NCBI GenBank assembly: GCA_030595125.1
Contig: JAUVDV010000019.1
Span: 1-64,000, forward strand
Direction: 5' to 3'
Source: Deltaproteobacteria bacterium
GTDB lineage: Bacteria; Myxococcota_A; Polyangia; JAAYKL01
DNA length: 64,000 nucleotides
The notes beneath the pieces were generated by a model, which did not search any database, was not told the DNA's origin, and worked only from the letters and a program-made list of their open reading frames with translations. Within the stretch, counting starts at the first letter, position 1. Each line of letters starts with the position of its first letter. Positions 1-64,000 of this stretch are shown here, piece by piece. The position numbers were made by a program, and so were the translations under genes.

Positions 1-300
1 TTCATCAACTTCCCGGATCCCTGGTGGAAGGCGAAGCATGCCAAGCGGATGGTCGTCACGCAGGAGTTGGGGCGGGATCTTGTCAGACTGCTGGTCCCCG
101 GTGGGGAGATCATGATCCAGACGGACGTGGATTTTCGCGCCAATGCATACCTGCAGGAGCTTTCCATGGTGAAAGAACTCGAACCGCTAGGGCAGGGCGG
201 CCGGGTCGAGGAAAATCCATACGGCGCAAGATCACTTCGCGAGATCCGATGCGAGGAACTCGGCATGCCCGTTTACAGAATCCTTTATGCCAGAATGTAG
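1..300 (+). CDS. trmB: tRNA (guanine-N7-)-methyltransferase TrmB, C-terminal part
   Basis: The 5' end lies outside the window. The visible 99 residues open with FINFPDPWWKAKHAKR, which is the NFPDPW.K..H.KRR signature of TrmB, the enzyme that makes m7G46 in tRNA variable loops using S-adenosylmethionine. The following part (LVRLLVPGGEIMIQTD, then a Tyr-containing helix) fits the last strands of the Rossmann-fold methyltransferase. The protein ends with RILYARM and a TAG stop at 298-300. The following 300 bases hold no gene. The family assignment rests on the motif and is fairly secure. Confidence 0.88.
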   Translation, partial: FINFPDPWWKAKHAKRMVVTQELGRDLVRLLVPGGEIMIQTDVDFRANAYLQELSMVKELEPLGQGGRVEENPYGARSLREIRCEELGMPVYRILYARM

Positions 301-393
301 GGGCGATGCCTGCACTAATGATTGATCGCATCCTCTCATGTACATTATTCAACGCCACAATAGCCCAATGTTGTCGGCACTCCCTGCGCCAGC

Positions 394-555
394 ACCGCGG
401 AAATAAATCCCGCGGCCAGAAATGCGCCACTTCGTGTCGGAAAGGGCTTCGCCCTGAAGCACCAAAAGTCCTAAGGGTTGTTTCTGAAGTGTCTTTTCGT
501 AGGCCTCGGGCCTTTTGTGTTCTTCATTTCTGGCCGCGGGATTTATTTCCGCGGT
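394..555. repeat. Perfect 31-bp inverted repeat flanking a 100-bp spacer
   Basis: Bases 394-424 and 525-555 are exact reverse complements over 31 bp. Each arm contains CCGCGG, an A/T stretch and a second CCGCGG. The spacer carries two smaller hairpins, AGGGC-TTC-GCCCT near 446-460 and AGGCC-TCG-GGCCT at 501-513. No open reading frame here looks real. It could be a MITE-like or REP-like element or a strong bidirectional transcription stop between trmB and the converging gene beyond the IS. Nothing in the window identifies a parent transposon. Confidence 0.8.
501..524 (+). terminator. Candidate intrinsic terminator downstream of trmB
   Basis: AGGCCTCGGGCCT folds as a 5-bp GC stem with a TCG loop and is followed by TTTGTGTTCTT, an imperfect U-tract. 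It lies 200 bases past the trmB stop, inside the spacer of the 31-bp inverted repeat, so the larger hairpin may compete with it. The short stem and interrupted T-run keep confidence modest. Confidence 0.4.
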
Positions 556-620
556 ACAGGGCCAGGCGAAAAGTATCGTTGAAGATGTGATAGATCTTCA
601 GGGCAGGCCTCGCCCCTGAT

Positions 621-631
621 ATGGAACGACC
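621..631 (+). repeat. Left subterminal inverted repeat of the IS
   Basis: ATGGAACGACC; exact reverse complement of 2180-2190. It lies one T inside the CTGA that probably marks the left recombination core. Confidence 0.8.
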
Positions 632-685
632 TGTCAAGTGTTTACCTCTGTGGCCACATCGTTCTCCTGATTTCTTCTTTATTGT

Positions 686-896
686 CAAAGCAGAAAGGGA
701 AGCAGTCAAGAAGGTAACAACGACGGTTGATCAGTCTGATATTCGTGGATCGAACCCGAAGGAACGCCGACATGCTCAATCTCCGTCGGGAGCTGCCTCT
801 GACTACTTGCGTGAATCCGGGCCGAAACCCTGTCACATAGGGGCGCCGAGGGTTCTCCAATCCGAGTGTCCCTTGACTGCTTCCCCTTCTGCTCTG
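686..896 (-). ncRNA. Candidate bridge RNA of the IS element
   Basis: Read on the minus strand (transposase sense), 896-872 pairs with 710-686 as a 25-bp stem containing two G.U pairs and closing a 161-nt loop. Inside, in 5'-3' order, lie four short segments. CGCCCCU (845-839) is identical to the host left flank plus CT core (611-617). AGUAGUCAGA (807-798) is complementary to TCTGACTACT, the right junction (2191-2200). CGUUCCUUC (766-758) matches the right element end CGTTCCATTC with one base missing. AUAUCAG (742-736) is complementary to CTGATAT at the left element end (616-622). Hairpins can form between the members of each pair. This is the guide layout known for IS621-type bridge RNAs; location downstream of the transposase is the IS1111 arrangement. 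Transcript ends are not known. Confidence 0.72.
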
Positions 897-940
897 GCCC
901 CAATATTCAATCATTGTTTCGTTGTGTTCCCGTTTTTTGG

Positions 941-2098
941 CTATGCCGCGTTTTCCATCTTCGCCTCTTGTTTGGTCTCGACATAAACCGCTATCGACCA
1001 GATAAATCCGACCAATTCTCGGCCTACCGCAGTAATAGCAACTTGCTTGGTTTTGCCGCCGGCCAGCAAAGCTCGGTATCTTCCGCAAAGACGGTGCTGG
1101 GCCTTCCATGCGATTTCTTTTACCTCGGCGACAAGCTCAGTGCTGATTTCATTCTGGCACTTTTGTATTCTGAGATTCACCGATGGATTGTATCGATAAC
1201 TCCATGCCGCCTCTATCATCAGCCTTCTGAGGTGACTGTTTCCCGTTTTTGTAATTCCCCCCTGTTTCTTTTTCCCCGGACCACCAGATGAGTACTCGCT
1301 CGGCACGATGCCCATGTACGCCATCAACTGAGTAGGACTTGAAAACCGGGAGAAATTTCCGACTTCCGCAACAGTGCCGACAGCTGTGATCTTCGCGACC
1401 CCGCGCAGCAACTGCAAGGCGGAAACGACTTCTCGAATGTGCTCGGGGCTCTCCTCTATAGCGGTATCTATCGATGACTCCAGCGCCTTCAGCCTATCTC
1501 TCTGATGCTCTACCTCGTGGAGATAATCCGTGAAAACAACTTCATGAGACTTCTCCTTGAAACTGAGCGTCTTTATCCAGGCGATGTGCTTGAGGGTCCA
1601 ATTCGTCATCTTCGTCGGTTTGTAAATTCCGCTTCTGAGAAGAAACTTGCCCAACCGATGCCGTGCCGCTCGCTGGTCCTTCCTGGCCGCTTCTCTGGCT
1701 CTCACCAAATCTCTCAAGGCTTCGTGACAGGGATCCGGAACCCAAACGGATGTCAATTCTCCGGCTCTATAAAGCCTAGCCAGCTTGATGGCATCTCGGC
1801 GATCAGTCTTGACCCTGTCGCCAGTCTTGCGAGGAATCAAAGTAGGCGCGATCACCTCGCAAGTGACATTCATTCCAACCATTATCCAGTAAAGTGTGTA
1901 CCCGCACGGACCCGCTTCGTAACAAACTTGGAGCTCGCGCTTCTTCTGAAGCTTCCTCACCAGCTTGCGTATCGACGGAGGTTTGTTCGCAACAATTCCC
2001 AGTGAACGGACCTCACCGTTTCTCCCTGATTCAGCGACAGCAACAGCAATTGTGTCTGCGTGAACATCCAGACCGACAAATAGTGTATTCTTCTTCAT
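941..2098 (-). CDS. IS110-family transposase (DEDD + Transposase_20)
   Basis: At 385 residues this is normal full length. The N-terminal RuvC-like DEDD domain starts GLDVHADT (Asp11), with Glu61 in CYEAGP and the pair Asp99/Asp102 in KTDRRDA. The C-terminal Transposase_20 part contains LRGVAKITAVGTVAEVGNF and the SEYSSGG...GGITKTGN block that carries the recombinase serine (Ser270 or Ser271). All catalytic positions and both domains are intact, so the element may be active. The ribosome-binding site GAAGGGAG, about 6 bases before the ATG, lies in the closing stem of a leader structure at 2099-2184. In known relatives this protein works with a structured noncoding RNA from its own element that selects target and donor DNA. 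Confidence 0.93.
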   Translation of the reverse strand: MKKNTLFVGLDVHADTIAVAVAESGRNGEVRSLGIVANKPPSIRKLVRKLQKKRELQVCYEAGPCGYTLYWIMVGMNVTCEVIAPTLIPRKTGDRVKTDRRDAIKLARLYRAGELTSVWVPDPCHEALRDLVRAREAARKDQRAARHRLGKFLLRSGIYKPTKMTNWTLKHIAWIKTLSFKEKSHEVVFTDYLHEVEHQRDRLKALESSIDTAIEESPEHIREVVSALQLLRGVAKITAVGTVAEVGNFSRFSSPTQLMAYMGIVPSEYSSGGPGKKKQGGITKTGNSHLRRLMIEAAWSYRYNPSVNLRIQKCQNEISTELVAEVKEIAWKAQHRLCGRYRALLAGGKTKQVAITAVGRELVGFIWSIAVYVETKQEAKMENAA

Positions 2099-2184
2099 GA
2101 CCGGCTCCCTTCGTATGTAGCTCTGCGCTACGTTTCTTCTCCGATCCGCAGTGTAACCTACGACACTGCGAACGGAGCCGGTCG
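2099..2184 (-). promoter_or_regulatory. Structured leader that buries the transposase ribosome-binding site
   Basis: In the minus-strand transcript the first and last 15 bases pair (GACCGGCTCCGTTCG with CGAAGGGAGCCGGTC, one G.G mismatch). Inside are two further hairpins, CGCAGTGT/ACACTGCG with an 8-base loop and GTAGC/GCTAC with a 5-base loop, giving a cloverleaf-like 86-nt element ending at the ATG. The Shine-Dalgarno GGGAG is in the 3' strand of the outer stem and would be masked, limiting translation from read-through transcripts. The fold is read by eye; the regulatory role is inferred. Confidence 0.6.
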
Positions 2185-2190
2185 TTCCAT
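2180..2190 (-). repeat. Right subterminal inverted repeat of the IS
   Basis: GGTCGTTCCAT; exact reverse complement of 621-631. It is followed by T and then CTGA, mirroring the left end. Confidence 0.8.
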
Positions 2191-2198
2191 TCTGACTA

Positions 2199-2960
2199 CT
2201 ACCTTGTCAAAACATATTTCCTCGCGCAGCGGGGGCATTCGATGTTGAGTTCTTTTTCATCTCCCCACAATTCTTCTCGCGCGGCGTCGGGGAGGGTGGT
2301 GATCATGTCGAGGATCATTTTGTCGTCGCAGCGGCATTCGTAGAACATGAGAACTTCCTGCAACGGCTTGAATTCGCCGTCTTGCGCCTTTTGACGACAG
2401 AGGCTGATCATTTCCCGGTCCGCAAGGTCGGCCACGCGGCCAAAGTCGCCTTCGGGTAACGCCTGGACGAGCACTCCGCTGCCGTCCGGGTCGAGGGCCA
2501 TCCGGGTCCGGATCTGCTCTACCTGTTCGAAATATCGCAGCACCGCAGCTACCGGATCTTCGCTTTCCGGGGCGTAATGACTCTCCATGAAGGGACCGTC
2601 GGCCTTCTGTCGATGGAGATGGACCGAGCCCCTTTCCCTCGGGGCCTCCTTCACCGTCCCGCAGATCATGCCCTCGGGCTCCACGCCGCAGAAGAAACCG
2701 TGGGGCGAGTCCGGCAGCGTCAGCGTCCAGCCCCAGGACTCCCTTTGCGCGAGTGACACCGCCGCGAGGCAGGCGGCCGCCATGATCCGCTCCAGAGTTT
2801 CTCTTTCGTCGCCCGCAACCTCGGAGATCCCGTGTCGCTCCTCGTAGAGTTTTTTACTTACTACCACCTCGGGAAAATCACCGAGCACGACCAGCAGGTT
2901 GGGTTTCTCCCACAGGTACCGGCGGTATTTTCCCAGATGGAGAGTGACGTTCAGATCCAC
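2199..2960 (-). CDS. hslO: Hsp33-like redox-regulated chaperone
   Basis: The C-terminus has the Hsp33 zinc/redox switch: CRC, about 29 residues, then CPRC, matching the family spacing CxC-X27-32-CxxC. The central part (GFFCGVEPEGMICGTV, then DPVAAVLRYFEQVEQIRT) resembles the Hsp33 beta-sheet core and the segment preceding its linker. Hsp33 is a cytosolic holdase activated when the zinc cysteines oxidise. I place the start at a GTG (2960-2958) because AAAGGAGG lies 5 bases upstream, giving 253 residues; an in-frame TTG further up would overlap that site. The protein ends only 8 residues after the last Cys, somewhat short for the family, and two TAG stops follow directly. The IS begins a few bases past the stop. 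Confidence 0.75.
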   Translation of the reverse strand: MDLNVTLHLGKYRRYLWEKPNLLVVLGDFPEVVVSKKLYEERHGISEVAGDERETLERIMAAACLAAVSLAQRESWGWTLTLPDSPHGFFCGVEPEGMICGTVKEAPRERGSVHLHRQKADGPFMESHYAPESEDPVAAVLRYFEQVEQIRTRMALDPDGSGVLVQALPEGDFGRVADLADREMISLCRQKAQDGEFKPLQEVLMFYECRCDDKMILDMITTLPDAAREELWGDEKELNIECPRCARKYVLTR

Positions 2961-3093
2961 ATCGTCCTCCTTTAACAAGAGAGGGTTTGCACCAAGTGGC
3001 CGTCGTTATCAAGGATCCAAGAAATGTTGTGCGATTTTTTTAAAAAGCAACAATAGACTCCGTCCCACCGACGACCATTGGGTAGAGAGCAGA

Positions 3094-3612
3094 ATGAAGA
3101 ACGAAACCGCAATCGCCATCGCAGACATCTTCACGGAACACGGCCGTGAGATGGAGGCTCGCGCGCGGAGGATCCTCGGCTCGGATGCCGACGCGCAGGA
3201 CGCGGTGCAGGAGGCGATGGTCTCGATGCTCAGATCGCCTCACCTCTTCGCCGGGGTCGAGCGCTTCGGCGGCTGGCTTTTCACCCTGGTCAAACGTCGC
3301 TGCGTCGACATCGTGAGAAAGGATACACGGCGCAAGAGAAGGGAAGCGGAGGTCGGCATCGACGATCTCTTCGAACACGACGATCCGGGCGAGCTCATGG
3401 AGAGGACCGAGTTCGCAAATGCGGTGGCCGACGCGGTGAGGCAGCTTCCCGAAAATCAGAGGGAAGTGTTCGTACAGAACGCACTGGAAATGAAGACATT
3501 CAAGGAAATATCAAAAGCCACGGGCGCACCCATGGGCACCCTGATGGCCAGGAAAAAAAAGGCCGTGGATACCATCCGCGGCAGGCTGAACAGGCAGGGG
3601 TATTCCCTGTAA
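3094..3612 (+). CDS. ECF-type RNA polymerase sigma factor
   Basis: A 172-residue protein with sigma-70 region 2 (residues about 10-75, including GSDADAQDAVQEAMVSML and FGGWLFTLVKRRCVDIVRK) and region 4.2 (about 110-165: LPENQREVFVQNALEMKTFKEISKATG, a helix-turn-helix). No region 1 or 3 is present, as expected for the extracytoplasmic-function group. The ATG at 3094 fits the start of region 2; upstream codons in frame lack sigma features. It is followed after 15 bases by a small membrane protein, probably in the same transcript, which could be its partner. Signal and regulon are unknown. Confidence 0.88.
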   Translation: MKNETAIAIADIFTEHGREMEARARRILGSDADAQDAVQEAMVSMLRSPHLFAGVERFGGWLFTLVKRRCVDIVRKDTRRKRREAEVGIDDLFEHDDPGELMERTEFANAVADAVRQLPENQREVFVQNALEMKTFKEISKATGAPMGTLMARKKKAVDTIRGRLNRQGYSL

Positions 3613-3627
3613 CAAAGGAGCACCACA

Positions 3628-3969
3628 ATGACAGGTTCAAGAGTGCTGAAAATAATAGGCTGGGTTTTTCTGGGAGTGGCCATAGCCGTTGCCCTGGGGC
3701 TCGTGCTGGGCTTCGGGTTGATGTGGTTGTGGAACTGGCTGATGCCGGCTCTCTTCGGTTTGCCGGTAATCACGTACTGGCAGGCCGTCGGTCTGTTCGT
3801 TCTGTGTCATCTCCTGTTCAAGGGGCACCATCACCATGGAGGAGGGGACAAGGACGGAGAGTGCAGTCCGCCGTGGAAGAAGCATCACGACAGCAACCCC
3901 CTCGCGCGGAAAGTTCATGGGCTCGTCTGTAAAGATGGCGGTGACGTAGAGGATGCGGAGACCATTTGA
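3628..3969 (+). CDS. Small two-span membrane protein next to the ECF sigma factor
   Basis: A 113-residue protein with a hydrophobic segment at 8-33 and a second around 44-64, the linker reading MWLWNWLMPALFGLPVITYWQA. After the second span comes LFKGHHHHGGGDKDGE, a histidine cluster that could bind metal. AAAGGAGC precedes the ATG by 7 bases. The WNWLMP..FGLP.I..WQA pattern is one I associate with conserved small membrane proteins encoded beside sigma factors, but no biochemical role is known to me. Position suggests a link to the sigma factor's signal, for example as an anti-sigma or sensor component; that is inference. Confidence 0.7.
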   Translation: MTGSRVLKIIGWVFLGVAIAVALGLVLGFGLMWLWNWLMPALFGLPVITYWQAVGLFVLCHLLFKGHHHHGGGDKDGECSPPWKKHHDSNPLARKVHGLVCKDGGDVEDAETI

Positions 3970-4093
3970 GGCAGCTCCGCCCTCATCAGGGCGCGGCGCG
4001 AATGCGCGTCCCCTCCTCATTTTTTCCCCATTTTCTGCAGATAAGCACACCCAGTGGATAACGGCGTATAATAAATGGCAGGGAGGTGCTCCA

Positions 4094-4537
4094 ATGACTG
4101 ATGGGCTTGCGAACTCGGTGTGTTTTATCTGGTTGCCGGTTGTCTTGACTTTTTTTATTGGCGGATGCTCGGAATCACGCGCAAGCGGCGACGGTTCGGA
4201 CTCTGACAGCGACTCTGATACAGACACTGACACCGACTCCGACACGGATTCGGACACGGATTCCGACACGGATTCCGACACGGACACTGATTCTGACACC
4301 GACACCGATTCCGATACCGACACGGATACTGATACGGACACCAACACGGATACGGACACCGACACGGACACCGGTCCTGATACAGACACCGGTCCTGATA
4401 CCGACACCGGTACAGATACCGGCATCCCCACGGATCCCGCGTGCACTGCCATCAGCGGCATTTGCACCCCTTCCAGTATGATCTGCATCTGGTACGACAC
4501 CACCATGTGCGGGCCTGGATGGATGTGCTGCTGGTAG
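4094..4537 (+). CDS. Asp-Ser-Asp-Thr-repeat lipoprotein
   Basis: 147 residues. A signal peptide with hydrophobic core (CFIWLPVVLTFFIGG) leads to a lipobox cysteine, GGCSES, so a lipid-anchored exported protein is likely. About 75 residues of almost pure Asp alternating with Ser and Thr follow, then a short Cys-rich end (CTAISGICTPSSMICIW...CGPGWMCCW) with six cysteines that may form disulfides. GGGAGGTG lies 5 bases before the ATG, deciding the start. The acidic segment is a linker or calcium-binding spacer by analogy with similar tracts; the same tract type occurs in the genes at 18308 and 55543. Function unknown. Confidence 0.75.
   Translation: MTDGLANSVCFIWLPVVLTFFIGGCSESRASGDGSDSDSDSDTDTDTDSDTDSDTDSDTDSDTDTDSDTDTDSDTDTDTDTDTNTDTDTDTDTGPDTDTGPDTDTGTDTGIPTDPACTAISGICTPSSMICIWYDTTMCGPGWMCCW
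4196..4425 (+). repeat. Degenerate 6/12-bp tandem repeat encoding Asp-Ser/Asp-Thr
   Basis: Tandem GACACGGATTCC-like units with drifting third positions. The in-frame six-base periodicity means gain or loss of units keeps the reading frame, so the linker length can vary without inactivating the lipoprotein. Confidence 0.8.
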
Positions 4538-4603
4538 AAGCGCAAACCGCGCCGTTTATCGAAATCAGTTGTGGCTCCGAACAACAGAAGGTAGATCACA
4601 ATA

Positions 4604-5473
4604 ATGATTGCGGCGTTCAGGATTCTCGCGGGTGTGGCCCTCTTCAGGCTGAAAAAAATGGAGATGGCCAACATGTTCGCGGCGGCGGCCATCATGTTCG
4701 CCCTTCGGCTGTCGTGGCTGGACATGGGGATCCGGTTCGGCTTCGGCATACTGCTGAACCTGCTCGCCTATCTCACCAACGATTATTACGACGTGGACCA
4801 GGATCTGTCGTCGCCCAACAAGGACCACGCAAAGGCGCGCTACCTCAAGGATCACATGGGCGCTGCCCTGGGCGCCCAGATCGGTCTCGCGATCTTCCTG
4901 GCGGTCATTGCCTGGGCCTGGAGCCCGGGTCTGCTGGTGGCGCTCACGGCGGGTGCGGGGATCTGCTGGATATACTCCTACAAGCTCAAGCGACTTCCGT
5001 ACGTTGACGTGATCGCGATGATCTCATGGGGCGTGGCCATGCCCCTGGTGGGATTTCCCCTGGACGCCACACTCGGATGGATCCTGGTTGGGCAGCTCGC
5101 CCTCTTCTCCGCCTGTTTCGAGTCGATCCAGGTCATCCGCGATCACGACGAGGACGTCACCTCGGGAGTCAAGACAACAGCCGTGCGTCTGGGCGTGCCG
5201 GCAACCAAGATCATGCTCCGGGGATTCATGGTGCTGAGCGCCGCCTACGCCACATTGCTCATCAACCGCTGGATCGGGCTCGCCTTGCTGGCGTCGCTTG
5301 CGATTCCGTTGAAAAAAGAAACCGCCGACGTCTTCTGGAACAAGCAGCGAGTCATCATGGGCACCGTGTGGCTGGCCATGATCGGCTGGATCTTCTGGTA
5401 CGGGTCTTCAAACGGCTGGCTCGCAGAAATCGACGCGGACTCGGTCATCGCGGCGATGAAGTGGATCAGGTAG
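4604..5473 (+). CDS. UbiA-family prenyltransferase
   Basis: 289 residues with about eight or nine hydrophobic segments. The two Asp-rich prenyl-diphosphate/Mg motifs are present: NDYYDVDQD near residue 65 (NDxxDxxxD) and RDHDEDVTSGVKTTAVRLG near 177 (DxxxD plus the GxxTxxxxLG block). UbiA enzymes move polyprenyl groups onto aromatic or other acceptors in the membrane (ubiquinone, menaquinone, haem O, archaeal-type lipids). The sequence does not tell which acceptor is used, and no quinone or haem genes are nearby. AGAAGGT precedes the ATG. Confidence 0.88.
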   Translation: MIAAFRILAGVALFRLKKMEMANMFAAAAIMFALRLSWLDMGIRFGFGILLNLLAYLTNDYYDVDQDLSSPNKDHAKARYLKDHMGAALGAQIGLAIFLAVIAWAWSPGLLVALTAGAGICWIYSYKLKRLPYVDVIAMISWGVAMPLVGFPLDATLGWILVGQLALFSACFESIQVIRDHDEDVTSGVKTTAVRLGVPATKIMLRGFMVLSAAYATLLINRWIGLALLASLAIPLKKETADVFWNKQRVIMGTVWLAMIGWIFWYGSSNGWLAEIDADSVIAAMKWIR

Positions 5474-5508
5474 GGTCGGCATCCCTCACTTCCGAAGTCC
5501 CCGGTGTC

Positions 5509-5850
5509 TTATCGCAATTTTTTCAATTCAATCAGGCGCCGCAAGAGGATGTCCTCAATATTTCTTCGAGCATCCAGAACAGAAAATACCAGCACCTGTT
5601 TTTTTTCAATTTTATAGATTACTCGCCATGGGGCTACAATTAACTCACGGTATTCTGCGATACCTTGTTCCAGCAATTCGGGAACAATTCGGCCTTTTTG
5701 AGGAAAATGAAAAAGCGACACGGCCTTTTCCCTGATTTTTCTCAAGATTTTCCTGGCGGTTGCCGGGCTGTCTTCGGCAATGTATTCAATGATTCCAATC
5801 AGGTCGTTTTCGGCAACGTCACCCCAGACGACCTTGAATTTCTTTTTCAT
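5509..5850 (-). CDS. RelE/ParE-family toxin
   Basis: 113 residues of the RelE/ParE fold: KFKVVWGDVAENDLIGIIEYIAEDSPATARKI at the N-terminus, then FPQKGRIVPELLEQGIAEYRELIVAPWRVIYKI and VLVFSVLDARRNIEDIL. The pattern FP..GR.VPE....YREL...PWRVIY is typical of ParE-like toxins, which act on gyrase or, for some members, on ribosome-bound mRNA. Its first four bases overlap the end of the upstream Phd-like antitoxin (ATGA), so the two are translationally coupled. Target cannot be told from sequence. Confidence 0.87.
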   Translation of the reverse strand: MKKKFKVVWGDVAENDLIGIIEYIAEDSPATARKILRKIREKAVSLFHFPQKGRIVPELLEQGIAEYRELIVAPWRVIYKIEKKQVLVFSVLDARRNIEDILLRRLIELKKLR

Positions 5851-6122
5851 TTTTCTGCCAGGCGTTTCTCAAGATCTGCAAAAACATCTTCCTGAGATTT
5901 TACCCTTCCGGCGCGGACGGCTTCTTCTCCCTGGCCGATCAGCTTTAAAAGCCCGATTGCATTTCTCATATTCTGATAGCTGGCAGGATCCTGGAGAACT
6001 GCTCTGGGTTCGCCATTTTGAGTTATGACCACAGGGCGATGAGTGTCATTGACCTGTCTGAGCAAATCTGCAGCCCTGGATTTCAAATATGATATTGGTC
6101 GGATGTCAGTTTCAAAAGACAT
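5847..6122 (-). CDS. Phd/YefM-family antitoxin
   Basis: 91 residues. The N-terminal half (DIRPISYLKSRAADLLRQV, then RPVVITQNGEPRAVLQDPASYQ) is the Phd/YefM DNA-binding fold; the C-terminal half (EEAVRAGRVKSQEDVFADLEKRLAEK) is the toxin-neutralising tail. GGAGG lies 5 bases before the ATG at 6122, favoured over an in-frame GTG two codons upstream. It is the first gene of a two-gene operon with the ParE-like toxin and probably represses its own promoter at the palindromes just upstream. Confidence 0.88.
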   Translation of the reverse strand: MSFETDIRPISYLKSRAADLLRQVNDTHRPVVITQNGEPRAVLQDPASYQNMRNAIGLLKLIGQGEEAVRAGRVKSQEDVFADLEKRLAEK

Positions 6123-6130
6123 GGCCACCT

Positions 6131-6162
6131 CCAGTCTTATTATGGACCCATATATGGACTGG
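6131..6162. promoter_or_regulatory. Candidate operator of the Phd/ParE module
   Basis: CCAGTC at 6131-6136 and GACTGG at 6157-6162 form an inverted repeat, with a second palindrome CCATATATGG at 6148-6157 inside it. Lying 9 bases upstream of the antitoxin start, this is where autorepression by the Phd-type antitoxin would be expected. Confidence 0.55.
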
Positions 6163-6165
6163 TGG

Positions 6166-7224
6166 TCAAGATTTTATTTTCTCTTCACAATACTCCACAG
6201 TCGTTCCATCCGGCGCGCGCAGGATAGTTTTTCCATCCTTGTGCCCGATCACGTACTGAGGACCGACGGGTATCTTTCCGAGCCCGCCCGGAAGATCGAT
6301 CACCAGCTGCGGGATCCCGAGCCCGCCGATGCGACCGCGCAAGTGGGCCATTATCTCGATGCCGAGATCCAGCGATACGCGGAAGTGACCGATGCCGCGA
6401 ACCAGATCGCACATGAAGATGTAGTACGGGCGAACCCTCGCGCGCATCAGGGCGCGGCAGAGATCCTCGATGATCTCGGGCGAGTCGTTGACCCCCGCAA
6501 GCAGGACGGCCTGGTTGTTGACCGGAACACCGGCGTCGACCAGACAGCCGACGGCGGCAAGAGCCTCATCCGTAATCTCTGCGGGATGGTTGAACTGGGT
6601 GTTGACGTATACCGGTCCGAAACGCGCGATATCCAGGGCCAGACTCTCGGTGATCCTCATGGGAAGCGTCACCGGGACGCGTGTGCCGATCCTGATTATC
6701 TCCACCGAGGGGATCGAGCGGACCCTGGCGAGGACATCGATGAGATCCCGATCTTCCAGAACCAGGGGGTCGCCGCCGGAGATGATCACGTCCCTGATCT
6801 CCGGGTTGTCCTCGATGTAAGCAAGCGCATGAACGAGACCTTCGCCCCGGGCGGGAACGATTTTGCCCTTGCCCATGTTTCTTCGCGTGCAATGGCGGCA
6901 GTGAACGGGACAATCGCCCGACACGAGCAACAGCGCCCTGTCCGGATAGCGGCGGACCAGGCCCGGCATCACCGCGTGATCCTCCTCGCGGATGGGATCG
7001 TCGACGGTGGAGTCGGAAGGGGCGAGCTCGTCGAGGTGGGGGAAGGCCATGCGATGAATTGGATCGCCCGGATCGTCGGCCCTCATCAGTGACAGGTAGT
7101 ACGGTGTGACCGACATTGGAAAACGATCCAGCACCCGATCCGCGAGATCCCGATCCACGCCCGGGGGATCCCAGGTCCTGACGGAGTTGGCCAGCTGCCA
7201 GCGCCAGTCGTTTTTCGTTTTCAT
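6166..7224 (-). CDS. KamA-family radical SAM aminomutase
   Basis: About 352 residues from the ATG at 7224 (MKTKNDWRWQLANSV, the usual opening of lysine 2,3-aminomutases); an upstream in-frame TTG would add 12. The [4Fe-4S]/SAM motif is CPVHCRHC (CxxxCxxC), followed by TRRN and the SAM-binding strand IISGGDPL. The C-terminal PLP site appears as PGGLGKIP, a variant of the usual PGGGGK. These enzymes shift an amino group between the alpha and beta carbon of lysine, glutamate or EF-P-linked lysine; sequence alone does not choose between these. No efp or poxA homologue is in the window. Confidence 0.85.
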   Translation of the reverse strand: MKTKNDWRWQLANSVRTWDPPGVDRDLADRVLDRFPMSVTPYYLSLMRADDPGDPIHRMAFPHLDELAPSDSTVDDPIREEDHAVMPGLVRRYPDRALLLVSGDCPVHCRHCTRRNMGKGKIVPARGEGLVHALAYIEDNPEIRDVIISGGDPLVLEDRDLIDVLARVRSIPSVEIIRIGTRVPVTLPMRITESLALDIARFGPVYVNTQFNHPAEITDEALAAVGCLVDAGVPVNNQAVLLAGVNDSPEIIEDLCRALMRARVRPYYIFMCDLVRGIGHFRVSLDLGIEIMAHLRGRIGGLGIPQLVIDLPGGLGKIPVGPQYVIGHKDGKTILRAPDGTTVEYCEEKIKS

Positions 7225-7383
7225 CGTCGACAATCTGCCCTTCATCGAAATCGCTTTCAAGAGTTGTTTTTCTTACCAACCCCATCCCGGCCGCCTTTAG
7301 ATGCTTGCGCCCTGGTCCTCATGACTGTATAAGCACGCAAAATCTGGCGCTTTTAGAAATTATTACGGCGCCTGGAGGAAGAA

Positions 7384-7641
7384 ATGGCCAAAGCAGAAAA
7401 AATGAACAGGGGCGTGAGCTCCAAGGTCCAGCGTGGCGGCGGCACGGAAATCCATCTGCCCCCGGGAGTCCACTCCATCGATAGCCACGGAAATATTTTC
7501 GCCTCCCTGCCGGAGATCGCCCGCGTGGCGCCAAAGTTTTTCACCTTCGAGCAGATCAAGGCGGCATTCGAGGCCGGCAGCCTGAAAACCCTTTCGGGCG
7601 ATGACGTGAAGGCTCTCGAAGGTCTGGTCTCCCGCAAGTAG
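7384..7641 (+). CDS. Small conserved-looking protein of unknown function
   Basis: 85 residues, no signal peptide or membrane span, basic N-terminus then PPGVHSIDSHGNIFASLPEIARVAPKFFTFEQIKAA. TGGAGGAAGAA precedes the ATG, supporting a real gene. It ends 10 bases before the YkgJ-like gene and is probably cotranscribed with it. I do not recognise the family. Confidence 0.6.
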   Translation: MAKAEKMNRGVSSKVQRGGGTEIHLPPGVHSIDSHGNIFASLPEIARVAPKFFTFEQIKAAFEAGSLKTLSGDDVKALEGLVSRK

Positions 7642-7651
7642 AGAAACTACT

Positions 7652-8107
7652 GTGGACCGACATCCAGCCGGGATGCTCTCGCCGCTACCGCGGCTTCCCT
7701 GGGCCGTTCGCAACGAGATAACAAACCTGTACGAGGCTCTGGACGCACAACTTCGAATCCTCGAAGCAACCTGTCGTGCCTGCGGAGACTGTTGCGATCT
7801 CAACCGCTTCGGACACGAGCTGTGGCTAAGCAACCTGGAGCTGGCGTATCTTCTGGATTCTGCAAAACCCGGTTCCACTCCGGCTGATGGAGTCTGCCCG
7901 TACCGGCTGGACGGGAAATGCACCGCGAGGGTCGGCCGCGCTCTGGGCTGCCGCGTATTTCACTGCAATCTGGACGCAGCCTCGATGGAGAGCATCACCG
8001 AAGCATACCTCGAGAAGATGAAAAAAATCGCCACGGCCCACGGCATCGATGTTGAATACGGGGAGTTGATATCGAGCCTGTCGAACTATATGGCCCAGCC
8101 GGGCTGA
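7652..8107 (+). CDS. YkgJ-family cysteine-cluster protein
   Basis: 151 residues with the zinc/iron-chelating cluster CRACGDCCDLNRFGHELWL, followed by VCPYRLDGKCTARVGRALGCRVFHC. The CxxCGxCC...C....C......GCR.F.C arrangement is that of the YkgJ (CxxCxxCC) family, proposed to bind Fe or Zn; no firm activity is known. Start is uncertain: a GTG at 7652 with a weak AGAG site, or ATG at 7673. The last 22 bases overlap the 3' end of a convergent gene. Confidence 0.78.
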   Translation: MDRHPAGMLSPLPRLPWAVRNEITNLYEALDAQLRILEATCRACGDCCDLNRFGHELWLSNLELAYLLDSAKPGSTPADGVCPYRLDGKCTARVGRALGCRVFHCNLDAASMESITEAYLEKMKKIATAHGIDVEYGELISSLSNYMAQPG

Positions 8108-8400
8108 AATCCGTTGACCAGGCGGTAGGTATCGACCTGGTTTCTGCCGGGCCTCAGGATATCAATGACCGCCGAGGTCTTCACCCTGGTTTTCGATGAC
8201 ATGAATTCAAGAGGATATCCAACATATATTGTGCCCAGGGGAACAGAGATCATGTCCAGCCCAACCGCCCGGTGCCCCGCCATCCAGGCGGAGCTATGGC
8301 GATCTCTCACTGCGACACAGACCCCTGATCGGGTATGATACTCCCGGTTCCTGGTAATGAAACAGGTATGAACTCTTCTATCCGGCCCGTCGTACAGCAT
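8086..8400 (-). CDS. Conserved-looking protein of unknown function, convergent with the YkgJ gene
   Basis: 104 residues, no signal peptide. GGGGAGGCGAAC directly precedes the ATG, a strong site, and composition (FITRNREYHTRSGVCVAVRDR, IDILRPGRNQVDTYRLV) looks like a folded protein rather than a shadow frame. Its final 22 bases run into the 3' end of the opposite-strand YkgJ gene, so the transcripts share complementary tails. A TGTAGG-N7-CCTACA inverted repeat lies just upstream of the start. Family unknown to me. Confidence 0.6.
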   Translation of the reverse strand: MLYDGPDRRVHTCFITRNREYHTRSGVCVAVRDRHSSAWMAGHRAVGLDMISVPLGTIYVGYPLEFMSSKTRVKTSAVIDILRPGRNQVDTYRLVNGFQPGWAI

Positions 8401-8420
8401 GTTCGCCTCCCCGATAGCTA

Positions 8421-8439
8421 TGTAGGTCTATTTCCTACA
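8421..8439. promoter_or_regulatory. Inverted repeat upstream of the 8086-8400 gene
   Basis: TGTAGG (8421-8426) and CCTACA (8434-8439) form a 6-bp inverted repeat with a 7-base spacer, about 20 bases before the start codon of the minus-strand gene. It is a plausible repressor site or leader hairpin. Confidence 0.4.
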
Positions 8440-8582
8440 CGTCCAATATACGGCGCTGCCTGGAGTGTGGTCAAAAATACTACCTTAATTTTTTCTCATT
8501 GATTTCGCTGAAAAATGAATCTCTCTTGAATATTTGGCGTGAATCATGTCAAAAGTCAGTTGATATCAAACAGGAGGCCGTT

Positions 8583-9629
8583 ATGAAGAATCTTGTATTA
8601 GGGTTCGTCCTGATTTTTGCCATGGCATTTGCTACTGCAGCAAACGCCCAATACACCGATGATTCCGGGGGAACCTATAGTGACACCACCGGCACGGAGG
8701 ACACCACGGGAGGCGAACAGGGAGGTTATTACGATCCGTCCTATCAGGATCCCAACCCGGGTTACGGCGCCCAGCCCCAACCCCAACCACAACCACAGCC
8801 CCCGCCGCCTGCAGTAACAGTGACAGCATCCACCGACAACGCAGGCGGAGATGAAGACCTGTCGGGATTCGAGCTGGGAATAAACTGGGCGGGCGGCAGC
8901 AAGGTAGCCATTCAGCCCGGCGTCATGCTCGGCAAGTTCGGTATTTACCTCTTCTTGGGCATGAACATGCACAAGGATCACTCGGAAGGGACCACCGATG
9001 ACACCACGTTCGCAGCCTGGGATGCTCCGAGCGGAGGCGCGGCTCATCATCCCGGCGAAGGGGACTACGATGAGGAAGTCATCATCGAAACCATGGGGTT
9101 CCATTACGATGTCGGTCTCGCCGCCCGTTTCTACCTGCTCGAAGAGCTGAGGGCCCAATCACCAAACCTCTATCTGGAAATCGGAGCGGGTTGGAGCGAC
9201 GCGTACTACAAGCACGACATCGACTGGAACTACACCGGCGACGAGGACGCCTTCGAGGTTACACACGGTGATGTGAACGCAGATGGAGACGTGGACGACG
9301 AAGACATTACGGCTCTCGAGTACGACCGCAACAAGACCTGGAACCGCGTCGCCAAAGATCTCGACAAGGACGCTCGACAGAGGACCCAGGGGATGTGGGC
9401 GCGCGTAGGTATCGGCGGCGAGTACGTTTTCGTGGGAGGTTTCGGCGTGGCGGGAGAGGTCGGCCTGGATCTATTCTGGAACACCCCGTGGGAAGAGAAG
9501 GCTCCGTTCGGTTACGACGACGATCCGGATGCAGATGACTTCGACTATGAATACGAGGACGTCACGTACCACGGCTGGGCCGTCGACTTCGGCCTGTACT
9601 GGAACATTGCCCTGCGATATCACTTCTAG
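8583..9629 (+). CDS. Secreted outer-membrane beta-barrel-like protein
   Basis: 348 residues. The start at 8583 follows CAGGAGG and gives a clean signal peptide ending ANAQY. A Thr/Gly/Asp-rich linker and a run of Gln-Pro repeats (QPQPQPQPQPPPP) come next, then a domain of alternating hydrophobic strands with many Gly and aromatic residues, including FELGINWAGG, YLEIGAGWSDAYY and a terminal IALRYHF. An aromatic last residue is typical of proteins inserted by the BAM complex. It carries acidic loop inserts (VNADGDVDDEDITALE resembles a dockerin-like calcium loop). No close family recognised; surface location is inferred. Confidence 0.72.
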   Translation: MKNLVLGFVLIFAMAFATAANAQYTDDSGGTYSDTTGTEDTTGGEQGGYYDPSYQDPNPGYGAQPQPQPQPQPPPPAVTVTASTDNAGGDEDLSGFELGINWAGGSKVAIQPGVMLGKFGIYLFLGMNMHKDHSEGTTDDTTFAAWDAPSGGAAHHPGEGDYDEEVIIETMGFHYDVGLAARFYLLEELRAQSPNLYLEIGAGWSDAYYKHDIDWNYTGDEDAFEVTHGDVNADGDVDDEDITALEYDRNKTWNRVAKDLDKDARQRTQGMWARVGIGGEYVFVGGFGVAGEVGLDLFWNTPWEEKAPFGYDDDPDADDFDYEYEDVTYHGWAVDFGLYWNIALRYHF

Positions 9630-9632
9630 ATT

Positions 9633-10328
9633 TTATTTTTCAAGTTTGACGTTGGACGTCTGGACCTGCTCGCGGTTGATGCGCATCTCGATCGGCTGAT
9701 ATTTCTTCTTGGAGAGAACCAGTTGTATCTCGTAGTGCCCGGTCTCCAGAATCAGGGGCTTGCAGGTCTTGCCCTTTCCGGGAATGTCCTTCTCTTTGGT
9801 TTTTGAATGAACCGTGAAGGTCGTGGCGACACAACGTTTGACGTTCTTGCCGCGGTAGGTGTTGAGAGTTATCTGGCCCGCGGGGAAGATCTCGTCGAGG
9901 GCCATCTTCTCGCCCTCAACCTCTACATTCTCCACAAGGTACTTTGGCTTGCCGAAAACCAGCGCCGTCTCGAACTCGATGCTGTATATGCCCTGGTTCA
10001 ACTCGACTTCCTCACCGAGTTTACCGTTCTTGATTATCTCGGCGCCCGAGCTGTCAAGGAGGCGGTACGAACCCTCGGGGTTTTTCTCGTTGATGACCTT
10101 GAGGTTGACGGTCAGCTTGGTCGGGCCGGTGTAGGCTCCTTCCGCGCTCTCGTCATCTCCTTCTTCATCCTCTTCTTCCACCTCGACATCACCGACCAGG
10201 GCGGCGATGGGATCGTAGTCCTCATCGTCAGCCGTCTGGGGAGCCGGTTCGGCTCCTCCACACGCAATATTTGAAACGGCGAGGAAAAACGCCAGGAGGC
10301 AAACAAAAAATCCGCGGGTTTCTTTCAT
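9633..10328 (-). CDS. Lipoprotein of unknown function
   Basis: 231 residues. Signal peptide FFVCLLAFFLAVSNIACGG with lipobox cysteine near residue 23, then an acidic linker (VEVEEEDEEGDDESAEG), then about 160 residues rich in beta strands (LTVNLKVINEKNPEGSYRLLD, GIYSIEFETALVFG, HYEIQLVLSKKKYQPIEM), resembling a PEGA-like fold. It ends 3 bases from the end of the convergent barrel gene. No catalytic motif seen. An anchored cell-envelope protein is the most that can be said. Confidence 0.7.
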   Translation of the reverse strand: MKETRGFFVCLLAFFLAVSNIACGGAEPAPQTADDEDYDPIAALVGDVEVEEEDEEGDDESAEGAYTGPTKLTVNLKVINEKNPEGSYRLLDSSGAEIIKNGKLGEEVELNQGIYSIEFETALVFGKPKYLVENVEVEGEKMALDEIFPAGQITLNTYRGKNVKRCVATTFTVHSKTKEKDIPGKGKTCKPLILETGHYEIQLVLSKKKYQPIEMRINREQVQTSNVKLEK

Positions 10329-10445
10329 GATTGTTTTGTCCTTCCTTTGTCGAGAGCCGGGCTTTTATGCTCCGGTCTCCCCTTTTTGGGAAGCCCGATT
10401 CTACCACAGGATTTCCCTGAAAGAAGCACCTGATATCCTGCGGCT

Positions 10446-10473
10446 TTGGATTTGACCCACCCTGATATAGAAT
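10446..10473 (+). promoter_or_regulatory. Possible sigma-70-type promoter for the cNMP-binding gene
   Basis: TTGGAT (10446-10451) and TAGAAT (10468-10473) are separated by 16 bases, ending 28 bases before the ATG at 10502. The match is moderate and read by eye. Confidence 0.35.
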
Positions 10474-10501
10474 ACGGTGATTTTATTGAAGCGAGGAGCA
10501 C

Positions 10502-11992
10502 ATGGAACCGAACAAAGCCAGGCAAATCATCGAAACCTGGACCAGGGAGCAGTTCGGGAAACTCCTCGAGGTGCGGGAGTTGAATGTAATCCGCCGCGCC
10601 GCCGGTCGTGTCTGGTCGGGGGAGCTCTACTGCATCATCAAGGAGGGAGAAATCCTGGTCGGCACCGTGGGCGTTGACGAGCACGGAAAACTGATCAAGT
10701 TGGTCACTGCGGATGACCTCGCGAATACCCTTGCGGAGGTTCGACTCTCCGAGAGTCAGGCCTCCATGACGGACACCGCTGTGGCCGATGACGATTTCTC
10801 CGACGCTTCCTGGGAAGACGATTTCTCGGGGATCGGCCTGGACGAGGGCGGGGACGACGATCTGGACGGAGTGTTCAACTCGCTGGATTCGTCGGCCGTC
10901 CAGGATGAGGCAAACGCCCTGATCGCATCGGGCGATCACGAGAAACTGCTTTCGGCGCGGGAGCTCCTGCCCCAGCTGCTGGCAGTTCCCCAGAACCGTG
11001 GGCGGGTCCTTCGACAGATGGGCGAGCTGGAGCTTCTGCTGGGCGAGCTGGATTTGGGCGTCAACTACCTGGAAGCCGCTGCCCGGGAATTTGCGGACGT
11101 GGCCGCCGTGGATGACCTGGATCGCGTGGCCGAGATCACGCTTCAGGTGATCGGACCGGAAAAATTTGAAGCCAGCACGGCAAAACAGCTTCTCGAGCGG
11201 GCGCGCGCCAGAATGCGCCCCATCGAAAAGATCGATCACGCACCGCTCTTCGTGGGCATGGACCAGGAGATTCTTTTTCATATCCAGGGCGCCTCCAACA
11301 TAGTCAACATCAAGCACGGTGAGGCCTTGCTAAATGAGGGAGCTCCGGCCACTCATGCATTCGTGGTCAGATCCGGCGTTCTGACCATTCGCATCGAGTC
11401 GCCGGACGGCTCGGAGCGCGTGGTGCGCAGCTGTTTCCCCGGAGACTTCATCGGAGAATCGAGCGTCCTCGAAGCCCCCGGCGCCACCTGTACGGCTACT
11501 GTCAAGGGAGAGTGTCTGACTAGCCTCTGGATGTTCGAGGGCACACGGCTGCGGGAGCTCCTGGCGGAATTTCCGGATATTGGAGTGCGTATCGATTCGG
11601 CGCGCACTCTTCACCGACTCGATTCGTTTCTGTCTCAACACGAGGCCACCGAGGCGCTCGATACGGCCGTACGAGATCAACTCCTGGGCTGCATCAGCGG
11701 GATAGGCAGATACGAACCCGGGGAGATCCTGAACAAGTCGGGCGAGGTTCCCCAGGGAGTGTATCTTGTTGCGAGCGGGCGCGTGGAGTACCGGGTGCCG
11801 AACCGGCCTCCGAGAGAATACCGTGTGGATTCGTTCGCAGGACTGAGGGACACCTTGCACGAGCTTCCCCTCGAAGGTGAATTCGTCACCGCAAGCAATT
11901 GTCTGCTGGTCCGATTCGATCCACAAAGGCTCAAGGAAATCGCCGCCGACGCCAGCGCGGCAGTAGTGGCAGTCTTGGAGAAGATGGAGTAG
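10502..11992 (+). CDS. Protein with tandem cyclic-nucleotide-binding (Crp/cNMP) domains
   Basis: 496 residues. Residues 1-90 form a small unrecognised domain, then an Asp/Ser-rich linker (95-130), a helical TPR-like region (about 140-235), and two cNMP-binding-like beta-rolls: one at about 245-360 (GEALLNEGAPATHAFVVRSGVLTIRI, then CFPGDFIGESSVLEAPGATCTATV) and one at about 385-490 (YEPGEILNKSGEVPQGVYLVASGRVEYRV). The first has the GDFIGE phosphate-binding-cassette shape; the second lacks it and is probably degenerate. No DNA-binding or kinase domain is attached. GCGAGGAGC precedes the ATG. A cytosolic regulator is likely; partner unknown. Confidence 0.78.
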   Translation: MEPNKARQIIETWTREQFGKLLEVRELNVIRRAAGRVWSGELYCIIKEGEILVGTVGVDEHGKLIKLVTADDLANTLAEVRLSESQASMTDTAVADDDFSDASWEDDFSGIGLDEGGDDDLDGVFNSLDSSAVQDEANALIASGDHEKLLSARELLPQLLAVPQNRGRVLRQMGELELLLGELDLGVNYLEAAAREFADVAAVDDLDRVAEITLQVIGPEKFEASTAKQLLERARARMRPIEKIDHAPLFVGMDQEILFHIQGASNIVNIKHGEALLNEGAPATHAFVVRSGVLTIRIESPDGSERVVRSCFPGDFIGESSVLEAPGATCTATVKGECLTSLWMFEGTRLRELLAEFPDIGVRIDSARTLHRLDSFLSQHEATEALDTAVRDQLLGCISGIGRYEPGEILNKSGEVPQGVYLVASGRVEYRVPNRPPREYRVDSFAGLRDTLHELPLEGEFVTASNCLLVRFDPQRLKEIAADASAAVVAVLEKME

Positions 11993-12042
11993 GCTACGTG
12001 ATCTGTTTTTGATTCCCCCGAGGAGGGGGGTGGGAGGAAATC

Positions 12043-12669
12043 ATGGCCTGGACCTGCTATTCATGTGGAGAAAAGAACCCCAAAATCGCTGACGTATGTC
12101 AAAAGTGCGGCGGTTCCGTCGCGGCCCCGGCGAGCTTCTACGTCCAGTGGATCTTCGGAGGCGCGGTGTTTTTTCTCATCTTCTACATCACCGGGACTTT
12201 TGCCGGAGGCGTCCTTATCGAGTCCGTTGCCGTCCCGGAGAACTCGGCCATCCTCGCGGAGATCAACGCCTCCAGAAAAGCCGATGTTCCGGAGACCAAG
12301 AGCCTCGAGACAGCCGAGCCTGAAGCACTGACTGCGGCAAAGGCAGTTGTAACTGACAAAAACAAGGCCAAGATGTCCGGGCTTCTCAAGGGAGTGCTCT
12401 ACTGGTGCTTCCCGGTGGTGCTCTTCGTGCTTTGCGGCATCATCGTCGGCTTCATCTCGGACGGAAAAACAATCCTGGAGCCCGGCATCGGATCCGTTCT
12501 CGGACAGGCGGCGGGTGTCGCATTGCATGTGTACGTTCTCGATTCAAACCTGACCTGGATGGCCCTTGCCATCGGCGTCGTGCCGGGCGTCGGTCTCGCC
12601 GCTCTGGGCGCCTGGCTCGGAGAAATCATCCAGGACAGACGCGAGCGCGCCGGCGGAATAACCGCCTGA
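12043..12669 (+). CDS. Zinc-ribbon membrane protein
   Basis: 208 residues. The N-terminus is a short zinc ribbon, CYSCGEKNPKIADVCQKCGG (CxxC-X10-CxxC). Hydrophobic segments occur at about 34-55, 113-135 and further glycine-rich ones near the C-terminus (GLAALGAWLGEII). Between the first and second spans is an extracytoplasmic or cytoplasmic loop with Lys/Glu-rich helix. GGGAGG lies before the ATG. It is 50 bases after the cNMP-binding gene and may be cotranscribed. No known family function. Confidence 0.68.
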   Translation: MAWTCYSCGEKNPKIADVCQKCGGSVAAPASFYVQWIFGGAVFFLIFYITGTFAGGVLIESVAVPENSAILAEINASRKADVPETKSLETAEPEALTAAKAVVTDKNKAKMSGLLKGVLYWCFPVVLFVLCGIIVGFISDGKTILEPGIGSVLGQAAGVALHVYVLDSNLTWMALAIGVVPGVGLAALGAWLGEIIQDRRERAGGITA

Positions 12670-12766
12670 GCCTCAATCTCCGATAGTTCTCCTTGCATTC
12701 CATCCTCGACACCCGATGTCCCTCGGGAGTATTCTTGAACCATAAACAATCTTGTGGAGGTGAAAT

Positions 12767-14212
12767 ATGCGCTTGGGGCTTTTCCTTGTTGCCGCCAGCT
12801 CGGCGGCGCTTCTGCTGACCAACTGCGGCGGCGGTTCCACCGTCCTTGCAACCACGCCCACACCGGACGGGGCTTCATCCATTACGCGAATAGCCCCGCC
12901 GAACGGAAAACTGCCGATCCCGGATCTCTCCGCTCAATGGACTCCCGCGATGATCGGGGGAAAGCAGGGCGAGATGCTCACTGCGGCGATCGCGGATCGC
13001 AACGCGGTGATTATGGTGCTCGAGCGCAGTCTTTCGGGCGCCGCGTGGGAAGATCGCATTTTCCAGATGATCAAGGCGGCGTCTGAAAAGACATCTGTCG
13101 TTGCGCGCAAACGCGGCACACTGGACAAGTTGTTGCTGGAGCGAGGTGAAATCCCCTATCGAAGAACGTTGGAGGCAAGCGGCGTCGATGTGCTGGGACA
13201 ACCGTATTACCTGCCCAAAGATCACATGCTGAATACGGAATGGCTCTCCAGGAAAAAAGCGCTGAAGGGAGCCGATACTCTCATGACCGTGCGCGGGTTG
13301 AGAGTGGACGACAGGAAGCTCAAAGAACTTCGCAAGCGACGCCGGGGTGGATGCGACAAACTCGAGGCCACCCTCGCCGGTGCTTCAAATGAAGCCACAA
13401 CGTTCTTCGAACCATTCATGAGCTGGGCTGACGAGGAGCTCCAGGGGGCTTTCGAAAGGCATCTTCGCAAGGCCGTACCTTTCTGGCGGCGGGAAATATC
13501 ATCCGCGTTGAACCGCGTGGATCCAGGCGGAGAAGAGGCCGGCTGCCTTGACGCCTACCGGGACTATCTCGATGAGTTCGCCCCGTGCATGGAGGGCTCC
13601 TGCGCCGCTAGCCCGAAATTGGGTCTGGCGACGGACGGGGTGGTGATCGGCATGGACATGGCTCCGCGTAACCTTGTCTCGGACCGATGTCCGTCCGGTC
13701 TCATGCGCAATTACGTCGGCGAGATGTCAGATCTGGCGTCGCGAGCGGTCGAGGAAGTCCTCCCGATGCTTGGCGGTGACTGGACCGGCGAGCTGCTCAG
13801 GTACAATGCGCTCACGCGAATCGAACGCGGAATGAAGGATTTCTGCGCCCCTTCTCACCGCAGGATCTCAATGAACGATCTGACATCGGCGAGGGAACAG
13901 CTGAACGTGCTGGCGTCCGATCTCTCGGAAGTCACGCCGGTCGGCGAGTGGATCTCCGCGTCGGGTCAGGACAGGATTCCCGGCACCGGACCCGTGGAGA
14001 TCCTGGCGCGAGTTCAGGCGAAAGGTGGTGACCCGGAAGAAGCTGCGGCCCGATTCGTAGCCCGCCTACGGGATTTCAACCGTTGCGCACAGGGCGACGA
14101 GCGGTTGCTGCAGGTCGCACTCGTGGACGTGGGCTCCTCCGAGGTTGTTTTTATGGGTATCTTTTTCGAGGAGCAACTCGTCTGCGAGGACATGCCACCG
14201 GGAATGCCTTAG
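12767..14212 (+). CDS. Large lipoprotein of unknown function
   Basis: 481 residues. Signal peptide LGLFLVAASSAALLLTNCGGG with lipobox cysteine at about residue 20, then a mature region with mixed helices and strands and scattered cysteines (CDK, CLDAYRDYLDEFAPCMEGSC, DRCPSG, DFCAPS, RCAQGD). GTGGAGGTGAAAT precedes the ATG. No recognised domain; the pattern (envelope protein with even number of cysteines) suggests a disulfide-stabilised periplasmic protein. It is not obviously related to neighbours. Confidence 0.65.
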   Translation: MRLGLFLVAASSAALLLTNCGGGSTVLATTPTPDGASSITRIAPPNGKLPIPDLSAQWTPAMIGGKQGEMLTAAIADRNAVIMVLERSLSGAAWEDRIFQMIKAASEKTSVVARKRGTLDKLLLERGEIPYRRTLEASGVDVLGQPYYLPKDHMLNTEWLSRKKALKGADTLMTVRGLRVDDRKLKELRKRRRGGCDKLEATLAGASNEATTFFEPFMSWADEELQGAFERHLRKAVPFWRREISSALNRVDPGGEEAGCLDAYRDYLDEFAPCMEGSCAASPKLGLATDGVVIGMDMAPRNLVSDRCPSGLMRNYVGEMSDLASRAVEEVLPMLGGDWTGELLRYNALTRIERGMKDFCAPSHRRISMNDLTSAREQLNVLASDLSEVTPVGEWISASGQDRIPGTGPVEILARVQAKGGDPEEAAARFVARLRDFNRCAQGDERLLQVALVDVGSSEVVFMGIFFEEQLVCEDMPPGMP

Positions 14213-14227
14213 GTTTCAAGGTAGGTC

Positions 14228-14539
14228 CTAAATCCCATACGCCTCATCGTGAGGTCCTATGAGCACGAACTTGATGGTCTCGTCGTCGCGCTCGGCGCAG
14301 TCCGAGCAGGCAACAACTGTGTCGTCGCCTTTCTTCCGGCAGGCGCGACAGTACAGGTAGATGATGATGAAGCTCTTCTTGACCGGGCAGGAGTAGAACC
14401 CCCTCAAGTTGCCCTTCAGAGGTTCGCCCAGGGTCAGCGGTTGCTCCATGATCATCCGGACCTTGTTCTCAACCTGCTTTTTGATCCCGGAGTGCTTGCG
14501 TAGCGCCTTCACAAAGACCTTTTCGAAGAGCGCTTCCAT
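14228..14539 (-). CDS. RelE-like toxin with zinc-ribbon insertion
   Basis: 103 residues. RelE/HigB-like features are the N-terminal helix pair (KVFVKALRKHSGIKKQVENKV), the LKGNLRGFYSCPVKKSFIIIY strand segment and a C-terminal IGPHDEAYG. Between strands is an insertion with CRAC and CSDC (Cys64, 67, 78, 81), a probable zinc knuckle absent from classical RelE. Ribosome-dependent mRNA cleavage is the usual role of RelE proteins; whether this variant keeps it is unknown. It starts on the last base of the antitoxin stop (TGATG), so the pair is coupled. Confidence 0.75.
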   Translation of the reverse strand: MEALFEKVFVKALRKHSGIKKQVENKVRMIMEQPLTLGEPLKGNLRGFYSCPVKKSFIIIYLYCRACRKKGDDTVVACSDCAERDDETIKFVLIGPHDEAYGI

Positions 14540-14796
14540 CAGTCGGAGAAGACCTCATCAAAGGTGTTCCACTCGGCGTTGCCGTCGCGGAGCCTTGTCT
14601 GGACGTCCGTCATGGCCTCGTGAAAAGCCGGGTGAGCAAGGATCTTCACCGTAGCATCGCCATGGACTCTTCTCTTCAAGCCGAGGAGATACTGGGTGAT
14701 CACTTCGGCTACCGTGGTGCGGTTCTCCGCAGCGAAAAGCTTGGCGAAGTCCACGAGATCTTGGTCCAGGCTGATGTTGAGTCGGTTCTTTGCCAT
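14539..14796 (-). CDS. Ribbon-helix-helix-type antitoxin
   Basis: 85 residues. The N-terminus RLNISLDQDLVDFAKLFAAENRTTVAEVITQYL has the strand-helix-helix pattern of RHH (CopG/MetJ-like, DUF6364) repressors; the C-terminal half is a helical tail likely to wrap the toxin. It precedes the RelE-like toxin in a two-gene operon. A 10-bp inverted repeat 17-52 bases upstream of its start is the expected autoregulatory site. Confidence 0.8.
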   Translation of the reverse strand: MAKNRLNISLDQDLVDFAKLFAAENRTTVAEVITQYLLGLKRRVHGDATVKILAHPAFHEAMTDVQTRLRDGNAEWNTFDEVFSD

Positions 14797-14812
14797 GGCG
14801 TCCTCCCAAATG

Positions 14813-14848
14813 CACCTGTTCCTATTATGCGCACATTGGGAACAGGTG
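14813..14848. promoter_or_regulatory. Candidate operator of the RHH/RelE module
   Basis: CACCTGTTCC (14813-14822) and GGAACAGGTG (14839-14848) form a perfect 10-bp inverted repeat with a 16-base spacer, directly upstream of the antitoxin gene. The spacing puts the half-sites 26 bp centre to centre, on nearly the same face of the helix. Confidence 0.6.
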
Positions 14849-15046
14849 TCAATCTTGAACTTTACATATGTCGGGCGAAGCGATCCCTACTCAATGACAG
14901 TAGGTGTAAATAAAAACCACATGATCTCCATTCTTGGATTTCCTACCAATTTGGCGTAGTATCTCCAAAATCGATTCTGCAAACGGATGAAACGGTTTCC
15001 AGGACCGAAATCCTTCAGTAGTTTGCGTGAAACTTTTCCTTGGAAC

Positions 15047-15060
15047 GGTGCGTACGCACC
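15047..15060. promoter_or_regulatory. Perfect 14-bp palindrome before the porin gene
   Basis: GGTGCGTACGCACC reads the same on both strands with no spacer, ending 16 bases before the porin ATG and just upstream of its AGAGGAGGT site. Lacking a loop, it is more likely a protein-binding site than an RNA hairpin, and its position would suit a repressor. Confidence 0.45.
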
Positions 15061-15076
15061 AGAGGAGGTATCGGGG

Positions 15077-16582
15077 ATGAAAAGGTTATTCAAGTGGCTT
15101 TCCATCGGACTCGTGGCCCTCGGTTTAGTGTTGCTGCTTCCCGTTTCGGCCTATGCGGCTACTCCGGAGGAAGATGAGAAAGAGGACGACAAGGACGCCG
15201 AGAAGAAATCCGACGAGGATTCCGACGAGGACAAAGACGCAGAAGAGGGCGACGCAGAAGAGGACGCCGCCGAAGAGGAAGACACCGAAGAGGAAGAAAA
15301 CGCCGCCCTTTTCGGAGCAGACGATGAGCTGCCGGCTTCTGATGAGGAGGCCGAGGCTGAGGCAGAGCCCGAGAAAGCCCGGGTGCTGCACGGCGAGTAT
15401 ATGAAGAGCATCACGTTCTCCACGGACGACGGATGGTTCAAGTTCCAGCCTCGCGGATGGGTCCAGCCCCGCTATGGGCTCCATATCAACGGTGAAGCGA
15501 GTGACGAACTCGCTGGCAGCGGATTCTCGCTGAAGAGAGCGCGGTTTGGTTTTCAGGCGCACATGTTCGACTTCGCCCGCGTATATCTGGACACGGGTTG
15601 GAGCAAGGGTAACGCCAACCTCGTGGACTTCTTCATCGATGTTGATCCGTTTGACGGCATGGTTGCCCTCCGGGCCGGATACTTCCGCCCCTGGTTCGGT
15701 CGTCAGTTGCTGATGGCCACCACCCAGCTTCAGATGATCGAGTACGCCCAGGCCTGGCAAGATGAATGGCTCGGCCTCGATCTCGGCCGAGACCTGGGCT
15801 TCGGGCTGTTCGGCATGATCGCCGACACGGTAGAGTACGGACTGGGTGTATGGAACGGTCGTGAGGGATTCAGCCTCGGACCGAGGTTCTCGCCCAACGG
15901 CGTCCCGGCCCCAGCCAACATCGACTACATGTTAGGCGGCCGCATCGCGGTTCATCCTCTGGCCCCCATGGGCGTCGGCACCACGCTGCCCCTCGGGGAC
16001 GTATCCGATACCGCCATCTCCGACAAGCCGGCCCTCTCCCTCGGCGTGGCCATGCTCTACAACAAGCGCCACGACAGAGATATCTTTATCCCGAGCCTCG
16101 GAGCGTACAATCTCTACTACGACTCCCAGCTCAAGTTCGGCGTGGACCTCGGATTCAAGATGAAGGGCCTCTCGGTACTCGGCGAGTTCTTCCTGACCAA
16201 GGTCAGCATTCAGGACGATGCGCACCCGGATATCAAAACTGCGGTGACTGCGTACAACGATTCCGCCTCCGATCCCTGGAACATCGACGGCACGGGCATC
16301 GGCGCATACGGGCAGGTCGGTTACTTTATCCTCCCGCACCAGCTCGAAGCGGCCGTTCGCTTCGACATGGTCGATGAGAACACGGATTTGCGCGGAACCC
16401 GGCTCTTCCCGGGCGCGGGCCTTACCTATTACTTCTTCGGCAACAACCTCAAGGCCCAGCTCATGTACCGCATCAACGTTGGAACAGGCTACGAGGAAAT
16501 GGATCCGACCACGAGTCTCCCGGATGCCGGTTACATCGACACAACTCACGATATCTTCCTCATGCTCCAAGCGGCAATCTAA
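15077..16582 (+). CDS. OprO/OprP-like phosphate-selective porin family protein
   Basis: 501 residues. AGAGGAGGT and the signal peptide (LGLVLLLPVSAYAATP) fix the start. After cleavage comes a 70-residue, extremely acidic segment (Asp/Glu/Lys), then a barrel domain: FKFQPRGWVQPRYGLHINGE, FSLKRARFGFQAHMFDFARVYLDTGW, VALRAGYFRPWFGRQLL. The RG.vQ.ry....G....F.lrRAr....g pattern and the later GYF.PWFGR stretch are those of the Porin_O_P family, which forms trimeric channels for phosphate or polyphosphate. The substrate here is not known. It is followed after 24 bases by a CBS-domain protein. Confidence 0.8.
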   Translation: MKRLFKWLSIGLVALGLVLLLPVSAYAATPEEDEKEDDKDAEKKSDEDSDEDKDAEEGDAEEDAAEEEDTEEEENAALFGADDELPASDEEAEAEAEPEKARVLHGEYMKSITFSTDDGWFKFQPRGWVQPRYGLHINGEASDELAGSGFSLKRARFGFQAHMFDFARVYLDTGWSKGNANLVDFFIDVDPFDGMVALRAGYFRPWFGRQLLMATTQLQMIEYAQAWQDEWLGLDLGRDLGFGLFGMIADTVEYGLGVWNGREGFSLGPRFSPNGVPAPANIDYMLGGRIAVHPLAPMGVGTTLPLGDVSDTAISDKPALSLGVAMLYNKRHDRDIFIPSLGAYNLYYDSQLKFGVDLGFKMKGLSVLGEFFLTKVSIQDDAHPDIKTAVTAYNDSASDPWNIDGTGIGAYGQVGYFILPHQLEAAVRFDMVDENTDLRGTRLFPGAGLTYYFFGNNLKAQLMYRINVGTGYEEMDPTTSLPDAGYIDTTHDIFLMLQAAI

Positions 16583-16606
16583 CACCTCGATTCCAGGAGG
16601 CTCCAA

Positions 16607-17047
16607 TTGAAAATCGGCGACGTCATGAACAAAAAGCCGACGCATATTGTCAACACGTCCACCTTCCGGCAGGCCGCTAGCCTGGTCTCCGATCTTCAGG
16701 TGAGCGACCTGATGGTCGTGGACGATGACGGCATGTTCCTCGGTGTCCTGTCCGAAGGCGATCTGATCCGTTCGACCCTGCCCGGTTACGACGACCTCAT
16801 GCGGGACGGCACTTCTCTCAAGGGCGCCTGGAAGGTCTTTCTGGAAAAGGGACAGGAGCTCGCGAACAATCCCATTCATGAGCTTATCATCGGCGCCCCG
16901 GTCACCTTCTCCTCCTCCGACGAATTGCTGAAGGCGGCTTCCACCATGATCAACAAGCAGATCCGGGTGTTGCCCGTCATCGACGACGGCAAGCTCGTTG
17001 GCACCATCTCCCGTGGAGATCTCTGCAAGGCCGTACTCGGCGAGTAA
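16607..17047 (+). CDS. Two-CBS-domain protein
   Basis: 146 residues starting at TTG 16607 with CAGGAGG upstream. CBS motif 1 is at residues 7-57 (DVMNKKPTHIVNTSTFRQAASLV...LVV..DG.FLGVLSEGDLI) and CBS motif 2 at about 90-143 (IGAPVTFSSSDELLKAASTMI...RVLPVIDDGKLVGTISRGDL). Paired CBS motifs form a Bateman module that binds adenosine nucleotides. With no attached effector domain, it probably regulates another protein in trans. It is likely cotranscribed with the porin. Confidence 0.85.
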   Translation: MKIGDVMNKKPTHIVNTSTFRQAASLVSDLQVSDLMVVDDDGMFLGVLSEGDLIRSTLPGYDDLMRDGTSLKGAWKVFLEKGQELANNPIHELIIGAPVTFSSSDELLKAASTMINKQIRVLPVIDDGKLVGTISRGDLCKAVLGE

Positions 17048-17070
17048 CCTCCCGAACGGACGCCTCTCTT

Positions 17071-18252
17071 TTACCGTAAACGATCCTCGAAGTACTTGTT
17101 GAGCAGTTGCGCCGCGAAGGCGGCAGATTTAATGCGCCACTTTGGCTCGTTGACCACCAGAACCGACAGGGCCACCTCGGGATCGTCCGCCGGGGCGATC
17201 GCCATGAACCAGCTATAGGCCCTGTAGGGTTTGCGACCGGTGAGCGTACCTGTCTTGCCCGCTATCTCCATGCCGGGAAGGAACGGGGCCCCGGCGCGAT
17301 CCCTGAAGGCTTTTCGCGCGGTCCCCTTGCGCACCGTATAGGTCATGGCGCCCCGCAAAGCCCTCGCTGTGCTTGCGCTGATCGGACGCCCGACGAACTC
17401 CGGCGCGCCCTCGTAGATGGTGTTCCCCTTGTCATCCAAAACCTCATCGATGATGTACGGCCGCAACATGGCCCCGCCCTGCGCCACCGCCTGCGCGATC
17501 ACTGCGGCATGAATCGGCGACATATGCGTGTGCCAGAACCCGGCAGCGGTCCGTGCCCGCTCGAGCCTGTCTTTCGGAACATCCGCCTCGGATTTACCGA
17601 TAGCAATATCGAAAGGGATCTCCCTGTTGAATCCAAAACGATTCGCATACTCCTCCAACACTCCGGGATCCAGATTTCGATCTGACAACTTGGCGAAGAT
17701 CGAATTGATGGAGCGGCCCAGAGCGGCCTCGAGGCTCGCACATGCGGAATCATCCCTTTGAGAATCCTCGAGGTTGTGGATCCTCAGTTTCTGGGATCCT
17801 CCGTGGTAACAAGTTTTTGTGTCCAGGGTGACTCCTCCGCGCTCTAGCAGCGCCGAGGTTGTGACTATCTTGAACAACGATGCCGCCGGGGGCGAAGGAT
17901 CGAATGCCACCGACGGGATCTGCGCCGATCGAGGATTGCCCAGGTATTGCGACAGCGTGATGACGCGGCCGGTACGGGAGTTCAACATCACCGCAGCCCC
18001 GGCGGGGACATCGTACCTGGCGAAGAGTCGATCCGTGAAACGCTGCATCTTTGGGTCCACTGTGAACCGGGTGATCCTTCCGTCGTCGTGCTCCTGTACG
18101 AAGCCCGATCCGTCGAATCTCATCTTGTTCAGGGAGACTCCCTCCAGCGCGGGGATGTCCTTGCCCGCCGGCCGCTCGGGCGCGGCTTTTGAAGCGGCGA
18201 CCACGATCGCAAGAAAGACAGCAATGGTAATTCCGGGGCGTATGGATGACAT
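17071..18252 (-). CDS. Penicillin-binding protein, transpeptidase domain
   Basis: 393 residues with an N-terminal signal/anchor (ITIAVFLAIVVAASKAA). The active-site triad of the penicillin-binding fold is complete: SLFK (Ser125, Lys128), SIN (181-183) and KTGT (333-336). It matches the transpeptidase half of FtsI/PBP2-type enzymes that cross-link peptidoglycan, but it lacks their N-terminal dimerisation domain, so it is a stand-alone transpeptidase or a regulator of one. AGCGGAGG precedes the ATG by 4 bases. A beta-lactamase-like role is less likely given VAAL..ALLERG and MTYTVRKGTA features. Confidence 0.85.
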   Translation of the reverse strand: MSSIRPGITIAVFLAIVVAASKAAPERPAGKDIPALEGVSLNKMRFDGSGFVQEHDDGRITRFTVDPKMQRFTDRLFARYDVPAGAAVMLNSRTGRVITLSQYLGNPRSAQIPSVAFDPSPPAASLFKIVTTSALLERGGVTLDTKTCYHGGSQKLRIHNLEDSQRDDSACASLEAALGRSINSIFAKLSDRNLDPGVLEEYANRFGFNREIPFDIAIGKSEADVPKDRLERARTAAGFWHTHMSPIHAAVIAQAVAQGGAMLRPYIIDEVLDDKGNTIYEGAPEFVGRPISASTARALRGAMTYTVRKGTARKAFRDRAGAPFLPGMEIAGKTGTLTGRKPYRAYSWFMAIAPADDPEVALSVLVVNEPKWRIKSAAFAAQLLNKYFEDRLR

Positions 18253-18307
18253 GTAACCTCCGCTTCGAGGTTACGCGGCCTGGATATCAATGGTCAAAAA
18301 ACTGGTC

Positions 18308-19402
18308 CTAGATAAGGCCACCAAGAAGAGACAGAATTCCGGCGTTGGAAACGAGTCCGCCCGCTGCAACGGCGTCGCACGAGGTGATCGGGTTGGCGTT
18401 ATCCATTCCAAAGGCGTTGAAATCCTCGTCGTCGCCATCCGCGTCACTATCTCCGTCCGAATCGGTATCGGAATCGGTATCGGAATCGGTATCCGAGTCG
18501 GAATCGGAATCGGAATCGGTATCGGTATCGGAATCGGTGTCGGTGTCTACGTCGGTGTCACCCCCTTCGCCCAACGCGTGACCGGTCCATGCTATGACCT
18601 GATCGTTAATCCAGGAATAGTAGTAGGGGACGGTCACGGAGTAGTTACCTTCACTGGTAAGGCAGTACTCCCCACCGAAGGAGGTCACGCCCGTAACGGC
18701 GGGTCCGGCGCTTGTGGTGGTGAAGAACGGGCCACCCGAATCTCCCTGGCAGGTTCCCGAATCTCCACCAAGCTCGATGACGTCGGACCAGACACCAAGG
18801 ACATTTGTGGAGCCGGATCGATGGATGCCGGATCCGGATCCCGTGACGTTGTTGCCGTAACCCACCACCGTGCCGGACTCACCAGTTGAGACGCCGGTCG
18901 ATCGAACTGCGTAGATCTCCGGAATCGGCGAGTAGGCGTACCCGGCCACGTGGATGAGCGCCAGGTCGATGGCGCCGCCGCCGACGGAACCGGTCCAGTC
19001 GGGATGATCGACGACCGCCGTGGCCCCCTGGAAATACCAGACAACTTGCGACGAAATGTCGAGGTCGGCGCCCCCCAGAATATTGAGGCTCTCGGGGCTG
19101 TTCAGGACATTGTTGCCTGTCGAGGGGTTGTAGACGCAATGGCCGGCAGTGAGGATCACCTCCGGGTCGATGAAGGTGCCGGTGCACAGGCCGCCGCTCT
19201 GCTGGTTGTAGACCGCAATCACACCCTGCCACGTGTTGTAGCCGGTGGGCGTACCGTTGGTTATGCCGTAATGACCGGGCATCTCCGCGTCGGACAGTTT
19301 CAGATCCACGTCGTGCCCGGGCGGCAATTCCTCACATCCGACGCCCACAAGAAAAACGACCGACATCATTGCAACAACAACTACTCTACGTGAAATGCTC
19401 AT
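18308..19402 (-). CDS. Trypsin-like serine protease lipoprotein with Asp-rich C-terminal tract
   Basis: The ATG at 19402 is chosen because GAGGGAAAG lies upstream; an in-frame TTG would add nine residues. A signal peptide ends at lipobox VGC. The S1 (chymotrypsin) domain has all three catalytic residues: TAGHC, DLALI and CQGDSGGP. The domain is followed by about 45 residues of Asp-Thr/Asp-Ser repeats and then a short tail, ITSCDAVAAGG plus a hydrophobic GILSLLGGLI, lacking a terminal basic cluster. The protease probably acts at or outside the outer membrane. The tail looks like a sorting or anchoring signal but does not match MYXO-CTERM exactly. Confidence 0.85.
   Translation of the reverse strand: MSISRRVVVVAMMSVVFLVGVGCEELPPGHDVDLKLSDAEMPGHYGITNGTPTGYNTWQGVIAVYNQQSGGLCTGTFIDPEVILTAGHCVYNPSTGNNVLNSPESLNILGGADLDISSQVVWYFQGATAVVDHPDWTGSVGGGAIDLALIHVAGYAYSPIPEIYAVRSTGVSTGESGTVVGYGNNVTGSGSGIHRSGSTNVLGVWSDVIELGGDSGTCQGDSGGPFFTTTSAGPAVTGVTSFGGEYCLTSEGNYSVTVPYYYSWINDQVIAWTGHALGEGGDTDVDTDTDSDTDTDSDSDSDSDTDSDTDSDTDSDGDSDADGDDEDFNAFGMDNANPITSCDAVAAGGLVSNAGILSLLGGLI
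18447..18558 (-). repeat. 6-bp periodic repeat encoding Asp-Ser/Asp-Thr in the protease
   Basis: On the plus strand the units read GGAATCGGTATC and variants. It encodes the acidic spacer of the serine protease and is the same repeat class as 4196-4425 and 56620-56682. Confidence 0.75.
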
Positions 19403-19516
19403 TAATATGCTCTTTCCCTCATCGGGCAACGGGTAACACTGACATCAGTGGCATTGTACCACAATTCCGGGTAACGGCATTGAGTGAATTGATGGATTTC
19501 CCGATGGGCGAAAGTT

Positions 19517-19918
19517 TTATCGCTTGGAGAACTGGAAGGACTTGCGGGCGCCGGCCTTGCCGTATTTTTTGCGCTCGACGATACGGGCATCGCGGGTGAG
19601 AAATCCTGCCTTCTTGAGCGACGCACGCCGCTCGGGATCGGCCACGCAGAGCACCTTGGCAATGCCAAACTTTATTGCGTCGGCCTGCGCCGAGGACCCA
19701 CCACCGTGCACGTTGACGTGAAAATCGTACTGACCGTCTGCCTCAACCAGCTCCAGCGGCTGACGCATGATCATTCTCGAAATGATGCGGGGAAAGTAGA
19801 TTTCCTCCGTCCGGCGGTTGACAACGATGTTCCCTGTTCCGGGAGTCATCCATATTCGCGCCACGGCTCTCTTGCGCTTGCCGGTGGCATACCAACGCTG
19901 TTCGGTGCTATCGGTCAT
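19517..19918 (-). CDS. rpsI: 30S ribosomal protein S9
   Basis: 133 residues. The opening [20 protein letters not shown] and the close [29 protein letters not shown] are the universally conserved ends of S9, whose basic C-terminal tail reaches the P-site tRNA. Full length for a bacterial S9. It follows rplM after 18 bases, the standard L13-S9 operon. Confidence 0.97.
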
Positions 19919-19936
19919 CGACCCGTACCTCTCGTT

Positions 19937-20371
19937 CTAGAGATCCAGTTTCTCGGCCTTCTGCGCCACGTAACCATGCTCCGGGCAGGGGCCTGCATGT
20001 ATTTTGAGCTTGCTCAACATCACTCTACCAAGCTTTGTCTTGGGCAACATACCCTTGACCGCAAGCTTCATCAGATCACCCGGCTTCTGCTCCAATATCT
20101 CACGCGCACTTGTAGAAACAAGGCCGCCCATCCAGCCGGTATGGCGATAGTACATTTTGCCGTCGAGCTTGTTTCCGGTCAACTCCACCTTGGCCGCATT
20201 GACGATTACAATGTAATCACCAGTGTCCACATGGGGAGTATAGGAAGGCTTGTTCTTGCCCTGAAGGATAGTCGCCACCTTGCTGGCAGTTCTGCCCAGT
20301 GGCTTCCCTGCTGCATCGACGATGAACCACCGGGCATCTACTTCGCCCGGCTTGGCACTGTAAGTCCGCAT
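19937..20371 (-). CDS. rplM: 50S ribosomal protein L13
   Basis: 144 residues from the ATG at 20371, preceded by GGAG six bases upstream; an in-frame TTG further up is less likely. Conserved L13 signatures include WFIVDAAGKPLGRTASKVATIL, YTPHVDTGDYIVIVNA, GWMGGLVS and the VKGMLPKTKLGR block. L13 is an early assembly protein of the large subunit. It starts the rplM-rpsI operon, which is driven from the promoter at 20455-20483. Confidence 0.97.
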   Translation of the reverse strand: MRTYSAKPGEVDARWFIVDAAGKPLGRTASKVATILQGKNKPSYTPHVDTGDYIVIVNAAKVELTGNKLDGKMYYRHTGWMGGLVSTSAREILEQKPGDLMKLAVKGMLPKTKLGRVMLSKLKIHAGPCPEHGYVAQKAEKLDL

Positions 20372-20454
20372 TGTCTGCTCCAACCTGAATTATTCTCGTT
20401 ACCTGCAGGGCGCACGTCGTTCTGGTGAACGCGCCACCCTCCGCAGAGCGCTCC

Positions 20455-20483
20455 TTATTAGTCTGAAGGCATGGGGCTGTCAA
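20455..20483 (-). promoter_or_regulatory. Sigma-70-type promoter of rplM-rpsI
   Basis: On the minus strand, TTGACA (20483-20478), a 17-base spacer and TAATAA (20460-20455). The -35 is consensus and the -10 differs at few positions. The predicted start near 20448 leaves a leader of about 75 nt before rplM. The -35 overlaps the last base of a hairpin at 20483-20497. Confidence 0.75.
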
Positions 20484-20504
20484 GCGGAGAATCCGCTGTT
20501 TTTT
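20483..20504 (+). terminator. Intrinsic terminator on the plus strand
   Basis: AGCGGA-GAA-TCCGCT followed by G and six T. It is a textbook stem with U-tract for plus-strand transcripts, yet both flanking genes are on the minus strand. It may stop antisense transcription emerging from rplM. Confidence 0.55.
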
Positions 20505-20544
20505 CAACGGGGTTATCGAGAAGATGCACTCTTCGCACCAGGGC

Positions 20545-20829
20545 CTACAAGAGCATGAAGTCCTTTGGGGATTCCAGAACCGTAGCTGAAAGCTCGGCGT
20601 AGGAACGATTCACCTCGTCGTTGAGGGTCGCGCCCTTTGTCATTACTTCCTTCAGGAATTCCTCTATTTGCTTGAATTCGGTCCACTTGGTTACAAAATC
20701 ATCATATTTCAATTTCCGGATCAGTCTGCCCTGAAACCGCACCGTCTCCTTGAAATCAGCCTCGCCGAACATCTGCTCGAACTTTTCCAAGTATCGTTTG
20801 TAAACATCGAGAAGCCCATCCCTGTTCAT
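20545..20829 (-). CDS. Small helical protein coupled to hutI
   Basis: 94 residues, predicted mostly alpha-helical (LLDVYKRYLEKFEQMFGEADFKETVRFQGRLIRKLKYDDFVTKWTEF), no signal peptide. Its ATG overlaps the hutI stop (ATGA), so the two are translationally coupled. I do not recognise the family. Coupling to imidazolonepropionase is suggestive, but no histidine-degradation motif is present. Confidence 0.65.
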   Translation of the reverse strand: MNRDGLLDVYKRYLEKFEQMFGEADFKETVRFQGRLIRKLKYDDFVTKWTEFKQIEEFLKEVMTKGATLNDEVNRSYAELSATVLESPKDFMLL

Positions 20830-22091
20830 ACTGGCGTTCCCTCCACAATCACTTTTCCGTCCATCACGACGGCCATCGTATGGTTGACACCGAAATGATA
20901 GAGGAAAGCACGAAAATCTGGAATAGACAAAAGAAGAAGATCCGCCTTTTTTCCGGAAACCAGGCTCCCTACCCTATCCGACATGCCGATTGCAAGAGCG
21001 GCGTTCGACGTGATCCCCTGCCATGCCTCGGCGCAATCGAGCCCCATGCGGGCCACTCCCATGGACGCCATCAGGGGAAGATTCTCCGACCGGGAACTGC
21101 CCGGGTTATTGTCGGTGGCCAGGGCCACCCGCACACCGGCGTCTGCAAATCGGCGACCGTCGGGAAAGCTGTCACGCAACGAGAACGCGGCGCCGGGAAG
21201 CAGGTTGGCAACGATTCCGCCACGGGCCATGGCCTCGACATCCTCATTGGACACAACCTCCAGGTGATCCGCGCTCAGGCCTCCGAGTTCGGCCAGGAGC
21301 CCGGGCCCCCCCTGGTCGGTGAACTGGCCGGCGTGGATCTTCGGAGCCATTCCATTATTCGAGGCGGCGACGAGAATGGCCCTGGCCTCATCAGCGGTGA
21401 AGGCGCCCTCGTCCAGGAAGACGTCACACGCAACGGCGAGCTTCTCTCCTGCTATTTGCGGGATCATCTCCCGAACCACAAGATCGACGTACTCGCCGCG
21501 CCTGTCCTTGAATTCCTGCGGCACCACGTGGGCGCCCAGGAACGTGGGAACAAGTCGAATGGGCTGTTCCTCATCGAGTTGCCTTACCGCGGTCAGGATC
21601 TTGATCTCGGCGTCCAGGGAAAGCCCGTACCCGCTCTTGATTTCCATGGTGGTGACACCGAAGCGCAATGCGCGCGCCAACCTGGGCAACGCCAGGCTGA
21701 CCAGATCCTCGAGGGCGGCATCCCGGGTCGAGCGAACAGTCGAGTGTATCCCTCCTCCCGCCGCCAGAATATCCAGGTACGACGCCCCGCGCATACGCAT
21801 CCCGAACTCCAGGTGACGGCTGCCGGCAAAGACCGCGTGGGTATGCGGATCGACCAGGCCGGGGGATACGACACAACCGCGAGCATCGATTGTTTTTTGC
21901 GCACGGTACGAGTCGAGGATCTTTTCGGTAGAGCCGACATCCACAATCTCCGTGCCCTGAATCGCCAGCGCACCGTCCGGGATCACGCCGATCCGGGCAG
22001 CCTCGGAATCGTCGTCGCCAACAGCCGCAAGGCGTGGATCCATCGTCAATAGTTGGCTGGCGCCGTGGACAATCAGATCGATCTCGGTCAT
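20826..22091 (-). CDS. hutI: Imidazolonepropionase
   Basis: 421 residues, normal for HutI of the amidohydrolase superfamily. The metal-binding HxH motif is in GLVDPHTHAVFAGSRHLEFGMRMRGASYLDI, followed by AAGGGIHSTVRSTR, both diagnostic. FLGAHVVP, IHAGQFTDQGG and LATDNNPGSSRSENLPL provide further metal and substrate residues. It hydrolyses imidazolone-5-propionate to formiminoglutamate, the third step of histidine breakdown. No hutH, hutU or hutG is in the window; the only partner here is a coupled 94-residue protein. Confidence 0.94.
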   Translation of the reverse strand: MTEIDLIVHGASQLLTMDPRLAAVGDDDSEAARIGVIPDGALAIQGTEIVDVGSTEKILDSYRAQKTIDARGCVVSPGLVDPHTHAVFAGSRHLEFGMRMRGASYLDILAAGGGIHSTVRSTRDAALEDLVSLALPRLARALRFGVTTMEIKSGYGLSLDAEIKILTAVRQLDEEQPIRLVPTFLGAHVVPQEFKDRRGEYVDLVVREMIPQIAGEKLAVACDVFLDEGAFTADEARAILVAASNNGMAPKIHAGQFTDQGGPGLLAELGGLSADHLEVVSNEDVEAMARGGIVANLLPGAAFSLRDSFPDGRRFADAGVRVALATDNNPGSSRSENLPLMASMGVARMGLDCAEAWQGITSNAALAIGMSDRVGSLVSGKKADLLLLSIPDFRAFLYHFGVNHTMAVVMDGKVIVEGTPV

Positions 22092-22231
22092 TGTTCGTCT
22101 CCCTTATCTGGTGTGCAAAGGGGCCGCAAATTGGCTGATGTTGAATTACTGCGTACCATTTTCAGTCGATCCTTAGAGGATTTGCTGTTTTTCGGGTGGA
22201 AAGGAGTTGGTCATTTATTTCACAGGAACTA

Positions 22232-22260
22232 TTGACTAGAACGTATTGTTTTTCAATATT
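22232..22260 (+). promoter_or_regulatory. Possible promoter of the TIG-repeat gene
   Basis: TTGACT (22232-22237), 17 bases, AATATT (22255-22260), in an AT-rich intergenic stretch. The start codon is 72 bases downstream. The 240-base gap 22092-22332 holds no other gene I can support. Confidence 0.4.
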
Positions 22261-22332
22261 GATCCAAATTTCAATTCGGAGCGTTTCAATGTTGTTGGTT
22301 GAAAACTCCGTATAACCTCGCTGGAGGACTAA

Positions 22333-25158
22333 ATGATACGCAGGTTGCCTATTCCGGCGCTTGTCATCGCCATCTTGTTCGTCGCTCAGGTGGCAGACGC
22401 TCAGTACAAAGCCCGCCCGGTTATCTCTTCCCTTTCACCGGCATCCGGATCTCCGGGAACGGTGGTGACCATTAACGGGCAACACTTCGGACCGGAATAC
22501 TCCGTGGAGTATAACGGCGTCGCACTTCAACCCAAGAGCGTAAGCGCAACGAAAATCGTTGTTAAGCTTCCGCTAAACGCAGTCCAGGGACGATTCACCC
22601 TTCGGGGACCGACTCACCAGGTCACAAGCCCGCAGGTTTTCTGGGTGGTGCAAGCAAAGAGCGCGCCGGTCATCACCTTGATCACGCCCCCGACGGGACC
22701 CCCCGGTACGGTTGTCACCATCACCGGCAACAACTTCTCGAGCAAGGGTCACGAGAACACGGTAACGATCTCGGGCGTACCCGTGGCCGTCCGTTCGGCT
22801 TCGACCACCCGGATAACGGGCGTCATTCCCATTTCGGGCAGAACCGGTAACATTACCGTCCAGGTCTACAACGCGGGACAGGCGACATCGCCCAAATCGT
22901 TCACCGTCCTCGCCCAGCTTGCCATCAAGGCGTTCAAGCCGACCATGGGCCCTCCGGGCACGCACGTGGAGATAACCGGCTCGGGCTTCTCATCCAAGAA
23001 GAAGAACAACACGGTCAAGATCGGTGATCAAAAGTGCAAGATCATCAGCGTTGCCTCAAACAAGATGACCGTGGCTCTTCCCAAAAAGGGCGTCGAGTCC
23101 GGGCGGTTCAATGTCACCGTCAAGGGGCTGGGCACCTATGAGCATCCAACCATCTTCCCCGTTGCGTATCCTCCAGATGTTTCGACGTTCTCTCCCGCGG
23201 CGGGCAACGTCAACACCGAAGTCACAATCAAGGGTACGCATTTCGGCATTAACCCTGCGGGGGTCCAGGTCCTTCTGACGGGACGTGCGTGTCACGTCGT
23301 TTCCGCCAACGAAAACGAGATCCGGGTGCGTGTGCCCCAGGGTTCGGTCTCCGGCAAGTTCAAGATCATCGTGGCCAAAATGGGCACGGCCGAAAGCGAC
23401 AAGATCTTCGAGGTGTGGGCTCCTCTTTCGGTCACGCGCATGGAACCGGTTTTCGGTATGCCCGGCACAAAGGTCAAGATCTACGGCAGCGGTTTCAGGG
23501 CCAGGGCCGGCGACCACTCGCTCTACCTGTCGGAAAGCAAAATAAAAATCGAAAAGATCGAGGGAGGGGCTCTCGTATTCAAGATCCCCAAAAAGGTAGT
23601 CGACGGTCCAATCTCTTTCAGGCTCGAAGTAAAAGATCGCGGCGCCACCATGATCCCCATGCGGTTCACGGTCATGCACTCGCCGGAGATCTCGGATTTC
23701 AACCCAAAACGTGGCCCGGTGGGAACCGCCGTGGCCATTACCGGAAACTACTTCGGCACCAGGCCGAACCACGTTCGCATCCTTCTGGGCGGCCAGATCA
23801 TTCCCGCGACATCGGTCACCCCAAATCAGATCATGTTGACAATCCCGCCGGGCGCTGCGTCGGAACAGTTCGAAATCCAGACAATGCGACGCGGCGGCGC
23901 CAAGTCCAAAAAAACGTTCGAAGTGTTCGTGCCCGTGCGCGTGACAAGCTTCCTGCCGTCCATGGGCTACGGGGGACAGACGGTTCACCTGTTCGGCTCG
24001 GGATTCGGCATGACCACAAAGCAGAACACGGTCACCCTGAACGGCGTCAAGCTCAAGGTCGTCGACGCCTCCCCATCGCGCCTGAAGGTCAAGCTCGCCA
24101 AGAAGGTCTCCACCGGTGGTTTCAAGGTCGAGGTCCCCGGTCGCGGCTCGTCGGAGACCATGCAGAAATTCAAAGTGGTCAACCAGATTCGGGTCAAGTC
24201 TTTCGAGCCTGCCAACGGTGTTCCAGGAACCTACGTGACCATCAAGGGCGCGGGTTTCGAGAACAGCGGTCTTCGCGGTTACATCGGCCAGACGCCCATC
24301 GGCGTGAGGATTGACTCCCCCAACAAGGTCACCATCGCAATACCTCCCGGAGCCGACTCCGGAAAGTTCCTGTTCACGGCACCCGGCGCAGGCCGCTCCG
24401 AGGCCGGCAACAAATTCAAGGTTCTGATACCTCTCGAAGTTTCGGGCTTCCAGCCGGCTTACGGACCGGTGGGAACAAAGGTGTCGCTATACGGTTCCGG
24501 TTTCGATCTTCGTCCAAACAAGACCAAGGTGACGTACGGCAGGCAGGTTCTCAAGGTCGAAAACGGTTCTTCGGACACCATGCTCGTCGTGACCATTCCC
24601 AGGAACAGCGACGACGCCTCGTTCAAGGTCAAGGTGCGCGGCAGGGGAACCACGGAGAGCGAGAACATCTTCTCGGTTGTCAAACCGGTCGCCGTTCCCA
24701 CGAAACCGACGCCCGCACCGGTCGTGGCCACCGCGCCGGCTCCAGCTGCTGCTCCTGCGGCCGCTCCGCCATATACCGCGCCGGCTGCCGCTCCAGCTGC
24801 TGCTCCTGCGGCCGCGCCGCCCTACGCCGCGCCGGCTACCGCTCCAGTTGCTGCCCCCGCAACCGCGCCTGCATCAATGGACGACATGATGGGCATCTCG
24901 AAGGTACAAGCCAAGATTACCACTTTCGATCCGGCCGAGGGTCCGGTTGGCGAACTCATCATGATCGAGGGTAAGGGATTCGGCGAGAACATGGACGCGG
25001 TCAAGGCCTGGATCGGCAATGTCCCGGCACCCGTCCTCGGCGTGCTGGACGACATGGTACAGATCGAGGTTCCCATGGGTGTGCGCCGCGGCGCAATCAA
25101 GATCAAGGTGGGAGCCAACCCGATCACCAAGTCCAAGAAGCTGTTCGTCGTCAAATAA
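22333..25158 (+). CDS. Secreted protein with ten IPT/TIG repeats
   Basis: 941 residues with a signal peptide ending ADA-QYK. Ten immunoglobulin-like IPT/TIG domains of about 80-85 residues follow, each opening with a P..G..GT.V.I.G..F pattern (for example SPASGSPGTVVTINGQHFG; SFEPANGVPGTYVTIKGAGF). Nine are consecutive to about residue 785; then a Pro/Ala-rich linker made of tandem 17-residue units; then the tenth. The first domains are most alike, the rest diverged. CTGGAGGAC precedes the ATG. Such proteins are exported adhesins or scaffold proteins; no enzymatic domain or membrane anchor is seen. Confidence 0.85.
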   Translation: MIRRLPIPALVIAILFVAQVADAQYKARPVISSLSPASGSPGTVVTINGQHFGPEYSVEYNGVALQPKSVSATKIVVKLPLNAVQGRFTLRGPTHQVTSPQVFWVVQAKSAPVITLITPPTGPPGTVVTITGNNFSSKGHENTVTISGVPVAVRSASTTRITGVIPISGRTGNITVQVYNAGQATSPKSFTVLAQLAIKAFKPTMGPPGTHVEITGSGFSSKKKNNTVKIGDQKCKIISVASNKMTVALPKKGVESGRFNVTVKGLGTYEHPTIFPVAYPPDVSTFSPAAGNVNTEVTIKGTHFGINPAGVQVLLTGRACHVVSANENEIRVRVPQGSVSGKFKIIVAKMGTAESDKIFEVWAPLSVTRMEPVFGMPGTKVKIYGSGFRARAGDHSLYLSESKIKIEKIEGGALVFKIPKKVVDGPISFRLEVKDRGATMIPMRFTVMHSPEISDFNPKRGPVGTAVAITGNYFGTRPNHVRILLGGQIIPATSVTPNQIMLTIPPGAASEQFEIQTMRRGGAKSKKTFEVFVPVRVTSFLPSMGYGGQTVHLFGSGFGMTTKQNTVTLNGVKLKVVDASPSRLKVKLAKKVSTGGFKVEVPGRGSSETMQKFKVVNQIRVKSFEPANGVPGTYVTIKGAGFENSGLRGYIGQTPIGVRIDSPNKVTIAIPPGADSGKFLFTAPGAGRSEAGNKFKVLIPLEVSGFQPAYGPVGTKVSLYGSGFDLRPNKTKVTYGRQVLKVENGSSDTMLVVTIPRNSDDASFKVKVRGRGTTESENIFSVVKPVAVPTKPTPAPVVATAPAPAAAPAAAPPYTAPAAAPAAAPAAAPPYAAPATAPVAAPATAPASMDDMMGISKVQAKITTFDPAEGPVGELIMIEGKGFGENMDAVKAWIGNVPAPVLGVLDDMVQIEVPMGVRRGAIKIKVGANPITKSKKLFVVK
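24739..24880 (+). repeat. 51-bp tandem repeat in the Pro/Ala linker
   Basis: Three copies with a 51-bp period; GCTCCAGCTGCTGCTCCTGC recurs near 24739 and 24790, with a diverged third copy near 24841. In frame (17 codons), so copy number changes would only alter linker length. Confidence 0.7.
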
Positions 25159-25175
25159 TAGCTGACGATCTTCAG

Positions 25176-25805
25176 TCACGCTATCGCGCAGATTACCAGC
25201 CACACGCCCAGCCCCACCAGGCACGCAACCCACGCCAGAACCCTGGCTCCCGTCGATCTCGCCTTTCCTCGCGGGGCGACACACAGCGCGGCGGCGCCGC
25301 CTATCCAGAGGATGAGACCGCCAAAGAGGATGATGGACGCGATGGGTGACGGATCCCGTGGTCGCGCAATGCGGCTCGTTTCCCGGCTCTCTTCCGATTC
25401 GGATTCCAGAGACTGCAGCCTCATGATGGCCCGCTCTGCCTGCTCGAGGATATCCTTGTTGGGTTGAACCACGTGTCGCGTCGCCAGTACCGAACGCCGG
25501 ATGGATTCCCATATGGTCACGGCATCCGTAACATCACCACGCATCTGCGCCGCCTTGGCCTTGATGTTCAGGCGATCGAGCGCGCGCCTGGGGTAAGGGC
25601 TGCCGGGAAAATACGACCTCGCGGCGTCTTCGAAAGAGGCTATTGCCAGTTTCGATTCACCCTCCCTGTCCAGGCGGCGGGCTGTCTCGAAATTGTTTTT
25701 TCCGTCCAGGTAAACCCGCGCGGTGACGATCGCAACAAACGCTGCCAGACCGAGGATCACCCCGCCGACGATATTGAGAGGTCGCCAGACCGTCGATAGG
25801 GGCAC
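25176..25805 (-). CDS. Membrane protein with TPR-like loop
   Basis: 209 residues. Hydrophobic segments at about 11-32, 155-178 and 185-207. Between the first two lies a soluble helical part (NNFETARRLDREGESKLAIASFEDAARSYFPGSPYPRRALDRL) shaped like a tetratricopeptide pair. It starts at a GTG sharing one base with the stop of the upstream ABC-2 permease gene, so they form one unit and may act together. Confidence 0.65.
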   Translation of the reverse strand: MPLSTVWRPLNIVGGVILGLAAFVAIVTARVYLDGKNNFETARRLDREGESKLAIASFEDAARSYFPGSPYPRRALDRLNIKAKAAQMRGDVTDAVTIWESIRRSVLATRHVVQPNKDILEQAERAIMRLQSLESESEESRETSRIARPRDPSPIASIILFGGLILWIGGAAALCVAPRGKARSTGARVLAWVACLVGLGVWLVICAIA

Positions 25806-26593
25806 TAGACGAAATCCCGTCGCGAGAGCAACGCCATGGAGAATACCAGGAAGGCGCCGGTGTATATCAAACCGTACCCGACCGTCGACGCCAGGTATCC
25901 CGTGGAGACGAACTGATCATGTACCGTCACCCATGACTCCTCAACCATCTTCCCGCTCGGGAAAAACAGATAGAAATTGGGAAGAACGGCCGTGACTCCC
26001 TCGAGGATTGGTTGGAGCCATTCCAGAGATTTCGTCTTCGCAAGCTCGGTGATCAGGTTGGCGTTGCGCCCCGCCGCGAAGATGCCAAGACAAAAAATGC
26101 CGCTCAAGAATGGGCTCGAGAACGACGTGAAAAAGAGCGCCAGCGAAATGACGAGGAGCACCTCGACGAAGATCAGCACGAGGGCAAAAAAGAGCCCCGA
26201 GGTCAGCTCGCCTCCCATGAGAAGAAGCACCGCGAAAAACACGGCGACCATGAGCATGATCTGGACCGCCATCGTTGCCGCCAGACCAAAAAACTTTCCA
26301 AGCAGGTAAGTCGCGCGGGAGACCGGTTTGGACAGAACCGTGTAGATCGTGCGTTTCTCGATCTCCTTGTGCAACAGAGTGATGCCCAGGAAGATTGCGA
26401 TGAGCACGGAGAAGAAGGATATCCCCGCGAGCCCCACATCCAGGGTGCAACGGATTTGCTGGTTGAAAGAGAGCTGCCCCAATACCACGCTGAAAAGGAT
26501 GAGAAGCACCGCAAAAAAGAGAAACCCGTACAAAATGCGATCACGGATGGCCTCACGAAAAGTATTCTTTGCGATGGCGAGCATCTGCGTCAT
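25805..26593 (-). CDS. ABC-2-type transporter permease
   Basis: 262 residues, about six membrane spans. The N-terminus MLAIAKNTFREAIRDRILYGFLFFAVLLI and the middle KEIEKRTIYTVLSKPVSRATYLLGKFFGL are characteristic of ABC-2 (NosY/YhaP-like) permeases. No ATP-binding subunit is encoded next to it. The gene downstream encodes a membrane/TPR-like protein coupled to it. Substrate unknown. Confidence 0.82.
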   Translation of the reverse strand: MTQMLAIAKNTFREAIRDRILYGFLFFAVLLILFSVVLGQLSFNQQIRCTLDVGLAGISFFSVLIAIFLGITLLHKEIEKRTIYTVLSKPVSRATYLLGKFFGLAATMAVQIMLMVAVFFAVLLLMGGELTSGLFFALVLIFVEVLLVISLALFFTSFSSPFLSGIFCLGIFAAGRNANLITELAKTKSLEWLQPILEGVTAVLPNFYLFFPSGKMVEESWVTVHDQFVSTGYLASTVGYGLIYTGAFLVFSMALLSRRDFV

Positions 26594-26696
26594 GGATACC
26601 GTCTCTTTTTGAGTTCAAGTCACGCCTGAAAGTAACTATACTCTTGTCAAATAGCAATTCGCCCCGGCGGTCGGGCGAAAAGAACCTGGAGGCATT

Positions 26697-26987
26697 ATGG
26701 GTGTTGCTGCTTTGGTATTTGGAATTCTCGGTATTGTAACCTGCTGGGTTCCGTTCGTCGGCATCCTGCTCGGATTTATCGGCCTGATCCTGGGAATCAT
26801 GTCCATGATGAAGAAATCGGGCAATAAGGCGTTCGGACTCATCGGGATCGTTGTCGGGGGCATCGGCATGATCATCTGCGTGGTCATCACCATTCTGGCG
26901 TTTGTTATAGGCGATGCAGCAATGGACGCCGTGGACGACTACCAGTTAGAAAACAGCCCGGCGGAATCGGTCCCGTTCAACCCGTAG
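26697..26987 (+). CDS. Small DUF4190-like membrane protein
   Basis: 96 residues with two glycine-rich spans: ALVFGILGIVTCWVPFVGILLGFIGLILGIM, then KKSGNKAFGLIGIVVGGIGMIICVVITILAFVI. The lg..g....G...G.iGli.G...m.k....a..GiilG pattern matches DUF4190-type small membrane proteins. CCTGGAGG precedes the ATG. Function unknown. Confidence 0.72.
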   Translation: MGVAALVFGILGIVTCWVPFVGILLGFIGLILGIMSMMKKSGNKAFGLIGIVVGGIGMIICVVITILAFVIGDAAMDAVDDYQLENSPAESVPFNP

Positions 26988-27035
26988 GGACGGTTCTTGC
27001 CGTTTTGCCATTTTTGATGACGTTTTGCCTCGTCT

Positions 27036-27050
27036 GTGACAAAATGTCAC
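27036..27050. promoter_or_regulatory. GTGACA-AAA-TGTCAC palindrome upstream of the activator gene
   Basis: A perfect 6-bp inverted repeat with a 3-base centre, 164 bases before the NtrC-type gene. Its size resembles enhancer or repressor sites of helix-turn-helix dimers, so autoregulation by the downstream protein is possible. The rest of 26988-27213 holds only two CGTTTTGCC direct repeats at 27000 and 27020. Confidence 0.4.
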
Positions 27051-27213
27051 TGAGATGGTGAACCACTTCCGCATTCGTTGCTGTAAACACCCGAAATCTA
27101 TGGCGCAACGATTATGGCTCGCCTCTTGCTCCGACTCTATGCACCCCATCCCGACCTTCCCCTGAGATAGGGGAAGGGGAAGATGATGGCGGCCGGCTTT
27201 GAAGGAGATCTAG

Positions 27214-28557
27214 ATGCCGAGTGAACAACCGACCATGCTGATAGTGGATGACGACAAAAACAACGTGCTCGCTCTCGAAAAGGTGTTCGACAGGGAGGGA
27301 GCCCGCGTTTTCACCGCCCTGAGCGGCCAGGAGGCCCTGGATCTCTGCCGCAACCACTCGGTTGACGTCGTGCTGACGGACCTGATGATGCCCGGAATGG
27401 ACGGCAACGAACTCCTCGAAGCCCTGAAGACCATCTCGCCGGACAGTGAAGTCGTGCTCATGACCGCTTACGGCACGGTCGAAAACGCGGTCGCCGCCAT
27501 GAAGAGAGGGGCCTACGACTTCGTGGAGAAGCCGGTCAAGCGCCAGTCCATCGTCAAAACAGTCAGGAAGGCCATCGAAAAGCACTCCCTGGTAGTGGAG
27601 AACAAGACGCTCAAGAAACGCCTGTTGAAGTTCGAAAAGCGCTCGATAATCGGAAATGCGCCGTCCTTCCGCAAGTGCATGGAGACGGCCTTCCAGGCTG
27701 CGCCTTCTCTGGCCACCATCCTGGTGCTCGGAGAATCCGGCACTGGCAAGGAGTTGGTCGCGCGCGCAATTCACGAGAACTCCACCAGGTCCCAGGCCTC
27801 CTTCGTGGCGGTGAACTGCGCGGCCATTCCTGAAACCATCATGGAGGCGGAGCTGTTCGGATACGAACGGGGCGCCTTTACGGGCGCCATCCAGAGGCGC
27901 GACGGGCGGTTTAAAATGGCCGACGGTGGCACGATCTTCCTGGACGAGATTGGAGAGATGAGTCCGGCGGCACAGGTCAAGCTGCTGCGGGTGTTGCAGG
28001 AAGGCGAGTTCGAATCCCTCGGAGGCAAGACGATACAATCCGATGTGCGAGTGGTGACGGCGACCAATCGGGATCTCGAAGATGACGTCAAACGAGGCGT
28101 GTTTCGCGAGGATCTCTATTACAGATTGAATGTCATCGTGGTTAACCTCCCCCCGCTGCGCCAGCGACTCGAGGATATCCCTCTGCTGGCCGACCATTTT
28201 CTGACGATGTACGCGGCGCGCAACAACAAGCAAATCGAAGGAATCTCTCCCGATGCGCTGGACCTGATGACCAGCTACTACTGGCCCGGCAACGTGCGCG
28301 AACTGGAGAACGTGATCGAGCGGGCGGTGGTCCTGAGCCGCAGCTCAACCATCGAGACAAACGACCTGCCCTCGCGCATCAGCGATGAAGAACGATACCA
28401 GGGCCAGATCACCATCTCAATCGGAACTCCCTTAGAAGAAATGGAGCGAAGGATGATCAGGGAGACTTTGCGCCATACCAAGGGAGATAAAAAACTGGCT
28501 GCGCGCCTCCTGGGGATCGCCACCCGCACAATCTACCGCAAGCTGGAGACATTATAA
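27214..28557 (+). CDS. NtrC-family sigma-54-dependent response regulator
   Basis: 447 residues in three domains. Receiver 6-120: acidic pocket VDDD, phospho-acceptor Asp56 in VVLTDLMMPGMDG, and Lys106 in VEKPVK. AAA+ domain about 145-375: Walker A GESGTGKE (173-180) and the sigma-54-contacting loop GAFTGA (220-225). A Fis-type helix-turn-helix is at the end (KGDKKLAARLLGIATRTIYRKL). GAAGGAG precedes the ATG. It lies just upstream of the type II secretion operon, whose first gene has a -24/-12 promoter, so it probably activates that operon when phosphorylated. Its cognate kinase is not adjacent. Confidence 0.93.
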   Translation: MPSEQPTMLIVDDDKNNVLALEKVFDREGARVFTALSGQEALDLCRNHSVDVVLTDLMMPGMDGNELLEALKTISPDSEVVLMTAYGTVENAVAAMKRGAYDFVEKPVKRQSIVKTVRKAIEKHSLVVENKTLKKRLLKFEKRSIIGNAPSFRKCMETAFQAAPSLATILVLGESGTGKELVARAIHENSTRSQASFVAVNCAAIPETIMEAELFGYERGAFTGAIQRRDGRFKMADGGTIFLDEIGEMSPAAQVKLLRVLQEGEFESLGGKTIQSDVRVVTATNRDLEDDVKRGVFREDLYYRLNVIVVNLPPLRQRLEDIPLLADHFLTMYAARNNKQIEGISPDALDLMTSYYWPGNVRELENVIERAVVLSRSSTIETNDLPSRISDEERYQGQITISIGTPLEEMERRMIRETLRHTKGDKKLAARLLGIATRTIYRKLETL

Positions 28558-28685
28558 CGCGGGTCCTTATTGTCATTGAGTCACCCCCGGGCAGCACCGT
28601 TTGACAATTTGTCCGTCCGGGATCTTTTCAATGAATCCACCAGTGCCAACCACTTGTTTTTACTGAATAAAACACAGCGCCTATT

Positions 28686-28702
28686 TAGGCATGATGTTTG
28701 CT
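28686..28702 (+). promoter_or_regulatory. Sigma-54 (-24/-12) promoter of the type II secretion operon
   Basis: TAGGCATGATGTTTGCT has GG at 28688-28689 and GC at 28700-28701, exactly the required spacing (12 bases between the first G of each), with a TTTGC -12 box. Transcription would start near 28713, leaving a 25-nt leader to the gspD start with its GAAGGGAG site. It sits just downstream of a sigma-54 activator gene. Confidence 0.7.
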
Positions 28703-28737
28703 TTTAAAAGGGGTTGGATAGAGAAGGGAGTAGCGAC

Positions 28738-31449
28738 TTGCGAAATATTCGGTATATAGCCCTCGTTTTTTGTGCGCTTTCGATGGTCATGGCCCCGAGT
28801 TGGGGGACGGCGAATGAACCGCCTTCCCCACAGAGAACCAGACCAGGCGGTGATGACAACAATAACCCCGACAAGGTGAAGGCCTCCCCCGGGTTGTTGC
28901 GCAGCAGTGTTCTCAAAAACAAGAAAAAAGTCGGCGCGCCGGGCAAAGCCACGGCTACACCCCGTGGCGGCAAGAAGGCCGGGCAAGGCAAGGATGGACA
29001 GGCGAGCGGCGGCGCGAGCGGCGGCACGGGCAGCGGCAAGAAGAGCCAGGGCGGATCGAGCACAGGGGTGGGCGACGGAGGAGATGGCGGGCCCTGGACC
29101 GGAGTCAAGGATGCCGACAAGATGGGCATCAGCATCGAGTACAAGAAGCCCAAGCGCGGAACCAGATTCTCGTTCAACCTGGTCGATGCCGAACTCATCG
29201 AGTTGATAAAGATCATCGGAAACATCACGGGAAAGAGCTTCATTCTCGGTGGCAAGGTGCCCAACGTGAAGGCCACCATTTACGCTCCCACCAAGATCAC
29301 CGCCACAGAGGCCTACCACGCTTTCTTGAGCGTACTGCAGGTCAACGGCCTGACTATTGTTCCCGCCGGTCGTTATCTCAAGATCCAGGCCGTGGGAGGA
29401 GCGACCTCACAAAATACGCCGATCATGGCCAAGGGAGCGGTACCGGGAAGAGACCAGTTCATCACGCACCTTCATCAGCTCAAGAACGTGTCCAGCGAGG
29501 AGATCGCGGCGCTGCTCGACAGGTTCAAATCTGCGGACGGAGACATCACCGTCTATACCCCGACCAACATGCTCATCATTACCGATTACGGAACATCGAT
29601 TAGGCGGCTGGTCAAGCTCATCAAGCTTCTCGACGTGCCCGGCATCGGCGAGAAGATCTGGATCGAGCCGGTCAACTACGCTTCGGCGCAGGAGCTGGCG
29701 GATCGGATCATTGAAATCTTCGACATCAGCGCAGGCACCACCCCGAGCGCCAAGAAGAAGCCCACAAAAAAAGCCACCAAGCGTTCCAAAAAAAGGGCCG
29801 CGGCTGCCAAACCCAAAGAAACCGGGGCGTCGGTCTACGGCGCCGATTCCGACGGCATGAAGATCTCCAAGATCATAGCGGACGAGCGCACGAACTCCCT
29901 CATCATCGTGGCGTCCGAGACCTCGTATCTTCGCATCCTGGAGCTGGTCAAGATCCTTGACGTTCCCATAGCCGGAGAGGGAACCATCCACGTCCACAAA
30001 CTTCAGCACGCGGACGCCGAGGAGATCTCCAAGACCCTGAGCAACCTGTCCAAGCAGGGCGGTCGCTCGACGGCAGCCAAGAAAGGCAAGGCGGGAAGTG
30101 AGGCCGCATCGCTCTTCGAAGGGGATATGCAGATCTCCGCCGACCAGGCGACGAACTCCCTGGTCATCGTCTCCTCCCTGCGCGACTACATGAGCCTCAA
30201 GGCCGTCATCGACGCCCTCGATACCATGCAACGACAGGTGTTCGTCGAGGCGGTCATCATGGAGGTGAGCCTGGACAAAAACCGCGATCTCGGCATCGGC
30301 GTCCACGGGGGAAACATCATCGGATCCGGTGATGATCAGTCACTGGTCTACGGATCTTCACAGCCCGGCCAGGACTCCAACTCGTTCACACAGGTCTTCA
30401 GCGTACCCATGCTCAGCGGTCTGGCGGCGGGACTGAGCGGTCCGGAGCTCGAGGGATCCGAAGATTTGATCGGCATGTCCATCCCCGCGTTCGGCGTGGC
30501 CCTGCACGCGCTTCAGACCAACTCCGACGTGAACGTGCTGTCCACTCCAAACATCCTCGCCACCGACAACGTCGAGGCCACCATTCAGGTGGGCGAGAAC
30601 GTCCCTGTCCAGCAGGGATTCAACGGCTCGTCGATGCTGGGTAGCCTGGCGGGCAGAACCGGCGTCGACAGCAGCACAGCCAACCTTGGCGCTCTGGGCG
30701 GTATGCTCGGCGGATACGGTGGGATGATGGGAGGCGGCATCGGACGCCAGAACGTGGGAATCACGCTCAAGGTCACACCCCAGATCAACGACGACAATCA
30801 GGTCAGGCTCGAAATCGATCTCGAGATCAGCGAGGTCAAGTCCATCGATCCGGTCACCGGGCCGACCATTTCCCAACAGAGCGCAACAACCACGTCTGTT
30901 GTGGGTGACCAGCAGACCATCGTCATCGGCGGTCTCATCACAGACAACCAGGTGGAAACCACAACCAAGGTCCCGGTGCTCGGGGACATCCCGATCCTGG
31001 GAATGCTGTTTCGGCGCAAGAGCAGCCTTACCAAAAAGCGGAATCTGCTCATCTTCCTCACCCCGTACATCATCCGATCCTCCGACGATTTCAAGGAGAT
31101 CTTCGCCCGCAAGATGGCGGAACGACGCGAATTCATCGAACGTTACACAGCGTTCGAATACCACCGCTACGATCCACACCTGGACTGGGGCCGAACCAAC
31201 GGCGCCATAGCGGTCATGAACAGAATACTCACGCAGGAGGAAGAGGACGAACAACTCCGACTGATGACCGCAGTCGAGGAGGACGACGATCACTCTCCCA
31301 AGAGGCCCATCGAGCTTCCTGCCGGCACTCGTATGGGTGGAGACGGCAGTGCTACGGTTATTTCGGACGAACCTCGATCCACCATGGGCCGACCCGCCGT
31401 ACTGAGCGCACCGATCATGAACCCCGATGGGTCCGGAGAAAATCGTTGA
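28738..31449 (+). CDS. gspD: Type II secretion secretin
   Basis: 903 residues from TTG 28738, which has GAAGGGAG upstream and gives a signal peptide (IALVFCALSMVMAPSWGTA). After a Gly/Lys-rich linker (about 35-120) come N0 (FSFNLVDAELIELIKIIGNITGKSFILGG), N1-N3 domains with DERTNSLIIVAS- and DQATNSLVIVSS-type signatures, separated by a Lys-rich insert, and the secretin C-domain (VNVLSTPNILATDNVEATIQVGENVP, TLKVTPQINDDNQVRLEI, VPVLGDIPILGMLFRRK). It forms the outer-membrane channel of the system. It overlaps gspE by TTGA. Confidence 0.95.
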   Translation: MRNIRYIALVFCALSMVMAPSWGTANEPPSPQRTRPGGDDNNNPDKVKASPGLLRSSVLKNKKKVGAPGKATATPRGGKKAGQGKDGQASGGASGGTGSGKKSQGGSSTGVGDGGDGGPWTGVKDADKMGISIEYKKPKRGTRFSFNLVDAELIELIKIIGNITGKSFILGGKVPNVKATIYAPTKITATEAYHAFLSVLQVNGLTIVPAGRYLKIQAVGGATSQNTPIMAKGAVPGRDQFITHLHQLKNVSSEEIAALLDRFKSADGDITVYTPTNMLIITDYGTSIRRLVKLIKLLDVPGIGEKIWIEPVNYASAQELADRIIEIFDISAGTTPSAKKKPTKKATKRSKKRAAAAKPKETGASVYGADSDGMKISKIIADERTNSLIIVASETSYLRILELVKILDVPIAGEGTIHVHKLQHADAEEISKTLSNLSKQGGRSTAAKKGKAGSEAASLFEGDMQISADQATNSLVIVSSLRDYMSLKAVIDALDTMQRQVFVEAVIMEVSLDKNRDLGIGVHGGNIIGSGDDQSLVYGSSQPGQDSNSFTQVFSVPMLSGLAAGLSGPELEGSEDLIGMSIPAFGVALHALQTNSDVNVLSTPNILATDNVEATIQVGENVPVQQGFNGSSMLGSLAGRTGVDSSTANLGALGGMLGGYGGMMGGGIGRQNVGITLKVTPQINDDNQVRLEIDLEISEVKSIDPVTGPTISQQSATTTSVVGDQQTIVIGGLITDNQVETTTKVPVLGDIPILGMLFRRKSSLTKKRNLLIFLTPYIIRSSDDFKEIFARKMAERREFIERYTAFEYHRYDPHLDWGRTNGAIAVMNRILTQEEEDEQLRLMTAVEEDDDHSPKRPIELPAGTRMGGDGSATVISDEPRSTMGRPAVLSAPIMNPDGSGENR

Positions 31450-33206
31450 GCACATCAAGGGACACCTTCATCGGTGAAATGCTCGTCGAGAACGGCGCGT
31501 TATCACCTGCGCAACTGGAAGAAGCCCAGCTGGCTCTTGCGCAGAAGGAAGGGTCGCTGGTGGACTGGCTCGTATCGTCGAAAAAGATCGAGATCAAAAA
31601 ACTGTGGTCGACGGTGGCCGAAGAGATGGACCTGGAGTTCCTCGAAGCCATCAAGGGCGACGACGTGGAGACTCACCTCATCGCAGATCTCCCCATCGTC
31701 TTCGCAAAATCCAACAACGTTCTCCCGATCTCGGAGACGGGCCGGGGCGTTCGCGTCGCATGCGGCAACCCGTTCGATCTCGGAGCGCTCGACGCGGTGC
31801 AGGCCATTCTCGGACGCCCTGTGGTGCCGGTGGTCGTCCCGGAGGAAGCCATCCTGGAGGCGATCAACACCGTCTACGAACGCTCGGACGCATCACTGGA
31901 TGAAAGCGCCGTCAAGGAAGAGGAAGAGCTGACCGACCTCATCGACGCGCAGGACGAAGCGCCGATCATCCGGTGGGTCAATCAGCTCTTCTTCGAGGCT
32001 GTCAAAAGGCGAGCGAGCGATATCCATGTCGAGCCCCTCGAACGTGACGTTGGCGTCAGGTACAGAGTCGACGGCGTGCTGCACGACGCCAAGAGCGTGA
32101 AAAAGGCCTTCTTGCCGTCGATAATCTCCAGGGTGAAGATCCTGGCCAAGCTCAACATCGCCGAGAAGAGGCTGCCGCAGGACGGACGGATCGGACTCAA
32201 GATCGCCGGCAAGAGCATCGACGTACGTGTCTCCACAATCCCAACCAGCCAGGGTGAACGGGTCGTGATGCGTCTTCTGGACAAGGAAGCCGTCCTCCAC
32301 GACGTCTCTGACCTGGGATTCTGGGCCGATCACTACCACCTGTTCCACGGGTTGATCCGACGACCTCACGGGATCATCCTTGTCACTGGACCTACCGGAT
32401 CCGGCAAGACCACCACTCTCTACGCCGGGCTGTCCCAGATCAACACCCCGGACAAGAACATCCTCACGGTTGAAGATCCGGTGGAGTACGACATCGAGGG
32501 CATCGGGCAGGTCCACGTGAATCCCAAGATCGACCTGACGTTCTCCAGCGGGCTGCGCGCGTTCCTCCGGCAGGATCCGGACGTGATTCTGGTGGGCGAG
32601 ATCCGAGATAGGGAAACCTCGGAGATAGCAATTCAGTCATCCCTCACGGGCCATCTGGTTCTCTCAACCATCCACACCAACGACGCCGCGGGCGCGCTAA
32701 CGCGGCTGGTAGAAATGGATATCGAGCCCTTCCTGGTGGCGTCCTCGCTCATCGGAATTCAGGCCCAGCGCCTGGTTCGAGTGTTGTGCCCAACATGTCG
32801 AGAGCTCTACGAACCTTCCAGGGAACAACTGGAGGAGCTGGGCGTCGATCCCGACAACCCATACGCCATGCGTTCAGAACCGAAGTCTCCGATCTATCAG
32901 GCGGCCGCGACCAAACTCCAGCCCATCACCCCCCTTGCATCGGGGAGGACGATGATCTACCGGGCGATCGGCTGCGACGAATGCCTCGAAACAGGCTACA
33001 TCGGGCGAACGGGGCTATACGAAATCATCATGATCACCGACGAAATTCGCGCCAACGTCCTCAAAAACGCGGACTCAAACACCATCAAGCGCCTGGCAAA
33101 ATCAGAGGGGATGGTGAACCTGCGCGAAGACGGAGCAAGAAAGGTCCTGGCTGGAGACACAACGATAGAAGAAGTCATGCGCGTCACCCACGAGGACGTG
33201 AAATGA
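31446..33206 (+). CDS. gspE: Type II secretion ATPase
   Basis: 586 residues, TTG start overlapping the gspD stop. N-terminal domain (about 1-150) binds GspL; the ATPase half has Walker A GPTGSGKTT, an Asp box (EDPVEYDIEGIGQVHVN), Walker B and the His box HTNDAAGALTRL. The zinc knuckle is present as CPTC and CDEC near the C-terminus, followed by TGYIGRTGLYEI, typical of GspE. It powers pseudopilus assembly from the cytoplasmic face of the inner membrane. Confidence 0.96.
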   Translation: MSTSRDTFIGEMLVENGALSPAQLEEAQLALAQKEGSLVDWLVSSKKIEIKKLWSTVAEEMDLEFLEAIKGDDVETHLIADLPIVFAKSNNVLPISETGRGVRVACGNPFDLGALDAVQAILGRPVVPVVVPEEAILEAINTVYERSDASLDESAVKEEEELTDLIDAQDEAPIIRWVNQLFFEAVKRRASDIHVEPLERDVGVRYRVDGVLHDAKSVKKAFLPSIISRVKILAKLNIAEKRLPQDGRIGLKIAGKSIDVRVSTIPTSQGERVVMRLLDKEAVLHDVSDLGFWADHYHLFHGLIRRPHGIILVTGPTGSGKTTTLYAGLSQINTPDKNILTVEDPVEYDIEGIGQVHVNPKIDLTFSSGLRAFLRQDPDVILVGEIRDRETSEIAIQSSLTGHLVLSTIHTNDAAGALTRLVEMDIEPFLVASSLIGIQAQRLVRVLCPTCRELYEPSREQLEELGVDPDNPYAMRSEPKSPIYQAAATKLQPITPLASGRTMIYRAIGCDECLETGYIGRTGLYEIIMITDEIRANVLKNADSNTIKRLAKSEGMVNLREDGARKVLAGDTTIEEVMRVTHEDVK

Positions 33207-33223
33207 GAACGGAGTAACCAGGA

Positions 33224-34447
33224 GTGCCCCTTTACCAATACCAGGGAATCCGAAAGGACAACGGAAAGACCGTCAAGGGTTCCAAGGACGCCGACAGCGA
33301 GAAGATCCTGCGCGCAACCCTCAAGCGCGAAGGGATCATGGTCGTGGAGATCATCGAAAAGGGGCAAAAGGGGGAACGCAGAGAGATCGACTTCAAGAAG
33401 ATGCTGTTCGGGCGGGTCAAGAAGTTTGACATCGCCATGGCCACGCGGCAGCTCTCCACCCTTACCCGCGCAGGGATCTCACTGGTGGAATCTCTGACCG
33501 CAGTGATCGATCAGAGCGAAAAAGCAGACCTCAAGACAGCCCTGATAGACGTGCGCGATCAGGTGAACCAGGGGATGAGCCTGTCCGATGCATTCGGAAG
33601 GCACCCCAAGTACTTTGACAACCTTTACTGCAACATGGTGAACGCGGGCGAACAATCGGGCACGCTTGAGCAGGTCCTGGGCCGACTCTCGGACTTCATA
33701 GAAGCTCAAAACAGGCTCCGTTCCAAGGTGTTCTCGGCGATGGCCTACCCCGCCGTGATGGCCGTCATGGGGCTCATCGTCATTACCATCCTGATGGTCG
33801 TCGTCGTGCCCAAGGTGACCTCCATCTTCGACAACTTCGGCCGCGAGCTGCCGATCTACACGAGGGCGCTTGTCTGGACGAGCGATTTCATGCGCGACTT
33901 CTGGTGGCTGGTCCTGGCGCTCTTCATTTTTGGCATCGTTTCGTTCAAGAAGTGGAAAAAGACCGAGAAGGGCCGATACAAGTGGGATGGTTTCGTTCTG
34001 TGGGCTCCAATCTTCGGAGGCCTGGCCATGATGGTCGCCATCTCCAGGTTCACCAAGACTCTGGCCACGCTGCTCTCCTCGGGGGTGCCGCTGCTCACCG
34101 CCATGGACATCACCAAGGGCGTGCTCGGCAACACCGTGCTCGAGAAGGTAATCGTGGAGGCTAACGCCTCCATCCGCGAAGGCGAGAGCATCGCCGAGCC
34201 CCTCAAGGCTTCCGGCCGGTTCCCGCCCATCGTCACACACATGATCGCCGTGGGTGAGCGGTCGGGCCAGCTGGAGACCATGCTCGAGAACGTGGCCGAG
34301 GCGTACGACGCCCAGGTGGATATCAAGATCGCAACCCTGACGTCGCTTCTCGAACCGTTGATGATCGTGCTCATGGGCGTGGGCGCAGGCGGAATAGCTG
34401 CGGCGATTCTCATACCGCTGATACAGATGAACGAGTTTATTCAATGA
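33224..34447 (+). CDS. gspF: Type II secretion inner-membrane platform protein
   Basis: 407 residues from GTG 33224 (MPLYQYQGIRKDNGKTVKG is the family opening). Two homologous cytoplasmic T2SSF domains (about 70-195 and 275-395) carry RQLSTLTRAGISLVESL and RFTKTLATLLSSGVPLLTAM; three membrane spans are visible. It couples GspE to pseudopilin insertion. It overlaps the next gene by ATGA. Confidence 0.96.
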   Translation: MPLYQYQGIRKDNGKTVKGSKDADSEKILRATLKREGIMVVEIIEKGQKGERREIDFKKMLFGRVKKFDIAMATRQLSTLTRAGISLVESLTAVIDQSEKADLKTALIDVRDQVNQGMSLSDAFGRHPKYFDNLYCNMVNAGEQSGTLEQVLGRLSDFIEAQNRLRSKVFSAMAYPAVMAVMGLIVITILMVVVVPKVTSIFDNFGRELPIYTRALVWTSDFMRDFWWLVLALFIFGIVSFKKWKKTEKGRYKWDGFVLWAPIFGGLAMMVAISRFTKTLATLLSSGVPLLTAMDITKGVLGNTVLEKVIVEANASIREGESIAEPLKASGRFPPIVTHMIAVGERSGQLETMLENVAEAYDAQVDIKIATLTSLLEPLMIVLMGVGAGGIAAAILIPLIQMNEFIQ

Positions 34448-34854
34448 GTGATAGAGGCTCCATGGTTCTGGGTGAAAAGAGGCGACGACACCCGTTGGGG
34501 AAAGTCGGCCGCCGGATTCGCTGGATCGTTATAGCCCTTGCGGTCGCGGGATGCGTTAGCTGGTCCCTGGGGTCCGTGGACGAAAAAACGCGAATAAGAC
34601 AGGCGCTGGTCGACATCTCGCGGATCAGTCACGCGACGCGTCTCTTTCGAGCCGATTTCGGCCGGTGCCCCGCCGGGGTCGAAGAACTGACCGATCCGCC
34701 CGAGGGAGCCTCGTACATGGGAGTGATAAAAGATCCGTGGGGGAGGTCTTACCAACTGACCTGCCCCGCGCGCCTCGATCCGGGCGGCGTAGATGTAGTT
34801 TCCGGAGGCCCGGATGGTGAGACAACGGGAGATGACAACATTTCCAGCCTTTGA
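34444..34854 (+). CDS. GspG-like protein without a prepilin cleavage motif
   Basis: 136 residues. One N-terminal span at about 27-43 (WIVIALAVAGCVSWSLG), preceded by a basic stretch, but with no G-[FM]-TLIE processing motif and no Glu in the hydrophobic part. The soluble part ends with DPWGRSYQLTCPA and GGPDGETTGDDNISSL, the calcium-binding C-terminal loop pattern of GspG (DPWG..Y....pg....v.S.G.DG..GgdDi). It lies between gspF and the canonical gspG. It may be a membrane-anchored GspG paralogue that caps or chaperones the pseudopilus, but this is inference. Confidence 0.7.
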   Translation: MSDRGSMVLGEKRRRHPLGKVGRRIRWIVIALAVAGCVSWSLGSVDEKTRIRQALVDISRISHATRLFRADFGRCPAGVEELTDPPEGASYMGVIKDPWGRSYQLTCPARLDPGGVDVVSGGPDGETTGDDNISSL

Positions 34855-34883
34855 ATTTGGCTGCAAGACAGGAGGACAAGCAC

Positions 34884-35294
34884 ATGCAACAGCGGAACGA
34901 CAAGATTTTGCGACGCACAGCGGCTTCGGTAGCCCAGAGAGGTATGACTCTCATCGAGATCATGATCGTCATTATCATCATGGCGATGATCGCGACGGGC
35001 GTCTCCCTGGCCGTCATGAGAGGTCTCAAAAGATCGCAGATAAAGGACGCGCGAATTGGCGCGTGCACCATTCGTTCGGCGGTGCAGCTCTACATGGCGG
35101 ATCACCCCCGCAAGTGCCCGAGCATCGAGGACCTGGCTGGTGACTATCTCGATTCCAAGAAGCGGCTTCAGGATCCCTGGGGCCAGGACTACACCATCGA
35201 GTGCGAGAGCGATGATCCCGACGTCTATTCCGCCGGGCCCGAAGGAGAAGGCGGCAAACCGATTCGCTGCGAGAAGGGCGAGGACGAAGAGTAG
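34884..35294 (+). CDS. gspG: Major pseudopilin
   Basis: 136 residues from ATG 34884 (AGGAGGAC upstream). The prepilin peptidase site is RG/MTLIEIMIVIII (cleavage after Gly20, Glu at +5), Met replacing the usual Phe. After the helix comes RSAVQLYMADHPRKCPSIEDL and DPWGQDYTIEC, then SAGPEGEGGKP, a GspG-type C-terminus although its calcium-loop acids are partly replaced. It ends in an acidic tail. It forms the main filament of the pseudopilus. Confidence 0.9.
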   Translation: MQQRNDKILRRTAASVAQRGMTLIEIMIVIIIMAMIATGVSLAVMRGLKRSQIKDARIGACTIRSAVQLYMADHPRKCPSIEDLAGDYLDSKKRLQDPWGQDYTIECESDDPDVYSAGPEGEGGKPIRCEKGEDEE

Positions 35295-35300
35295 AAGATC

Positions 35301-36164
35301 ATGAGAAGAGGCGAGCCACAACACGGATTCACGCTGATCGAGATAATGGTCGTGATCATCATTATCTCGGTGGCGATGACAGGGGTGATTCTCGCCTTTG
35401 GCAATAGCTCTCGCACGAACTTGCGGTCATCGACGTGGACCCTCGTCGCCGCGTCCCGCTATGCGTATTCCCGCGCGGTAACGCAGGGCGTGACGGTCAG
35501 AATTGTCCTGGATTTCGACAAGCGAACCATCCAGCTGCAGGAAACCGACGGGCGCGTGGTGCTCAACAGGGAGGACGAGACCGGAACGGGCATTCACCGT
35601 GAAGGGGTCGATGACGCCCCCGATCCCGACGCCGAGGACGGCGAGGAATCCGTGGAAGCCTCACCCGCCACCGCCAGCCAGGGCATGGGCTCCACGGGTG
35701 GTGGAATCTTCGGTATGGGACTCGACTCGAGTGACTCAATGGATCCCATGGGCGACATGATGTCCGGTGTGGGAATGGGCCAACTGACAGATCCCTTCCT
35801 CGCTTCCATGCAGGGTCTGGAGGAGGGCGGCTTGTTGCGCGGGAACCCCGCCGGATACCGTGGACCCAAGTTCGCCGCCCTCGAGGGAAGGCGCGGAGAA
35901 CCGAGAGATCTGGAGGGAGACACCGTCTTCCAGCGCGTCTACACCCCCCACGAGCCTTCCCCCCGGGAGGACGGCAGAGCGTACGTCTACTTTTTTCCCG
36001 GCGGAATTACCGAGCACACCATCATCCAGCTCTCGGACAATGACGAGGACGATCCGATGGTCTTCTCGGTAGAGATTCATCCCCTCAACGGCCGCGCCGT
36101 AATCCACAGCTTCGAGTTCGAACCGGAGGAAGAGCTGGACGACCTGCAGGAGGCCGACGAATGA
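35301..36164 (+). CDS. gspH: Minor pseudopilin GspH with Met/Gly/Asp-rich insert
   Basis: 287 residues. Prepilin motif HG/FTLIEIMVVIIII; the next part (SSTWTLVAASRYAYSRAVTQGVTVRIVLDF) is typical GspH. A long insert at about 100-205, rich in Asp, Glu, Gly, Ser and Met (GMGSTGGGIFGMGLDSSDSM), separates it from the final strands (AYVYFFPGGITEHTIIQL). The protein is roughly 100 residues longer than usual. It overlaps gspI by ATGA. Confidence 0.85.
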   Translation: MRRGEPQHGFTLIEIMVVIIIISVAMTGVILAFGNSSRTNLRSSTWTLVAASRYAYSRAVTQGVTVRIVLDFDKRTIQLQETDGRVVLNREDETGTGIHREGVDDAPDPDAEDGEESVEASPATASQGMGSTGGGIFGMGLDSSDSMDPMGDMMSGVGMGQLTDPFLASMQGLEEGGLLRGNPAGYRGPKFAALEGRRGEPRDLEGDTVFQRVYTPHEPSPREDGRAYVYFFPGGITEHTIIQLSDNDEDDPMVFSVEIHPLNGRAVIHSFEFEPEEELDDLQEADE

Positions 36165-36856
36165 CCCGACGCACCCCAGTGAACATCGTGCGACCCGGGG
36201 GGTTCACCATCATCGAGGTGATGGTCGCCATCCTGCTTCTGTCCGTATCGATCGTGTCTATCTTCGGGGCGCAGTTCGCGGCGGTGGCAACCGTGGAGTT
36301 TTCCCGCAACGTCACCCAGGCCACCCAGCTGGCCAGGTGCAGGATGAGCGAGATCGAACTCGAGTTCCTGATGAACGACGGCTTCGAGGAGGGCGACGTC
36401 AACGAGTCGGGAGATTGCTGTGAACTGCTCGACGGGGAGAGCAGCCAGGCGGAGTACACATGCCGATGGGAGATCAAGACCATCGAGATGCCGGACATCT
36501 CCCAGATGATGGCCGGCGGCGGTGACGGGGGCGTGTTCGACGACATGTCCGGCGGCATGATGGGCGACATGATGGGCGATTCCACCGGGGACGATCTCGG
36601 GGACATGGGAATGGGGATGGTCGCCCCGTTCCTTCCCCTCATCACCGAGCTGCTCCAGCAGGCGATCCGCCGGGTGACTGTTGTTGTGGAGTGGAATCAG
36701 GGTTCCAGGCAAAAGGAGCTGGAAATCGTTCAGTACGTCGTTCATCCCACCCAGGGCCCGCTCCAGCTCATGCAAAATGTAAACACAATGGATCAGATGA
36801 GCGAAATGGGAGCCTTCGGAGAGATGCCGACATCGGAACAGGGGGAAAAACGGTGA
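36161..36856 (+). CDS. gspI: Minor pseudopilin GspI with Met-rich insert
   Basis: 231 residues. Prepilin motif GG/FTIIEVMVAILLLSVS; then ATQLARCRMSEIE, a GspI signature. Residues about 113-165 are an insert of Met, Gly and Asp (SGGMMGDMMGDSTGDDLGDM), placed before the closing strands (RRVTVVVEWNQGSRQKELEIVQYV). It belongs to the tip complex with GspH, J and K. The two Cys pairs (CC and TC) may form disulfides. It overlaps gspJ by GTGA. Confidence 0.85.
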   Translation: MTRRTPVNIVRPGGFTIIEVMVAILLLSVSIVSIFGAQFAAVATVEFSRNVTQATQLARCRMSEIELEFLMNDGFEEGDVNESGDCCELLDGESSQAEYTCRWEIKTIEMPDISQMMAGGGDGGVFDDMSGGMMGDMMGDSTGDDLGDMGMGMVAPFLPLITELLQQAIRRVTVVVEWNQGSRQKELEIVQYVVHPTQGPLQLMQNVNTMDQMSEMGAFGEMPTSEQGEKR

Positions 36857-37572
36857 GCGCCAGAGCCCAAAAGCAACACGGGGCCGGTTTTACGCTCATC
36901 GAGGTGATGGTCGCCGTCACCGTGCTGGCCATGATCTCCCTGAGCATATGGGCGGCAACCAGCCAGACCACGCGCACGCGAACCATCGTCGAGGATTCCC
37001 ACGACAGACTTCACCAGGTGAGAATCGCCTTCGACATGATCTCCAGGGACTTCTCCTCGGCGTTTCTTTCCCTGCATCGCGCCCAGCTGGAGCCTTCCCA
37101 CGACACCATCTTCATCGCCGAAGATCACGGCGGTGAGGATCGCGTCGATTTCGCCGCGTTTACCCATCAGAGAAGGTACTTCGACGTCAACGAATCGGAT
37201 CAGTGCGAGGTGGCCTATTTCATCGCGGACGATCCGGAGATCTCCGGCCAGAAAAATCTGGTTCGCAGGGAATCGCCGATCATGGACCTGGAGCCCCTCG
37301 AGGGAGGGCAGCAGCTCATCCTGGTGCGGGATGTCGACGAATTCGATCTGCAGTTCTTCGACATGGTGATGAACGAATGGCAGGACGAATGGGACACTAC
37401 AGAAGCCGTCGGTGAAGCAGGAATCCTGCCTTTCCAGATACGAATCAAGCTGTCGGTGTACAACAGATTGGGAGACAAAGTAGCCTACGGCACCCAGCTG
37501 CCGATACCCATGAGAACAGCCATCCTTCAAAAAGGTTTCGTCCCCGGCCCCCCGGTACTGGTGACCCATTGA
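36853..37572 (+). CDS. gspJ: Minor pseudopilin GspJ
   Basis: 239 residues from GTG 36853, which overlaps the gspI stop. Prepilin motif AG/FTLIEVMVAVTVLAMIS; the following region (RIAFDMISRDFSSAFLSLH, DRVDFAAFTHQRR, LVRRESPIMD) is typical of GspJ. It is the largest globular partner in the GspI-J-K tip. It overlaps gspK by TTGA. Confidence 0.9.
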   Translation: MSARAQKQHGAGFTLIEVMVAVTVLAMISLSIWAATSQTTRTRTIVEDSHDRLHQVRIAFDMISRDFSSAFLSLHRAQLEPSHDTIFIAEDHGGEDRVDFAAFTHQRRYFDVNESDQCEVAYFIADDPEISGQKNLVRRESPIMDLEPLEGGQQLILVRDVDEFDLQFFDMVMNEWQDEWDTTEAVGEAGILPFQIRIKLSVYNRLGDKVAYGTQLPIPMRTAILQKGFVPGPPVLVTH

Positions 37573-38783
37573 AAACCGCAAAGCACCATAAGAGCCAGCG
37601 CGGCATTGCTCTGTTGATGGTTCTCATCGCACTGACGATCCTCGGCGCCATGACCGCTGACTTCATGGAGACAAACGAGGTCTATCTCGCCAACACCGTC
37701 AACCACAGGGACGCCGTCAAGGCAGAGTATCTCGCGCGCTCGGGAGTAAACTTGAGTCGCCTGGCGCTCTCGGTCCAGCCCCTGCTCGGCGGAAGCCTGA
37801 ACTTTCCCTTCTGGCAATACGCGGACGTCCTGCTGGAACCGTTCACCGACTCAGAGGGAGGGGCGGGGCTCCTCGGGGACATGGCAGGGATCAGCCTCGA
37901 AGATGCGCAGGGGCTCGGTGTCGAGGACGGTGACTTCTCCGTCCTGATCGTCGACGAGGACAGCAAGATCAACGTCAACGTGGGCGCGGTCGGAAAGAAG
38001 AAAGACCGCATCAGGCTTTTACAGCAACTAGGTATGCTGATGGCCCCTCGTGAATACGACGAGATGTTCGACCGGCAGGACGACAGCGCCTCATTCTTCG
38101 AGCGCGAGGAAATCGTATGCGAGATCCTGGACTGGGCCGACCCGGACGAGGAGCTTTGCGATCAGTCCGGCGGCGAGGACGATACCTACTACTCACGACA
38201 GGACCCGGAATACGAACGGAAAAACGCCCCCTACGACAGCCTGGAAGAGCTACATTTAATCAAGGGGATAGGTGACGATTTCTGGTCCGCTTTCGTGGAC
38301 CCCGATCCGACGGACCCCGAGAAACGCGTGTTGACCGTCTGGGGCAAGGGCAAAGTCAACGTCAACACCGCGCCGGCGCAGGTGCTCTTCGCGCAGATCT
38401 GCATGCTGTCCGCCGACGAATCCGGATTGAGCCCCTGCATGGATATGGGCATGCGCTTCAACCTGCTCCAGATCCTTCAGGGAGTGGTGATGATAAGGAC
38501 CTTCATGCCGTTCTCAAAGGTCAGCGATTTCATCAAAGCGGTGGAGAACCCCGAGGAGAGGCTGTTCCTCCCCATCACCGGCTTCCCGGTGGTAAACAAG
38601 CGCGAGGCGCGTCGGGTGCTGACAACCGAAAGCACCGTCTTCTCGATCTACTCGGAGGGTACGGTCGGAAAGACGACCAGGCGGATACACATGGTCGTGG
38701 ACATGGAGGGGCTGGACATGCTCAATCCGACTCAGTCGGTCGCGGCGTCAGGCGGCAAAGTGCTCTACTGGAGAATGGAGTAG
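37569..38783 (+). CDS. gspK: Tip pseudopilin GspK
   Basis: 404 residues, TTG start. Prepilin-like motif RG/IALLMVLIALTILGAMTADF lacks Glu at +5, which is characteristic of GspK. The body has EYLARSGVNLSRLAL, VDEDSKINVNVG, EEIVCEILDWADPD and LEELHLIKGIGDDFWSA, then the second helix-hairpin domain with GKVNVNTAPAQVLFAQI. It caps the pseudopilus and ends with TLWR-like KVLYWRME. Confidence 0.93.
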   Translation: MKTAKHHKSQRGIALLMVLIALTILGAMTADFMETNEVYLANTVNHRDAVKAEYLARSGVNLSRLALSVQPLLGGSLNFPFWQYADVLLEPFTDSEGGAGLLGDMAGISLEDAQGLGVEDGDFSVLIVDEDSKINVNVGAVGKKKDRIRLLQQLGMLMAPREYDEMFDRQDDSASFFEREEIVCEILDWADPDEELCDQSGGEDDTYYSRQDPEYERKNAPYDSLEELHLIKGIGDDFWSAFVDPDPTDPEKRVLTVWGKGKVNVNTAPAQVLFAQICMLSADESGLSPCMDMGMRFNLLQILQGVVMIRTFMPFSKVSDFIKAVENPEERLFLPITGFPVVNKREARRVLTTESTVFSIYSEGTVGKTTRRIHMVVDMEGLDMLNPTQSVAASGGKVLYWRME

Positions 38784-38785
38784 AG

Positions 38786-40387
38786 ATGGCTCAGAACGTA
38801 ATAGGCCTCGATCTCGGAAGCCATACCATCAAATTGGTGGTTGTGAATATCGGGCTGCGTGGAAGCGAGATCGTCAAGTTCGAGACCGAACCCGTCAAGC
38901 TCGACTCGAGCGGCAACTCCTCCCAGAAGGAAGTCTTCGAAGCGGCGAAACGACTGATCGAAAGGCTGGGGATAACCAACGAAATCATCCATTGCGCCGT
39001 TCCCGGAGAGGTTGCAACCGTAAGGATCGTCAACCTGCCCTCGAGCGCCTCGCGCAGCATCGACCAGGTGCTCAAATTCGAGCTCGATGAAATCATCCCC
39101 TACGACATCGAGGATTCGGTCTTCGACCACGTGGAGATCGAGCGAGCGAACGACGAGATAAAGTTGCTGTGCGCCGTGGTTCCCATCCAGAAGGTAAGAC
39201 TGTTCCTCGAAGGGCTCGCGCCCGCAGACGTCTATCCCCGGGAAGTGGGTGTCGCTCCACTGGTTTACGAGGAGGATTCGAGCATCGCGACAGCTTGCTG
39301 CGACGAGGTCACCGCCCTGGTGGATATCGGCCACCTGCGAACCAACGTGGCTATTCTCGGGGATCCTGCCCACACGACGAGAACGATCCTGCGCGGCGGA
39401 AAGGACCTGACCTCCCAGCTCGCAAAGGTGGGCGAAGTGTCCTTTGAAAAGGCAGAGGAGTACAAGACTCGGGACGGCCTGCGCGGAAAGGTCGGCGAGG
39501 TCCTCCGCGACGCCCTCCAACCGCTGATGCGAGAGATTCGCCAGACCCTCAAGGGTCATCTGGCGGCAGGCGGAAAGAGGGCAACGAGGGTACTGTTGTG
39601 CGGGGGCGGCTCGTTAGTAATAGATCTCGAACGTTTGATGGCCGATGAACTGGGTGTACCCGTACAGCGTTACGGCGTACCCCTCGACGGCGTCCTCAAA
39701 ACCGGGCCCGCCCCGCCGGCGCATGAAACCGCCGTGCAGGCACACGCTCTGGCTCGCAGGGAAGAACTCCAGAGAACCAGGAGGTTCAATGTTCGCCGCG
39801 ATGAGCTTGCCTTCAAGGGTGATTACGAATTCCTGAAGAGGCGAGTGGTCTGGGGCGCGGCGCTCGTTTTCGCTGTGCTGGCCGCGTGGGCCTTCACCAA
39901 CTACGTCAAGTACAGCATTCTCACCGAAGAGGCCGATGCTCAAATAGTATCCCTGAAAGAGCAGACCAAGGAACTCTTCGGCAAGGCAGTCACCGACAAG
40001 GCGACAATTGAAGAGAAGCTCAAGTCAAAGGACGAGAACAAGGCGCCGATGCCCGAGTATGACGCTTTCGATATCGTGGTGGAACTCTCGCGCAGAATAC
40101 CCATGTCGGTTGTGCACGACATTGAATTGCTGGACATCAAGCCCAAACGAATAACCATAAAGGCCATGGTCGATTCGGAGATCGCGACGGAAGTTACGCC
40201 CGGACAGGCGGCGGAGGAAGGACAGTCGGACCCTGCGCAAGAGGTTCCGCAACTGTCGCCGACCGATCTCATTCAGCAAAAGCTATCCGAGTTCACAGAG
40301 TGCTTCACAGCTATCAGAATCGGCAAGGTGCAGACGGTCAAGGAGCGCAAGAAGTACCAGATGGATATTGAAAGCAAGTGCCCATAG
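38786..40387 (+). CDS. gspL: Type II secretion assembly platform protein GspL (PilM/PilN-like)
   Basis: 533 residues. The actin-like cytoplasmic domain (1-345) opens GLDLGSHTIKLVVV and contains ALVDIGHLRTNVAIL and LLCGGGSLVIDLERLM, as in PilM-type ATP-binding proteins. One span at about 352-372 (VVWGAALVFAVLAAWAFTNYV) leads to a periplasmic coiled/ferredoxin-like part (PilN-like). It anchors GspE to the inner membrane. It starts 3 bases after the gspK stop. Confidence 0.88.
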   Translation: MAQNVIGLDLGSHTIKLVVVNIGLRGSEIVKFETEPVKLDSSGNSSQKEVFEAAKRLIERLGITNEIIHCAVPGEVATVRIVNLPSSASRSIDQVLKFELDEIIPYDIEDSVFDHVEIERANDEIKLLCAVVPIQKVRLFLEGLAPADVYPREVGVAPLVYEEDSSIATACCDEVTALVDIGHLRTNVAILGDPAHTTRTILRGGKDLTSQLAKVGEVSFEKAEEYKTRDGLRGKVGEVLRDALQPLMREIRQTLKGHLAAGGKRATRVLLCGGGSLVIDLERLMADELGVPVQRYGVPLDGVLKTGPAPPAHETAVQAHALARREELQRTRRFNVRRDELAFKGDYEFLKRRVVWGAALVFAVLAAWAFTNYVKYSILTEEADAQIVSLKEQTKELFGKAVTDKATIEEKLKSKDENKAPMPEYDAFDIVVELSRRIPMSVVHDIELLDIKPKRITIKAMVDSEIATEVTPGQAAEEGQSDPAQEVPQLSPTDLIQQKLSEFTECFTAIRIGKVQTVKERKKYQMDIESKCP

Positions 40388-40397
40388 GAGTTCATTG

Positions 40398-41000
40398 ATG
40401 ACCTCGTTGGTTCGAAATCTAGTAGCCGGAATGTCAGCCAGAGAAAAAAGACTGGCTCTTGGCATGGTCATCGTCATGGGGATCTTTGCGATCTTTCTAA
40501 TTGTGTTTTTTATCAACTCCGCGATCGGCGATCTCGAGGAAGAGAACATGATCCGGGCTCAAACGTTGAAATACATCTCCGCCATGAAGCCCGCGTATCT
40601 GGAAAGCAAACGCCTCGAGGCATCCGGACGAACACTCAGCCGTATGAAACCCACCCCTCTTAGAACTCTTGTGGATGGGGTGGCAAACAAGATCGACACC
40701 CCCGATCCGGACACGAAGGAACTGTCCGACCAGCACCTTGGAAACGAGTGGATAGTTCACGCTGTAGAGGTATCCATTCGGAACATGGGCCTGGAAAAGC
40801 TCACCAAATTCATGGAGGAGGTCGAGGCAAACAGACGGAAATTTCCCATCGCCATCACCAAGTTGGAGATCCGCAATCGGAAACGCACACCTGACTCTTT
40901 TGACGTCAAGATGACCATTTCCACTTACGAGATCAACCGCGAGGGCGCTCCAGGGGCCAAACAGAAGAACGGCAAAACCACCCGAAAGGCGGATCGCTGA
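40398..41000 (+). CDS. gspM: GspM-like type II secretion protein
   Basis: 200 residues from ATG 40398 (TAGGAG upstream). A short cytoplasmic N-terminus with MSAREKRLALGMVIVMGIFAIFLI is the usual GspM opening and span; the periplasmic part has a coiled helix and a ferredoxin-like fold (EWIVHAVEVSIRNMGLEKLTKFMEEVE). GspM pairs with GspL. It ends one base into the gspN start (TGATG). Assignment rests on position plus topology. Confidence 0.8.
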   Translation: MTSLVRNLVAGMSAREKRLALGMVIVMGIFAIFLIVFFINSAIGDLEEENMIRAQTLKYISAMKPAYLESKRLEASGRTLSRMKPTPLRTLVDGVANKIDTPDPDTKELSDQHLGNEWIVHAVEVSIRNMGLEKLTKFMEEVEANRRKFPIAITKLEIRNRKRTPDSFDVKMTISTYEINREGAPGAKQKNGKTTRKADR

Positions 41001-42670
41001 TGGCCGGTTCAACCAGGATGCGCATCCTCAAGTACGTCGGATACCCGGCGTTCTTCATAGTATTTTTCATCTTCTTTCTCTTGTGGACGTTCCCCATAGA
41101 TCGCTTCGAGCCCATCCTCAATGAGCAACTGGAGAAGGCTCTTGGGCGGAAGGTAGAGATCGGGGACGTGTCCATCTCACTGACTGGCAATCTCGTGCTG
41201 TCCATGATCGAGATCGAGGTGCCGCAGGAGCCCGAGGATCCCTCCGGGCTGGATGATGACGACGATGAGTGGGACGACGACGAGGAAGAGGGCGACAGCA
41301 AGGAAGACAAGAAGAGCGACAAGAAGGGCGACGCCTCCAAGGAGAAAAAGAAGCCGACTATCAAATACCTGATAGAGGAAATGGTAATCGATATCAGCTT
41401 CATCGGCCTCGCCTTCGGTCAGATGGACGTCGAAGTAGACATGGACTTCCTCGACGGAGATCTGGAGATCTCCTTCTCGGGTGCTCTTCCGTCAGGCGAT
41501 GACTCTGTAGCCGACGCCAATAAACGAGCCGACAAGAGAAGAAAGGCTCAGGCCAAGAAACGTCGCCAGGCCAGGCGCCCCGTTGGAACCCGCGGCGAAA
41601 CGGATGAAGAGGAAGAGGGTATCGAAGAGAGTGAAGAGGAGGATGAAGATGATGTAGACGAGCAAGCACTCTCCTTCTCTCTCGTGGCTACCGGGCTCAA
41701 CCTTCGCAAGCTCCACGATCTGCGAAACAAGTCTCCCCTCCCCGTGTCCGGCCAGATGGACCTGAAGATCAAAATCAGGTCTGCAACCGGAGACTTCAGG
41801 AGCGCGGATGGGCGAATCGTATTCGCGGGTCGGAACGTCGCCTTTGGAGACGGTCGGTCGAAGATCGAAGTGGGAGGAATGCCCATGTCCGTCGACGAAA
41901 TAACGATCGACGAGATATCATTTGAGGTGGTTTTTGAAAACGGGGCCGGCCAGGTAAAGAAATCCAACGTCGATTCCAGGGACTTCGACGCCAGTATAGA
42001 GGGCACCATTACGCTGGCGGATCCCATTGAGCGAAGCCGATTCAACCTCTATCTCATGTTCAAGATCCTCGACGGATACAAGGACAAGAGCGCCAGCTCG
42101 AAGGCGCTCGTGGAAAATATGGACAGCTTCAGCCGCGACCTGAGGCTGGCCCATCGCACGGACGGCTACTACGGTTTCCAGTACAGGGGAACAATCCAGA
42201 CCGCCAAGTTCTCACCCTCAAAGCGCAGTGTAACCAGGGGCAGAAAGAGCACGGATCGAGCCAAACGCAAGAAGGCCACAAGAAAAGCGAGCCGACCCCC
42301 CAAAAAGCCGTCTCGCCCCGCCGTAGGCGCCCCGGACAGAGGCGCGGAGCTGAAGACCCCCAGGGGGGTGCACACGGGCGGCGAAGATCCCAGGGGAGCT
42401 ACAACCGACCGTCGACCGCTCACAGTTCCCGGAATGGATCTCGATGCCAGGAAGGCCGGGCTGGAAAAGTTCCAGGCTGGCCACCCCGGACAAAAAACGC
42501 CGGTTGACGTCCCCCCGCCGGCCGAGGAAGAGGCTGTCGAGGAGGAAGAACCAGCCGAGGAAGTTCATGAGGAGGCGGCAGAGGAAGACACTCCCGACGG
42601 CGAGGAGACCGGAGAAACCGACAGTGCGGCCAATCCAGACGAAACGAACGGCGTGGCGGAAGAGGAATAG
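41000..42670 (+). CDS. gspN: GspN-like protein with highly charged segments
   Basis: 556 residues. One N-terminal span (FFIVFFIFFLLWTFPIDRF), then the AsmA/GspN-like part (LNEQLEKALGRKVEIGDVSISLTGNLVLSMIEIEVP). Interrupting the fold are an acidic block (about 78-110), an Arg/Lys-rich block (about 170-200) with an acidic one behind it, a basic block (about 405-440) and a Glu-rich C-terminus (about 500-556). GspN is an optional component found in delta- and some gammaproteobacterial systems. The charged inserts are longer than I would expect and may be disordered. Confidence 0.75.
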   Translation: MAGSTRMRILKYVGYPAFFIVFFIFFLLWTFPIDRFEPILNEQLEKALGRKVEIGDVSISLTGNLVLSMIEIEVPQEPEDPSGLDDDDDEWDDDEEEGDSKEDKKSDKKGDASKEKKKPTIKYLIEEMVIDISFIGLAFGQMDVEVDMDFLDGDLEISFSGALPSGDDSVADANKRADKRRKAQAKKRRQARRPVGTRGETDEEEEGIEESEEEDEDDVDEQALSFSLVATGLNLRKLHDLRNKSPLPVSGQMDLKIKIRSATGDFRSADGRIVFAGRNVAFGDGRSKIEVGGMPMSVDEITIDEISFEVVFENGAGQVKKSNVDSRDFDASIEGTITLADPIERSRFNLYLMFKILDGYKDKSASSKALVENMDSFSRDLRLAHRTDGYYGFQYRGTIQTAKFSPSKRSVTRGRKSTDRAKRKKATRKASRPPKKPSRPAVGAPDRGAELKTPRGVHTGGEDPRGATTDRRPLTVPGMDLDARKAGLEKFQAGHPGQKTPVDVPPPAEEEAVEEEEPAEEVHEEAAEEDTPDGEETGETDSAANPDETNGVAEEE

Positions 42671-42739
42671 GGTAGCCGTACACCCCCATTTTCCTTAATT
42701 TTTTTTTCCCGATACTACGGTGGTTTTTCTGAGTGTGCT

Positions 42740-45094
42740 CTACTTCAGCAATTCGTAAAGGTGTTCCTGCTTCAGCTTCTTCGCGTGGTCGAGAGCGGTC
42801 AGTCCCTCTTTGTCTCTTGCTTTTTTCTCGGCTCCTGCTTCCAGCAGCAATCGAACGATTTCCACTCTTCTTCGAGGAAGATGCCTTTGACCCCATCCGC
42901 GTTCCTCATCGTAACACCGATCCGATTTAATGGACTTTATCAATGGCGTATCTCCCTCGGTGTCAGCCGATTTGGCGTCTGCCCCGGCACCGATCAACAT
43001 TTCCACTTGTTCAAGAATACAATCATCGGCGGCTATTTGGAGTGGAGACCGTCCCTTGTGGTCAACCACCTGAACATCAGCACCAGCTTCCAACAATAAC
43101 TTCATGGTTGGAATATTTTCTGTGTTGGCAAAAATGCTGGAAAGAATTGCCGTGGTACCACGATCCAAGTTATTTTTATATTGATTTAGAATCGCTTCTC
43201 TTTCCTCGGGTTCTTTGTCTTTGACAGCCCACTTTACAAAATGCACGGAACTCAGCAACTGTAGAGATGGCGCTCTCTTATTCACTTTTACCCCATGTTT
43301 CAGGAGTAGACGCACAGTGTTGTATCCACCCATTTTTGAAATGTCTATCAAAGCTGCCTGTCCCCACTTGGAAGACGCATCCGCCCCCCGATCAAGTAAA
43401 TATTCCGTTGTGAGGTAACAGCGATTGGCAGCAGCATATGCCATGGCCTTGTCCAAATGCTCCTGTTTGACCTTTTTCAGTTTTGACAAAATGAACCGCA
43501 CGTTCTGATGAGAGCACGATTCTGCAGCCACATTAAGTGGTGTCATTCCAGAACGGCCTTCAGTTGCCAAATCTGCTCCCAGCCCCATTAGGAGCTTCAT
43601 CGGCTCAGACGAACTCGCATTGGCTACCTTTGTCATTGCAGTGTCACCGAGCCAATTCGATTCCAAATTGTTTTCATCCCAATCGCGTAAATTGGGATCA
43701 AAACCACTGGCCACGAGCATACCGGCTATTTCACTTTTCCCGTTCCGGGCAGCCTGAGCAAGATGTTCTGTTAGAACAACTGCTTCATGTTGAAGTAGAA
43801 GTTTTACAGCATCTTGGCGACCGGCAAGTATACCTGTTTCTAATGGATTCCTCCCGTATCGGCTGCTCTGATTTGCATCTATCCCGCCCTCCAGCAGGCT
43901 TTGAATAAAAGAAATTTCACCGAACTTCACCGCATGAGCCAACGCAGAATCACGATATTCTTCCGGCATGTTCTCAATCATGAATGGAATCATCTTTGGG
44001 CCGGAGACCGCAGCCACGTCATCGAAAAGATGCGGATGGATTATTGCGCCATTCTCCAGAAGGAGATTTGCAATATCCAAACGCTCGATTTTTAGTGCTT
44101 CGGCAAGGGCAGTGGTGCCGTCCGCGCCCCTGGCTTCTACTTTCGCGCCTCTTTCAAGGAGATTCTTGACCAGTGCCAGATCACCCTGAGCAGACGCCCA
44201 GATGATCGGTGTTCTGCGAGTGTCATCTGATATTTCCAGGCTCTTCAGTTTTTCAATCGGCACATCGAACGGCCACTCAATTTCTGATAGGGTCCTTTCG
44301 TCTCTGAAAGACTTCAGCATCGGTTCGTTAAGGTCCCCGCAGGTACCGTATTTGGGGCCTGTCTCTCTTGCCTTTATTGCGCCTGTGTAACAAAGGCGCA
44401 GATTTCCCTTTACGCCCATTCCAAATGGAATAATTCGGGCATCGTAACATCCGTCCTTCAGCGACCATAGGTCTCCCCCTCCCCACATCATACTCCCCCC
44501 GTTGGTGCGAAAATCTATCCGAACTCGGACAACCTTTCCGGGCTTCAGAGCGTACACATTCGGGTTTATCGTACTGCTCCATCTATGAGGAGCATCATCG
44601 TTCACACCAATGATATGGACGTGTGTGTCCCAGCAGGAAAGGAAACTCGGAGAAAGTTCCTGCTCCTCTGTCGTGTTGTTGATGTACTCGATTTCAATGA
44701 TGCCGTCTGTGTGAATTTCATAGTCGTCCAGAAAGTAAAAACCTTCGCCCTTTTTCCACGCGATTCTTACGCGATTTGCCTTAGGCTCGGACGAGGGTTC
44801 TTTCTCGATGAAGTAACAATCGCGCTCACCGGCGCTGAGGCCATGAGTGTCGTGACCAACAATAGAATCTGGATAGCATCTGTCCCAAGCATTGGGATCG
44901 AACGATGATTTTGCGTCATCTGTATTGGTTTCAGCTGTCTCATCCTCTGGGGATACCGATATTGCGGACGTAGCACCGCATGAACAAAGAAGAAGCATTG
45001 AAACTATCCATGCTACAGATATGTTCTGGCGTATTGTAGGGTTCAAAAGAGGTGGATTTTTCGGTTCAATTTTCATTTCGAGTGTCTTTTTCAT
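42740..45094 (-). CDS. Ankyrin-repeat lipoprotein
   Basis: 784 residues if started at ATG 45094. A hydrophobic signal (ISVAWIVSMLLLCSCGA) with lipobox cysteine suggests export and lipid anchoring. Residues about 40-280 form a beta-rich domain with cysteines; the rest is a long series of ankyrin repeats (for example RTPIIWASAQGDLALVKNLLERGAKVEARG, later GRSPLQIAADDCILEQVEMLIGAGADAKSA). Ankyrins mediate protein binding. The coding DNA is visibly richer in A/T than the secretion operon, suggesting recent acquisition. It lies 13 bases after a membrane coiled-coil gene and is probably cotranscribed. Confidence 0.78.
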   Translation of the reverse strand: MKKTLEMKIEPKNPPLLNPTIRQNISVAWIVSMLLLCSCGATSAISVSPEDETAETNTDDAKSSFDPNAWDRCYPDSIVGHDTHGLSAGERDCYFIEKEPSSEPKANRVRIAWKKGEGFYFLDDYEIHTDGIIEIEYINNTTEEQELSPSFLSCWDTHVHIIGVNDDAPHRWSSTINPNVYALKPGKVVRVRIDFRTNGGSMMWGGGDLWSLKDGCYDARIIPFGMGVKGNLRLCYTGAIKARETGPKYGTCGDLNEPMLKSFRDERTLSEIEWPFDVPIEKLKSLEISDDTRRTPIIWASAQGDLALVKNLLERGAKVEARGADGTTALAEALKIERLDIANLLLENGAIIHPHLFDDVAAVSGPKMIPFMIENMPEEYRDSALAHAVKFGEISFIQSLLEGGIDANQSSRYGRNPLETGILAGRQDAVKLLLQHEAVVLTEHLAQAARNGKSEIAGMLVASGFDPNLRDWDENNLESNWLGDTAMTKVANASSSEPMKLLMGLGADLATEGRSGMTPLNVAAESCSHQNVRFILSKLKKVKQEHLDKAMAYAAANRCYLTTEYLLDRGADASSKWGQAALIDISKMGGYNTVRLLLKHGVKVNKRAPSLQLLSSVHFVKWAVKDKEPEEREAILNQYKNNLDRGTTAILSSIFANTENIPTMKLLLEAGADVQVVDHKGRSPLQIAADDCILEQVEMLIGAGADAKSADTEGDTPLIKSIKSDRCYDEERGWGQRHLPRRRVEIVRLLLEAGAEKKARDKEGLTALDHAKKLKQEHLYELLK

Positions 45095-45107
45095 AGAGTG
45101 GGAGTCA

Positions 45108-45725
45108 TTATTCTCCAGTACCAAGCTCTATTCTCATTTGCTTGAGAATCTCGTCATTTAGCAAGCGAGCCTTGTCACCCATTTGATGCATTTTCGAGGC
45201 TATCGGTGTCGGCATTTCAGGATTCGCCAGCTTGTCATTGAGTTCCTCAAGGTAGCTGTTTGTAAGACCTAGGAGTTCCTTCATTAATGACTCAAACTCA
45301 CCCGTTAATTCGAAAATCCTTGAGGACCCCACGATCTTCAATCCCGTTGTTTCCGACGTCGCTTTCCGGAAGGAAGCCTGAATTCTATTTGTAAAACCCA
45401 TTATGGAATTTTGAAATTCAATGACAGAATCGTCCGAACTGTCGCTCTCCAGTAGTTTTCCGAATTCGCTTTGCAGAGTGATATTTGTAAATTCTTCGTA
45501 ATCTTGTCCCGACTGCTCTGACGCTTTCTCATATTTTTTAAAATATTTTGTGTACGCTTCTTTTCTGAACTGCAGAATCGTTTGGGCTTTTGATCGACGC
45601 CCTTGGAAATAATGAAGTAGTACCGGGATAAGGATCGATCCAATGAGTATGGCCAGAACCGTCACAATGACAGGCGGATCTAACCAAGAGATTGGTTCTG
45701 CGTTTGTGAGTATTGCTGCGTCCAT
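45108..45725 (-). CDS. Single-span membrane protein with long coiled region
   Basis: 205 residues from ATG 45725, preceded by GGGAGGGA; in-frame alternatives lie a few codons upstream. One span (PPVIVTVLAILIGSILIPVLLHYF) is followed by a basic stretch (QGRRSKAQTILQFRKEAYTKYFKKYEKA) and a helical, probably coiled-coil, cytoplasmic part. Codon use is A/T-leaning like the next gene. Family not recognised; similar small membrane-helix proteins occur beside defence genes, but no effector domain is present here. Confidence 0.62.
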   Translation of the reverse strand: MDAAILTNAEPISWLDPPVIVTVLAILIGSILIPVLLHYFQGRRSKAQTILQFRKEAYTKYFKKYEKASEQSGQDYEEFTNITLQSEFGKLLESDSSDDSVIEFQNSIMGFTNRIQASFRKATSETTGLKIVGSSRIFELTGEFESLMKELLGLTNSYLEELNDKLANPEMPTPIASKMHQMGDKARLLNDEILKQMRIELGTGE

Positions 45726-45762
45726 CATTCCCTCCCACACGCAATCCAGAACGCAATATTGG

Positions 45763-45809
45763 TTACCAGTAGTTACCAGAGGCTGACACTAACTTACCAG
45801 GGTTATCAG
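45763..45809. repeat. Phased TTACCAG direct repeats
   Basis: TTACCAG occurs at 45763-45769, 45773-45779 and 45794-45800, with TTATCAG at 45803-45809. Start-to-start distances are 10, 21 and 9 bases, close to one, two and one helical turns, so all copies face the same side of the DNA. It lies 38-84 bases upstream of the 45108-45725 gene: a likely operator or activator array. The rest of 45741-45931 holds no gene I can support. Confidence 0.55.
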
Positions 45810-45931
45810 AGTGCCGTCGAGGCTTGTGCAGCTTTTCGCGATGTCGATAATCCAGCATCAGAGTAGATTGCAGCTGGCTCGAGAGGACAACCTGGAATGT
45901 GTCTGGGAGTAGCTGATCCTTAACCATCAGT

Positions 45932-47071
45932 TCAAACGAGTCCGACCTCGGCTACGAACTTCGCGAACGGCAGGACACGCACACCATGGCGCTCGAAGTC
46001 GGCGTCGGCGAGATGCACCTGGTAGAAACGCGGGATGTCGATACGCTCGCGGAAGTAGTGGATCGCGGGGCTGATTGTGCGGTGTCCGGTCTTGCACTCC
46101 ACTGCCAGTTCGGGCGCTCCGTCCCTCAGCACAACAAAGTCGATCTCTCTGCGATTGGTGTCGCGGAGGAAACGCAGCTCCATTCGGATACCTTCTGTGT
46201 CCTCGATAAAGTGGCAGTACTTGAGCAGGTGAGAAGCCACCATGTTCTCGAATCGCGGTCCCATCTCGCTGACGAGCGACCAGTCCCAGAGGTAGAGCTT
46301 CTGCTCCTTCTTGACCGCCCGAATGCGCTTGCCACCGAACGGGGGCAGGCGGAAGCAGTAATAAAGGCGTTCGAAGATATCGATCCAGCGAGCGGCGGTT
46401 TCGTGGGCCACCTGCAACAGTTCGCTGAGGTTCTTGATCGACAGGGGTGATGCAACGCGTGCGGGAAGCTCCTCGGCGAGCAACTCGAGCAGGCTGATCT
46501 CCCTGACGTTCTCCAGATCGCGTATGTCGTCGTAGATAACCCGCTGTCGTCGCTCCCGTTGCCAGCGGCGCCAGAACCGTGAGTTACTGCGGAGAAGGGG
46601 CTCGGGGAACCCTCCGAAGCGGAGCAATATGTCGACATCGGTCGCGCTGAACCCTCCCGTTTCGGGCAGGGTGAACGGATGCAGACGGTGGTAATGATAG
46701 CGGCCCTGGAGCGAGTCGCCGCCGCGGCTGTACAGGTCGAGCCGTGCTGAGCCGGTGACCAGAAACGATCTTTGGTCGTGGTTGGTGTCGTAGAAGCCTT
46801 TGACCAGGCTGCGCCAGCGGGCGAACTTGTGGATTTCGTCCAGCACCACCAGCGGCTGATTCGGTGGCAGATCTGCATTGAGCAGCGATGCGCGGGCGCG
46901 TACGTTATCCCAGTTGAGATATGCCGGGTGGCTCGGAGAGGGCTTGTCCAGAAGGTTCAGGGCAAAGGTGGTTTTGCCCACTTGTCGCGGACCGCCGACA
47001 AAGACCATCCGCTCCTGCAGATCGTTGCGAACCTGCTCCTCAATGTAACGACTTTGAATTTCCTGTGCCAT
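45932..47071 (-). CDS. AAA_14/DUF4143-family ATPase
   Basis: 379 residues. Walker A GGPRQVGKTT at 26-35 and Walker B VVLDEIHKF at about 74-82, then SFLVTGSARLDLYSRGGDSLQGRYHYHRLHPFTLPE, the AAA_14 signature. The C-terminal DUF4143 part includes a winged-helix-like region (LSIKNLSELLQVAHETAARWI) and a nuclease-like EIDFVVLRDGAPELAVECKTG motif. These proteins are widespread in accessory DNA, with poorly known function. Divergent from the kinase gene. Confidence 0.85.
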   Translation of the reverse strand: MAQEIQSRYIEEQVRNDLQERMVFVGGPRQVGKTTFALNLLDKPSPSHPAYLNWDNVRARASLLNADLPPNQPLVVLDEIHKFARWRSLVKGFYDTNHDQRSFLVTGSARLDLYSRGGDSLQGRYHYHRLHPFTLPETGGFSATDVDILLRFGGFPEPLLRSNSRFWRRWQRERRQRVIYDDIRDLENVREISLLELLAEELPARVASPLSIKNLSELLQVAHETAARWIDIFERLYYCFRLPPFGGKRIRAVKKEQKLYLWDWSLVSEMGPRFENMVASHLLKYCHFIEDTEGIRMELRFLRDTNRREIDFVVLRDGAPELAVECKTGHRTISPAIHYFRERIDIPRFYQVHLADADFERHGVRVLPFAKFVAEVGLV

Positions 47072-47305
47072 GGTAGAATCATCTTAACCAGAAAATGCTC
47101 ATGAGTAAAGTAAGATTGATGCTATTTTGCACACCTGTCGATCGGCGGCGAGAACACTGGCACAGCGGGTGAGGGTGATGTTTTCTTCATTTCGTTCGAG
47201 GTTGAACATGAAGAATTAACTGCCCGAACCGCATTGCTGGAAATAGTCGCGCTGCGCTGATACACTGTCGGTCCCGGTAAAGCACAAGATCTTCGTTCTG
47301 AAGGA

Positions 47306-47317
47306 CGCGATCTCGCG
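47306..47317. promoter_or_regulatory. CGCGATCTCGCG-type palindrome before the kinase operon
   Basis: CGCGA-TC-TCGCG, a near-symmetric 12-bp palindrome 26 bases before the kinase start. It could be an operator. The rest of the divergent gap 47072-47342 contains nothing else I can name. Confidence 0.3.
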
Positions 47318-47342
47318 ACATGTACCGGCAGGAGCTTGGCCG

Positions 47343-48905
47343 ATGAGTGATTTTGTTCTTCCCCCCGCGGCAATCAAGTTGATCGCCCGGGCCTTTACAA
47401 AGGAGATGATTATCGGCGAACTCGAGGAGGCGGGCCTTGATGCCCCCTCGAAGGACACGGAAGTCATCACCGAATGGGTCAAACACCTGGCCCATATCTT
47501 CGATCCATCGGACAACCCGTTCTCGCGAGATTCGCTTCTTATGGGGCTGACCTCCGGAGGTATCGGATTCCTCCAGGCCAACAACCTGCTCTCGGATTCC
47601 CTGAAACGGTCCTTGCTCCTCAACGTGATGAACGTTGACGCGGACACCCTCATGCAGTCCCTCCTGAGCCGTGTGCTTCGAGAGACGCAGACCGTGGCCA
47701 ACGTCATAGAGAGCAACTCCATCGATGAGATCGAGGAGAAGATCAACCACGAGCACGTCAAGATCGTGTTCATAGACGCGTACCGATTCGGTGTTCAAAA
47801 CGTGGACGCCCTGGTGTCGCGCCTGTGCGAATCGCGAGACTACCTGCAATTCGTGCTGTTCACCGATGTTGCAAAACTCATGGAGTCATGCCCCAGGCTG
47901 CCCCCTGCCCTGGCCAACTGCATAACCCTGGATAAAAACCTCAGCATCAAGAATTTCAAGGGCGCGGTGAACAGCTCCATCGCGGCGGTCAGGGCGCGTT
48001 TTCCCGGCCTCCTTCGCGAGTCCAGACCCGACTCCAAGGATCTTGTCGGCCGCATCGTGGGGAATCGCCTCCGGATAATCGAGGTGGTAGGGCGGGGTGG
48101 CCAGGCTACCATCTACCGTGCCGATCACCTGATGATGAACAGGCAGTGTGCCGTAAAGATTCCGTCCGACTCGGTCATGTCCGATCCAGAGCAATCCGCC
48201 AGATTCTTGCGGGAGGCCAAACTCACAAGCGCAGTTCAACATCCAAATATCGTCTCCGTCTTCGACTTCGGCACCGACGACAACTCGAACACCTTCATGG
48301 CAATGGAACTGGTAAAAGGCAAGCCCCTCGACGAGGAGCTCGAAGAACGCGGCGGAACCCTGCCCCTCGAAGAGGTCATGCAGTACGCTCGCGGCATTGC
48401 CGGTGGTCTCTCCGCCATTCACGCCATGGGCCTGGTCCATCGCGATCTCAAGCCGGGAAACGTTCTGCTACACAAGACCTCGGACGGCAGGATCATTCCC
48501 AAGCTCTCCGACTTCGGTTTCGCCATCGGTCCCGAGTCCATTGGGGGCCCCCGCCTGACCATGGAGGGAATCGTTGTCGGAACCATCAAGTACCTCTCAC
48601 CCGAGCAGGGCCAGGCAAAACCTGTTGACTTCCGTGCCGACATTTTCAGCTTCGGAATAATGCTCTACAGGTTACTCGCTGCGGATGTGCCCTTCGACGA
48701 CGACAACATCGCCCAGTCCCTGCTCAGAAGAATCCGCGAACCTGCCCCGCCGTTGAGACATTTCAAGTCGGATATTCCCATAAACGACGAGGCCGAACGC
48801 CTCTTGCTCACCATGCTCGAAAAGGATCCGGAGGATCGGCCCGACTCTGCAATGGCAATAATTGCATCCATCGACAAGGCTCTGGGTTTCGGGACCAAGT
48901 ATTGA
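47343..48905 (+). CDS. Hanks-type Ser/Thr kinase with degenerate receiver-like N-terminal domain
   Basis: 520 residues. Residues about 238-515 form a complete protein kinase: glycine loop VVGRGGQATIYRA, Lys272 in CAVKI, HRDLKPGN (Asp368), DFG at 390-392, and a Pro-containing APE-like segment (LSPEQGQAK). Residues 1-90 are helical. Residues about 110-215 look like a response-regulator receiver (IVFIDAYRFG..NVDALVSRL, VLFTD, ITLDKNLSIKNFK), with Asp145 and Lys198 in place but no acidic pair, so probably a pseudo-receiver. It begins an overlapping operon: TTGA couples it to the aldehyde oxidoreductase gene. Confidence 0.87.
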   Translation: MSDFVLPPAAIKLIARAFTKEMIIGELEEAGLDAPSKDTEVITEWVKHLAHIFDPSDNPFSRDSLLMGLTSGGIGFLQANNLLSDSLKRSLLLNVMNVDADTLMQSLLSRVLRETQTVANVIESNSIDEIEEKINHEHVKIVFIDAYRFGVQNVDALVSRLCESRDYLQFVLFTDVAKLMESCPRLPPALANCITLDKNLSIKNFKGAVNSSIAAVRARFPGLLRESRPDSKDLVGRIVGNRLRIIEVVGRGGQATIYRADHLMMNRQCAVKIPSDSVMSDPEQSARFLREAKLTSAVQHPNIVSVFDFGTDDNSNTFMAMELVKGKPLDEELEERGGTLPLEEVMQYARGIAGGLSAIHAMGLVHRDLKPGNVLLHKTSDGRIIPKLSDFGFAIGPESIGGPRLTMEGIVVGTIKYLSPEQGQAKPVDFRADIFSFGIMLYRLLAADVPFDDDNIAQSLLRRIREPAPPLRHFKSDIPINDEAERLLLTMLEKDPEDRPDSAMAIIASIDKALGFGTKY

Positions 48906-50671
48906 CAGACATGGTCAGGCACGGCTGGACGGGTAGAATTCTGGAGGTCTACCTGGGCTCTCGAACTTCCAGAGTGATAGAGCCGCCGGCATGGCTATAT
49001 GACAAATTCATCGGCGGCAAGGGACTGGCCGGGCACTACCTGAGCCAGCACCTGGATATGGAGTGGGACGACCCGGATATGCCCATTCTCATTTTCGCCG
49101 GCCCTCTCGTGGGCACACGCGCGCCGACCTCGGGAAGAGCAACCGTCATGTCCAGATCGCCGCTCACCGGAACCGTGGGCGACGCCTCGGTAGGCGGCAG
49201 CCTCGGCACAAAGATAAAACAGGCCCGTTATGACGGGATTATTCTTCGTGGCTCGAGCGACAAGTGGATTGGCGTCGAGATTGTCGATGACGAGGTCGCG
49301 TTTGTGGACGCAACTCCATTGCTCGATTTGACCAACGGCGATGCAATGGAACTCCTCGCGGGAAAGGGTTCGGTCGCCCTTGTCGGGCCGGCAGCGCAGC
49401 GAGGCGTTCGCTTCTCGAGCCTCATGGTCGATCGGCACTTCGCTGCGGCGAGAAACGGCATCGGCCTTAGCTTCGCAAAAAAGCGGATCAAGTATCTCTC
49501 CTGTGACGGCGGCACCAGGGTACCCGTGCACGACGCGCGGGAACTCGACCGAGCCCGAGAGGACATATTTCGCCTTGTTTCGGCATCCCCGATCCTGCTC
49601 GGCGAGAGCGGAATAAGAAATATGGGAACACCGGCGCTCTACGATCTCATGCACACCCGCAGGATGATGCCCACCGACAACTTCAGAACGACCTTCTTTC
49701 CCGATGCGCCGAACCTCAACGCCTACGCCGTAAAGAAACTGTATTCGCCGAGGAGAAAAGGCTGCGCCGGGTGTCATATCCTTTGCAAGAAAAGCAGCGC
49801 GGACGGTGTTGTCCTGCCCGAGTTCGAGACGCTCTCCCACTTCACGGCCCTCATCGGCAACAGCGATCTTCACACGGCGGTACGCGCCAACGTGCTGTGC
49901 AACGAATACGGGATAGACACCATCTCTGCAGCGGTGACGCTGGCCTGTTTTTCCGAGATCGAGGGCGAGGACCTGACCCCTGACAGAATAATGGAGATCC
50001 TCGGGCAGATCGTTCGACGCGAGGGCATTGGCGATCAACTGGCCGACGGCTCTGCCCTCTGGGCCGCATCCCGTGGAAAACCCACTTCGTCCATGTCGGT
50101 CAAGGGGCTCGAGTTGCCGGCGTACGATCCGCGCGGCGCCTACGGGATGGCGCTGGCCTACGCCACGTCTACACGCGGCGGCTGTCATTTGAGAGCGTAT
50201 CCCATAGGCCATGAAATTTTAAGAAAACCCGTGGCCACCGATCGTTTCTCTTTCGCCGGCAAGGCCAGGATAATCAAGATCGCGGAGGATACGAACGCTG
50301 TCATCGACTCCCTCACAGCATGCAAGTTCGTCTTCTTCGCAAGCTCACTCGAGGAGTACGCGCACGCTCTGAGCGCGGTTACCGGTGTCGAAACAACCGC
50401 AACCGATCTATCCAAAACCGGTGAGCGCATCTATTACCATGAGAGGATCATGAACGCGCGATGGGGGTTCAACTCAAAGGACGACGACTTGCCGCCGCGC
50501 TTTTTTAAGGAGGCCGGATCAAGCGGTCCTGACTTTGACGTACCGCCGTTGGATCGCGACGACTTCCTGCGCGCAAGGGCCAGATACTACAAGGTTCGTG
50601 GACTCGACGCTGATGGAGCGCCGACAAGAGACAAGGCGAAGGAGCTCGATCTCGAATGGAACGACTTGTAG
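48902..50671 (+). CDS. Tungsten-containing aldehyde ferredoxin oxidoreductase family protein
   Basis: 589 residues from TTG 48902, overlapping the kinase stop; ATG 48911 is an alternative. [4Fe-4S] ligands are Cys288, Cys291 and Cys295 in CAGCHILC plus Cys474 in SLTACKF, the same spacing as in characterised AORs. Pterin-binding parts include FIGGKGLAGHYL, GRATVMSRSPLTGTVGDASVGGS, ARYDGIILRG and LCNEYGIDTISAA. Such enzymes oxidise aldehydes or reduce acids via tungsto-bispterin and ferredoxin, anaerobically. The substrate is unknown. It overlaps the aldolase gene by 16 bases, suggesting a joint pathway. Confidence 0.9.
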   Translation: MTDMVRHGWTGRILEVYLGSRTSRVIEPPAWLYDKFIGGKGLAGHYLSQHLDMEWDDPDMPILIFAGPLVGTRAPTSGRATVMSRSPLTGTVGDASVGGSLGTKIKQARYDGIILRGSSDKWIGVEIVDDEVAFVDATPLLDLTNGDAMELLAGKGSVALVGPAAQRGVRFSSLMVDRHFAAARNGIGLSFAKKRIKYLSCDGGTRVPVHDARELDRAREDIFRLVSASPILLGESGIRNMGTPALYDLMHTRRMMPTDNFRTTFFPDAPNLNAYAVKKLYSPRRKGCAGCHILCKKSSADGVVLPEFETLSHFTALIGNSDLHTAVRANVLCNEYGIDTISAAVTLACFSEIEGEDLTPDRIMEILGQIVRREGIGDQLADGSALWAASRGKPTSSMSVKGLELPAYDPRGAYGMALAYATSTRGGCHLRAYPIGHEILRKPVATDRFSFAGKARIIKIAEDTNAVIDSLTACKFVFFASSLEEYAHALSAVTGVETTATDLSKTGERIYYHERIMNARWGFNSKDDDLPPRFFKEAGSSGPDFDVPPLDRDDFLRARARYYKVRGLDADGAPTRDKAKELDLEWNDL

Positions 50672-51816
50672 CCAAATATGTTGGCAAAATGGTTGAGCAG
50701 CGCATCGCGGATGAAGGCATGCCCGTTCTCGGCTGCAGGGACTCCGAGATCGTTTGGAGCCGCGAGGATCCGAAGATCACCGGAATCCTGGAGGACGTCT
50801 TCAATCATCTCAACATCAACTCATTGCTCTATTGCCGACCAGCCGAACCATACGGCTCAATGATCGAGTATCTGGCGGCTCATAATGACGGCGCCATCTT
50901 GCCGCAAGACACCGAGACGCGAACCTTTCTTCATGATCTGCCACTGGCCGCGAGCTTTACCGTGGAAGAGGTGGTCCACAATCTCAAGAGACGAAAAACC
51001 GTCATACTTCCGCGCGGAGAGATCGTTTCGTTTGGCACGATATCGCCACAGCAGGCCTTCATCGGGTTTTCGTCCGTCTGCTTTGCCTGTTTCGTCAAGT
51101 TCATGTCAGACAGGTTACAAGATTCCCGGGGATCAAATATGGATGATCAGGCCCGCAGGATCATGAAAGACGCCCTTCAAAAAACCGAGATCTCACACCC
51201 CCATGAGATATCCTCGCGGGGGGGACCCTACATCACCGAGGACGAGGTTCACCGTGAAATGGCGAGGGTGGGCAAGCTTACCGTGATGAGCGGAATGGTC
51301 GATTCCTACTTCGGCAACATCTCGTACCTGATGGATGACACTCTCTACATCAGCCAGACAGGAAGCTCTCTCGATGAGCTCGAAGGCACCATCGACCCGT
51401 ACCGGCTGGACGGATCCAGCTGCGCCGGGATAACTTCGTCTGCCGAGCTCACTGCCCACTTGCGGATCCTCGAGACGACGGGAAAGCGCGCCATCCTTCA
51501 CGGTCACCCCAAGTTCTCAGTTACAATGTCTCTGGATTGCCATGAGGAAGACTGCGATGGCGCCGGGCGCTGCCACCTCGAGTGCCCCAAAACACGGACC
51601 ATCGGCGACGTGCCGATTGTTACGGGCGAGGTGGGCACCGGTCGATACGGCTTGTGCAACACAGTACCGGAGGCGATGGTCAACAGAAGGGGTGTCATCG
51701 TCTACGGTCACGGACTTTTCACCGTGGGGCATGCGGATCTCGACGAACCACTGAACAATCTCCTCGACATAGAGCGCATGTGCTTTGAGGAATTCGCTAA
51801 ACTGACTGGTTACTAG
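50656..51816 (+). CDS. Class II aldolase/adducin-family protein with extra N-terminal domain
   Basis: 386 residues. The class II aldolase domain is at about 195-386: MSGMVDSYFGNISY, catalytic-type SSAELTAHLRIL, zinc ligands His282 and His284 in HGHP, GEVGTGRYGLCNTVPEAM, and GHGLFT. A Cys/His insert (CHEEDCDGAGRCHLEC, about 295-310) is unusual and may bind a metal. Residues 1-165 form a second, unrecognised domain that may be a degenerate copy. These enzymes cleave or isomerise phosphorylated sugars or hydroxy-acids. Its start overlaps the AOR gene. Confidence 0.8.
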   Translation: MERLVAKYVGKMVEQRIADEGMPVLGCRDSEIVWSREDPKITGILEDVFNHLNINSLLYCRPAEPYGSMIEYLAAHNDGAILPQDTETRTFLHDLPLAASFTVEEVVHNLKRRKTVILPRGEIVSFGTISPQQAFIGFSSVCFACFVKFMSDRLQDSRGSNMDDQARRIMKDALQKTEISHPHEISSRGGPYITEDEVHREMARVGKLTVMSGMVDSYFGNISYLMDDTLYISQTGSSLDELEGTIDPYRLDGSSCAGITSSAELTAHLRILETTGKRAILHGHPKFSVTMSLDCHEEDCDGAGRCHLECPKTRTIGDVPIVTGEVGTGRYGLCNTVPEAMVNRRGVIVYGHGLFTVGHADLDEPLNNLLDIERMCFEEFAKLTGY

Positions 51817-51835
51817 AGAAGAGAAAGGCGTCGAC

Positions 51836-53434
51836 GTGGACGATTCGGAAAACACGCCACGGAGCTGCGATGTGGTGATTATCGGCGCCGGGGTCGGCGG
51901 ACTGGTCGCAGCGGCATTGCTCGCCCGGGCCGGCCTCGAGGTTTGCGTTCTAGAGGTGGAGTCCAAGCCGGGGGGCTACCTGGCCGGTTTCAAGCGAAAG
52001 GGGTTCGTCTTCGACACCGCCGTCCACTGGCTCAACCAGTGTGGGCCCCACGGCATGGTGCGCCGAATCTTCGACAGTATCGGGCATGACGCGCCCCAGA
52101 CGCCGCCGATGAACCGCATCCGGCGGTACTGTGGAGACGGGTTCGACTATCTTCTGACCGACAACCCCGATGATCTGCTCGATGCGCTTATCAACGATTT
52201 TCCCGAAGATCGGGATGGCCTGCTCGACTTCTTTGCCACCGCCCGCAACCTTGGCGAAGCCTTTGCCAGCATCAGTACCACCATGCGCTCGGGGCATACG
52301 ATGACCATCGGTGAAAAGTTGCGCAGCCTCTGGCGCGCGACACTTGCGGGCCGATCGTTTATGCGCGTTGCCGGCGTGCCGACCGAAAAGGGTCTCCGCC
52401 GTTTCTTTCACGGGCCGATTCTCGATCGCATGTGGAGGACCGAGTCCAGGCTCATCGCCTGCCTGATGCCCGTGGCCTGGGCGTATACCGGTGACTTCCA
52501 GCGGCCGGCCGTTGGGGGCAGCCAGCGCATCCCCGCCTGGCTGGCCGATGTCTGTCGCGAGGCGGGCGCAGAGATCTCATGTGGCTGCCGGGCCGACCAG
52601 ATAGTCCTCGAAGGCGATCGGGCAAGTGCCGTGCGTTTCAAACGATCGGCGGATCGCGGGGTGGCGGACGAGATTCGATGCCGCCACGTAATCGCGGCCT
52701 GCGACGCCGAGACCATATACCGCCGCTTGCTTCCGGCCGGGACTATCAGCCGCCGCTACGGTCGCAAGATGGACCAGGCAGAGGTCTTCGACTCGGCGGT
52801 GAGCATCTTCCTGGGCCTGTCTTCTGACGCCACGGATCTGGGAATAGGCGAGGAGCTCGTGCAAGTCACCCGCGAAGACATTCCGCGCCACGATCACCAC
52901 TCGAGCGATCCCGAAAAGGCCGAGATAAACCTGCTTTTACCCTCAATTAGCGATTCCACGCTCGCGCCGCCGGGCAAGACTACGGCCATCCTCTACACTT
53001 CGGCCAGGATCGGCGCCAACGATTGCTGGAAGACTGAACCGAACCTGACGCGGGGAGAGGCCTACTACGAGTTCAAGCAGCGGTACGCGGACGTTATCAT
53101 CGAACGCGTAGAGCGCACACTCGGCGTTGACCTCCGCTCGCAATTAGAGGTCTGCGAAGTCGCCACGCCAGTTACCTACGGCCGCTACACGGGCAACAAG
53201 GGCGGCGCGATCATGGGCTACCGGCCGACCAGAAGCAACATGTGGGCGAGGCTCGCCAGCCGCACCACGCCCGTACGGAACGTGTTGGTCGGTGGTCAGT
53301 GGGCCGAGATCGGCGGCGGACTGCCCGCTGCCGTGCGCGCCGGAGCCAATGCAGCGGCGATCGTACTGAGGGCAGAGCTACCCGACGCCTTTGCCGATCT
53401 CCGAGATGTCATGGACGGGCATCCCGCGGGGTAA
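51836..53434 (+). CDS. Phytoene-desaturase-like (CrtI/CrtISO) FAD oxidoreductase
   Basis: 532 residues from GTG 51836 (AAAGG upstream). The N-terminal FAD-binding motif is VVIIGAGVGGLVAAALLARAG followed by EVESKPGGYLAGFKRKGFVFD; the C-terminal flavin motif is NVLVGGQWAEIGGGLPAAVRAGANAA. These are marks of the CrtI/CrtISO/retinol saturase family, which desaturate or isomerise polyenes or saturate other hydrophobic substrates. No carotenoid genes are nearby; association with the AOR and aldolase suggests another substrate. It ends the operon. Confidence 0.85.
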   Translation: MDDSENTPRSCDVVIIGAGVGGLVAAALLARAGLEVCVLEVESKPGGYLAGFKRKGFVFDTAVHWLNQCGPHGMVRRIFDSIGHDAPQTPPMNRIRRYCGDGFDYLLTDNPDDLLDALINDFPEDRDGLLDFFATARNLGEAFASISTTMRSGHTMTIGEKLRSLWRATLAGRSFMRVAGVPTEKGLRRFFHGPILDRMWRTESRLIACLMPVAWAYTGDFQRPAVGGSQRIPAWLADVCREAGAEISCGCRADQIVLEGDRASAVRFKRSADRGVADEIRCRHVIAACDAETIYRRLLPAGTISRRYGRKMDQAEVFDSAVSIFLGLSSDATDLGIGEELVQVTREDIPRHDHHSSDPEKAEINLLLPSISDSTLAPPGKTTAILYTSARIGANDCWKTEPNLTRGEAYYEFKQRYADVIIERVERTLGVDLRSQLEVCEVATPVTYGRYTGNKGGAIMGYRPTRSNMWARLASRTTPVRNVLVGGQWAEIGGGLPAAVRAGANAAAIVLRAELPDAFADLRDVMDGHPAG

Positions 53435-53458
53435 ACCCCACGTCCTTTCAGATGGGGT
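53435..53458. terminator. Short stem between convergent operons
   Basis: ACCCCA (53435-53440) pairs with TGGGGT (53453-53458), exactly filling the gap between the converging CrtI-like and histidine-kinase genes. No U-tract follows on either strand, so intrinsic termination is doubtful. Confidence 0.3.
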
Positions 53459-54855
53459 CAAGCCTCTTCAGTCAACAGGGGCAATCTGATTGAAAAGCGG
53501 CTTCCCTTCTCGGACTGGCTCTTCACGTGTACCCGCCCTCCGTGAGCCTCCACGTAGTACTTTACTATTGCCAGGCCAAGCCCCGCACCGCCATGTTCTC
53601 TGGTGGAGGACTCGTCTATCTGTGTGAACGGTTCAAATATTTGAAAAAGATCAGTCTGTGCAATCCCCACTCCGAAATCCTCCACACTTATCTCGAGCAT
53701 ATCCGGCGACGCCATCAGGACAAATCCGAAACCGTCCTGCGATCCGTCTTCCTCGGTGGGTTTGAATACCTGCGCGGATACCTTCACCACTCCACCCGGA
53801 TCGGAAAACTTGATGGAGTTGTCTATCAAGTGAGATATAGCCGTCTCGATCTTCTCCGCATCGAACCGCGCTTGCGGCAGATCGCCGGGAAAATCAACCG
53901 ACAGCCCGATTCCCCTCCTGTCGGCGTTCTCCCGGCTTCGATCGATCGCGTTATTGACCACTTCACCGACGTCGACCAACCTGGGCTCCACGGTGAGGTG
54001 ACCCGAATCGACCTTCGAGAAATCAAGGATAGACGAGATGAGCTTCAACAATTCGTCACCCTTCGCCTTTATAGTCTGGACAAACTGCTTTTGCTCCTGC
54101 GCCAGGTTACCGGCAATTCCCTCCGTCAGCATGTCGCTGTAGCCGATAATGGAAGTGAGCGGCGTACGCAACTCGTGGCTGATCATCGCGAGGAAATTTG
54201 ATTTCTTTATATCGAATTCTCTCCGTTCTTCTGCCATGTCTTCGAGCTTGCGGTTCTTCTGCGTCAGTTCACGGTGCGACTCACTTACCGTTGCCAGATG
54301 CATCTGGCTGGTGACGTGGGCCTTGTGGGCCGATAACAAGAGCACATCGATGACCGCACGAATGGTTGCTACCAGTTGCTCCACGGAACCTGAAGACACC
54401 TTTGGGACACCGGCCATGATGTCGAGCAATCGGGTCATGTCGAGATCGGGATCGATATCTCCTTGCTCGACGGGGACACACTCCATCTCGGCCGGATGGT
54501 AGGGACCGAAAACCAGCTTCCCGATCAACTCGGCCTGATAGTGTATCCCGGCAATCTTGTACTGAAATCCGCAAAAGCACTCGATGCTATCAATGACATC
54601 CCTGTCACGAGGAGGCGCCACAATCTTCAACCGAGACCGTATGACTGCACATCCGGACCGCGCCCCGCGCAGGGTGTTCAGGTATTCACAGACCGGGTTG
54701 TCGGAGATTGACTCGGCCAGGAGGTTTCCCTCCGTATCAAAGAGGCGAATCGGAACGCTTGCCATCTTGCGAAAACCATTCAGCACCTGAACAAACCTGT
54801 CCGGGTCTATTAACTTGCCCAGGCTCGCGTTGATGATCGGCTCTACTGGATTCAT
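53458..54855 (-). CDS. PocR-type sensor histidine kinase
   Basis: 465 residues, no membrane spans. An N-terminal PocR-like ligand-binding domain (about 15-170) contains FRKMASVPIRLFDTEGNLL, CEYLNTLRGARSGCAVI and CFCGFQYKIAGIHYQAELIGKLVFGPY; its cysteines may bind metal. A coiled linker leads to HisKA (FLAMISHELRTPLTSIIGYSDML, phospho-acceptor His227) and a HATPase domain (N-box HLIDNSIKFS, DFGVGI, GGAGLGLAIVKYYVEAHGG). PocR domains sense small organic ligands. It starts 6 bases after the MglA-like gene and lacks an adjacent response regulator. Confidence 0.88.
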   Translation of the reverse strand: MNPVEPIINASLGKLIDPDRFVQVLNGFRKMASVPIRLFDTEGNLLAESISDNPVCEYLNTLRGARSGCAVIRSRLKIVAPPRDRDVIDSIECFCGFQYKIAGIHYQAELIGKLVFGPYHPAEMECVPVEQGDIDPDLDMTRLLDIMAGVPKVSSGSVEQLVATIRAVIDVLLLSAHKAHVTSQMHLATVSESHRELTQKNRKLEDMAEERREFDIKKSNFLAMISHELRTPLTSIIGYSDMLTEGIAGNLAQEQKQFVQTIKAKGDELLKLISSILDFSKVDSGHLTVEPRLVDVGEVVNNAIDRSRENADRRGIGLSVDFPGDLPQARFDAEKIETAISHLIDNSIKFSDPGGVVKVSAQVFKPTEEDGSQDGFGFVLMASPDMLEISVEDFGVGIAQTDLFQIFEPFTQIDESSTREHGGAGLGLAIVKYYVEAHGGRVHVKSQSEKGSRFSIRLPLLTEEA

Positions 54856-54861
54856 GCTGCC

Positions 54862-55530
54862 TTACGCCTCCGGATCCTCTATGGAAAACTGTCTATTCAG
54901 GCTTTCGATGATGCGATCGCCGCTCACATGGAACTTGCCCTCCAGATCGTGCCACGCATTGAGCCTATCCCAGGTAATACGCAGCAACCCCATGAATGTC
55001 TCAATGACGCCCTCACCCCGCGTTGCGGACGCCTTGAACACCGGCTCTCGACCCTTTGAAGTCAGGGAATCGATTTCGGCGTCGGACCTGACGTTGGGAA
55101 GATCCCGCTTGTTGAACTGAATAACGAGGGGCATTCCCTTGATATCCAGGCCGTTCTCCTCGAGGTTGCGCTTCAGATCCATGAAAGACTCCCTGTTCGC
55201 CATGGTCTCCGAAACCTGAGAGTCTGCGATGAACGCTACAGAGTCGGCGCCCTGCAGGACGAGTCGACGTGTGGCGTTGTGTATCACCTGCCCGGGAACC
55301 GTAAACACCTTGATGGCGATGGAAAGCCCCGAATCGGTTTCGAAATGCATTGGGAGGAGATCGAAAAACAGCGTTCGATCGTCTTTGGTGTCCAGAGTCA
55401 TGAGGTGGCCGCGATTGGAGGGAGCTGATCTCCGATGGATAGCCATCAGGTTTGTGGTTTTTCCGCTCAGGGCGGGACCGTAGTACACCACCTTCAGCTG
55501 GATCTCCCGCTTTTCGAAATCTATCTGCAA
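54862..55530 (-). CDS. MglA-like small GTPase
   Basis: 222 residues from TTG 55530; the sequence from there (REIQLKVVYYGPALSGKTTN) matches the MglA family opening. P-loop GPALSGKTT at 18-26, the TVPGQ motif at 77-81 in place of the Ras DxxGQ, and NKRD at 140-143. MglA GTPases set cell polarity and motility with MglB GAPs in Myxococcota; stand-alone relatives occur beside sensor kinases. No mglB is present here. The operon is lipoprotein, GTPase, PocR kinase. Confidence 0.9.
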   Translation of the reverse strand: MQIDFEKREIQLKVVYYGPALSGKTTNLMAIHRRSAPSNRGHLMTLDTKDDRTLFFDLLPMHFETDSGLSIAIKVFTVPGQVIHNATRRLVLQGADSVAFIADSQVSETMANRESFMDLKRNLEENGLDIKGMPLVIQFNKRDLPNVRSDAEIDSLTSKGREPVFKASATRGEGVIETFMGLLRITWDRLNAWHDLEGKFHVSGDRIIESLNRQFSIEDPEA

Positions 55531-55542
55531 AGGTTGCTCATC

Positions 55543-56799
55543 TTATGGCAGGTCGAACATGTAGATGGCGTTGCCGCCCGTCGTCTTCTCCATGTCGACG
55601 AAAACTTTGTTTCCCCAGATGCGGGGCATGGTCTTGGGACGGTTGAGGATATTAGTTATCTGGAACTCCGTGGACGTGTCGATGTTGTAGCCCCAGATCT
55701 GTATGCCCGAAAAGCTGTTCTTGTTGTTGGGGTTCACGCTGTCGCGGTAGTCGGCCCATACAATGATGTTGTCATGAACGTCCGGGTAGGAGGCAATCCA
55801 CGCGCCGCTGGTGATCTGGGTTGTTGTGCCTGTAGAGATCTCGTACATGAAGATCGCCGCGTGATTCCAGTCGCCCATGCCGTCGCTGGTGCCCAGTTTA
55901 AGGTCCTGGTAGACGACGCGATCGCCGTGAACTCTGGCAAACATCTGAGTCTGCGGGTCGGCGGTTATCTCGATGAACTGCTGCGTAGAGAAATCGTAGC
56001 CTCGTATGTTGTCGTTCAACGAGCTTGTCGTGTCCCAAACCACAACATCGCCCCAGATGCTGTTGTTAGAACCGTAGGTTCCGGAAATGATAACCTCCGG
56101 CGTGCTCGGAGCGGGAAGGGGGAAGTGACATAAAGACCAGGAGTCCAGCTCTCCACAACCGCCCATGGAAATAAAACGGTTGCCGTACAGATCGGAGTAT
56201 TTCGCCGGATTGGGGGTTATGTCGCCTTCCTGGAAACGATGATGCACGAGCGCTTGCAGTTCAGCTTCAAGATCGGCGCAGATGACGACCGAAAAACTCG
56301 GATTGTCCCAAACGATCTTGGAGTAACAAACATTTTGGTTGTAAACGGTAGGGTATAGATTGCCTGAAAGTCCTGTTAGTCCAATTTCATATTCCGGATA
56401 CGTATTGGGGAGAAGAAGCTGTTTTCGTAAATTGTGGTCGACTACTAGTGTATTCAAAGTATCGTCATCGAAAACAAGCAAGTTGTCCCAGACATCCCAC
56501 TCCAGCGCCCTCACCTCATAGGAGTAAGTAAGCTGCACGCAATCCGTGCCGCAATCGCCCGAGTCCGGCAGGTCCGTCCAGGCCCATGGGCCGGCGTCGG
56601 GCACGAAGCCCTCCGGCACAGTATCCGTTTCGGTATCGGTGTCCGAATCGGTGTCGGTGTCTATATCCGTATCGGTGTCGGCATCTCCCCCCGTGCCCGT
56701 GCCGGTATCCGTCCCCGCGTCCGGGCCGCTCCCGCTGCCGTTGGAGCAACTGGAGCAGCCCATGAGGATTGAGAAAGCAATAAGGAGTAACAATCTCAT
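55543..56799 (-). CDS. Secreted lipoprotein with Asp/Thr linker and beta-propeller-like domain
   Basis: 418 residues from ATG 56799 (MRLLLLIAFSILMGCSSC, lipobox MGC). A Gly/Thr/Asp-rich linker (TDTDIDTDTDSDTDTETDT) is followed by a repetitive beta-rich domain with SKIVWDN, GDVVVWDTT, GDRVVYQD, DNIIVWADYRD and NKVFVDM blades, as in TolB-like propellers. Probably surface exposed. It ends 12 bases before the MglA-like gene. Confidence 0.78.
   Translation of the reverse strand: MRLLLLIAFSILMGCSSCSNGSGSGPDAGTDTGTGTGGDADTDTDIDTDTDSDTDTETDTVPEGFVPDAGPWAWTDLPDSGDCGTDCVQLTYSYEVRALEWDVWDNLLVFDDDTLNTLVVDHNLRKQLLLPNTYPEYEIGLTGLSGNLYPTVYNQNVCYSKIVWDNPSFSVVICADLEAELQALVHHRFQEGDITPNPAKYSDLYGNRFISMGGCGELDSWSLCHFPLPAPSTPEVIISGTYGSNNSIWGDVVVWDTTSSLNDNIRGYDFSTQQFIEITADPQTQMFARVHGDRVVYQDLKLGTSDGMGDWNHAAIFMYEISTGTTTQITSGAWIASYPDVHDNIIVWADYRDSVNPNNKNSFSGIQIWGYNIDTSTEFQITNILNRPKTMPRIWGNKVFVDMEKTTGGNAIYMFDLP
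56620..56682 (-). repeat. Short 6-bp periodic repeat encoding Asp-Thr
   Basis: Plus-strand units such as CGGTATCGGTGTCCGAATCG encode the lipoprotein's acidic spacer; same class as 4196-4425 and 18447-18558 but shorter. Confidence 0.6.
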
Positions 56800-56815
56800 T
56801 CTGGAGCCGCCGCGA

Positions 56816-57016
56816 TTACGCCGCCTCATGCTTTGCGATGAGTTCTCTTATGACATGAATCAATTCCGTGGGAACTTCCATGACTGTATGATCCGGCGCC
56901 TCGAAGGCGGCCTCGTCTTCCGCGACTGCTTCTTCCTCGGACTGGGATCCATAGTGATCGAGCGTTCTCTTCACTCGATCCTCATCCCAGCCGGGAGGAA
57001 ATTTATTCTGTTTCAT
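56816..57016 (-). CDS. Small antitoxin-like protein
   Basis: 66 residues: MKQNKFPPGWDEDRVKRTLDHYGSQSEEEAVAEDEAAF. The FPPGWDE.RV...L.HYE.Q.EEEAVAEDEAA pattern belongs to a widespread small protein often encoded after DUF4258-type genes and treated as an antitoxin. It overlaps the upstream gene by 4 bases. The C-terminus (VMEVPTELIHVIRELIAKHEAA) is helical. Confidence 0.7.
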   Translation of the reverse strand: MKQNKFPPGWDEDRVKRTLDHYGSQSEEEAVAEDEAAFEAPDHTVMEVPTELIHVIRELIAKHEAA

Positions 57017-57369
57017 TTGCGTTTTCTCCTTCTGCGTCGCCGATACGCTGCCAACGGTTTCCCTCGAAGCTCGTAAGCGGTTATTACGAACAAACTACTT
57101 GGCGCCGGATCCGGCACATAAACGACCCTCAGATATCGCCCCTGGGGAGTTCGTCCCATGGCGATCCTTGATCCTTCTCGACCGGGGCGATCCTCTTCCG
57201 GACGCAACAGTATCTCTTCAACTTCGGATTCGGAAATGTCGTGGCGATAAATATGCGGCAACTCATTTTCAGGATCAATGTAATAGCGAATCGTCACGCC
57301 GCCCCGTCCGTTACGATTTTCTTTTCGGATATCCGCAACGTCATCTCCCTCCAATATTGAATTTAGCAC
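57013..57369 (-). CDS. DUF4258-like putative toxin
   Basis: 118 residues from GTG 57369; a second GTG 24 codons later (VTIRYYIDPE) is an alternative start. The core IRYYIDPENELPHIYRHDISESEVEEILLRPEEDRPGREGSRIAMGRTPQGRYLRVVYV resembles DUF4258/BrnT-type RelE-fold proteins, and the C-terminus is very basic (RRRRRRKRK). It forms a coupled pair with the antitoxin-like protein. Toxicity is inferred from the pairing. Confidence 0.68.
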   Translation of the reverse strand: MLNSILEGDDVADIRKENRNGRGGVTIRYYIDPENELPHIYRHDISESEVEEILLRPEEDRPGREGSRIAMGRTPQGRYLRVVYVPDPAPSSLFVITAYELRGKPLAAYRRRRRRKRK

Positions 57370-57419
57370 ACTTCGATGATTCCGTCATGGGTGGGACATG
57401 AGCGGGGACCCTCCCCCCG

Positions 57420-60137
57420 TCACCCGCGAAGTCTGGGATAGCGCAGGGCGGCCTGAGCGGCGGCGAGCCTGGCTATTGGAACGCGGAAGGGCGAACAGGA
57501 GACGTAGTCGAGTCCGGTCTGGTGGAAGAACTCGATTGACGAGGGTTCTCCACCGTGTTCGCCACAGATACCGATCTTCAGTTTCGGCCTGGTCGAGCGA
57601 CCCTTCTCAACACCGATGCGCACCAACTCGCCCACTCCGTCCCTGTCGATGGCCTCGAACGGGCTGACCGGATAGATGCCCAGATCCTTGTACTTTTGCA
57701 GGAAACTGCCCGAGTCGTCCCTGGACATGCCGAGCGCGGTCTGGGTCAGGTCATTGGTGCCGTATGAGAAAAACTCCGCCGACTGCGCGATCTGATCCGC
57801 AGTGAGCGCGGCGCGAGGGAGTTCGATCATTGTCCCGACCAGATACTTCAACTTCATGCCCTTGGCCTTGAAAACCGCATCGGCGGTTTCGCGTACGATG
57901 GCTTCCTGAATCTTGAGTTCGGCCACGCCGCCCACCAGAGGGATCATTATCTCCGGGCGCACTGCGATACCCTTTTTCTTCACCTGTATTGCGGCCTCGA
58001 AGATGGCCCGGGCTTGCATTCTTGTCACCTCGGGGAAGGAAATTCCGAGCCTGCAACCCCTGTGTCCGAGCATCGGGTTGAACTCGTGCAGATCGCGGAT
58101 CTTCCCCTTGATCTTTTCCGCCGTGACTCCCATGGAACGAGCCAGTTTATTGATGTCGGCGGCCTCGTGGGGAAGGAACTCGTGCAGCGGCGGGTCGAGA
58201 GTGCGGATGGTAACCGGACGCCCGTCCATGGCCTTGAAGATCCCTGCAAAATCCTTGCGCTGCAACGGCAGGAGCTTGTTGAGTGCCTTCTGCCTGGCTT
58301 TCAAGTCATCTGCCAGGATCATCTCGCGCATGGGCCCGATTTTGTCTTCGCCGAAGAACATGTGCTCGGTGCGGCAAAGCCCAATTCCCTCGGCGCCGAA
58401 CGCGACCGCCGCGGAGGCCTGGTCCGGCTGGTCCGCGTTTGTGCGAATGCCGAGATCGCGATACCTGTCCGCAAACGACATCACCTTTGCGTAGGTCTGA
58501 TAGATAGGCGATTTTTCCGCCTTGAGCTTCTTGTCGATCAGCACCCGCACCACCTCGGACGGAATGGTCGCAATGCGACCGTCGAGCACCTCTCCCGTTC
58601 CACCGTCCAGGGAGATGAAGTCTCCCTCCTTGAAAATCTTGCCCCCCGCGGTGACGTTGGCCTTCTTGTAGTTGACCACCACTCCGTCGCATCCCGCCAC
58701 GCACACCTTGCCCATCTGCCTTGCCACCAAGGCCGCATGGCTGGTCATACCGCCGCGTGAAGTCAGGATCCCTTCTGCCGCGTCCATCCCGGCGATGTCC
58801 TCCGGAGAAGTCTCGTGTCGCACCAAAATCACCGGGCCGTCTTTGGACATCTCGACGGCATTGTTGGCACTCAGCGCAATTCGTCCGGTGGCGGCGCCGG
58901 GGCCTGCGGGGAGACCCTTCTCGAGAACGCGGACGCTCTTCTTTGATTTTGGATCGAACACCGGCCGCAGCAGGTGGTTCAGGTGGTCGGGCTCGATCCG
59001 AAGGAGCGCCTCAGGCGCCTTGATGAGTCGCTCGCTCACCATATCCGCAGCCATCCGAACAGCTGCAAAGCCGGTGCGCTTGCCCGTCCGCGTCTGGAGG
59101 AGCCACAGGCATCCGTTCTCTATAGTGAACTCCAGATCCTGCATGTCACGATAGTGCCTCTCGAGCTTCTTCATGATCTTCAGGAGCTGCGCATAGGGCC
59201 CGGGGAAGACCCGCTCCAGAGACTGCGCTCCGGCCGCCTTTGCGTCCAGGAGGTGCGGCGTCCGAATACCGGCCACCACATCCTCACCCTGTGCATTTGC
59301 GAGCCACTCACCAAAGAAGACATTCTCCCCATTGGCGGGGTCCCTCGTGAAGGCAACACCGGTGCCGCAGTCGTCTCCCATATTGCCGAAGACCATCGCC
59401 TGGACGTTGACCGCAGTTCCCCAGTGGGCCGGAATGTTGTTGAGGGCGCGGTAGGTGACCGCTCGTTGATTGTTCCAGGAGCCGAACACCGCGCTGACCG
59501 CACCCCGAAGCTGTTCCATGGGATCCTCGGGGAATTTCTTCTTTGCGGCGGCGATGATCTTCTTGGAACCCGCCACGATCTTCTTCAGCTCGGCGCCCGG
59601 CAGCTCATGATCCTGACTGACCTTCAGCCTGGCCTTGGCCTTCTCCATGAGGGCCTCGAAGGCATGTCGGTGCACGCCCAGCACCACGTCTGCGTACATC
59701 ATGATGAAACGACGATAAGAATCGTAAACAAAGCGCTCGTTGTTCGACCGTTTGGCCAGGTTGGCAGCCACCTCATCGTTGATGCCCAGGTTCAGAATGG
59801 TGTCCATCATTCCGGGCATGGACGCCGGCGCGCCGGATCGAACCGAAACCAGCAACGGGTTCTTCGTGTCACCAAATCGTTTGCCCGTTTCCGCAGCTAT
59901 TCTGCTCAGCGCCTTATCTACCTGCGCGTCGAGCCCGGCAGGGAGCTTGTCGCTGGCCTCAAAGTACATCCCGCACACTTCTGTGGTGATTGTAAAACCG
60001 GGTGGTACCGGTATTTTGATATTGACCATCTCTGCCAGGTTGGCCCCTTTTCCTCCGAGAAGTTGCTTCATGGATGCATCGCCCTGAGCGCCCTTGTTGC
60101 CGAAGGAATAGACCAGCTTTTGAGCTCGTTTAGCCAT
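57420..60137 (-). CDS. ppdK: Pyruvate, phosphate dikinase
   Basis: 905 residues from ATG 60137, which has AAAGGTG upstream; a GTG three codons earlier is possible. The ATP-grasp domain starts [31 protein letters not shown]; the phosphohistidine swivel is [22 protein letters not shown]; the PEP/pyruvate barrel has [29 protein letters not shown] and [18 protein letters not shown]; the end is [15 protein letters not shown]. Complete for the family. It interconverts pyruvate, ATP and phosphate with PEP, AMP and PPi. Confidence 0.97.
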
Positions 60138-60251
60138 CTGATTCACCTTTCTTGAGACTCCACAAATCGGTTTCTTAGCTTGAATGTCCGGACAATCGCC
60201 GATAGATCATCTAGACAGGTAGTGCAATTGTCAACAACTTGGAGAGTTGAA

Positions 60252-60425
60252 ATGACCATACGACCCGAGCTGATGGAAATCCTGGCTTGCCCCAAGTGCA
60301 AGGGCAGCCTCGAACAGGTAAAAGAGCCCGAGGGATTTGGTTGCGTTGAGTGCAATCTTCTTTTCAAAACCGAGGACGACATCCCCAACTTCCTGACCGA
60401 CGAGGCCGTCACCTGGAAGAAATAG
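60252..60425 (+). CDS. Trm112-like small zinc-finger protein
   Basis: 57 residues from ATG 60252 (GGAGAG upstream). IRPELMEILACPKCKGSLEQVKE...GFGCVECNLLFKTEDDIPNFL has the CPxC and CxxC zinc ligands and the pattern of the Trm112/YcaR family. Eukaryotic Trm112 activates methyltransferases; bacterial roles are less clear. Full length. Confidence 0.85.
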   Translation: MTIRPELMEILACPKCKGSLEQVKEPEGFGCVECNLLFKTEDDIPNFLTDEAVTWKK

Positions 60426-60709
60426 TAACTCGTCAATCGGGGAAGACGACCCTGATCCTGCTCGTTCTCGGCCTGTCGGCCGTCGCCACCGCTTGTCAGA
60501 CCAACGCCACCGATCAGGACATTGAAGATATGTGCGCACACCTCATGGAACTGAGAAGTGATATGAACATCGAGACCGACGTGAAAAAATGCATCGCCGA
60601 CGCCAAAAAAGAAGGGATCTCCAGCCGACAGGCCCTTTGCCGGATATCGGCCGTGAATGCAACCGAATACTGGGTCCGATGTCGCACCGGCGAGGCCCGG
60701 ACACCCTGA
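60350..60709 (+). CDS. Small lipoprotein with uncertain start
   Basis: The convincing part begins near 60425: a signal peptide GKTTLILLVLGLSAVATACQ with lipobox cysteine, then 60 residues with four more cysteines (DMCAHLMELRS, KKCIADAKKEG, ALCRISAV, VRCRTG). No ATG, GTG or TTG lies in frame just before it. The only ordinary in-frame start is GTG 60350, inside the Trm112-like gene; CTG 60413 and ATA 60422 are nearer, the latter with GGAAGAA just upstream. A rare start codon or an assembly error are both possible. Confidence 0.55.
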   Translation: MQSSFQNRGRHPQLPDRRGRHLEEIVTRQSGKTTLILLVLGLSAVATACQTNATDQDIEDMCAHLMELRSDMNIETDVKKCIADAKKEGISSRQALCRISAVNATEYWVRCRTGEARTP

Positions 60710-60875
60710 AATTCCGACACGCCCTTTCCTCCTTGAGGCGCGCTAGTAATATGAAGTCTCAAGGGCAAAAAACTTAATTTACGTGTCATATATGTCCATG
60801 GGAAAAACATACATATTGTCAAATACAGAGCGTTGGTGTTCCATTGGGGCGCAAGATTTAAGGAGAATTATCTAG

Positions 60876-63701
60876 TTGGGTATTGCCTTCAACCGTTTTT
60901 ACCGGCTTCGACCGCTCGCCTCGGCGCTGCTGTGCCTTCCGGGGATCCTCTTTTGCTTCTGGTACGCATGGGTCTCTTACTCCTCTTTCGATCGTTACCG
61001 CCGCATGGCGGACGAGGACGTAGTATTCACTCTGGAGGCGTTTCACCTTCAACTCTTCGACTCCCTGAGAAGAGATCTGCGCCGGATGACGATGCCGTCA
61101 CCGCCCTCTCCTTCAAAGATCAAGAGCTTTTCATTTCACGTGAGCACGGAAAACCTGGAGAAATTCTACAAGGGAGCCGAGCTTGAAGCCGGACGGCCGT
61201 ATGTCAAGGCCGGGCTCGAGCTGAACGGAGTGATCCAGGAGATCGAGCTGCGCCTCAGGGGACAGCGCCACTGGCACAATATCGGCAGACAGAAGTCGCT
61301 CAAGGCGCGTCTGCCCAAGGGCGAGCTTGTAGACGGCCACCGGGTTTTCAACCTGATAAACGATCCCGCGCCCATAGTGGTGGGCGAGCAGATCATCCTC
61401 GATCTGGCTCTCAGGAACGGTGTGCTCACACCCAGGTCTTCCTTTGCCCGGGTATTGATAAACAACACAGATCTGGGGGTCTTCCGTTACGAAACCCAGC
61501 CGGACGAGAGCCTGCTGCGTTCCAATCGCATGTTCCCCGGAAGCATCTACTCGGGAAACCTTCCCGGATCGGCGAAGACATCCGAACTGTGGAAAGATGC
61601 CTCACGTTGGAAAAAGAGCGCCTGGCGCATCGATGAGGAAAAAGACGAATTCGACAACCTTGAAAATCTGCTCGGCAATATCCACTCCATGAGTATCCGA
61701 GATTTCGCGCGTTTCGCTCAGACGGAAATAGATCTCGAAGCGTTCGCCACCTTCGACGCCCTGGACGTGGCGTTCGGCGGAGACCAGCACGACTTTCGGC
61801 AAAACCACAAGCTGCACTTCGATCCGTACCGCGGCCGCTGGGAGCCCGTGGCCTGGAACTTCCGAGGCTTCAAGCACGACCCCATGTTCAACCTGGTCGA
61901 AAATCCCATCCTGCTTAGATTGAAAATGGTTCCAGGATACCTGTCGTTGCGCAACCGAATACTGTACGACCTCCTGGTGGATGAGTGCAGCGTCTCCTCC
62001 GTGAGGGCGCGAGGCAAAAAGATCCTCAAGAAGCTCTCCCCCGAGTTGGCCGCCGATCGTTTCTTCGATGCCTACAAGCTCTTGCCCAGGGTGGACCAAT
62101 ATCACAGGCAAATGGTCCGGCCGATGGACTTGCGCCGCTCGGTCCTGGTCTTCGAATCAGAGATGACCACCTACCGAAGGCGGCATGGGTTTCTCATGCG
62201 CGAGCTCAAAAAGAATCCCCTGTGGATTCGGGTGAATGCGGGGCAAATTGGAGAAGGCGAGGAGACCGAGACTCCTTTCGACCTGATCGTGGACGGTCGC
62301 GTAGGGGTGAAGCTTTCCGGGTTCAGGACAACCTTTGCCCCTACATGCTCGGATACCGGCTGGCAGGTGAACAGGCTCGGGTCGCCCGTAACCGAACCAA
62401 CCACGCGGGACCATGTCGCTCTCGCCCGACCCATGGAACTGTTCAACGCTGTGAGCCTTGTAGAGCGGGATGACGCAAGCTCCAAGAGAGGCAATATTCG
62501 CACAGTGAACGTTCCCGCCGTCCATCGGTTCGTCCTCAAGTCCGCTTGTGTTCCCACAAGCATCGAAGCAGATGGTGTTCACCTCGCGATGGGATCCCGG
62601 ATCCTGTCCCGACCCGCGCGCGATGAAGTTCTCCAAAAAATCCCAAAGAAGGTGCTCGGTATCGGCGAGGTGCCGAAATTCATCGCCGGTGAAACGTCAC
62701 CCGTGCAGGAGGAGCTGCGCTCTCCGGTTCCCGAAACCGTGCGGCTCGGTCCGCAAACCGTGGAGGTCCCCGCGACCCTGGTATTCTTCGACCATCAGAC
62801 AGTCGAGGTGGCGCCCGGCACCCGCTTCAACATGGGAGAGGATGCATCGCTCATCTTCCACGGCCGCGTGATCTTCAAGGGCTCAAAAACGGAACCTATC
62901 GTCATTGCGGGTGAAGAGGGCAAATCATGGGGGGGAATCGCCCTCCAGGGGCCGGAGACGGAGGGTTCGTCCCTGACCCACGTGATCGCAATAGGTGGAA
63001 CAATGCCCCGGTATCGGATGATCCCCTACCCGGGCATGATTAACATCCACGACACAAGGGATATTGCCATCTCGCACAGCCGTTTCGGCGAGAACACCCT
63101 TTCGGACGATGTGGTCCACACCGCATACGTGAAAAAATTGAGGATAGACTATACAGAAATCGTTGATGCGTTTGGGGATGCCTTCGATCTGGAGTTCACC
63201 TCTTCATCGCTGACGAACCTGTCGATAATAAGGGCCGGGGATGACGGATTGGATCTCATGGGCGCAAAGACATTGATTTCGGACAGCGTTTTCATCGATT
63301 GCTCGGGAAACGGGATCTCGGCCGGGGAGGAGAGCGTGGTCCGGGTTCTCGATACGCTGGTGGCCGGATCCAAGGTGGGTGTCCTGGCGAAGAACGCGTC
63401 CGAAGTAACCCTCATGGCAAGCCTGCTTTTTCAAAACAAGACAGGCGTTCGGGTCTATTCGAAGACCAACAGGTACACCGGCAACAGCCGGATCGCCGCA
63501 GATGTTATCTTCATTGTGGAAAGCGAGAAAACGGTAAAAAAGGATAAGGATTCAAAAGGCGCCCTTCAGATCGGCCGCGTACAGAGGCGATTGCCCGCCG
63601 ACGGCACGCTCGACCACCTCGCGAAGAACGTGATCGGACTCGACGAATGGGAAGACCTCGACCGCTTTATCAAGGCCGTAATGAAGGGAGGACGTCGTTG
63701 A
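60876..63701 (+). CDS. CotH-like/right-handed beta-helix fusion protein
   Basis: 941 residues from TTG 60876 with AAGGAG upstream. An N-terminal span (LASALLCLPGILFCFWYAWV) anchors it. Residues about 80-430 resemble the CotH atypical kinase domain: AGLELNGVIQEIELRLRGQRHW, SLKARLPKGE, LINDPA, and GGDQHDFRQNHKLHFDPYRGRWEPVAWNF, where the metal-binding WDxD is WNFR. A middle beta domain follows, then a parallel beta-helix (about 640-880) with ISHSRFGENTLSDDVVH, DGLDLMGAKTLISDSVF. It overlaps the next gene by TTGA. Capsule or spore-coat-like surface roles are possible. Confidence 0.72.
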   Translation: MGIAFNRFYRLRPLASALLCLPGILFCFWYAWVSYSSFDRYRRMADEDVVFTLEAFHLQLFDSLRRDLRRMTMPSPPSPSKIKSFSFHVSTENLEKFYKGAELEAGRPYVKAGLELNGVIQEIELRLRGQRHWHNIGRQKSLKARLPKGELVDGHRVFNLINDPAPIVVGEQIILDLALRNGVLTPRSSFARVLINNTDLGVFRYETQPDESLLRSNRMFPGSIYSGNLPGSAKTSELWKDASRWKKSAWRIDEEKDEFDNLENLLGNIHSMSIRDFARFAQTEIDLEAFATFDALDVAFGGDQHDFRQNHKLHFDPYRGRWEPVAWNFRGFKHDPMFNLVENPILLRLKMVPGYLSLRNRILYDLLVDECSVSSVRARGKKILKKLSPELAADRFFDAYKLLPRVDQYHRQMVRPMDLRRSVLVFESEMTTYRRRHGFLMRELKKNPLWIRVNAGQIGEGEETETPFDLIVDGRVGVKLSGFRTTFAPTCSDTGWQVNRLGSPVTEPTTRDHVALARPMELFNAVSLVERDDASSKRGNIRTVNVPAVHRFVLKSACVPTSIEADGVHLAMGSRILSRPARDEVLQKIPKKVLGIGEVPKFIAGETSPVQEELRSPVPETVRLGPQTVEVPATLVFFDHQTVEVAPGTRFNMGEDASLIFHGRVIFKGSKTEPIVIAGEEGKSWGGIALQGPETEGSSLTHVIAIGGTMPRYRMIPYPGMINIHDTRDIAISHSRFGENTLSDDVVHTAYVKKLRIDYTEIVDAFGDAFDLEFTSSSLTNLSIIRAGDDGLDLMGAKTLISDSVFIDCSGNGISAGEESVVRVLDTLVAGSKVGVLAKNASEVTLMASLLFQNKTGVRVYSKTNRYTGNSRIAADVIFIVESEKTVKKDKDSKGALQIGRVQRRLPADGTLDHLAKNVIGLDEWEDLDRFIKAVMKGGRR

Positions 63702-64000
63702 AGGCATCTTTCCCAAAACGGCCCAGCGTCGGTTTTGTAGCCGTCTGCCTGACCTACTGCCTCGTGGTCGCCTTCTTCCTCTGGGGATTCTCTACCCCCA
63801 ACCTGGACCGTGTCTGGACCTTGCATCACCTGTTGAAGATAGGAGATCTGGACAGGCTCACACCTGATGACAGGGAGATCCTTTCGGACGCCATTGTTCG
63901 CCACGAGTCCCTGGCGGGAGCCCTTCTGGACGGCGCCGAGATCGGCATTATCAGCGCGCATCTCGACGGTTGGATCGCTACCCCGTGTGTCACTCTCTTG
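63698..64000 (+). CDS. Partial membrane-anchored protein, 3' end outside window
   Basis: The first 101 residues are visible, from TTG 63698 overlapping the stop of the CotH-like gene. One span (VGFVAVCLTYCLVVAFFLWGF) is followed by a soluble part (LHHLLKIGDLDRLTPDDREILSDAIVRHESLAGALLDG). No family recognised from the fragment; tight coupling suggests it works with the upstream protein. Confidence 0.6.
   Translation, partial: MKASFPKRPSVGFVAVCLTYCLVVAFFLWGFSTPNLDRVWTLHHLLKIGDLDRLTPDDREILSDAIVRHESLAGALLDGAEIGIISAHLDGWIATPCVTLL

What the first reader, a model, noticed from the sequence alone, without database searches (positions are those of the whole stretch)
616..2193. Readable bridge-RNA guides in the IS element match its own insertion site and ends
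Seen: in the noncoding stretch downstream of an IS110-family transposase, in transposase sense, CGCCCCU (845-839) equals the host left flank plus core (611-617). AGUAGUCAGA (807-798) is complementary to TCTGACTACT at the right junction (2191-2200). CGUUCCUUC (766-758) resembles the right element end CGTTCCATTC with one base missing, and AUAUCAG (742-736) is complementary to the left element end CTGATAT (616-622). The order (left target, right target, left donor, right donor) and polarity are those known for the IS621 bridge RNA, all converging on a CT core. A 10-base and two 7-base exact matches in about 200 bases are unlikely by chance. Inferred: the predicted empty site joins CGCCC, CT and GACTACTACC.
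Basis: partly seen in the sequence, partly recalled or inferred. Interest (0 to 1): 0.92.

Follow-up and report, generated by a model that had tools for sequence, protein, structure and literature searches.

The report
RNA-guided insertion sequence (IS1111 group)
This is a jumping gene that carries its own guide RNA, whose short guide stretches match the spot where it landed and its own end; a sister genome still has the untouched landing site, so the match can be checked, but the kind of element is already known.

Summary
The strings are all present at the stated coordinates, and they are bridge-RNA (seekRNA) guides. The element is an intact IS110-superfamily element of the IS1111 group, with its RNA downstream of the transposase (about 690-893, minus strand). 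I delimited 103 related elements and tested 58 dereplicated ones: the two target guides track each element's own flanks and a third stretch tracks its own right end (diagonal scores 119, 67 and 80; permutation maxima 26, 29 and 27). The RNA fold is supported by 22 compensated pairs. A sister genome holds the empty site. The corrected element is 618-2197 (1580 bp), obeys the IS1111 7/3-bp rule, and only this register forms a TTGACA-N17-CAGAAT promoter when the ends join. The second guide's programmable part is AGU-AG; its UCAGA tail pairs inside the RNA stem. The claimed left-donor guide is an unsupported loop insertion. The landing site is the edge of a dispersed extragenic palindrome. This is a well-documented new member of a known kind.

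The parts
618..2197 (-). The whole insertion sequence, 1580 bp, in transposase sense on the minus strand; CT core copies at 616-617 (flank) and 2196-2197 (element)
   Evidence: AG-N5-ATG...CAT-N3-AG rule in 103 relatives; empty site in G246
941..2098 (-). DEDD transposase, 385 aa, uninterrupted
   Evidence: NF033542 253 bits, PF01548, PF02371; D11, E61, D99, D102 among the invariant columns
690..893 (-). Bridge (seek) RNA region, bounded by its long terminal stem
   Evidence: Fold z -4.1; covariance model 130.7 bits at 673-889, training set included; compensated pairs
839..845 (-). Target guide 1, CGCCC-CU, complementary to the right target half (transposase sense AG-GGGCG); 841-845 programmable, 839-840 core
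   Evidence: Covariation 119.2 against a permutation maximum of 25.9; 5/5 match here
803..807 (-). Target guide 2, AGU-AG, same as the left target half; 805-807 programmable, 803-804 core
   Evidence: Covariation 67.1 against 29.2; 3/3 match here
736..742 (-). Right-donor guide AUAUCAG, same as the element's own right end and core
   Evidence: Covariation 80.5 against 27.3
776..779 (-). Possible left-donor guide (UUGA); weak
   Evidence: Z 4.6 against a null maximum of 4.0 in the family; here only 3 Watson-Crick pairs and one wobble
621..631 (+). Subterminal inverted repeat, transposase 3' side (RE), ATGGAACGACC on the + strand
   Evidence: 11/11 inverted match with 2180-2190
2180..2190 (+). 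Subterminal inverted repeat, transposase 5' side (LE), GGTCGTTCCAT on the + strand
   Evidence: 11/11 inverted match with 621-631
632..637 (-). -35 box TTGACA of the circle-junction promoter; its -10 box CAGAAT lies at 2189-2194 (minus) and the two join at 17-bp spacing in the circle
   Evidence: Spacing test over 61 elements
598..617 (+). Host palindrome edge forming one half of the target (TCAGGGCAGGCCTCGCCCCT); the other half continues at 2198
   Evidence: About eight dispersed palindrome copies in G246, all ending CGCCCCTAC

Best explanation
The feature at 618-2197 is an intact IS1111-group insertion sequence. Shown by sequence: the ends, the transposase gene, the RNA fold, guide-flank covariation and the empty site. 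Inferred from studied relatives: the DEDD transposase binds an RNA of about 204 nt (or a shorter processed form) made from the downstream noncoding region. One internal loop reads the target through two guides (CGCCC-CU for one half, AGU-AG for the other, sharing the AG/CT core), and a second region reads the element's own end through AUAUCAG. The excised element forms a circle whose joined ends create a promoter (TTGACA-N17-CAGAAT) for transposase and RNA. It then inserts at AGT-AG-GGGCG (transposase sense), the edge of an extragenic palindrome, without duplicating the target.
For: Covariation over 58 elements, also within clades; fold with 22 compensated pairs; empty site in sister genome G246 equal to the two flanks joined at the core; same guides at two G103 sites and six Azospirillum sites sharing the target; circle promoter only in the corrected register; 7/3-bp extensions, 11-bp subterminal repeats and downstream RNA as in PMC11187229.
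Against: No RNA or transposition was measured. One empty site only for this locus, from another species. The transposase is 385 aa, longer than the 330-350 aa that PMC11187229 gives for IS1111-family transposases. Guide 2 has only three programmable bases. The left-donor guide is not resolved. The AG core received a small scoring bonus when ends were delimited.
Confidence: 0.94

Rival explanations
1. One reading: the original target was CGCCC-CT-GACTACT, AGUAGUCAGA reads ten target bases, and the sister genome lost 4 bp on its own.
For: AGUAGUCAGA matches the junction for 10 bases without a break; the empty site comes from another species with 91% identical flanking DNA.
Against: All the G246 palindrome copies of this type end CGCCCCTAC without GA. 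TCAGA-like extensions recur in relatives that sit in other targets. No promoter forms in this register. UCAGA is stem, not loop.
Confidence: 0.05
2. The matches are chance, or reflect shared ancestry between RNA and flanks, and the element does not use a guide RNA.
For: The strings are short; related elements can share targets and RNA by descent.
Confidence: 0.01

Closest known systems
IS1111-group insertion sequences with seekRNA (ISEc11, ISPa11, ISKpn4; PMC11187229)
   Same: Downstream RNA, 11-bp subterminal repeats, 7/3-bp extensions, top-strand complement first, circle-junction promoter; like ISPa11, which targets REP sequences, it sits in an extragenic palindrome
   Different: Longer transposase (385 aa against 330-350 aa); a hairpin-loop insertion in the RNA; its own target; no experiment done
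IS621 and IS110-group bridge RNA (PMC11208160)
   Same: DEDD recombinase; bispecific RNA with a target loop read on both strands and a shared two-base core; target in extragenic palindromes (IS621: REP)
   Different: RNA lies downstream, not upstream; guide order reversed relative to the transposase; long subterminal repeats; donor-reading bases not in a simple internal loop

Membership tests
IS1111 group | DEDD transposase with PF01548 and PF02371 domains | tested here: met
IS1111 group | Subterminal inverted repeats, usually 11-13 bp | tested here: met
   11/11 bp at 621-631 and 2180-2190
IS1111 group | Extensions of 7 bp (left) and 3 bp (right) outside the repeats | tested here: met
   AGTCAGA and ATC, fixed by the empty site
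IS1111 group | Long noncoding region with the guide RNA downstream of the transposase gene | tested here: met
IS1111 group | Top-strand complement lies 5' of the bottom-strand complement in the RNA | tested here: met
   845-839 precedes 807-803 in the RNA
IS1111 group | Transposase falls within the IS1111 branch of a reference tree | not tested
   No reference tree with named IS elements was built; the length (385 aa) is outside the 330-350 aa quoted for the family
IS1111 group | RNA bound by the transposase and needed for movement | not testable with these tools
   Needs an experiment
IS110 group (IS621 type) | Guide RNA upstream of the transposase, with short or no inverted repeats | tested here: not met
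   RNA downstream; 11-bp repeats

The most novel reading that the evidence does not exclude
Guide 2 may be a composite: besides the target half (AGU-AG) its 3' part (UCAGA) matches the element's own left extension, giving one continuous 10-base match across the junction. It might read the integrated junction during excision. Only the first extension base tracks across the family, mostly along clade lines, so this is weakly supported.
Probability: 0.12. Interest if true: 0.55.

Novelty: new member of a known kind. Interest (0 to 1): 0.36.

Why it matters
It is a naturally readable guide RNA with a confirmed empty site. It shows that the guide code of this group (about five plus three programmable bases around a two-base core) can be recovered from some 60 elements without experiments, and that an empty site together with the circle-junction promoter fixes the element's ends. 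The authors of PMC11187229 name wrongly recorded ends as a problem in element catalogues.

Tried and rejected
A single-protein scan of genome contigs found no relative; an alignment query worked. Rfam has no matching family at its gathering thresholds. The window element has one copy in its own genome, so its own multi-copy test was impossible; copies in G103 and Azospirillum stood in. TAGGGGCGA is not enriched in the window's genome (20 against 58 control matches), though it is in G162 (182 against 13), so the target word is not a high-copy repeat here.

Full report
Observation. The gene at 941-2098 (minus) is an uninterrupted 385-aa DEDD transposase of the IS110 superfamily. By sequence its only solved relatives found are the ISCro4 and IS621 transposases. 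The element has one copy in its genome, with a 43%-identical paralogue on another contig.

Ends. I collected related transposases and delimited 103 elements by their subterminal inverted repeats. A few of these assignments are doubtful; eight were set aside before the covariation analysis, and six more with misaligned RNA regions after it. Nearly all show AG-N5-ATG(repeat)...(repeat)CAT-N3-AG, which is the 7-bp/3-bp extension rule of IS1111 elements (PMC11187229). The scoring gave a small bonus for AG, so AG itself is not independent evidence, but the flanks are. Under this rule the window element is 618-2197, with core copies CT at 616-617 and 2196-2197.

Empty site. The gene beside the right junction has an 88%-identical orthologue in sister genome G246. 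There the sequence reads GGCAGGCCTCGCCCCTACTACC without the element, which is the window's flanks joined at the corrected core. The site is the edge of a palindrome, TCAGGGCGAGGCAGGCCTCGCCCCTAC, with about eight copies in G246 that share the CGCCCCTAC end. The 57%-identical relative L005 has the same guide 1 and sits in the same kind of repeat; an intact copy of that repeat lies just downstream and matches both its guides. Its own left flank is beyond the contig end.

Promoter register. In circles of IS1111 elements the joined ends make a promoter (PMC11187229). In the window it is TTGACA-N17-CAGAAT.

Guides. They remain when flanks are shuffled only within groups sharing end type (Z 11.1, 5.3 and 7.5; null maxima about 3.7). 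Guide 1 matches 4 or 5 of 5 programmable bases in 41 of 58 elements. Guide 2 tracks three bases plus the core; beyond the core only the first extension base tracks, mostly by clade.

Same guides at several sites. Two copies of one element in G103 share GAACGTG-AG-TTAGGCGGC while their outer flanks differ. Six insertions of one element on Azospirillum plasmids share a guide whose predicted target half is AACAGAAC; five have AACAG at the right junction and the sixth AACTGAAC, and five of six have CCT-AG on the left. Three of these share a longer right flank, so they are not six independent events.

Structure. The window RNA folds at -85.4 kcal/mol (z -4.1). The alignment of 36 homologues supports 29 pairs, 22 with changes on both sides, with 89.9% of cells paired against 39-46% when the partner is slid. 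Guide 1 and AAGUAG face each other in one internal loop. UCAGAGG is the closing stem, which is why UCAGA is not counted as guide. The covariance model gives one real hit in the window (130.7 bits), though the window was in its training set; it also finds relatives left out of training, such as L005.

Order. Read with the transposase, the top-strand complement comes first, as PMC11187229 reports for IS1111 elements and the reverse of the IS110 type.

Verdict. The reading of a bridge RNA from raw sequence was right in its main point. It was wrong by 4 bp in one junction, in the length of one guide, in one donor guide and in the subgroup. The system has been known since 2024 (PMC11187229, PMC11208160); this is a new, well-supported member. 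Expression and activity are not shown here.

Noticed in passing
L189:762-1087 (G155:C44): A 326-bp element with both IS1111-type ends and most of a bridge RNA (55.5 bits) but no transposase gene; no relative of the transposase was found in that genome. Its donor guide AUCCUAG equals its own variant right end, so it may be a non-autonomous guide-carrying element. Only one copy.
   Followed up: partly
L196:1420-1720 (G408:C261): A transposase-free bridge RNA (88 bits) whose left-end core reads TG instead of AG, with CA in guide 1, TG in guide 2 and TG in the donor guide: a coordinated change of the core in all three guides. The right end was not found.
   Followed up: partly
L089, L104, L115, L118, L132, L152, L154 and L212-L217: Elements whose right-junction core is AA while the left is AG; in those read, guide 1 then ends in UU instead of CU.
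   Followed up: partly
383-424 and 525-566: A 42-nt inverted repeat (90% complementary, 100 nt between arms) in the host stretch left of the element.
   Followed up: no
296-306: TGTAGGGGCGATG overlapping the stop codon of the left-hand gene: an unoccupied near-match to the target (TGT-AG-GGGCG).
   Followed up: no
3953-4537: An ORF with a long Ser-Asp/Thr-Asp repeat stretch after a hydrophobic, Cys-containing start, as in a surface lipoprotein.
   Followed up: no
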